A model generated the notes under the pieces. The model saw only the letters and a program-made list of their open reading frames with translations, had not been told where the DNA came from and did not search any database. From a virus, in the IMG/VR virus record IMGVR_UViG_3300032073_000220, positions 1 through 25,684 of that record: a DNA stretch of 25,684 nucleotides; one strand, 5' to 3'. The translations under genes were made by a program, and so were the position numbers. Each line of letters opens with the position of its first letter. Position 1 is the first letter of the stretch. Positions 1-25,684 of the stretch are shown here, one piece after another.

Positions 1-17
1 TATATTTAAATTGTTTT

Positions 18-63
18 CCCTCATCCCTTAGGGGGTGGGGGCAATAACTTAATTTTTTTTTTT
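18..63 (+). terminator. Candidate intrinsic terminator at left edge
   Basis: Positions 18-27 (CCCTCATCCC) pair with 32-41 (GGGGTGGGGG) in a 10-bp stem with two G-T pairs and a 4-base loop. A run of 11 T follows at 53-63. The T-run starts 11 bases after the stem, farther than in a classic terminator, so efficiency is uncertain. It would insulate the RNA polymerase unit from transcription arriving from the left. The terminator at 18522-18585 has the same C-rich left arm, G-rich right arm and long T-run. Confidence 0.5.
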
Positions 64-75
64 AAGGAGATTATT

Positions 76-144
76 ATACCACTCATTTTAATTGTAATTG
101 TGTTTGGCACTATGTCTTGCACACTTTTTGATGAAATGAGCTAA
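76..144 (+). CDS. Possible 22-residue lipoprotein-like peptide (non-standard start)
   Basis: A clear ribosome-binding sequence, AAGGAG at 64-69, has no ATG, GTG or TTG at the usual distance. An ATA codon lies 6 bases downstream and opens a 22-codon frame ending in TAA at 142-144. The peptide would be PLILIVIVFGTMSCTLFDEMS after the start residue, a hydrophobic stretch followed by a Cys in a lipobox-like setting. ATA starts are rare, so this may be a decayed gene or chance. No function is assigned. Confidence 0.2.
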   Translation: MPLILIVIVFGTMSCTLFDEMS

Positions 145-157
145 AGTCTTTTATAAA
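128..157 (+). promoter_or_regulatory. Candidate host sigma70 promoter for RNA polymerase gene
   Basis: TTGATG at 128-133 (4 of 6 against TTGACA) and TATAAA at 152-157 (5 of 6 against TATAAT) are separated by 18 bases. They lie about 45 bases upstream of the RNA polymerase start. A single-subunit phage polymerase must first be made by host polymerase, so a host promoter is expected here. A+T-rich sequence gives such matches by chance, so confidence is moderate. Confidence 0.4.
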
Positions 158-200
158 ACAAGATACGTAAAAAGTATGATGCTTGTTAGGAAGGAAGTAC

Positions 201-2360
201 ATGACAACAAAAGTTCTAGAGAAGTTAACAGAGGATCTAGAATATAGACAGAACATGCTTGACAATAGGCAGTCAGCAAGTTTTTTAAATAAAATGTCTG
301 CAAAAGACATAATTGAGTTTTCCTACACTCATATACTAAAAGGTCTAGAAAGGAATTCTTCATTAGTAGAAGTAGCGAGTAGTATTGGTCGTAGGCTTCG
401 ACAGAAGTTAAGACAAAAACAAAATAGTGTTCTAGACGTTCAAGGCGGCTGGTTTGTTATAATTAGCTATATAGAATTAGGTATCTTAGGATACAGAAAA
501 AAACATAGCTATAGAAACGGTAAAAAAGACAAACACAGATCTTACTTTATTTACGCTAAAGATTGGAAGTCAATTAAAGAGTTGATGGATCAAGTAAATA
601 TAGAGAAATGTGATATGTTTCCTGTTAATACCCCTGTTAATTCTTGGGATGGAACTGCCTATCACCCCGACTCAGGAATAGGAGTAATAAAGAAAGGATA
701 TGACGGTGCTTTAAAACATTTTGAAAGCAACGATATGTCTTACATATTAGATACCTTAAATAAATTAAATAACACAGGTTGGCGAATAAATCTTCCTGTT
801 TTTAATGTTTACAAAGAATGTATGCATTCTGAAGATAATCCTTTTAAGTTTACTAAGGAAATAGACCCTGTTAAAAGGGCTTCTTTAATAATAGAAGCAG
901 AAGCAATACAAAGATTGGCTGAGAAACATATAAATAAAGCCTTCTATCATCTATATAATCTTGATTTTCGTGGACGTATATATCCTAATACTGCTTTTTT
1001 ACATGAGCAATCTAGTGATAATGCAAAAGGAATTTTATTGTTAGATGAACCCGTTGTTCTTGGAGAAGAAGGTTATTATTGGTTGTGTGTTCATACTGCA
1101 AATGTCTGGGGAAACGATAAAGTAAGTCTCGATGACAGAGTAGCATGGGTTCAAGATACCATAGAAGATATACTAGGTTATGCGCTCTATCCAATGGAAA
1201 ATATTGGTTGGATGGAAGCAGATAAGCCATTTAGTTTTCTTGCGGCTTGTAATGAGCTAAGAATGATAAACGAATGGACAGAAGATATACAAGAATTTCC
1301 TTCTTGTTTACCTATTTATATTGATGGGTCTAATAACGGAGTACAACACTTAGTGGCTATGTCATTAGATCACGAGGTTGCTCCGCTGGTCAATCTTGTT
1401 CCAAGCAAAATTCCAGGCGATGTATATATGTTTATTGCGGATAAAGTCTGGAACACTTTAGCTAAAATGCAAAATAATCTTGAAAAAACTGTAGTAAACA
1501 AATTTAAAAATGTTTTTAAAACTGCAGTAAAATTGCAAAAAGAATATTTTGATGCACCCGATAAGTCGGAACGAAAAGCTGTTGCCTTTCAACAGGCGCA
1601 GTCTTGGCGAAACCAGAATAGAGCCTTAAGAGAAAAACTTTTTCCTGTTTACTGGATGAATATAACTAGCAAAAAGATTCAACGCAAAACAGTAAAAAGA
1701 AATGTTATGACTCTAGGATATGGTGGAACCTCTTACGGTATGGGACAACAGGTGATAGAAGACACAAGGGATATCTCGCCTTATCTCAGGGACAAAGAAC
1801 ATCTCTGGGGAGCACTCCTTGGCACTCTGGTATACAATACCTGCTATAAAGAGCTAAGAGGCCCAGCAAAACTTTTAAGAATGTTTCAGAGACTTGCAGA
1901 AAGGGCCAACGATCAGAAAGTACATTTAAGTTGGATCTCACCTATTACAGGATTTCCTGTTGTACAAGCATACAGAAAGCCAACTAATAAGCGTACAGAG
2001 CTTAAGTATGGTGAAGATGTTTTAAAAGTGCAACTTCAAGTCTGGGAAGAAACAACTATTAACGAAAGCAAACAAAAGACAGGTGCAGCTCCTAATGTCG
2101 TACACAGCTTAGATGCTGTTCATCTAACTATGTGTGTCCATGATGCACCCTACGCTGCTACTGTTGTGCATGACTCCTTTGGTTGTCACGCAGGAAATAT
2201 GGGACATATGTTCTATCATGTTAGAGAAAAGTTTGTTGAGTTATACAAAGGAGAACCCTTAGAAAATATTTTAGGACAACTTAACTCACTGGATTTAATT
2301 CCAGAGAAAGGAAAACTAGATGTCGAAGCCATTATCAAAAGCGACTTTGCGTTCGCTTGA
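201..2360 (+). CDS. T7-like single-subunit DNA-directed RNA polymerase
   Basis: This 719-residue protein is the phage-specific RNA polymerase, shorter than the 883 residues of T7 gp1. Visible motifs are YNLDFRGRIYP, the motif A aspartate in IDGSNNGVQH (about D375, matching T7 D537), the O-helix RKTVKRNVMTLGYGG with Arg and Lys spaced as T7 R627/K631 and Y507 matching Y639, APNVVHSLDAVH, and HDSFG (D658, matching D812). All catalytic residues are present. The frame is open from TTG at 183, but ATG 201 follows the ribosome site AAGGAAG at 191-197 and is preferred. It is the first large gene, which fits an early protein. Its likely targets are the four promoter-like motifs in this window. Confidence 0.95.
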   Translation: MTTKVLEKLTEDLEYRQNMLDNRQSASFLNKMSAKDIIEFSYTHILKGLERNSSLVEVASSIGRRLRQKLRQKQNSVLDVQGGWFVIISYIELGILGYRKKHSYRNGKKDKHRSYFIYAKDWKSIKELMDQVNIEKCDMFPVNTPVNSWDGTAYHPDSGIGVIKKGYDGALKHFESNDMSYILDTLNKLNNTGWRINLPVFNVYKECMHSEDNPFKFTKEIDPVKRASLIIEAEAIQRLAEKHINKAFYHLYNLDFRGRIYPNTAFLHEQSSDNAKGILLLDEPVVLGEEGYYWLCVHTANVWGNDKVSLDDRVAWVQDTIEDILGYALYPMENIGWMEADKPFSFLAACNELRMINEWTEDIQEFPSCLPIYIDGSNNGVQHLVAMSLDHEVAPLVNLVPSKIPGDVYMFIADKVWNTLAKMQNNLEKTVVNKFKNVFKTAVKLQKEYFDAPDKSERKAVAFQQAQSWRNQNRALREKLFPVYWMNITSKKIQRKTVKRNVMTLGYGGTSYGMGQQVIEDTRDISPYLRDKEHLWGALLGTLVYNTCYKELRGPAKLLRMFQRLAERANDQKVHLSWISPITGFPVVQAYRKPTNKRTELKYGEDVLKVQLQVWEETTINESKQKTGAAPNVVHSLDAVHLTMCVHDAPYAATVVHDSFGCHAGNMGHMFYHVREKFVELYKGEPLENILGQLNSLDLIPEKGKLDVEAIIKSDFAFA

Positions 2361-2598
2361 AGCAGGTGATGTTATCTTTATAGATGACTTTATCGAAGGC
2401 CAAACAAAATCTAAAATGACAGTTTATGAGGTCATAGAAGATGCCATAACAGGCAGTGTTGTTTTTGACGACCCTGACGAAATAGATGACTATGGCGAAA
2501 TTTATGAAGATAACTGGAAGCACATTTATGGTGTAATAAAAAACAGCGAACTAGATAAAGCTGAAAACACCATGAAACGTTGGGCAGGAATTACCTGA
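2320..2598 (+). CDS. Small acidic hypothetical protein
   Basis: This 92-residue gene starts inside the polymerase gene (41-base overlap) with AAAGGA upstream. The protein is rich in Asp and Glu (GDVIFIDDFIEG, DDPDEIDDYGEIYEDNW) and has no membrane segment. Its TGA stop lies inside promoter-like motif copy 1. I do not recognise a family. Its position next to the RNA polymerase and its acidic, DNA-mimic-like composition would allow a role in inhibiting a host factor, but that is speculation. Confidence 0.75.
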   Translation: MSKPLSKATLRSLEAGDVIFIDDFIEGQTKSKMTVYEVIEDAITGSVVFDDPDEIDDYGEIYEDNWKHIYGVIKNSELDKAENTMKRWAGIT

Positions 2599-2611
2599 CG
2601 TTAAAGAACAA
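2589..2611 (+). promoter_or_regulatory. Putative phage RNA polymerase promoter, copy 1
   Basis: The 20-base block TACCTGACGTTAAAGAACAA lies at 2592-2611 and is identical in copies 2 and 3. Aligned to T7 promoters, the 17 bases from 2589 would be -17 to -1 and G2606 would be +1, followed by AACAA. It overlaps the stop codon of the preceding gene and lies 50 bases before the SSB start. A terminator follows SSB at 3203-3233, so this copy may drive SSB strongly and on its own. Promoter function is inferred. Confidence 0.65.
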
Positions 2612-2659
2612 TACTGTTCAATACCCAATTTTTTATATATATCCAAGAGGAAATTAAAC

Positions 2660-3193
2660 ATGGCTATTATACCTAACGTAGAATTATTCTTTGCTAAACT
2701 TGATCCTAACAAGCCTAATGCTCGTTTTGATACTGAAAATCCAACATGGGAAGTTCAGATACGAACACGAGATAAAAAACAGGCTAAGTCTTGGAAAGAC
2801 ATGAATATAAATGTCAAGCCAGACGAAGATGACGCAGGAATGTTTTACAAGGCATCGTTAAAGAAGAAATCAGTTAAGCGCAACGGAGAACCTCAAAATC
2901 CCGTAACGCTAGTAGGTGGTGATCTCTCAGAGATCAACCCTAATACACTTGGTAATGGTTCTATTGGTAATGTTAGAGTTTATCAATATGACTATGACGT
3001 AGGAGGTAAGACAGGCATTGCATCAATGTTAATGGCAGTGCAGGTAACTACCTTAAAAGAGTATACACCTAAACCAAGAGAAGACGATTTTAAAATGACC
3101 GAAATGGAAGTCATTAAGGTTGCCGACAATCAAGTTGTCGATGAAGACCAGTTTTCAGCTAAAGAAAAGCTAGATGACGACATAAACTTTTAA
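2660..3193 (+). CDS. Single-stranded DNA-binding protein (T7 gp2.5-like)
   Basis: The 177-residue protein begins MAIIPNVELFFAKLDPNKP and ends in the acidic tail KLDDDINF. The Asp-rich tail with a final Phe is the hallmark of gp2.5-type SSBs, where it contacts DNA polymerase and helicase. The middle (residues 20-140) fits an OB-fold with many aromatic residues. The ribosome site is AAGAGG at 2644-2649. Flanked by promoter copy 1 and an intrinsic terminator, it looks like a single-gene transcription unit, as expected for a protein needed in stoichiometric amounts. Identification rests on length, tail and neighbourhood. Confidence 0.85.
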   Translation: MAIIPNVELFFAKLDPNKPNARFDTENPTWEVQIRTRDKKQAKSWKDMNINVKPDEDDAGMFYKASLKKKSVKRNGEPQNPVTLVGGDLSEINPNTLGNGSIGNVRVYQYDYDVGGKTGIASMLMAVQVTTLKEYTPKPREDDFKMTEMEVIKVADNQVVDEDQFSAKEKLDDDINF

Positions 3194-3202
3194 TTAACAA
3201 TT

Positions 3203-3233
3203 AGGGGGAGGCTACAGAAGTTTCCCCCTTTTT
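3203..3233 (+). terminator. Intrinsic terminator after SSB gene
   Basis: AGGGGGAGGC (3203-3212) pairs with GTTTCCCCCT (3220-3229), including two G-T pairs, around a 7-base loop TACAGAA. Five T follow directly (3229-3233). This is a textbook intrinsic terminator ten bases after the SSB stop codon. Confidence 0.85.
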
Positions 3234-3263
3234 AATCAAATAGGTCAACCAAGAGGATACAAA

Positions 3264-3485
3264 ATGCAAGAGTTTACAAGACAATCAATAATAACAGGAA
3301 AATATACTACTAGAACTTTAGACATCACAGAAGAACAACATGATGACTGGTATATAAGAGGAGTTCTAATACAAAGAGCGATGCCTAATCTTTCTGCTGA
3401 TGACAGAGAATGGCTTATGACAGGAGTTACAAGTGAAGAGTGGGCTGCCGCTTTTGAGTCAGGGGGCCATAATGAATCTGTGTAA
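3264..3485 (+). CDS. Conserved-looking small phage protein
   Basis: A 73-residue soluble protein with ribosome site AAGAGGA and ATG at 3264. The core, residues about 20-65, reads like a short family I have seen in other phages: an ITEEQ segment, then IQRAMPNLSADDREWLMTG, then a TSEEW segment. No enzymatic motif is visible. Its end overlaps the next gene by 14 bases. It is the first gene after the SSB terminator. Function unknown. Confidence 0.75.
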   Translation: MQEFTRQSIITGKYTTRTLDITEEQHDDWYIRGVLIQRAMPNLSADDREWLMTGVTSEEWAAAFESGGHNESV

Positions 3486-3912
3486 AGGTGTTTATTTAGC
3501 AGGGCCAATGGCAGGTTTTTCTGCTGTTAAAATGAAACAATGGCGTAACGTAGCAGAGGAGTATTTAAATCAGCACGACATTAAGACTCTAGATCCTACA
3601 CGCAGAGTCAGCTATCATGAACAGTCTTTAAATGATGGTGGCCTAGAAAGAAACATTGCACAGCGTATCTTTAAACAAGATCTCAGAGATATAGCAAGGT
3701 GCGAAGTTTTGTTAGTAGATATGCGGAATCATCCTGACGCTAAAGCTCAAGGTACAGCTGCAGAAGTTATGTTTTCACATATGAAAAATAAAATTATTAT
3801 TGTGTTTAAAGACAGTAAAGACAAATTAAACCCTTTTATGATGGCGATGGCAACAGAAGTCCATGACTCATTAGAGGACGCATTAGAAGCAGTAGTGGAG
3901 TATACAGAATGA
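3472..3912 (+). CDS. Nucleoside 2-deoxyribosyltransferase-like protein
   Basis: The 146-residue protein carries the family signature: N-terminal VYLAGPMAG, a middle segment DLRDIARCEVLLVDMR, and QGTAAEVMFSHMKNKIIIVF, where the Glu matches the catalytic nucleophile. These enzymes transfer or hydrolyse the deoxyribose bond of nucleosides or nucleotides. Here it probably serves salvage or removal of particular nucleotides. The frame is open upstream to 3433, but ATG 3472 has AGGGGG at the right distance. It overlaps the genes on both sides (ATGA with the next). Substrate cannot be read from the sequence. Confidence 0.75.
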   Translation: MNLCKGVYLAGPMAGFSAVKMKQWRNVAEEYLNQHDIKTLDPTRRVSYHEQSLNDGGLERNIAQRIFKQDLRDIARCEVLLVDMRNHPDAKAQGTAAEVMFSHMKNKIIIVFKDSKDKLNPFMMAMATEVHDSLEDALEAVVEYTE

Positions 3913-4367
3913 GCGATGTAAAGCAAAGAATGAAAGATTTAATTGACACCCTCAATAAAGATTTCAAAAGTAATGATAGAACGTATAGCTTTAAAGAAGA
4001 AGGCAATATGGAATTTTATGGAAGTGGTTTTGATTCTTTTATGCCATTTGGAAGTGCTACAATACCTCCACTTAATCGTGGAAAAGACTTAGATTATTTA
4101 GTTTATACTAGCGACCTAGCTGGTGGAATAATTTATCTTTTAGATAATCACTGGTGTTATACAGGAACCGATAGAGATTACACGGATAATCCACAAACAG
4201 TTCCTTTTACTACTTTCAGGAGAGGTTGTTATAATGTTGTAATTACCGACAGCAGCAGAGGTTACAAAAGAATGAGAGCAGCAAATGACTTATGTCAAAC
4301 TTTAAAGCTATCAGATAAAGCAGATCGTATTGCAGTATTTGATACACTTTGTGGAGAGATTGATTAA
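3909..4367 (+). CDS. Nucleotidyltransferase-like phage protein
   Basis: The 152-residue protein contains MPFGSATIPPLNRGKDLDYLVYT. An FGS followed at a distance by DLDYLV resembles the G-S and Asp-x-Asp signature of the polymerase-beta-like nucleotidyltransferase fold. The C-terminal half (YNVVITDS, AANDLCQTLKLSDKADRIAVFD) resembles a conserved phage family with the same fold. Such phage proteins have no settled role. ATGA overlap with the preceding gene and TAATG with the next mark an operon. The third catalytic carboxylate is not obvious, so activity is unproven. Confidence 0.6.
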   Translation: MSDVKQRMKDLIDTLNKDFKSNDRTYSFKEEGNMEFYGSGFDSFMPFGSATIPPLNRGKDLDYLVYTSDLAGGIIYLLDNHWCYTGTDRDYTDNPQTVPFTTFRRGCYNVVITDSSRGYKRMRAANDLCQTLKLSDKADRIAVFDTLCGEID

Positions 4368-4564
4368 TGTCAGAAGATACAACTCAAAGAGTCAGAATAA
4401 AGTTAAATACTTATAACGATGAAATGTTAAGTATTGTTCTTTATCAGGGTAGACCAGAAGTAGCAATAGTAGATTCAAGGGGCTATGTGATAGATGACAC
4501 AGTTACCATGCTATCTACCGCGAGTGATTTGATTGATTTCTTGCATGAACATGTGAGGGTATAA
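4367..4564 (+). CDS. Hypothetical protein, 65 residues
   Basis: The gene begins on the TAATG that ends the previous gene and ends on TAATG into the next. The protein is soluble, with beta-prone segments (RVRIKLNTY, LSIVLYQGRPEVAIVDS) and a C-terminal amphipathic end (ASDLIDFLHEHVRV). No motif is recognised. Tight coupling supports it being translated. Confidence 0.75.
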   Translation: MSEDTTQRVRIKLNTYNDEMLSIVLYQGRPEVAIVDSRGYVIDDTVTMLSTASDLIDFLHEHVRV

Positions 4565-4938
4565 TGAAAGTTGCGGTCTACTTTAACTTACATAAAAATA
4601 TTTTCTCAATACAGTCCCGTGATACTAAAGATTATGGCAAAGTAATTGGTCATGAAAAATCAGTAGTGCTACAAGCACCAAAGTTTGTTGTTAGACAAGC
4701 AGGGCGAAAACAAACAATAAGAGAAAATAAAAAGAATGTTCATGCTTTTGTAGTGGGTTGGTTAACAGAAGGAGTTAAAAGTACTAATCCTAGTTACGAT
4801 GTTACTTATAACCCCTACAAACATGACAGTTTTATTGAAAAAGAACGTGGCACTCCTGTTAGGTCTGCCGCGTTTGCTGTTTTAAGATTAAGTTACAAAA
4901 ACAAACCAATGATTCATGCTTATGGAGGGATGAGATGA
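4564..4938 (+). CDS. Conserved phage hypothetical protein
   Basis: This 124-residue basic protein begins MKVAVYFNLHKNIFSIQSR and contains VVRQAGRKQTIRENKKNVHA. This pattern, a VYFNLHK start with an AGR.. REnKKNVHAF core, recurs in hypothetical proteins of many tailed phages as far as I recall. A role in nucleic-acid binding is possible given the Lys/Arg-rich middle, but none is established. It is coupled by TAATG to the gene before and ATGA to the gene after. Confidence 0.8.
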   Translation: MKVAVYFNLHKNIFSIQSRDTKDYGKVIGHEKSVVLQAPKFVVRQAGRKQTIRENKKNVHAFVVGWLTEGVKSTNPSYDVTYNPYKHDSFIEKERGTPVRSAAFAVLRLSYKNKPMIHAYGGMR

Positions 4939-5240
4939 TTGTTTATAAACGCTTTGAAATTGAAGAATTTAGAGGACATGACTTCACCATTTTTGTAGAG
5001 GCTGACATAAGGTCTGGTGGTTCAAATTCAATGTATTCAGACGAGCCACCTTGGTGGGAGGGCGATATTATTAGCATTTGGTCAGAAAAACACGTTCCTA
5101 AACAAGGTAAATACAATAATGTTACATCTAGAAACATATCTCAAAGGTTACAAAACGCTATATTAAATGAGTATGGCGATGATTACTTTTTAGAAGAACT
5201 GATAGAGGAATACGAACAATGTCGGACTGGGAACGACTAG
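4935..5240 (+). CDS. Hypothetical protein, 101 residues
   Basis: The ATGA start overlaps the preceding gene, with GGAGG just upstream. The protein is rich in aromatic residues in its middle (EPPWWEGDIISIWSEK) and ends with an acidic helix (DYFLEELIEEYEQ). No signal peptide or membrane segment is visible. No family is recognised. It overlaps the next small gene by 22 bases. Confidence 0.75.
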   Translation: MIVYKRFEIEEFRGHDFTIFVEADIRSGGSNSMYSDEPPWWEGDIISIWSEKHVPKQGKYNNVTSRNISQRLQNAILNEYGDDYFLEELIEEYEQCRTGND

Positions 5241-5395
5241 AAGATGCTTATGAAGAAAGAGCCGCTATACTAGAGTATGACGCGGGTTACTCGACTTATT
5301 TAGCAGAACAAAAGGCTGCTCAAATGATGGGCTTTGACAACAAAAGTAAATTTAAAAAACATATACAAGAACTTAAAGCAAGGGCAGAACAATGA
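5219..5395 (+). CDS. Hypothetical helical protein, 58 residues
   Basis: This short gene starts at ATG 5219 inside the previous gene and ends in ATGA at the next start. It encodes MSDWERLEDAYEERAAILEY and a Lys-rich C-terminal helix (NKSKFKKHIQELKARAEQ). The composition is helical throughout, with an acidic front and basic end. It fills what would otherwise be a 150-base gap in a gapless operon, which is the main support for it. Confidence 0.7.
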   Translation: MSDWERLEDAYEERAAILEYDAGYSTYLAEQKAAQMMGFDNKSKFKKHIQELKARAEQ

Positions 5396-6114
5396 ATGAA
5401 GAAGAAAGTAATTACGTAGTAAACTGGAATGATAATGGTAAATCCATTACTGAGATTTGTACAGAAAGTTTTCAAGAAGCAATAGACACTTGGACAGGAT
5501 TAAGAGTACAAAAAAAGTGTTTAATGTGGATTGAAGTTAATGCCTTTGGGCAGATAAGGACTTTAAAAAATGAATCAGAGATTAAAGAATGGGCAGAGTG
5601 GCTTATGAAAAAAGGTTATAATAGGATAGAGAAAAGAATTATGACAGAAATGATGGAGCAAAAAGAAGAGAAGAAGGCTAGAGGTTTAGATGACTTTGAG
5701 GATATACAAGGAACACGCGAGTTGTTTTCACAAGAGGAAGTTTCTAAGTTATCTAGGCTAAGTATACCAAAAACTGCTCCAGAAGAAACAGACTTTCATG
5801 GAGACTTTGGTGGGATGTCGCTTGAGATGCAAGATGCTATAATAAATCCTAAACATTATAAAATGATACCTCCAGAAGCTTATGAAAAGCACCCTAATGG
5901 CCTAGAGTATATGGACTTAATGGAGTATATTCTTGAGCATCATAAAGGTGTGCAGGGTCATCTTTTGGGTCAGATTTTCAAGTATGCCTGTCGCCTAGGT
6001 CGTAAAGATAATATAGAGCAAGATGCCACTAAAATAGAGTGGTATGCAAACAGATTAGTAAAGGTTATACAAAATGCTAAAGTTGGAACAGAAGTATATA
6101 AGACGAATGGCTAG
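5392..6114 (+). CDS. DUF3310 domain protein (possible nucleotide kinase)
   Basis: The 240-residue protein has a charged N-terminal half (residues 1-140) of unknown nature and a C-terminal DUF3310-like domain from about residue 150: NPKHY, GLEYMDLMEYIL, GQIFKYACRLGRKDN, then DATKIEWYANRL. T7 gp1.7, which carries a related domain, is reported as a nucleotide kinase, so a role in the dNTP pool is reasonable here. No Walker A motif is visible. The start overlaps the previous stop by ATGA. Confidence 0.75.
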   Translation: MNEEESNYVVNWNDNGKSITEICTESFQEAIDTWTGLRVQKKCLMWIEVNAFGQIRTLKNESEIKEWAEWLMKKGYNRIEKRIMTEMMEQKEEKKARGLDDFEDIQGTRELFSQEEVSKLSRLSIPKTAPEETDFHGDFGGMSLEMQDAIINPKHYKMIPPEAYEKHPNGLEYMDLMEYILEHHKGVQGHLLGQIFKYACRLGRKDNIEQDATKIEWYANRLVKVIQNAKVGTEVYKTNG

Positions 6115-6247
6115 AATGTATATGCTATCAGACATAAATCTTTCTAACAGACAGGCCGTGTTCAAGGCCTCAGTCGCTTATGAATTTTATAGAGAAGCAG
6201 AAATAGAAATGATGTATTCAGAAATAGAACGGGAGTTATCAGCATGA
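6107..6247 (+). CDS. Hypothetical protein, 46 residues
   Basis: ATG 6107 overlaps the end of the DUF3310 gene by 8 bases, and the TGA overlaps the next ATG (6244). The product begins MARMYMLSDINLSNRQAVFK and ends in an acidic helix (EAEIEMMYSEIERELSA). No homology is recognised. Overlaps at both ends make it likely to be a real operon member. Confidence 0.65.
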   Translation: MARMYMLSDINLSNRQAVFKASVAYEFYREAEIEMMYSEIERELSA

Positions 6248-6453
6248 AAAATCCTTCAGCACTTGATGAGTTAGGTTTTGATATGTCAGGCGGCAATTAT
6301 TCAGAGCTTGCTGATGCACTAGAAAGCTGGGCAGAAGACTTTTATTTGGAAAATTTAGAAGATGCTTATTCAGATGAGATTGCCTATCTACTGTATAATA
6401 TGTCTAAAGAAATGAGAAATATATCAAACTCTGATAAAAACGGAAGTATGTAG
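6244..6453 (+). CDS. Acidic hypothetical protein, 69 residues
   Basis: The gene is coupled by ATGA to the preceding one and has CGGGAG upstream. The product is strongly acidic and helical (ELADALESWAEDFYLENLED, then AYSDEIAYLLYNMSKEM). No motif is recognised. A 36-base space with an AGGAG site separates it from DNA polymerase. Confidence 0.7.
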   Translation: MKNPSALDELGFDMSGGNYSELADALESWAEDFYLENLEDAYSDEIAYLLYNMSKEMRNISNSDKNGSM

Positions 6454-6489
6454 ACTAGATATTAGAAACAAGTAAGCTAGGAGAAACTT

Positions 6490-8421
6490 ATGAAACTTGT
6501 ATTCGACATAGAGGCAGATAATTTACTGCCAAAAATATCAAAGTTCCACTGCGCAGGGGCTATTGATGTAGACACTGGAGCTGAACACTGGTTTAGGCCA
6601 CATCAGCTTAAGGAGTTTTTGACGCTACTAGACAGTGCAGAAGTCATAGTTGCCCATAATGCAATGGGCTATGACGTACCCGCCTTGTATAAGCTTGCAG
6701 GGTGGAAGCCTAAAGCTTCTGTTCACTGTACTAAGGTAATGTCTCAAGTCCTCAATTACAGGCGCTTTGGGTTTGGTCACTCTCTTAAGCGATGGGGTGA
6801 AGAGTTAGAAAAGACAAAAAACTTAGCTACAATACCTCTAGACCTGCAAGGTGGTAAAACCGAACGAAATGAGTATGTCAAGCTGGACTCCCTAAAGCAT
6901 AGCTTCCTTAAGAGTAACTACAACGGAGGGTTTGAAAAGTTTAATGAAGAGATGTTTGAGTACATGAAACAAGATGTCAGGGTAAATGTAAAAGTTTACG
7001 AGTACTTAATGCGTGAGTTAAAACAATATATTGTAAATTCTAAATCTAAAGATGTTCTTAGAGCAATACGCTCTGAGATTACTATGGATGGGATTATGGC
7101 AGAGCAGTGTGAGAACGGTTGGAAGTTTAACCGCAAAGAAGCGGAAAACCTTAGGGAAACTGTCGATAAAAAACTTACTAAGATTGCAAAGTTTATTAAT
7201 CCTAAACTTCTTGGAAAAGCCTCGGTTGTTGACCCTAACACAAAAATTGACTGTGAACCAATTACAGGAAAACGCTATGCAATCGAGAAGAAACCGACTT
7301 TTACGAAGTCGGGAAAAATTAATACCCACATTAGCCGTTGGTTTGAGCTTGATTTGGACACCACTGTTGATACTTGTCCCATTTGGGGTGCCTACTGTCG
7401 TGTCACTTTTAGTGCTGGTGATATTGGTAACACTGATACGGTTAAGCATTACCTCGGCACAATCGGCTGGGAGCCAGACCAATGGAACTGGAAACGCAAA
7501 CCTGACGGGCAATTTATCAAAGTCTCAGCCAAACTCACCGACAGTTCCTTGGAGCGATTAGGAGAGGTCGGTCAAGCACTTATGGAGTACTATACACTAA
7601 GAAGCAGAAAATCAATCTTGGAAGGATGGTTTGATTATGTTGACAAAAATTCAAGACTACATGGAGATGTTTTTAATATCGGTACGCCTACGTTTCGGCA
7701 AACCCACAAAATCATCGCCAACTTACCTAGCGGGAAAGCAGTCCTCGGCCCAGAGTTCAGAAGGCTCTTCGTCACAGAAAAAGGATACAAGCTAGTATCA
7801 GCTGACTCCGCTGCTTGCCAGTTACGCCTTCTTGCTCACTTCATGAAGGACAAAGTATTTACAAAGGAGGTACTAGAAGGTGACATTCATCAAAAGAACG
7901 CTGATATCCTTGGATGCAGTCGTGCTACTGCTAAGCCTTTTATCTTTGCCTTTTTATATGGGGCGGGTGGTAAAAAGTTAGGCAGCATACTAAAAGTAAG
8001 CGACTCAGAAGGCAATAGAGCTAAATCTAAATTTCTAAAAGCAATACCTCCATTAAAAAAATTAATTTCTAAAGTACAGAAAATAGTTGATTTACAAGGG
8101 TATCTTCCAGGTCTTGATGATAGACCAATTCACGTTGAGTCTGCTCACAAAGCTTTAAATTATCTTATTCAAGGTGCGGAAGCTGTTGTGATGAAATATA
8201 CAGTTAATATGATCCATAGAGAGCTTGAAAAAGCTAAAATTGATTCCCGTATACTGTTGTTCTATCATGATGAAGTGACTTATGAAATAAAGGAAGAGCA
8301 AGCAGAAAAAGCTCAATCTATTATTATGCGCTGTTTTGAAGAAGCTCCTAAAGAACTAGGGGTAGATATAATGGCGTGTGGCGATTGCAAAATAGGAGAT
8401 GACTACTATGACGTCCATTAA
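6490..8421 (+). CDS. T7-like family A DNA polymerase with 3'-5' exonuclease
   Basis: This 643-residue replicative polymerase has both domains. Exonuclease motifs: FDIEADNL (D6, E8), AHNAMGYDVPAL (D62) and MKQDVRVNV (D162), so proofreading should be intact. Polymerase motif A is ADSAACQLRLLAHFM (D439), motif B RATAKPFIFAFLYGAG (R478, K482, F486, Y490), motif C YHDEVTYE (H593, D594, E595). Two points stand out. The motif A position held by Glu in T7 (E480) and Escherichia coli Pol I (E710) is Gln444. The dNTP-selectivity position is Phe486, as in Pol I, where T7 has Tyr526. The ribosome site is AGGAG. It is about 60 residues shorter than T7 gp5. Confidence 0.95.
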   Translation: MKLVFDIEADNLLPKISKFHCAGAIDVDTGAEHWFRPHQLKEFLTLLDSAEVIVAHNAMGYDVPALYKLAGWKPKASVHCTKVMSQVLNYRRFGFGHSLKRWGEELEKTKNLATIPLDLQGGKTERNEYVKLDSLKHSFLKSNYNGGFEKFNEEMFEYMKQDVRVNVKVYEYLMRELKQYIVNSKSKDVLRAIRSEITMDGIMAEQCENGWKFNRKEAENLRETVDKKLTKIAKFINPKLLGKASVVDPNTKIDCEPITGKRYAIEKKPTFTKSGKINTHISRWFELDLDTTVDTCPIWGAYCRVTFSAGDIGNTDTVKHYLGTIGWEPDQWNWKRKPDGQFIKVSAKLTDSSLERLGEVGQALMEYYTLRSRKSILEGWFDYVDKNSRLHGDVFNIGTPTFRQTHKIIANLPSGKAVLGPEFRRLFVTEKGYKLVSADSAACQLRLLAHFMKDKVFTKEVLEGDIHQKNADILGCSRATAKPFIFAFLYGAGGKKLGSILKVSDSEGNRAKSKFLKAIPPLKKLISKVQKIVDLQGYLPGLDDRPIHVESAHKALNYLIQGAEAVVMKYTVNMIHRELEKAKIDSRILLFYHDEVTYEIKEEQAEKAQSIIMRCFEEAPKELGVDIMACGDCKIGDDYYDVH

Positions 8422-8647
8422 TATACCTACTGCACAACAAGCAATAGAACTATTACCTGACGCTCGTGATGAAGTTTTTAGAAAAGCCATTTTATATGCA
8501 GTAGAACAAGGGCATAGCACTTGCTATGTACTTTTTAGGGCTAATGACTTGGAGATTTTTAATTTACAAAGCCTTGGGTATGAAGTCAAAGTAACACATC
8601 TTGGCAACACCCATATATATTGGTTTGAAGGAAATAACCATGGGTAA
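8408..8647 (+). CDS. Hypothetical protein, 79 residues
   Basis: The frame opens at ATG 8399, but that codon touches AGGAG (8394-8398). ATG 8408 sits 9 bases after the site and is preferred; both overlap the polymerase end. The product (INIPTAQQAIELLPDARDEV, then YAVEQGHSTCYVLFRANDLE) looks like a small alpha/beta domain. No family is recognised. Confidence 0.7.
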   Translation: MTSINIPTAQQAIELLPDARDEVFRKAILYAVEQGHSTCYVLFRANDLEIFNLQSLGYEVKVTHLGNTHIYWFEGNNHG

Positions 8648-8801
8648 AGATTATGTACTACTAGACAATGGAGATGTCCTTCCTTATGTAGAAGGGAAAG
8701 ACTATGGTCAGCTTGTTTGGAAAGTCTGGACTGCTGAAAAAGATTATATCAGGCCTATGACAAAAGAAGAGCGTCAAAGAAGTATAGAGAGGAATAAATA
8801 A
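8640..8801 (+). CDS. Hypothetical protein, 53 residues
   Basis: ATG 8640 follows AAGGA by about 7 bases. An in-frame TTG at 8601 would extend it but has no good ribosome site. The product is MGKDYVLLDNGDVLPYVEGK followed by a Trp-containing strand and a charged C-terminal helix (TKEERQRSIERNK). It overlaps the upstream gene by 8 bases and the next by TAATG. Function unknown. Confidence 0.65.
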   Translation: MGKDYVLLDNGDVLPYVEGKDYGQLVWKVWTAEKDYIRPMTKEERQRSIERNK

Positions 8802-8941
8802 TGTCTACTAAATTACATACCTTAGAAGTAATTATCTCTGTAATGGAAGATGAACTTGATCTTCTTCATTCTAAAGTAAAAATTTTAGAAGAAAAAATTG
8901 AAAAACTTATTATATCAAATACTACAGGTTTTAAAAGATGA
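8801..8941 (+). CDS. Small coiled-coil protein, 46 residues
   Basis: A short gene with GAGAGGA upstream and TAATG and ATGA junctions at its two ends. From about residue 8 to 38 the product has leucine or isoleucine at heptad spacing (VIISVMEDELDLLHSKVKIL, then EEKIEKLI), so it should form a coiled coil. Similar mini coiled coils are common in phage early regions. No specific partner can be named. Confidence 0.7.
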   Translation: MSTKLHTLEVIISVMEDELDLLHSKVKILEEKIEKLIISNTTGFKR

Positions 8942-9219
8942 GTGTAAAGCCTAACTCAGAAGAATATGAAAGAAGAATACGAATACAACTTTCTGTTGCA
9001 GCTTATGCCTATGAATACTATGATCATTCTATAATGTCTGATGATCTTTTTGATTTAAGATGCACTCAGGTAAATACTTCAATTAAAACAGGTAATAGAA
9101 AAATGGATAACTTTTTTAAAAAGCATTTTTCTCCAGAAACAGGCATGTGGATAAGAAAACACCCTGATAAAGCAGGTTTAGAAAACATATATTCTCGTAT
9201 ATGGAAAGGAGAAAAATAA
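8938..9219 (+). CDS. Conserved phage hypothetical protein
   Basis: A 93-residue protein with the core QLSVAAYAYEYYDHSIMSDD followed by LFDLRCTQVNTSIKTGN and GMWIRKHPDKAGLENIYSRI. The Tyr-rich helix plus IMSDDLFD segment recalls the N-terminal helical domain of NAD-dependent DNA ligases (ISD.EYD), but there is no adenylation domain. As I recall, this short form occurs in many tailed phages without known function. Confidence 0.7.
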   Translation: MSVKPNSEEYERRIRIQLSVAAYAYEYYDHSIMSDDLFDLRCTQVNTSIKTGNRKMDNFFKKHFSPETGMWIRKHPDKAGLENIYSRIWKGEK

Positions 9220-9395
9220 TGTGGGCTTTAGTTTGGCTACAACTTGTGTCAGGATCTGAGTTAGATCATTTTCACATAGCCAATTATAGTACAATGTCTG
9301 AGTGTAAACAAAAAGAAAAAGCAGCACAAGTTATGGTTAACGACTCTAGTGTTGCAGTCTTTTGTTTAAACCTTGAACTATCAAAAGAGGATTAA
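9219..9395 (+). CDS. Small possibly exported protein, 58 residues
   Basis: ATG 9219 (TAATG junction) follows AAGGAG at 9205-9210; an in-frame ATG at 9201 overlaps that site and is less likely. The N-terminus MWALVWLQLVSGSELDHFHI is hydrophobic and could be a weak signal or anchor. Two Cys (SECKQ and FCLN) could form a disulfide if exported. Function unknown. Confidence 0.6.
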   Translation: MWALVWLQLVSGSELDHFHIANYSTMSECKQKEKAAQVMVNDSSVAVFCLNLELSKED

Positions 9396-9399
9396 AGTA

Positions 9400-9777
9400 A
9401 TGATAACTATGTCTATAGAAGAAACAATTAGAATTGAGTTTGATAAGTTTTATGACAATATTAAGTCACTTTATAAAATTGAAATTGATCAGCCTATTCT
9501 AGATGAGTTAAAAACTTTAGAAGAAAATTGCGTTGATAATGCAAGCAGTGACTACACTACTGAAATGGAGGGTAGCTACGAAAGTGGTTATGACTCAGGT
9601 CATGATAATGGTTTTGATCAAGGGCATGAAAGTGGTCGAGATGAAGGCTATGAAGAAGGACATGATGAAGGCTATGAAGAAGGGCATGATGTAGGTTACA
9701 AGGAAGGCCTTGTCGATGGCTATGACGATGGCTATTCGGTGTCTGAGAGCGAACATTCTGAAAAGGAAAAAGCTTAA
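9400..9777 (+). CDS. Protein with tandem four-residue Gly-aromatic repeats
   Basis: The 125-residue acidic protein starts at ATG 9400 after AGAGGA; an in-frame TTG at 9373 has no ribosome site. Residues 1-55 are helical. Residues about 60-108 are a tandem array of a four-residue unit, Gly then Tyr/His/Phe/Arg then two mostly acidic residues (GYDSGHDNGFDQGHES and so on). The array resembles the Gly-every-fourth-residue repeat of Yae1-like proteins, but the resemblance may be compositional only. His and Asp or Glu facing one side could bind metal. Function unknown. Confidence 0.75.
   Translation: MITMSIEETIRIEFDKFYDNIKSLYKIEIDQPILDELKTLEENCVDNASSDYTTEMEGSYESGYDSGHDNGFDQGHESGRDEGYEEGHDEGYEEGHDVGYKEGLVDGYDDGYSVSESEHSEKEKA
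9640..9687 (+). repeat. 24-base tandem duplication inside the repeat protein
   Basis: Two adjacent 24-base units (9640-9663 and 9664-9687) encode DEGYEEGH twice and differ by one base. This is the best-preserved part of a 12-base periodic array covering about 9576-9720. The near identity indicates recent slippage or duplication. Confidence 0.8.
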
Positions 9778-10016
9778 TGTACACAGTTGAGCTAGAACAT
9801 GACGGGGCGGTTATAACCTCTTTATCAGACGAAGATGCTTATGAAGATATAGAGGTTCTTATTGATGAAAAAGGAGCAGTCTTTTTAAGACAATTTCAAG
9901 AACATAAAAACGAGTATGATGTAATCTGTATGAGTTTTCAACAACTCATGGACATAAGCACTGCAGTACACAGCCCCGAAGGTATGTACAAAATTCAAAA
10001 AAGGACTAAATGGTAA
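9777..10016 (+). CDS. Hypothetical protein, 79 residues
   Basis: It starts on the TAATG of the repeat-protein stop. It is acidic with a beta-prone start (MYTVELEHDGAVITSLSDED) and a C-terminal basic end (KIQKRTKW). No motif is recognised. It overlaps the MazG-like gene by 7 bases. Confidence 0.7.
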   Translation: MYTVELEHDGAVITSLSDEDAYEDIEVLIDEKGAVFLRQFQEHKNEYDVICMSFQQLMDISTAVHSPEGMYKIQKRTKW

Positions 10017-10303
10017 TGATGAAAAAAGAAATTTATGAACATATTATGTTACAGTTCCTAGAAAAAGGTACTACCCAAGAAACTTTGTTCGGAGGTTTAG
10101 CTTCAGAAGTTGGTGAGGTAATGGCTGAAAGAGTCAAAGAAACTCGCAATGGAGAAGATAGGACTGAAGAAATTAAAGATGAATTATCAGATGTATTAGC
10201 ATATATGCTATTTATACTACATAAAAGAAAACTTTCTTTAGGCGAAATAATGTTACATGGCTACAATAAATTAGAAGGGAGGGCCTTAAGTGGTAAGAAA
10301 TAA
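10010..10303 (+). CDS. MazG-like nucleotide pyrophosphohydrolase
   Basis: A 97-residue single-domain protein with the metal-binding pattern of the MazG fold: ASEVGEVMAERVKE, then EIKDELSDVLAYMLFIL. The EVGE and ExxD acidic residues bind magnesium and the enzyme hydrolyses NTPs or dNTPs to monophosphates. Phage MazG proteins have been proposed to alter (p)ppGpp or recycle host nucleotides. AAGGA lies upstream of ATG 10010, and two further ATGs follow closely. It closes the dense early operon just before promoter copy 2. Confidence 0.8.
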   Translation: MVMMKKEIYEHIMLQFLEKGTTQETLFGGLASEVGEVMAERVKETRNGEDRTEEIKDELSDVLAYMLFILHKRKLSLGEIMLHGYNKLEGRALSGKK

Positions 10304-10310
10304 TAGGTAA

Positions 10311-10333
10311 TAATACCTGACGTTAAAGAACAA
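10311..10333 (+). promoter_or_regulatory. Putative phage RNA polymerase promoter, copy 2
   Basis: The exact 20-base block lies at 10314-10333. Its -17 to -1 stretch, TAATACCTGACGTTAAA, shares the first six bases TAATAC with the T7 consensus and has an A+T-rich segment before the proposed start G10328. The tRNA gene begins at 10336, so a transcript starting at 10328 would have an 8-base leader. It lies in a true intergenic space between the MazG-like gene and the tRNA. Confidence 0.7.
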
Positions 10334-10335
10334 TT

Positions 10336-10409
10336 AGGAGTAAAGTGTTACGGAAGCATGTCGGATTCCAAATCCGAAGGACTGGGTTCAATTCCTAGTA
10401 CTCCTGCCA
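10336..10409 (+). tRNA. tRNA-Trp (anticodon CCA)
   Basis: A complete cloverleaf: acceptor AGGAGTA (10336-10342) pairs with TACTCCT (10399-10405), then discriminator G and an encoded CCA (10407-10409). The D arm is GTGT/GCAT with GG in the loop. Anticodon stem TCGGA/TCCGA encloses loop TTCCAAA with anticodon CCA at 10368-10370. The T stem CTGGG/CCTAG encloses TTCAATT. It reads UGG, the Trp codon. It stands alone, just after promoter copy 2, so it is probably transcribed strongly by the phage enzyme. Confidence 0.93.
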
Positions 10410-10426
10410 ATTCAAGAGGATTTAAA

Positions 10427-11176
10427 ATGGCTTTAGCTATTATAGACGGAGATGTGCTGCTATATATGAGTATATGGGGCATGGAGTCAAAAGAAGAAGC
10501 ACGAGAAAAATTTGATGAAATATTTACTAATGTAACAGAAAGCGTTTTTGCTACAGACTATGTTATGGCCTTAGGTGGCCCTAATAACTTTAGAGTTGAT
10601 TTGTATCCTGAATACAAAGCTAATCGAAAAAAGTCGAAATCAACAAGACCTGATTGGTTCTTAGATTTGAAGTCTGACATAGTAAAAGACTATGAAGGCG
10701 CTTCTCTTAGTGATAATTGTGAAGCAGACGACATGATCAGGATTTGGGCTAACGAAGCTTTTGATGCTGGCAAGCACAGAGTAATTATTACAGTAGACAA
10801 AGACTTAGACTGTGTGGCAGGTTTACACTATAACCCAAGGAAATCAATTTTCTACACAGTTTCTGACGAAGAAGCAAATAGATTTTATTGGAAACAAATA
10901 CTTATGGGCGATCCTGTAGATAATATTCCAGGAATTCCAGGCATTGGTGTTAAGAAGGCAGAGAAAATATTAGAAAATATGCCTTGCTACGAAATAGCAG
11001 TGTGTAAAGCTTATGAAAATCATTATGGAGAGGAAGGCTATAACTACTTACTATTAAATGCTAGACTTATTCATATATGGCGCAAAATTAACGATCACTT
11101 TAAATTAAGCAAGGAACGGTATGACAAAGCTATTAAGTTCGGAACTCGGACACTGGACGTTCCCCTCCAAGCTTAA
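10427..11176 (+). CDS. 5'-3' exonuclease (flap/PIN-type, T7 gp6-like role)
   Basis: A 249-residue nuclease. The frame is open back to 10358, inside the tRNA, so ATG 10427 with AGAGGA upstream is chosen. Metal-binding acidic residues are visible: IIDGD near the N-terminus, CEADDMI in the middle, and TVDKDLDCV. The helix-hairpin-helix DNA-binding segment VDNIPGIPGIGVKKAEKIL completes the flap-endonuclease pattern. Likely roles are host DNA breakdown to nucleotides and RNA primer removal. The next gene starts within its last 56 bases. Confidence 0.88.
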   Translation: MALAIIDGDVLLYMSIWGMESKEEAREKFDEIFTNVTESVFATDYVMALGGPNNFRVDLYPEYKANRKKSKSTRPDWFLDLKSDIVKDYEGASLSDNCEADDMIRIWANEAFDAGKHRVIITVDKDLDCVAGLHYNPRKSIFYTVSDEEANRFYWKQILMGDPVDNIPGIPGIGVKKAEKILENMPCYEIAVCKAYENHYGEEGYNYLLLNARLIHIWRKINDHFKLSKERYDKAIKFGTRTLDVPLQA

Positions 11177-11594
11177 TCCTGAAAAGTGGTTTGGCTTTAT
11201 ATATTGTATAGAAAATAAAATAACTAATCAATTCTATATAGGTAAAAAACAATTTTGGAGGGGCGGTAAAAAGAAGTCTAGGACTTATGGTAAAGAAATG
11301 CCTTGGAAGAACTATACAGGTTCTTCTACTGTGTTAAATAAAGAAATAAACAAACATGGAAAAAATAATTTTGATTTTGATATAATTGATTTATATAAAA
11401 CCAAAGGAGGTCTTTATTATGCAGAAGCATATTTACAGATGCTTAGTGATTCTATGACTGAATATCTGAGTGATAAGTCTACACCAAGGTTCTATAACAG
11501 GCAAATAGCCGCTATAAGGTTTGTGCCTAAAGAACCGCCATCTAAAAAAACTAAAAATTTTATAAATAAATTAAAAAAAAGGTATATCGTATGA
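11121..11594 (+). CDS. GIY-YIG family endonuclease (probably free-standing homing)
   Basis: The 157-residue protein has the GIY-YIG core near its start: FGFIYCIENKITNQFYIGKK, followed by a W..YTGSS segment and Lys-rich spacing, as in phage Seg-like endonucleases. The catalytic Glu may lie in YYAEAYLQ. The C-terminus is strongly basic, fitting DNA binding. ATG 11121 follows AAGGA within the exonuclease gene. It sits between two core replication genes, a usual place for a homing endonuclease. It could instead be a non-mobile nuclease involved in host DNA degradation. Confidence 0.7.
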   Translation: MTKLLSSELGHWTFPSKLNPEKWFGFIYCIENKITNQFYIGKKQFWRGGKKKSRTYGKEMPWKNYTGSSTVLNKEINKHGKNNFDFDIIDLYKTKGGLYYAEAYLQMLSDSMTEYLSDKSTPRFYNRQIAAIRFVPKEPPSKKTKNFINKLKKRYIV

Positions 11595-11785
11595 ATATGT
11601 CACCAGTAGCACCCCTCTTGTGGGTGTTAGCGGTCAGTTCTTTAGTATTATTACTGTTAGCTACTCTAACAGGTTTTACTATAGTAGACCCAATAGTCGT
11701 AATTGCCTTTTATCTATTATGTCAAGAGTTAAGCAAATTTATCGCTGAACTGACATTAGGAGAAGGAAATGGGAAAAATCGTTAA
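11591..11785 (+). CDS. Small membrane protein, 64 residues
   Basis: Two hydrophobic segments are visible, about residues 7-30 (PLLWVLAVSSLVLLLLATL) and 32-48 (VDPIVVIAFYLLC), followed by an acidic-to-basic tail. It could be an inner-membrane hairpin. It starts by ATGA overlap with the endonuclease and overlaps the primase-helicase start by 17 bases. A holin-like role is possible but unproven. Confidence 0.65.
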   Translation: MNMSPVAPLLWVLAVSSLVLLLLATLTGFTIVDPIVVIAFYLLCQELSKFIAELTLGEGNGKNR

Positions 11786-13424
11786 CAAAAATCAGCCCTG
11801 TGAAAAATGTGGAAGTTCTGACGCTAAACAAATTTATGATGATGGCTCAGCTTTCTGCTTTTCTTGCAGGGCTAATTTTTTTGCTCCAAAAGAGGAACAT
11901 ATGAAAGAAAATTTTGAGGTTGTAAGTGATTGGAGTAATAACACCAAGTTAGACTCCATTAAAAATGAATATGTCTCTCGTGGCTTCAAAGAAAGAAATA
12001 TTTTCAAACAGGTCTCAGAGCATTACAAAGTTAAAGTATCTTATGATATTGATGGCAACATTGATGCACACTATTATCCTTACTACAAAGACGGAGAAGT
12101 CACAGGATATAAAGTAAGGAACCTTCCTAAAGACTTTACCTCAATAGGTACTGTTAAGGGTGGTCTCTTTGGTCAACACCTCTACTCAGGAGGAAAAAGA
12201 CTAGTTATAACTGAGGGCGAGCTTGACGCTATGGCAATTCAAACTGCGTGGTACAAGCGTTACAAAGCCTTCTATCCAGTAGTTTCTTTAAGATCTGCAT
12301 CTTCAGTTAAAGACTTAATTGCAGAAAGAGACTGGGTTAGAAAGTTTGATGAAGTAATCTTATGGTTTGATGGAGATGATGCAGGTAAAGAAGCTGTAAA
12401 AGAAGCTGCTCGTATTATTGGCTATGACAAAATTAAAATAGCCAAATCAAATGAGAAGGATGCCTGTGAAGTTTGGATTAAAGAGCCTGATAGCCTACTA
12501 AAAACTATCTATAATTCTGTAGATTACACCCCTGCTGGCATTTTAACTTCTCACGAACTCTGGAATCAACTCGAAGAATATAACAAAATCGAGTCAGTGC
12601 CTTACCCTGAATATATGGGTGGTTTAAACTCTAAGCTTAAAGGTATGCGTTTTGGAGAAATCACTCTTTGGACTTCGGGAACAGGCTCTGGGAAGTCTAC
12701 CTTGTTAAGAGAAATTGCTTTTGATCTTCTTGATAAAACAGAAGAAAAGATAGGCATAATTTCTTTAGAAGAATCTCCAGCTGAAACTGCTCGTAAGATG
12801 GCGGGTATGGCTATAAATAAGAATCCTGCAAAAGAAGAAATTGAGATTGAAGAACTCAAAGTAGGATTTGACAAAATTTTTAGTGATAATCGTGTTATGG
12901 TTCTTGATCACCAAGGCAGTATTAGTGACGGTTCTATAATGGACTTTCTCGAATATATGTGTCTTAGTGGTTGTCGTTATTTATTTGTTGATCACATAAC
13001 AATACTTGCGTCTGAGGGTGCAGAGGGTCTTACAGGAAACGAAGCAATAGACAAAATAATGAATGATCTCTTACGTTTAGTTAAAAAACACAACGTATGG
13101 ATTGGTCTTATTAGTCATCTTCGCAAAACAGACAACAAAGGAAAATCTTTTGAAGAAGGTAAATTACCCTCAATGGATGACATTCGTGGCTCTGGTTCTA
13201 TAAAACAAATTAGCCATGACATTATTGCTTTCGCGAGAGATGTTGCAGCAACAGATGACGAAGAAAGAAACACTATAAAAACCAAAGTATTAAAGTGTCG
13301 TTATACTGGACTAACAGGCCCTTCTGGTTCATTACACTATAAGTATGACACTGGAAGACTAAGCAAAGGGATAGACTTTAATGACTTGTCATCACAACAA
13401 GAGTCTGGGTTTGTAAGAGTATGA
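11769..13424 (+). CDS. Bifunctional DNA primase-helicase (T7 gp4-like)
   Basis: A 551-residue replisome motor. The zinc-binding domain has C11, C14, C30 and C33. The Toprim primase domain shows VITEGELDAMAIQ (E149) and LWFDGDDAGKEA (D201, D203). The RecA-like helicase domain has Walker A SGTGSGKS (about 303-310) and Walker B CRYLFVDHITIL, then RGSGSIKQISH in the position of the C-terminal sensor segment. All motifs look intact. The ribosome site AGAAGGA precedes ATG 11769. An internal ATG (Met45), just after the zinc domain, has its own ribosome site and may give a helicase-only short form like T7 gp4B. Confidence 0.95.
   Translation: MGKIVNKNQPCEKCGSSDAKQIYDDGSAFCFSCRANFFAPKEEHMKENFEVVSDWSNNTKLDSIKNEYVSRGFKERNIFKQVSEHYKVKVSYDIDGNIDAHYYPYYKDGEVTGYKVRNLPKDFTSIGTVKGGLFGQHLYSGGKRLVITEGELDAMAIQTAWYKRYKAFYPVVSLRSASSVKDLIAERDWVRKFDEVILWFDGDDAGKEAVKEAARIIGYDKIKIAKSNEKDACEVWIKEPDSLLKTIYNSVDYTPAGILTSHELWNQLEEYNKIESVPYPEYMGGLNSKLKGMRFGEITLWTSGTGSGKSTLLREIAFDLLDKTEEKIGIISLEESPAETARKMAGMAINKNPAKEEIEIEELKVGFDKIFSDNRVMVLDHQGSISDGSIMDFLEYMCLSGCRYLFVDHITILASEGAEGLTGNEAIDKIMNDLLRLVKKHNVWIGLISHLRKTDNKGKSFEEGKLPSMDDIRGSGSIKQISHDIIAFARDVAATDDEERNTIKTKVLKCRYTGLTGPSGSLHYKYDTGRLSKGIDFNDLSSQQESGFVRV
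11891..11903 (+). promoter_or_regulatory. Internal ribosome-binding site and start in primase-helicase
   Basis: AGAGGA (11891-11896) is followed after 4 bases by the in-frame ATG at 11901, codon 45. The resulting protein would lack all four zinc-binding cysteines but keep the Toprim and helicase domains. T7 gene 4 makes gp4B from an internal start in the equivalent place, after its zinc domain. Confidence 0.55.
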
Positions 13425-13654
13425 TCGGTAACTATGATGAAAAACATTTGGTGCTGTTGTCTATAGTTTATCAATTAATGGACAACAGCGCTAATACTTC
13501 TGAATTAAATCCTAATGTACGAGATTACCTGTTAAGCTTAGCTTACGAATTTAATCACGCAGGGATAGACGAAGAAGACCACTTTCAAGATCTGTATTAT
13601 TTTGCAGATACTTATTTTAACAATCTCTACGGAGTAGAAAGGACATTAAACTGA
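13421..13654 (+). CDS. Hypothetical protein, 77 residues
   Basis: Coupled by ATGA to the primase-helicase. The product is acidic, helical and soluble (MIGNYDEKHLVLLSIVYQLM, then an Asp/Glu-rich EEDHFQDLYYFADTYF). The TGATG junction links it to the next gene. No family recognised. Confidence 0.7.
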   Translation: MIGNYDEKHLVLLSIVYQLMDNSANTSELNPNVRDYLLSLAYEFNHAGIDEEDHFQDLYYFADTYFNNLYGVERTLN

Positions 13655-13920
13655 TGTCAGATAAAGTAAAAAATTATTATGAATCATTTTTAAAAACAGC
13701 CATAAAATCAAAAGAACAACTTGATAACTTTATTAAAACTGATGATGTTAAAAAGAAATTTAGTTCAAAAGAAATAGGATCTCTTGTTGATCTATGGTCA
13801 GGTAAGAACATAGTGGAAGCAGTAGAAGAGGTTGTAGAAGAAGTGTACAAAGATGCTTCAGACTTACTAGATCCCTTTACAAAAAAGGACTATAAATTTA
13901 AAAATAATAAAAAGAAATAG
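13654..13920 (+). CDS. Lys-rich hypothetical protein, 88 residues
   Basis: The product is a charged, probably helical protein: Lys-rich beginning, an acidic middle (VVEEVYKDASDLLDP) and a Lys/Asn tail (KDYKFKNNKKK). It lies between the primase-helicase and the ribonucleotide reductase with a 9-base gap to the latter. No family recognised; the mixed-charge pattern suggests a protein or nucleic-acid adaptor at most. Confidence 0.7.
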   Translation: MSDKVKNYYESFLKTAIKSKEQLDNFIKTDDVKKKFSSKEIGSLVDLWSGKNIVEAVEEVVEEVYKDASDLLDPFTKKDYKFKNNKKK

Positions 13921-13929
13921 GAAATAACT

Positions 13930-15798
13930 ATGACACCTTATGAACAATTCATCCACTTGTCACGCTATTCCCGTTATCTAGATGAGCATAATCGTCGTGA
14001 AACGTGGTTAGAGACTGTAGACCGTCTTGTCAAGTTTTGGAAAGAGCAAGTCTCATCAAATGTAATAACCGAACAGGAATTTACAGACCTATACACTGCA
14101 ATCTATCACCGTGATGTTATGCCAAGCATGAGATCTATGTGGTCTGCAGGAGATGCTTTATCTAAAAATCATTTTCGTGGGTATAACTGTAGCTTTGCTG
14201 TAGTAGACCATCCACGAGTATTTGATGAAATATTATATATATTAATGTCAGGAACAGGAGTAGGCTTTTCTGCTGAGTCGCAGCACGTAAACAAACTCCC
14301 AATAATAAATGACAATTTTGTTAACACCGAAAGAGAAATCATTATCGAGGACTCTGCCGAAGGTTGGGCTAAAGGCCTCAGAAAATTAATTGCTGATTTA
14401 TACCTTGGTAATGAACACAACTGGGATTACTCCCATATTCGTCCAGAAGGCGCACGTTTAAAGACTATGGGCGGTAGGGCTTCTGGCCCACAACCTTTGA
14501 AGTCTCTCTTCTTTTTTATAACTGACATGTTTAAAAGGGCAGGGGGTCGAAAACTAAGACCAATCGAAGTACATGATATTGTATGTAAAATTGCCGAAGT
14601 TGTGGTAGTAGGCGGGGTAAGACGATCTGCTCTTATTTCAATATCAGATCTTGGAGACCCAGAAGTAAGAGACTGTAAGTCTGGTCGTTGGTGGGAAACT
14701 ACTTCTCATCGTGCTTTGGCTAACAACTCAGCAGCCTATGATTCTAAGCCCTCTATGCACGTTTTTATGGATGAGTGGACAGCTTTAATGAAGTCTGGCT
14801 CTGGTGAAAGAGGTATTTACTCTCGTTACGGAGCTAAAAATCTAGCCCCTGCTCGTAGAGATGAAGAACAGATTTTAGGTACAAACCCTTGCGCTGAAAT
14901 ACAGTTACGTTCAAATCAACTGTGCAACCTCTCAGAAGTTGTTTGTCGAGAGGAAGATACAGAAGAAGACCTATTAAGAAAGGTTAAACTTGCAACTATT
15001 TTAGGCACGTTACAGGCCTCTCTTACTGACTTTAAATATGTTCGTAAGATATGGCAAAAGAACTGTGAAGATGAACGTTTACTAGGCGTATCTTTAACAG
15101 GAATACAAGATTGTAAAATCTTGCGAGAACCAGACCCCGATATGTTAGAAAGACTACGTGATGCCGCAAATGAAGTTAATGTTGAATACTCCGAGAAGCT
15201 TGGAATCAACCCCGCAACTGCGATTACTACAATTAAGCCTAGCGGCACTGTCAGTCAGCTTGTGGACTCTAGCTCTGGCATTCATGGGCGTTTTTCACCT
15301 TACTATATAAGAACTGTTCGTCAGGCTAACAACGACCCTTTAACTGATTTGTTAAAAGACCAAGGGGTTCCCAATGAGTGTGACATTATGAATCCTGGAA
15401 ATACTACTGTATTTTCTTTTCCTATTAAATCACCAGAAGGTGCTACTCTTGCTAATGAGCAAACAGCAATCGAACAGCTTGAGAATTGGAAGCTTTTCCA
15501 AAAGCACTGGTCAGAACACTCTGTTTCCGTAACGGTCTATGTTAAAGACGATGAATGGATGGAAGTAGGCTCTTGGGTTTATACTAACTTTGATTACATT
15601 ACTGGTGTTAGTTTCCTACCTTACTCCGATCATACCTATGATCAAGCCCCTTATCAGCCTTGTTCTAAAGAAGAATATGAAAAGGCATTGGAGGCACAGC
15701 CTTCTGTAGACTATAACAAACTTTCAGAATTTGAGATTGAAGATAGTACTGAAGGTTCACAAACTTTAGCATGTTCTGCTGGCGGTTGTGAGATATAA
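13930..15798 (+). CDS. nrdJ: B12-dependent (class II) ribonucleoside-triphosphate reductase
   Basis: A 622-residue monomeric class II reductase that makes deoxynucleotides using adenosylcobalamin. The key residues line up with the Lactobacillus leichmannii enzyme: C87 in GYNCSF (C119), C321 in TNPCAEI (thiyl radical C408), E323 (E410) and C332 (C419, same 11-residue spacing). The C-terminal pair C615 and C620 in CSAGGCEI matches C731/C736, which pass electrons to the active site. TIKPSGTVSQLVDSSSGIHG is the conserved phosphate-site region. It needs no oxygen and no second subunit but relies on host cobalamin. The nearby glutaredoxin could be its reductant. The enzyme is shorter than the 739-residue model. 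Confidence 0.93.
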   Translation: MTPYEQFIHLSRYSRYLDEHNRRETWLETVDRLVKFWKEQVSSNVITEQEFTDLYTAIYHRDVMPSMRSMWSAGDALSKNHFRGYNCSFAVVDHPRVFDEILYILMSGTGVGFSAESQHVNKLPIINDNFVNTEREIIIEDSAEGWAKGLRKLIADLYLGNEHNWDYSHIRPEGARLKTMGGRASGPQPLKSLFFFITDMFKRAGGRKLRPIEVHDIVCKIAEVVVVGGVRRSALISISDLGDPEVRDCKSGRWWETTSHRALANNSAAYDSKPSMHVFMDEWTALMKSGSGERGIYSRYGAKNLAPARRDEEQILGTNPCAEIQLRSNQLCNLSEVVCREEDTEEDLLRKVKLATILGTLQASLTDFKYVRKIWQKNCEDERLLGVSLTGIQDCKILREPDPDMLERLRDAANEVNVEYSEKLGINPATAITTIKPSGTVSQLVDSSSGIHGRFSPYYIRTVRQANNDPLTDLLKDQGVPNECDIMNPGNTTVFSFPIKSPEGATLANEQTAIEQLENWKLFQKHWSEHSVSVTVYVKDDEWMEVGSWVYTNFDYITGVSFLPYSDHTYDQAPYQPCSKEEYEKALEAQPSVDYNKLSEFEIEDSTEGSQTLACSAGGCEI

Positions 15799-15967
15799 AT
15801 TACCTGACGTTAAAGAACAAATAACTACTCCTTGTAAGCTGGAGTGTAATATTGATGGTGCCTACTGCTCTGGTTGTGGTAGGCACATAGACGATATCCG
15901 TATGTGGTTGACTTATACGGAATATAAACGTAAACAGATTGTGAAGGAGATATCAGATGAAAGATAA
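15788..15967 (+). CDS. DUF1289-like small Cys-rich protein
   Basis: A 59-codon frame from GTG 15788 (overlapping the reductase end) to TAA 15967. It reads TTPCKLECNIDGAYCSGCGR followed by HIDDIRMW and a charged helix. PC...C......C.GCGR..DDI..W is the DUF1289 pattern, a short proteobacterial family thought to bind metal or an iron-sulfur centre by its Cys. The start is uncertain: the GTG has only a weak GGCGG upstream, and the promoter motif copy 3 lies within the first dozen codons, encoding LPDVKEQ. No later usable start precedes the Cys core. Confidence 0.65.
   Translation: MRYKLPDVKEQITTPCKLECNIDGAYCSGCGRHIDDIRMWLTYTEYKRKQIVKEISDER
15798..15820 (+). promoter_or_regulatory. Putative phage RNA polymerase promoter, copy 3
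   Basis: The exact 20-base block is at 15801-15820, with proposed +1 at G15815. It shares an extended upstream sequence TAAAT with copy 4. It lies directly after the reductase stop codon but inside the DUF1289-like frame. Transcripts starting here would lack that gene's start and begin effectively with the membrane peptide at 15957. Expected targets are the DUF1127-like, acidic and glutaredoxin genes. Confidence 0.65.
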
Positions 15968-16085
15968 ACACCCATTTGCTTGGATGATCGGTTCTTTTAT
16001 TGGAAAGACTGTTGCTTTAGTATTTATGTCTACAATGATGACAATGATCGGTATGTACGTACTGGCCTTAATAGGAATGTTGTAA
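15957..16085 (+). CDS. Small membrane peptide, 42 residues
   Basis: AAGGAGAT at 15944-15951 precedes ATG 15957. The product, MKDKHPFAWMIGSFIGKTVA followed by a Met-rich hydrophobic run to MYVLALIGML, is one membrane-spanning helix with a short charged N-terminus. Its TAA overlaps the next ATG as TAATG. It overlaps the DUF1289-like end by 11 bases. Function unknown; size and shape would suit a membrane-targeting regulator. Confidence 0.7.
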   Translation: MKDKHPFAWMIGSFIGKTVALVFMSTMMTMIGMYVLALIGML

Positions 16086-16336
16086 TGGCAGATATAATAG
16101 ATCTAATCCCCGTTATTTCTAAAAAAAGAGAAGATTCCTCTTTAAATAAATTTTATGATAAACATGACGAGGTTTTAGATCTTTGCGAAGATCTTTTTCC
16201 AGATGGAACAATTGTAATTGCTTTAGATGAAAAGACTTTACAAGTATCTTCTACTATAAAAGATAAAAATATTGTAATAGGCATGTTAATAGAAACTCTT
16301 AAAAATATGGACGATCCAGGAGATGACGCTGCATGA
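16085..16336 (+). CDS. Hypothetical protein, 83 residues
   Basis: The frame is open from ATG 15980, but ATG 16085 is preferred because it sits on the TAATG of the preceding gene. The 35 residues upstream read out of frame through the membrane peptide and look non-protein-like. The product is acidic, with an alpha/beta look (FPDGTIVIALDEKTLQVSS) and the end MDDPGDDAA. No family recognised. Confidence 0.7.
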   Translation: MADIIDLIPVISKKREDSSLNKFYDKHDEVLDLCEDLFPDGTIVIALDEKTLQVSSTIKDKNIVIGMLIETLKNMDDPGDDAA

Positions 16337-16530
16337 TTAAATTATTTACTGAAAACTGGGCGATTAGATATATCAACTATTTAACTACTTGGCGACAACA
16401 TAGACAGACTATAAAAGAACTTAATATGCTTACAGATAAACAACTACAAGATATTGGTTTAAACAGGCATAATATAAGTCAGTTAATATGGTTAAAAGAA
16501 GATAAAATTAAAAAAGGTTTGAAAAAATGA
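16333..16530 (+). CDS. DUF1127-like small protein
   Basis: A 65-residue protein coupled by ATGA to the gene before and after. It has an N-terminal W..R..R..I.EL segment (TWRQHRQTIKELNMLTDKQL) followed by QDIGLNRHNISQLIW. The L....L.DIGL.R.DI pattern is the YjiS/DUF1127 signature, abundant in alpha- and gammaproteobacteria. In some hosts small DUF1127 proteins affect RNA turnover or phosphate and carbon metabolism. A phage copy could change host RNA decay, which is inference. Confidence 0.75.
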   Translation: MIKLFTENWAIRYINYLTTWRQHRQTIKELNMLTDKQLQDIGLNRHNISQLIWLKEDKIKKGLKK

Positions 16531-16769
16531 TAGATGAAAATATATTAGAAGACGAAGAAAATATAGAGTTGAACAATATGATAGAAGATATGTTTAACGA
16601 GTATATGGCAGACGGATTTGATTTGAACACTGATATGACCTTTGATGAAATATTTAAAAAGGTATTTTCAGATGCTGTTTTAATAGCTATGGATACTTTT
16701 GAAGAAGGCCAATATGAAGATCTAGAAGAAGAACTTATGGATGACGAAGACCCTGACGAGGCAGCGTAA
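16527..16769 (+). CDS. Very acidic hypothetical protein, 80 residues
   Basis: Asp and Glu dominate both ends (ENILEDEENIELNNMIEDMF and DLEEELMDDEDPDEAA), with an amphipathic middle (FDEIFKKVFSDAVLIAMDTF). Such composition is seen in DNA-mimic inhibitors of host nucleases or polymerase, but many unrelated phage early proteins share it. It is coupled by ATGA and TAATG to its neighbours. Confidence 0.75.
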   Translation: MIDENILEDEENIELNNMIEDMFNEYMADGFDLNTDMTFDEIFKKVFSDAVLIAMDTFEEGQYEDLEEELMDDEDPDEAA

Positions 16770-16957
16770 TGGAAGCAATAAAAAAAGAGCTTTATGATGT
16801 GTCTCGAAGCTACATGGTTACACGAGTAGCTGAAGTTTTAGCTTCGGACGAAGACGAAGCAGAACAACTAGCTCGTGAAAATGGCGATGGTATATTCTGG
16901 AGAGAATACGATGGTGAGTATATAGAAGAAGTAGACTTTACTGTGGAGCCTTCATAA
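16769..16957 (+). CDS. Hypothetical acidic protein, 62 residues
   Basis: A strand-helix-strand pattern is visible: YDVSRSYMVTRVAEVLASDE, then DEAEQLARENGDG, then EVDFTVEP. This resembles small phage and plasmid proteins of the DpnD/PcfM kind, in which an acidic helix follows a first strand. The match is by shape only. It begins at the TAATG of the previous gene. Confidence 0.65.
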   Translation: MEAIKKELYDVSRSYMVTRVAEVLASDEDEAEQLARENGDGIFWREYDGEYIEEVDFTVEPS

Positions 16958-16958
16958 A

Positions 16959-17201
16959 ATGTATTTTATAGTAGGCAAAGATGGCTGTGACTTCTGTGAT
17001 GCTGCTAAAGCAATACTAGACAAAGATCATGTAGCTTATGTTTACAAGAATCTATCTACAATACCTACAGTAGAAAGAGAAAAGTGGACTAATTTAATAA
17101 AAGACGACTTGGGGTGTACCACTGTCCCAGTTGTTATTGAACTTGTTGGTGGTTATGAAGAATTAAAAGGAAGAGTAAATTATGACAGACACGTTAAATA
17201 A
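16959..17201 (+). CDS. Glutaredoxin
   Basis: An 80-residue single-domain redox protein. The active site is GCDFCDAA near residues 9-16 (C10, C13), and the conserved cis-proline segment is TVPVVIEL (about residues 52-59), followed by a GGYEEL glutathione-site turn. It reduces disulfides with glutathione or thioredoxin reductase. It is a likely electron donor for the C-terminal cysteines of the phage ribonucleotide reductase, about 1.2 kb upstream. It overlaps the next gene by 20 bases. Confidence 0.85.
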   Translation: MYFIVGKDGCDFCDAAKAILDKDHVAYVYKNLSTIPTVEREKWTNLIKDDLGCTTVPVVIELVGGYEELKGRVNYDRHVK

Positions 17202-17445
17202 AACCGATAGTCGTGCAAAATTCACCCTCAACGAAAAAGAACACTTTGTTGATGAGTTGACAGATGAGCAACGTACACAGCTTAGCTTAATTGTTGCTGC
17301 CGAACAGACTTTGGTCCGTTTGCAAGCAGAAATTAATATTATTATGATTGGTAAAGAAAAAATTATAGCAGATCTTGATAAGGGGATTAACAATGACCTT
17401 GAAGCCTCAGAAGTCCCTACCCCAGAAGGCCCCGCCACCACCTAA
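17182..17445 (+). CDS. DUF6447-like helical phage protein
   Basis: An 87-residue protein: FTLNEKEHFVDELTDEQRTQ, then a long helix (LSLIVAAEQTLVRLQAEINI, then MIGKEKIIADL). A short beta start, a DELT/S-E motif and a helix with a Q-x-LxRLQxEI pattern is typical of a small phage family I know as DUF6447-like. AAGGAAGAG precedes ATG 17182. Function unknown. Confidence 0.65.
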   Translation: MTDTLNKTDSRAKFTLNEKEHFVDELTDEQRTQLSLIVAAEQTLVRLQAEINIIMIGKEKIIADLDKGINNDLEASEVPTPEGPATT

Positions 17446-17845
17446 AAAAGGCCGTGGACGCCCTGCTGGAAAGCCTGTAGCAAAAATAAAGTTGAAACCT
17501 AGCACTCGAACAGCTAAAGAACTCTACTACAAAAAATATGGTGAAATAGGTGTTTGTGCGGTTTATGGTATAGATGAATTTACTGACGCTTTGATTGATT
17601 ATCTCTGGAATCATCCTGAAATGGAAATTATTGTAACAGACCCTGATCCTTCTAAAGTTGATAATATAAATAAAAAGTATGGCGCAAGAAGCTTTTCTGC
17701 TTACAGATGGCATACTTACGACCACAGAGGGTTTATACAGGAATGCCCTGTTGGAGTTGTAGTAGTTTCCAAAGACTTAATTGAAGAAGTCCTTTTACAA
17801 CCTAACCCTGATCAAATAGAATTTGTAGTATTGGAAGAGTTATGA
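17393..17845 (+). CDS. Hypothetical protein with AT-hook-like N-terminus
   Basis: ATG 17393 follows AAGGGG and overlaps the previous gene by 53 bases; an upstream in-frame start at 17375 lacks a ribosome site. Of 150 residues, 1-35 are Pro/Lys-rich with PKKGRGRPAGKP, an AT-hook-like motif that could grip A+T-rich minor grooves. Residues about 50-150 look like a Rossmann-type alpha/beta domain (GEIGVCAVYGIDEFTDALID, IIVTDPDPSKV, GVVVVSKDLIEEVL). No catalytic signature is clear. Confidence 0.7.
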   Translation: MTLKPQKSLPQKAPPPPKKGRGRPAGKPVAKIKLKPSTRTAKELYYKKYGEIGVCAVYGIDEFTDALIDYLWNHPEMEIIVTDPDPSKVDNINKKYGARSFSAYRWHTYDHRGFIQECPVGVVVVSKDLIEEVLLQPNPDQIEFVVLEEL

Positions 17846-18078
17846 TGGTCAACACGCTAGAAACCTTTATTCCTTATGATCAAAAACTAGGCTACATTGA
17901 TGTAGAGTTTGTCTCTATGGAGAGAAGCCAAGACTATTATGGCTACGCTAAAGACAAAGACAAGTTTTCTGATATAATGGTTGTGAAGTATAAAGGAAAG
18001 AATTATGAACTCAATTGGCACTATCGTTATGCTTACTTTTCAGGTAAAATTGGAAAGATAGAAGGATACATACCATGA
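17842..18078 (+). CDS. Hypothetical protein, 78 residues
   Basis: It overlaps the previous gene by ATGA and has GGAAGAG upstream. The product is rich in Tyr and Lys (MERSQDYYGYAKDKDKF, NYELNWHYRYAYFSG) and likely beta-rich. No family recognised. ATGA overlap with the next gene. Confidence 0.7.
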   Translation: MMVNTLETFIPYDQKLGYIDVEFVSMERSQDYYGYAKDKDKFSDIMVVKYKGKNYELNWHYRYAYFSGKIGKIEGYIP

Positions 18079-18353
18079 ATGAATTAGACAGAAATATGGA
18101 ACCGACTTCAAAGTCAATATATAATGAGTTGGCAATAAAAGGCGGTGCTACTATTGTAGACGTTGGTGATGAGTTTGATGTTCATTGCTATGGAGAAATT
18201 CGTTGGGATTCTAACTTTGATGTTGTCTGCGAAGACATGGAAGATGACTTCATATGGATTTGCAGAGACACCGAGAACCATAATACTTGGGAAGAGATTG
18301 TTCGATATCTTAATACAACAGATCGAAAGGTTGTGGAGATTAGTGCAGTATGA
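18075..18353 (+). CDS. Hypothetical acidic protein, 92 residues
   Basis: Coupled by ATGA. The product contains GATIVDVGDEFDVHCYGEIR and VVCEDMEDDFIWICRDT, a beta-rich acidic domain with several Cys and Trp. A second frame (18163-18360) is an out-of-frame shadow. No family recognised. Confidence 0.7.
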   Translation: MNELDRNMEPTSKSIYNELAIKGGATIVDVGDEFDVHCYGEIRWDSNFDVVCEDMEDDFIWICRDTENHNTWEEIVRYLNTTDRKVVEISAV

Positions 18354-18388
18354 TATCTAAGAAATTACAATATAGTCTGGAGGACTTT

Positions 18389-18514
18389 ATGTCAACATTT
18401 AAACTTAAAATGAGGCAAGCTTGGGGAAACCTAAAGCTAAGTGTGATGTCTAATAAAAGAGCCTTGCTTATAGGTTTTATATTAGGTGTCGTGGCCACTA
18501 CAATTATAACCTAA
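18389..18514 (+). CDS. Small single-span membrane protein, 41 residues
   Basis: TGGAGG at 18378-18383 lies 5 bases before ATG 18389, so this start is chosen. An alternative start at 18350, on the ATGA of the previous stop, would add 13 residues. The N-terminal half is basic (MSTFKLKMRQAWGNLKLSVM) and the C-terminus is one hydrophobic span (RALLIGFILGVVATTIIT). It ends 8 bases before the strong terminator, so it is the last gene of the left operon. The shape would suit a small holin or membrane effector; not proven. Confidence 0.65.
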   Translation: MSTFKLKMRQAWGNLKLSVMSNKRALLIGFILGVVATTIIT

Positions 18515-18521
18515 AACCTTT

Positions 18522-18585
18522 CCCTTCAACCTCTCTCTGGCATTGCGCTAGGGGGAGGTTGAGGGGTAATCTTTTTTTTTTTTTT
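18522..18585 (+). terminator. Strong intrinsic terminator ending the left gene block
   Basis: CCCTTCAACCTCTCTCT (18522-18538) pairs along all 17 bases with AGGGGGAGGTTGAGGGG (18550-18566), four pairs being G-T, around an 11-base loop. A run of 14 T follows at 18572-18585 after five bases. It lies where replication and nucleotide genes give way to the packaging block, so it probably stops or attenuates early transcription much as the T7 early terminator does. Confidence 0.92.
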
Positions 18586-18599
18586 GAGGAAAGCAGCTT

Positions 18600-18848
18600 A
18601 TGGAAAATGACATTATCATTGAACAACAGGCTTCCACCATAGGTACTAAGACAATTAACATTGGTACAGGTGGCGGGAGTGATGTTGAGGCAGGTATACA
18701 ATTTATCTATCACATGCGGGAACACCTTGTTGACATTGGTATTGCCACTGTTTATGCAATAGCCATTTATGCTGTTGTTTTGTTCCTAAAACGCAAGTTT
18801 ACTCACTGCAAGTGTTCTCACTGTGGTTGTGATAAAGATTGCAGATAA
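18600..18848 (+). CDS. Membrane protein with Cys-rich cytoplasmic tail
   Basis: An 82-residue protein, GAGGA directly after the terminator T-run giving its ribosome site. Residues 1-40 are soluble (ENDIIIEQQASTIGTKTINI, then Gly-rich). A membrane span covers about 45-65 (VDIGIATVYAIAIYAVVLFL), followed by KRKF and a tail with five Cys (HCKCSHCGCDKDC) that could bind zinc. It stands between the terminator and promoter copy 4, so its transcription depends on read-through or an unseen promoter. Function unknown. Confidence 0.7.
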   Translation: MENDIIIEQQASTIGTKTINIGTGGGSDVEAGIQFIYHMREHLVDIGIATVYAIAIYAVVLFLKRKFTHCKCSHCGCDKDCR

Positions 18849-18870
18849 ATTACCTGACGTTTAAGAATAA
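18848..18870 (+). promoter_or_regulatory. Putative phage RNA polymerase promoter, copy 4 (variant)
   Basis: The block at 18851-18870 matches the repeated motif at 18 of 20 positions; changes are A to T at position 12 and C to T at position 18. Proposed +1 is G18865. It heads the packaging and structural block and is followed by a 6-bp hairpin (AAGATC 18869-18874 with GATCTT 18878-18883) that would protect the transcript's 5' end. The changes could tune strength. Confidence 0.6.
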
Positions 18871-18895
18871 GATCTAAGATCTTTGAATAACTTTG

Positions 18896-19036
18896 CTAAG
18901 GCTCTGCTAAAGTGATACTGGGACTCTCTACTGACATCTGAAAGAGAACTCCTGAATTCCCCCCGATGATGTCCCAACGAGTATCTCTGTGATATCTCTC
19001 TTCGGGGGGTTATTAGTATCACTTTAGTATCCTTAG
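18896..19036 (+). ncRNA. Structured non-coding element (three-way junction)
   Basis: No gene fits in 18849-19208. Nested pairings are visible. CTAAGG 18896-18901 pairs with CCTTAG 19031-19036. The 13-base CTAAAGTGATACT 18907-18919 pairs perfectly with AGTATCACTTTAG 19015-19027. Inside are two arms: TCTCT/AGAGA (18925-18929/18943-18947, with GGA/TCC outside it) and CCCCCCGA/TCGGGGGG (18959-18966/19002-19009). No T-run follows, so it is not an ordinary terminator. It could be a leader RNA, an RNase III processing site, a small RNA, or a DNA site for packaging or replication. Confidence 0.55.
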
Positions 19037-19208
19037 TGTAAGTATTATTGTGATAGTTTTCAAGAGAATAAATTGTTATAAATAATAGTATAAAAATTAA
19101 TATTTTCAATAAGTTATCTTACGCATATAATAATTTACTGAAAGTAATAATAAAAAATTTTAACTGAATTTAAAACAGATACGATAAAAAACCTAAGAAG
19201 GAAAAACT
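19037..19208 (+). other. A+T-rich non-coding stretch upstream of small terminase
   Basis: This part of the 360-base gene-free region is almost entirely A and T, with runs such as AATTGTTATAAATAATAGTA and AATAATAAAAAATTTTAAC. T7's primary origin combines a phage promoter with a nearby A+T-rich stretch; the same arrangement occurs here after promoter copy 4, so an origin role is possible. It could equally be only a leader with the ribosome site AAGAAGGA at its end. Confidence 0.4.
19103..19131 (+). promoter_or_regulatory. Candidate host sigma70 promoter upstream of small terminase
   Basis: TTTTCA at 19103-19108 (4 of 6 for -35) and a perfect TATAAT at 19126-19131 are 17 bases apart, the ideal spacing. 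It lies 78 bases before the small terminase start. The surrounding sequence is so A+T-rich that chance is a real alternative. Confidence 0.4.
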
Positions 19209-19568
19209 ATGGCAAATCCAAATCCAACCATCCGAATGAATGGTGGTAAGAGAGAGGGTGCAGGACGTCCTAAAGGCTCTAAGAGTATACACTCTATGGC
19301 TTCTGTGAAGAAGCTTGAGGAGTTAGAATTCGACCCTATTGAGCAAATGGTTAAGCAGTTTAAAGACATTGATGAGGCTCTATTGTCTGGTGATATTAGG
19401 ATAGGTTCTGGTGCCTATGCTCAGTTGATAGCTACTAAAGGTCAGCTAATCAACAACCTAATGCAGTATGGATACAAAAGAATACCAGACAAGATCGAGC
19501 AAGAAATCACGGAAAAACGTCCTGTGTCTATTGTTCTTACTGACACTAAAAATAAAAATAAGGAATAA
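19209..19568 (+). CDS. Putative small terminase subunit (DNA maturase A-like)
   Basis: A 119-residue basic protein. The N-terminus carries GGKREGAGRPKGSKSIHSM, an AT-hook-like Gly-Arg-Pro segment common in phage small terminases, followed by helices (MASVKKLEELEFDPIEQMVK and LIATKGQLINNLMQYGYK). It stands 0.9 kb before the large terminase, as expected for a recognition subunit that binds the packaging site. The ribosome site is AAGAAGGA. Identification is by composition and place. Confidence 0.6.
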   Translation: MANPNPTIRMNGGKREGAGRPKGSKSIHSMASVKKLEELEFDPIEQMVKQFKDIDEALLSGDIRIGSGAYAQLIATKGQLINNLMQYGYKRIPDKIEQEITEKRPVSIVLTDTKNKNKE

Positions 19569-19574
19569 AAGAAC

Positions 19575-19856
19575 ATGGATGATCCCAATCGATGGCACCT
19601 AGCAAAAGGTGTACCCCTAACGTTTATATTAGGGATCGTTATACAAACCACTGCGTTAGTCTGGTATGTATCTAGCTTAGACTCTAATGTAGAGGCTAAC
19701 ACTCGTGAGATAGCGAGACACGAAATTCGTATTGTTGAACTAGAAAAGACATCAATAGCTCAAGCTATTATGCTGGGAAGGATTGATGAAAATATCAAGG
19801 CCATACGAGGCGCTGTAGAAACCATAGCAGCCCCAAGAAAAAGCGGAGGCCAATAA
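19575..19856 (+). CDS. Membrane-anchored coiled-coil protein (lysis candidate)
   Basis: A 93-residue protein with one N-terminal membrane span (about 10-31, LAKGVPLTFILGIVIQTTAL) and a following coiled coil (SNVEANTREIARHEIRIVEL, ARIDENIKAI-like heptads). The layout suits an Rz-type inner-membrane spanin or a small accessory of a lysis cassette. No paired outer-membrane lipoprotein is visible next to it. It sits between the two terminase genes. Confidence 0.6.
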   Translation: MDDPNRWHLAKGVPLTFILGIVIQTTALVWYVSSLDSNVEANTREIARHEIRIVELEKTSIAQAIMLGRIDENIKAIRGAVETIAAPRKSGGQ

Positions 19857-19862
19857 CACAAA

Positions 19863-20336
19863 ATGATCGACCCCTTCACAGCTATGGCAACTGCCACGGC
19901 AGCTTTTAATGGAATAAAAAAAGCGGTAAGTGTTGGAAAAGAAATTTCATCGATGGGTAGTACCCTCTCCTCGTGGTCTAAGGCAGTATCAGACCTCGAC
20001 TTTCTAGACGAGAAGGCTAAAAAGCCGCCCCTATACAAAAAGTTCACAAACACACAATCAGACGCTTTAGATATTTGGACAAAAAAACAGAAACTAAAAG
20101 AGATGAGGGCCGAGCTACAAGAGTATATATCTTTTGTTTATGGGCCTTCCGCATGGAAAGAAATAGTAGCAATAGAGGCCGAACAGCGTAAGGCTCAGAG
20201 AGCCGCTGTGTATGCCAAGCAAGAGCAAATTGAAAAAATAATTAACAATACCGTCATAGCTACTATAGTATTGCTAGCTACTGGAATCGGTCTAGGTGTT
20301 TTATGGTATATAGGAGTTCAGCAGGGAAAGTGGTAA
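19863..20336 (+). CDS. Hypothetical protein with C-terminal membrane span
   Basis: A 157-residue protein. Residues 1-45 are Ala/Gly/Ser-rich (MIDPFTAMATATAAFNGIKK), 60-130 are charged helices (KLKEMRAELQEYISFVYGPS, EAEQRKAQRAAVYAKQEQIE), and about 133-152 is a membrane span (VIATIVLLATGIGLGVLWYI). It overlaps the next small gene by TAATG. It may be a membrane-remodelling or virion protein; I have seen similar unnamed ones in marine podovirus genomes but cannot assign a role. Confidence 0.65.
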   Translation: MIDPFTAMATATAAFNGIKKAVSVGKEISSMGSTLSSWSKAVSDLDFLDEKAKKPPLYKKFTNTQSDALDIWTKKQKLKEMRAELQEYISFVYGPSAWKEIVAIEAEQRKAQRAAVYAKQEQIEKIINNTVIATIVLLATGIGLGVLWYIGVQQGKW

Positions 20337-20461
20337 TGAGAAAAAGAGGCAATAAATATGTGGTATATGATGATGACGGTTATATAGTCATTATATCAAG
20401 AATGAAAAATGTATGCCTGACCCATGTGAGACATATGAGAGAGAAACTAGTTAGAAAATGA
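20336..20461 (+). CDS. Small basic protein, 41 residues
   Basis: ATG 20336 overlaps the previous TAA as TAATG, with GGGAAAG upstream; its TGA overlaps the terminase ATG (20458). The product MRKRGNKYVVYDDDGYIVII followed by a Lys/Arg-rich end has a short beta-prone middle. It fills the exact gap between its neighbours. Function unknown; translational coupling to the large terminase is likely. Confidence 0.65.
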   Translation: MRKRGNKYVVYDDDGYIVIISRMKNVCLTHVRHMREKLVRK

Positions 20462-21783
20462 TAGAGTTACACCCTAAACAGTCAGAAGTCATCAGAGACC
20501 TATTTATAGAAGAATCTTGTCGTTATGCCGTAGTAAATGCTAGTCGTGGGTTTGGTAAGTCCTACCTAGCCGCTACAGCCGCTATTATAGCAGTACAAGA
20601 GCTAATGAACCTCCCTGATGAAGTGCCTAATAAGAATGTAGCGTTAATTGCGCCTACTTATTCACAGGCCGTAGACATTTACTACCCCTTGATTGCATGG
20701 CAACTAGGGATGGAAGACTATGCAGATAAGTCCTCTAAAGCAGCTGGTACATTTTGGTTTCCAGGCAATGTGCAACTAAAGCTATGGTCTTATGAAGCCT
20801 CCCAACGTATGCGGGGTACTGGACAGTACTTTGTAGTAGCCGATGAGGTTACATCATGGAAGGGCGCAGGAATGAGTCTCAAGGAATCTTGGGAGTCTAT
20901 TATCCAGCCTTGTGTGAGTACACGTTGGTCGAGACAAAATGCCGACAAGTTAGGCTCTAGGGCGGGTAAGGCCCTAATAATAAGTACACCCAGAGGTTAT
21001 GATTACTTCTATGAGATGTACAATAGACAAGACAGTGATAAAGATTGGAAGAGCTATCACTACACCTACAAAGATTCTCCCTTCCTAGACGAAGTGGAGA
21101 TTGAGGGTGTAAAACTAACACTTGATCCTCTTAAGTTTGCCAGAGAGTATACTGCAAGCTTCGAAGACTCTGGTAATAATGTATTCTATACATTTGACCG
21201 AAAAGACCATATAGATAAAACCCTCCCGCAGTTTGAAGAAGGTGAAGACGTCCATGTAGCTATCGACTTTAACGTTGGTATTATGGCCTCTGTCATCTTT
21301 GCTCTAAGAGGAAATCAAATACACATACTAGACGAAATGCAAGGACACCCTGACACGGAGTCTTTAGCCAACACCCTTGTACAGAAGTATAAAGGTCACA
21401 GAATACTTTCCTACCCTGATCCTAGTGGTCGAGCGAGGAAGTCCTCTGCTGCTGTTGGCACTACAGACTTTAGCATACTACAGGGCGTTGGGATACTAAC
21501 CAGAGCGCATAACAAGGCCCCACCTATTATAGATAGTGTGGCGGCTGTAAACAAGAAGTTTAAAAATGCTGCTGGTGACATAGATATGTATATTCACCCC
21601 AAGTGTGTAAACACAATAAAATCAATAGAGCGTACTCAGTGGGTTGAAAGCAATCCCGACAGCGCAGTCATAGACAAAAAAGAAGGTGTAGAACACTGGA
21701 CAGACGGTCTACGCTATGCTGTAGAGTACTTGTTCCCAATTCGCTCTGGTACTAAAACTACCACAAGAGGCTTTGGATTTTAA
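20458..21783 (+). CDS. Terminase large subunit
   Basis: A 441-residue packaging motor. Walker A is NASRGFGKS (about 27-35), Walker B is YFVVADEV (D129, E130), and the ATP-coupling motif is ALIISTPRG (about 172-180). The C-terminal RNase H-like nuclease has AIDFNVG (D270), SYPDPSGRA (D321) and HWTDGLRYAVEY (D417). All motifs needed for ATP-driven translocation and cutting are present. It is shorter than T7 gp19 (586 residues), with less at both ends. The ATGA junction with the preceding small gene sets the start. Confidence 0.92.
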   Translation: MIELHPKQSEVIRDLFIEESCRYAVVNASRGFGKSYLAATAAIIAVQELMNLPDEVPNKNVALIAPTYSQAVDIYYPLIAWQLGMEDYADKSSKAAGTFWFPGNVQLKLWSYEASQRMRGTGQYFVVADEVTSWKGAGMSLKESWESIIQPCVSTRWSRQNADKLGSRAGKALIISTPRGYDYFYEMYNRQDSDKDWKSYHYTYKDSPFLDEVEIEGVKLTLDPLKFAREYTASFEDSGNNVFYTFDRKDHIDKTLPQFEEGEDVHVAIDFNVGIMASVIFALRGNQIHILDEMQGHPDTESLANTLVQKYKGHRILSYPDPSGRARKSSAAVGTTDFSILQGVGILTRAHNKAPPIIDSVAAVNKKFKNAAGDIDMYIHPKCVNTIKSIERTQWVESNPDSAVIDKKEGVEHWTDGLRYAVEYLFPIRSGTKTTTRGFGF

Positions 21784-21805
21784 TAATAATAAGGAAAAAA
21801 CAACT

Positions 21806-22150
21806 ATGAAAAACATTATTATCGCAGGAGCTATTTTTGCTCTTACAGCAGTTTCTGCACAAGCGGGTGGATTGCTATCTAGAATAAAACCAGATGCCTC
21901 TATCGAGTATGGTTTTAACTCTGAAGTTTGGTCTGGGGACGTGGGAGCTACCCTACTCGGCCCACTAGGAGTTTCAGTACGACCTTCTCTTGGCTGGTCT
22001 CACTCAAGTAGCTCATCAATTAGCATCAGTGGTGCTAAAGTAAAAAGTGTTATCCCTGTAGGAGATAACCTTTCGGCTTACTCTCAGTTATCATTAGACA
22101 GTGACTTCAAATATAGCGATATATCTTTAGGTGTTGCTCTTAGCTTTTAA
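21806..22150 (+). CDS. Exported beta-rich protein of unknown function
   Basis: ATG 21806 follows AAGGAA; the frame is open back to 21773 but that extension is Asn/Lys-rich and lacks a ribosome site. The 114-residue product starts with a clean signal peptide (MKNIIIAGAIFALTAVSAQA, cut after AQA). The mature part has alternating Ser and hydrophobic residues and ends in DISLGVALSF, like an outer-membrane beta-barrel strand ending in Phe. A phage-made outer-membrane protein could block superinfection; that is inference. Confidence 0.7.
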   Translation: MKNIIIAGAIFALTAVSAQAGGLLSRIKPDASIEYGFNSEVWSGDVGATLLGPLGVSVRPSLGWSHSSSSSISISGAKVKSVIPVGDNLSAYSQLSLDSDFKYSDISLGVALSF

Positions 22151-22162
22151 AGGAAATATTCA

Positions 22163-22549
22163 ATGGCGCATACAAGAAAACACAGAAAGGCTCAAAAAAC
22201 CCGCAGAAAAGAAAACGATAAAGCAATAGGAAAAGGTGGTGCAATAGGGCTTGCTGCAGGTGCAAGTCTTGGAGCAGCTGCTGGTATGAAAATAGCCCGT
22301 ATTGGCAAAAAGAAAAGAGGCAAAGCTAAACAAAGCTTAAGAACAACTAGAGGCGCTACAGGTGGTGCTATAGTTGGAGGCGTTGCTGGTACTGCAATAG
22401 GGGCTGTAGCAGGTCGCGCTGGATTAGGTGCTAGTCGTATTGCCAAGAAGGCCAAGGGCGCTTACAAGATGACCGCTGCTAGGAAACAAGCCCTAATGAA
22501 AGCTGTGAAAGCTTCTGCTGCTAAACGCAAAGGTAAGAAAAGACGATGA
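22163..22549 (+). CDS. Basic protein with Gly-zipper segments
   Basis: A 128-residue protein. Ends are Lys/Arg-rich (RKHRKAQKTRRKENDKAIGK and KASAAKRKGKKRR). Two Gly/Ala-rich helices (about 26-44, GAIGLAAGASLGAAAGMKIA, and 67-88, GGAIVGGVAGTAIGAVAGRA) have the GxxxG spacing of membrane-inserting Gly zippers. AAAGGAAA precedes ATG 22163. It could bind DNA in the virion or insert in membrane during DNA entry. No named family. Confidence 0.7.
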   Translation: MAHTRKHRKAQKTRRKENDKAIGKGGAIGLAAGASLGAAAGMKIARIGKKKRGKAKQSLRTTRGATGGAIVGGVAGTAIGAVAGRAGLGASRIAKKAKGAYKMTAARKQALMKAVKASAAKRKGKKRR

Positions 22550-22689
22550 GACGAACAAGAGGAACTAGTCTAAGGATAGGCAAAAAGTCTTACTCAAAAA
22601 TGACTTCTGCTAAGAGGGCCGCGTTAAAGAAAGCACAAAGGGCTGCAGCTATAGCTCGAAGAAACAACTCTAGAATAAAGAGGAGGTGA
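22546..22689 (+). CDS. Very basic small protein, 47 residues
   Basis: ATGA overlap with the preceding gene. The product, MRRTRGTSLRIGKKSYSKMT and then SAKRAALKKAQRAAAIARRN, has more than a third Lys plus Arg and a helical Ala-rich middle, like a histone-tail or DNA-condensing peptide. Its stop TGA lies inside the exceptional ribosome site of the next gene. Confidence 0.7.
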   Translation: MRRTRGTSLRIGKKSYSKMTSAKRAALKKAQRAAAIARRNNSRIKRR

Positions 22690-22690
22690 T
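22681..22690 (+). promoter_or_regulatory. Ten-base perfect Shine-Dalgarno site
   Basis: AGGAGGTGAT is complementary over all ten bases to the usual 16S rRNA 3' end. It sits 4 bases before ATG 22695 and overlaps the stop of the preceding gene. No other gene in the window has so long a match, so the 25-residue protein after it should be made in large amounts. Confidence 0.85.
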
Positions 22691-22694
22691 ACCT

Positions 22695-22772
22695 ATGCCA
22701 TATGGAAAAGGTACTTACGGTACAAAAAAAGGACGTCCACCTAAGAAACCTAAGGGTGGTAAAAAGAAATAA
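22695..22772 (+). CDS. Tiny Lys/Gly-rich protein, 25 residues
   Basis: The product is MPYGKGTYGTKKGRPPKKPK followed by GGKKK. The MPYGKGTYG plus GRPPKK form recurs, as I recall, in small unannotated genes of aquatic podoviruses and their metagenomic relatives. It contains an AT-hook-like GRPPKK. The ribosome site is exceptionally strong, and TAATG joins it to the next gene. It may be a minor virion or DNA-compaction protein. Confidence 0.75.
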   Translation: MPYGKGTYGTKKGRPPKKPKGGKKK

Positions 22773-22948
22773 TGGCTGTAGGAGTTAAACATTACAAAAG
22801 AGATGGATCAGTTTTTTCTGGAAAACTCCATAAAATGTCTGACGGAACTCTTCATTCAGGAGTAAACCACACTGCAAGTAGTGTTAAGCTCTTTCATTTC
22901 AAAGACTTAAGTATAAAAGCTAAAGCTAAAGCCCGAAAAAGAAAGTAA
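22772..22948 (+). CDS. Small basic protein, 58 residues
   Basis: Starts by TAATG. The product has a beta-prone body (MAVGVKHYKRDGSVFSGKLH, then KMSDGTLHSGVNHT) and a Lys/Arg-rich tail (SIKAKAKARKRK). It lies within a run of five basic proteins. No family recognised. Confidence 0.7.
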   Translation: MAVGVKHYKRDGSVFSGKLHKMSDGTLHSGVNHTASSVKLFHFKDLSIKAKAKARKRK

Positions 22949-22955
22949 TATTACT

Positions 22956-23336
22956 ATGGGAAGATCTAATCCACGCTTATGGGAAAGCGCAAAAAAATTA
23001 GCCGTGTCTCGTATGGGAGGTCATTCCGCAAGGGCTATGCAGCTTGCAGCTAAAATATATAAAGAAAGAGGCGGTAAGTATACTGGCTCTAAAACTACAG
23101 CTCAAAAGTCCATGACCAAATGGTCTAAGCAAGATTGGGGTACCAAGAGTGGTAAAAACAGTATTCGTGGCAAAGCCGCTACTGGTGAACGCTACCTTCC
23201 TAAAGCAGAACGCGAAAAGCTTACTGTAGCTCAGTATGCCGCCACGACTAGGAAGAAGAGAGCCGATCTTGCAAAAGGGAAAAAAGTCTCCCAACAGCCT
23301 AAAAAGGTTAAAAAGACTTTAGGAAAAAAACGATAA
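22956..23336 (+). CDS. DUF5872-like basic protein
   Basis: A 126-residue protein. The N-terminal part resembles phage and bacterial DNA-binding basic domains (ESAKKLAVSRMGGHSARAMQ), and the middle MTKWSKQDWGTKSGKNSIRG followed by GERYLPKAEREKL is the kind of WSKQ.WGTKSG motif I associate with DUF5872. The C-terminus is Lys-rich (KKVSQQPKKVKKTLGKKR). The ribosome site is weak. It closes the basic-protein cluster. Confidence 0.65.
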   Translation: MGRSNPRLWESAKKLAVSRMGGHSARAMQLAAKIYKERGGKYTGSKTTAQKSMTKWSKQDWGTKSGKNSIRGKAATGERYLPKAEREKLTVAQYAATTRKKRADLAKGKKVSQQPKKVKKTLGKKR

Positions 23337-23349
23337 ACAAGTCTTAAGC

Positions 23350-23423
23350 GGGGGTCACCTACAGGTGGCTTCCAGCCTACCAATCAAAAATATAAACTTT
23401 TGTTACCCATCCGAGGATCGGTA
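23350..23423 (+). other. Two hairpins in the 100-base space before virion genes
   Basis: The gap 23337-23436 holds two inverted repeats. GGGGGTCACC (23350-23359) pairs with GGTGGCTTCC (23364-23373) over 10 bp around TACA. TACC (23404-23407) pairs with GGTA (23420-23423), enclosing ATC/GAT across a C-C mismatch. No T-run follows either. They may guide RNA processing or translation of the following gene. No promoter-like motif copy is present here. Confidence 0.5.
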
Positions 23424-23436
23424 GAGAGGACATAAA

Positions 23437-23880
23437 ATGCCACGTTCAAATATCACTTCTAAGTCTACGGACTTACTCACCGATGATGGAAGCATTATCG
23501 CTTCTGTTGTTAAAGGTGAACAAGTAAGAATTGCTTTAACAGCTGCTTGGTTGACTAACTTATCGGGTTACACCATCTTAGCAAAGGTAGTAGAAGGAGA
23601 TAACGCACAAGACTCTGGGCTTATACCAGCAACTGCGCGATCTTCTCCTGTTGTGACAACCTTACCTATAATTGATACAACAGCAACAGATAATCAGTTT
23701 GAAATAGTCATACCAGCAACACTATGTGATAACTGGAATGCTTTCCCTGCACCTGATAAGCCTGTTTATGGTTTTATAGACGTAGAGATAGCCGACACAG
23801 GCTCTGGAAACTTACAACAGATTTGGAAGCCTTTACGTGGCGTAGTAGAAATTCGTTACTCACCAACGGAGATCTCATAA
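23437..23880 (+). CDS. Putative virion protein, beta-rich
   Basis: A 147-residue protein with ribosome site GAGAGGA. It is uncharged and rich in Thr, Ser, Ile and Val (SIIASVVKGEQVRIALTAAW, TILAKVVEGDNAQDSG), a composition typical of head-fibre or tail-fibre accessory domains. It is directly followed by the fibre gene, with only one base between. The fold looks like an immunoglobulin-like or BppU-type N-terminal fibre domain, but this is by composition only. Confidence 0.6.
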   Translation: MPRSNITSKSTDLLTDDGSIIASVVKGEQVRIALTAAWLTNLSGYTILAKVVEGDNAQDSGLIPATARSSPVVTTLPIIDTTATDNQFEIVIPATLCDNWNAFPAPDKPVYGFIDVEIADTGSGNLQQIWKPLRGVVEIRYSPTEIS

Positions 23881-23881
23881 C

Positions 23882-25375
23882 ATGACTGCTTCTTACACAT
23901 TACAAACAACCGTTAACGATTTAAACGTTAGCCTGTCTCGAACAGGGGGGCAGGGGTCTAAGGGAGACTCTATAACAAGTGTAACTCTAGACTCTAATAA
24001 TGATTTAATCGTTGTAATTTCTAATGCGGCTGGAGGAGTAGTATCATCAACTAATGTTGGTGGCTCTGCTTACTTTACAGCTTTAACTGCGCTTCAAACC
24101 TCAGCTACAGCAGCAAAAACAGCTGCAGAGGCGGCTTTAGACAGTTTTGATGACAGATACCTTGGTGTTAAATCTTCTGCCCCTAGCGCAGACAACGATG
24201 GAAATGCCTTGCTAAATGGCGCACTGTATTTTGACAGTACTAACTCCAACTTAGGTATTTTTAATACTACAGGTTCTTCTTGGGAATATCCTGCAACAGA
24301 GGCAGCAACTTCTGCTACAGCAGCAGCAACTTCCGCCACGGCGGCGGCTAGCTCGGCAACAGCGGCGGCTAGTTCTTCAACTGCAGCTACAGCTTCCCAG
24401 AGTGACGCAAGCTCTTCCGCAACAGCGGCTTTAGCTTCTCAAAATGCAGCAGCTACTAGTGCTACTTCAGCAGCAACTCAGGCCACCAACTCAGCTAGTT
24501 CTGCTAACTCTGCTTCAGCTAGTGCTTCAACAGCAACTACAAAAGCGTCAGACGCCTCAACAAGCGAGAGCAATGCGTCAACTTCAGCTAATAATGCGTC
24601 AACTTCAGCAAACAATGCTTTAAGTTCTAAGACTGCAGCACAAAACTCTGCAAACGCGTCTTCTACAAGTGCAAGTGCGGCGGCAGTTAGCGCAACAAAT
24701 GCGGCTAGTTCTCAAAGCTCTGCAGGGACTTCTGCAACAGCGGCGGCGGCAAGCCAGACTAGTGCAGCAAACGAAGCAAGTGCGGCAGCAACTTCTGCCA
24801 GTACTTCAACTTCAAAAGCGGCCTTGGCAACTACTAGTGCTACTAACGCCTCTACTTCTGAGACAAATGCTCTGGCTAGTAAGAATGCCGCAGCTACAAG
24901 TGCAACAAACGCAGCCACTTCTGAAACAAATGCTTTAGCTAGCAAGAATGCGGCGGCGGCTAGTGCTACAACAACAACTAGCAACCTTGCAAGTATACAA
25001 ACAATTTTTGATAGTTTTGATGATAGATACCTAGGCGCTAAGACATCTGACCCTACTGTGGATAACGATGGTGATGCTCTGTTAACAGGATCAATTTACT
25101 GGAATACCCCTAACGGAGAACTAAGATTTTATAATGGTTCTTCTTGGGAAGCTCCTGATGCTCAAGCAGCCGCTAGTGCTACTTCGGCAGCAGCCAGTGC
25201 TACTTCAGCTACGGCTAGTGCTATTTCAGCAAATACAGCTTCTTCAACAGCAACACAAAAAGCAAACGAAGCTTCGGCTTCAGCTACAACAGCAACAACA
25301 AAAGCAACTGAAGCGGCAGCAAGTGCGGCGACAGCAGAGGGTTCAGCCCTTGCGCTTTCAATCGCGTTAGGGTGA
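23882..25375 (+). CDS. Tail or head fibre protein, Ala/Ser/Thr coiled-coil repeats
   Basis: A 497-residue fibre. Residues 1-86 are an N-terminal virion-attachment-like part with one GGQGSKGDS turn. Two homologous modules (about 87-138 and 377-425) begin SFDDRYLG and end SWE.P, a motif common in marine phage fibres (DRYLGAK..DPTVDNDGDAL). The first is followed by a long Ala/Ser/Thr heptad-like stretch (about 140-370), the second by another to the end. Such stretches form trimeric coiled coils. It ends without a receptor-binding domain, so the tip may be a different protein. Confidence 0.8.
   Translation: MTASYTLQTTVNDLNVSLSRTGGQGSKGDSITSVTLDSNNDLIVVISNAAGGVVSSTNVGGSAYFTALTALQTSATAAKTAAEAALDSFDDRYLGVKSSAPSADNDGNALLNGALYFDSTNSNLGIFNTTGSSWEYPATEAATSATAAATSATAAASSATAAASSSTAATASQSDASSSATAALASQNAAATSATSAATQATNSASSANSASASASTATTKASDASTSESNASTSANNASTSANNALSSKTAAQNSANASSTSASAAAVSATNAASSQSSAGTSATAAAASQTSAANEASAAATSASTSTSKAALATTSATNASTSETNALASKNAAATSATNAATSETNALASKNAAAASATTTTSNLASIQTIFDSFDDRYLGAKTSDPTVDNDGDALLTGSIYWNTPNGELRFYNGSSWEAPDAQAAASATSAAASATSATASAISANTASSTATQKANEASASATTATTKATEAAASAATAEGSALALSIALG
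24836..24961 (+). repeat. Tandem 21-residue fibre repeat (two 63-base units)
   Basis: Units 24836-24898 and 24899-24961 encode SATNASTSETNALASKNAAA plus T, and SATNAATSETNALASKNAAA plus A. They differ in amino acid at only two places but at many third-codon positions, so the protein repeat is under selection and not just recently duplicated DNA. They lie in the long coiled-coil region. Confidence 0.8.
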
Positions 25376-25380
25376 TATAA

Positions 25381-25684
25381 ATGGCAAATACTTTTAAAAA
25401 CTACACTAGTGCTTCTGTTGGTACAGGAGCTACAACAACTTACACAGTTCCCTCAGTCACAACCTCGGTTGTAATTGGGTGTAATCTTGCAAACAGAACA
25501 GGGTCTCAAATCAGAGTCGATGTCACAGCGGCAGGAGTCTTTCTTATAAAAGGCGTTCCTATCCCCGCAAACTCTGCACTCTCTGTACTGGATGGTAAGG
25601 TTATTTTGGAAACTACTGACACTATAATTGTAACCTCCGACACTGCGTCCTCTTGTGATGTAATCGTGAGTGTTCTGGAGCAGA
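25381..25684 (+). CDS. Virion protein, partial at right edge
   Basis: ATG 25381 lies 5 bases after the fibre stop. The frame stays open to the window end (101 complete codons, no stop). It starts MANTFKNYTSASVGTGATTT and continues with Ile/Val/Thr-rich beta strands (VIGCNLANRTGSQIRVDVTA). This start and composition resemble small head or tail decoration proteins seen next to fibre genes of aquatic podoviruses. The sequence VSVLEQ at the edge suggests it is near its end. Confidence 0.75.
   Translation, partial: MANTFKNYTSASVGTGATTTYTVPSVTTSVVIGCNLANRTGSQIRVDVTAAGVFLIKGVPIPANSALSVLDGKVILETTDTIIVTSDTASSCDVIVSVLEQ

Follow-up and report, generated by a model that had tools for sequence, protein, structure and literature searches.

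The window analysed here, 25,684 nucleotides of DNA from a marine phage, spans positions 1 to 25,684 of IMG/VR record IMGVR_UViG_3300032073_000220. Its replication block runs in the order RNA polymerase, DNA polymerase, 5'-3' exonuclease, GIY-YIG protein and primase-helicase, and is collinear with that of the Naomviridae phage DSS3_VP1; the window therefore probably derives from a Naomviridae-like podovirus. The GIY-YIG protein is SegE-like and lies between the exonuclease and the primase-helicase in DSS3_VP1 (57% identity) and in many relatives as well, and on account of this conserved place it looks like a resident gene and not a homing endonuclease. The window also encodes a ribonucleotide reductase with a glutaredoxin further downstream, a repeat-containing protein and, near the end of the record, an extremely Ala/Ser-rich protein that is perhaps tail-fibre-like. 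Coordinates are collected in Table 1.

Table 1. Features of the polymerase gene and of other genes in the window
Feature	Position	Strand	Basis or description
Family A (T7-type) DNA polymerase gene	6490..8421	+	643 aa; PF00476, phrog_17, AlphaFold2 model compared with T7
Exonuclease Asp6 and Glu8	6505..6513	+	Invariant in 19-sequence alignment
Motif A, residues 438-452, ADSAACQLRLLAHFM	7801..7845	+	Aligns without gaps with 18 phage polymerases and with motif A of T7
Asp439, catalytic metal-binding Asp (E. coli D705, T7 D475)	7804..7806	+	Invariant in alignments
Cys443, equivalent of E. coli I709 / Taq I614, adjoining the gate	7816..7818	+	Residue counts in phage and cellular rows
Gln444, codon CAG, replacing the steric-gate Glu (E. 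coli E710, Taq E615, T7 E480)	7819..7821	+	Translation, alignments, relatives
O helix / motif B: Arg478, Lys482, Phe486 (F762 equivalent, T7 Y526), Tyr490 (Y766 equivalent, T7 Y530)	7921..7959	+	Alignment
Motif C, His593-Asp594-Glu595	8266..8274	+	Invariant in alignments
Protein with Gly/Asp/Tyr-rich repeat (GHDEGYEEGHD...)	9373..9777		Yae1_N match
SegE-like GIY-YIG protein	11121..11594		
Ribonucleotide reductase	13930..15798		622 aa; weak B12-dependent (class II) domain matches
Glutaredoxin	16959..17201		
Ala/Ser-rich protein	23882..25375		497 aa

The product of the polymerase gene matched PF00476 (DNA_pol_A; E 7e-34, 117.8 bits against a curated cut-off of 34.3) and the phrog_17 DNA polymerase family (E 3e-118). 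An AlphaFold2 model of the protein (pLDDT 87) superposed on T7 polymerase (2ajq) with Z 35.2 and rmsd 2.2 over 542 residues, so that a T7-like overall fold with a 3'-5' exonuclease domain is predicted. The window polymerase shares with T7 gp5 this whole-length fold, the exonuclease and polymerase layout, a motif A that aligns without gaps and the Asp/Arg/Lys/His-Asp-Glu set. It differs in length (643 against 704 residues, at about 29% identity) and in having Gln444, Cys443 and Phe486 where T7 has Glu480, Leu479 and Tyr526.

Residues characteristic of family A were present throughout, with the motif A Asp, the O-helix Arg and Lys and the His-Asp-Glu of motif C all in place. The initial annotation had listed D439, R478, K482, Y490, D594 and E595 as intact, and all six were recovered in a 19-sequence alignment, together with Arg446 and His593; Tyr490 alone of these eight residues varies in that alignment, and the other seven are invariant, as are the exonuclease residues. 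Asp6, Glu8, Asp62 and Asp162 together suggest a proofreading site that looks intact, the exonuclease role of all four being one that we assign by analogy with T7.

Against this standard background, the position of the steric-gate Glu, a residue that contributes to the exclusion of ribonucleotides, is occupied by Gln444. That Gln444 corresponds to E480 of T7 and to E710 of E. coli Pol I, as first proposed from the sequence, was borne out by phmmer, which paired 'adsaacqlrllahfm' with the T7 gp5 segment 'idasglelrclahfm' without a gap. Gln was likewise found in 19 of the 19 nearest IMG/VR relatives in which motif A was covered (58-83% identical). The chance that Gln444 stems from a sequencing or assembly error, or from a misaligned motif A, is negligible and both were ruled out, as the relatives come from other contigs and motif A is gap-free from the invariant Asp to the invariant Arg.

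The distribution of Gln and Glu was then assessed in a phage census of 339 loci in which identical 120-base sites were counted once. Gln was found in 155 sequences (100 CAG, 55 CAA) and Glu in 103, counts that are not frequencies since the census was seeded mostly with Gln-type queries. Within the Gln group the codon varied only synonymously, and Glu was absent. In a tree of 70 phage representatives, built with the three trait columns masked, Gln and Glu separated on a single branch (SH-aLRT 91), and a single change at 710 therefore suffices among these representatives. The Gln group comprises the Naomviridae-like phages (including the window), SIO1 and the cobaviruses, Zobellviridae, Kolga-like phages and CRP-7. 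Named carriers of Gln are DSS3_VP1, DSS3_PM1, CRP-7, Kolga, Vibrio phage 1.208.B, Erwinia phage Pecta, SIO1 and Zobellviridae phage T4S1-k141_462158; Glu is carried by the enzymes of P1723 (T7-like), HTVC115P, HTVC019P, CHOED, ProddE, CRP-143 and Slicky01. Judged from these comparisons, Gln at 710 is an inherited trait of a large phage polymerase group and not an error, in keeping with the earlier suggestion of a lineage trait among aquatic podoviruses. No report of natural Glu-to-Gln variation was found in the literature searched, which covers a minority of subscription journals.

The polymerases of DSS3_VP1 and DSS3_PM1 have the same motif A (DSAACQLR) and the same Phe762 and Tyr766 equivalents as the window polymerase, to which they are 48% identical, and are encoded in the collinear replication module described above. 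DSS3_VP1 differs in carrying a dCTP deaminase near the polymerase and a two-subunit ribonucleotide reductase; a search of the window found no homologue of either. Homologues of the deaminase do occur in three relatives (L005, L006, L007), a hint that some members of the window's group have dU-DNA. The SIO1/cobavirus, Zobellviridae, Kolga and CRP-7 polymerases resemble that of the window in having Gln at 710 and in retaining the catalytic residues, but they differ at 766, where they have Phe or, in the SIO1 group, Leu, and the Zobellviridae enzymes also differ by Val at 845.

Gln at this position is not confined to phages. When 84,980 species genomes were scanned for DYSQIQLR with one codon subset, 56 contigs (L353-L408) were returned, 53 of which encode a genuine Pol I with Gln710 and Tyr766; the remaining three matches (L358, L394, L395) are not PolA. 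Motif C was intact in all 53 save one in which it was unreadable. By their titles, these contigs belong mostly to Alphaproteobacteria (including Rickettsiales and Candidatus Enterousia), with Patescibacteria and Niyogibacteria besides, and come from metagenome-assembled genomes. Of 289 genomes sampled from the class of Candidatus Enterousia, 3 (counting the centre) had the Gln pattern; of 96 in a smaller draw, 75 had the Glu pattern. The bacterial enzymes share Gln710 and the Phe762/Tyr766 pair with the window polymerase; they differ from it in being cellular enzymes with Ile709 that fall in separate tree groups. A combined phage and cellular tree required six changes at 710, at least three of them forced by starred branches, and the alphaproteobacterial and patescibacterial rows formed separate starred groups. 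The Gln enzyme was the sole PolA in 13 of 13 genomes checked (0.7-1.0 Mb), and since Gln710 thus occurs in the only Pol I of small genomes, it fits with a functional enzyme. The initial description of the Glu as nearly constant in family A was therefore overstated: Gln takes its place throughout a large group of phages and in no fewer than two lineages of bacteria. By sequence, Glu at the steric gate fails as a rule in the phage Gln group and in the 53 bacterial Pol I enzymes, and so we do not take it as defining family A itself.

Differences were also observed at neighbouring positions. Position 709/614 in phage Gln rows was mostly Cys (16) or Asn (10), with Ala (2), Ile (2) and Tyr (1), whereas phage Glu rows had mostly Leu (24), with Ile (2) and Gln (1). 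All 38 cellular rows had Ile, a uniformity that is partly by construction because the search patterns fixed this residue. Asn at 709 is found in the Kolga-like phages, and Ile is kept in SIO1-type Gln enzymes and in the bacterial Gln enzymes found. At 766, phage Gln representatives mostly have Phe, the SIO1 group having Leu and the group of the window Tyr; phage Glu representatives almost always have Tyr. In raw counts, Glu occurred with Tyr 120 times and with Phe 3 times, and Gln with Phe 103, Leu 61 and Tyr 31 times. Glu710 and Tyr766 have been called universally conserved and are joined by a hydrogen bond when the complex is closed (PMC4882331), and this pairing suggests coupling between 710 and 766. 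Strict co-variation was rejected, as there were too few independent changes (one pair on the phage tree; three starred pairs, p 0.5, on the combined tree), bacterial Gln enzymes retain Tyr, and Glu occurs with Phe in mycobacteriophage and staphylophage enzymes. Position 845 varies as well: SIO1-group polymerases (L032 and relatives; L205, L232) combine Gln710 and Leu766 with Ser845, and Zobellviridae-type polymerases (L029, L031, L176, L177, L179, L182, L341) combine Gln710 and Phe766 with Val in place of Asn845.

The explanation that we favour, with moderate confidence, is that the window encodes the T7-type polymerase with which an uncultured Naomviridae-like podovirus replicates its DNA, and that this enzyme is active, with an inherited Gln gate in which size is kept and charge is lost. 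The enzyme is probably active, given the intact catalytic residues and the conservation of Gln in its lineage, and the whole-length superposition of its predicted structure on T7 polymerase supports this explanation. Gln in place of Glu would retain the bulk of the gate while removing its negative charge, and the loss of charge would alter the energetics of fingers closing instead of opening the gate. Where the Tyr partner has become Phe or Leu, as in sister lineages, the change would fit a weaker need for its hydrogen bond after loss of the carboxylate, although coupling is not proven. That Gln is isosteric with Glu argues for a gate that is largely kept; the additional change at 709/614 (Cys443) argues against it. 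In Tt72 polymerase, Ala at the equivalents of D705 and D882 left about 4% activity, and the E710 equivalent was judged accessory (PMC9324360). The literature searched contained no relevant family A polymerase mutant with Glu changed to Gln (E710Q, E615Q or E480Q). As a counterpoint, a poorer enzyme would be predicted with Gln unless the phage enzyme has adapted. Altered sugar selection from Gln444 is possible, and fidelity may be altered too, as the initial annotation proposed.

A gate that has in fact opened appears unlikely to us. Here, Gln710 together with loss of the bulky aliphatic residue at 709 (Cys443; Asn in Kolga-like phages) would allow ribonucleotides to be incorporated, or 2'-modified nucleotides to be tolerated, at biologically relevant rates. 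The residues seen at 709/614 in phage Gln rows fit such a gate, as do Taq variants in which residue 614 is replaced, either alone or with a second nearby residue (I614K; I614N:L616I; I614T, I614M or I614E with E615G), which accept rNTPs or 2'-modified NTPs (PMC9738464, PMC4854868). However, E615G removes the side chain in those double mutants, and Gln is far larger than Gly and keeps the bulk; moreover, Ile709 is kept in SIO1-type and bacterial Gln enzymes. The changed 709/614 neighbour offers the most promising hint of altered sugar selection in the phage Gln polymerases. We likewise give a low probability to a wider scenario, in which a large natural group of phage replicases replaced Glu710, its neighbour Ile709 and often Tyr766, so that its sugar discrimination would be partly different and ribonucleotides possibly left in phage genomes, with small-genome bacteria reaching Gln in Pol I independently.

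Conservative drift, in which Glu and Gln are nearly interchangeable and the trait was inherited from one ancestor without functional meaning, is rather improbable. The single change at 710 on the phage tree is consistent with drift, as is the recurrence of Gln in unrelated small-genome bacteria whose motifs are otherwise standard. Carriage of ribonucleotide reductase was also not associated with Gln (18 of 28 Gln against 15 of 25 Glu contigs, tallied by hand from a table, the contigs being possibly incomplete), and with no difference between the two sets, the idea that such carriage lets Gln be tolerated through the dNTP pool was rejected. Yet Glu lies only one base away, and there were zero reversions in the 155 distinct sequences, which include deep divergences.

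It is very doubtful that Gln, with Phe766 in many members, is an adaptation for using modified dNTPs such as those of phages with Z-DNA or dU-DNA. Phe at 766 is a shared signature of the 2-aminoadenine polymerases DpoZ (PMC8599892), and DSS3_VP1, the nearest isolate, reportedly has a dU-DNA genome together with the enzymes for making it (PMC12697855). But the window polymerase retains Tyr490 where DpoZ enzymes have Phe, motif A is not among the listed departures of DpoZ (PMC8599892), and the gate contacts the sugar, not the base. No match to PF00709, the adenylosuccinate synthetase family to which PurZ belongs, was found in 20 Gln-phage records other than the window (25.7 kb, maybe a fragment), and on these records a Z-DNA link of Gln was rejected; a dU-DNA link for the window was rejected because it lacks the deaminase homologue.

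The sugar gate of family A polymerases has been said to include Glu710 universally (PMC4882331), a view that the widespread natural occurrence of Gln contradicts. The natural Gln variants, with altered partners in related lineages, form an enzyme panel for the separate parts played by charge, size and the Tyr766 hydrogen bond in ribonucleotide rejection, and the Gln-type phage polymerases may prove useful for modified nucleotides.
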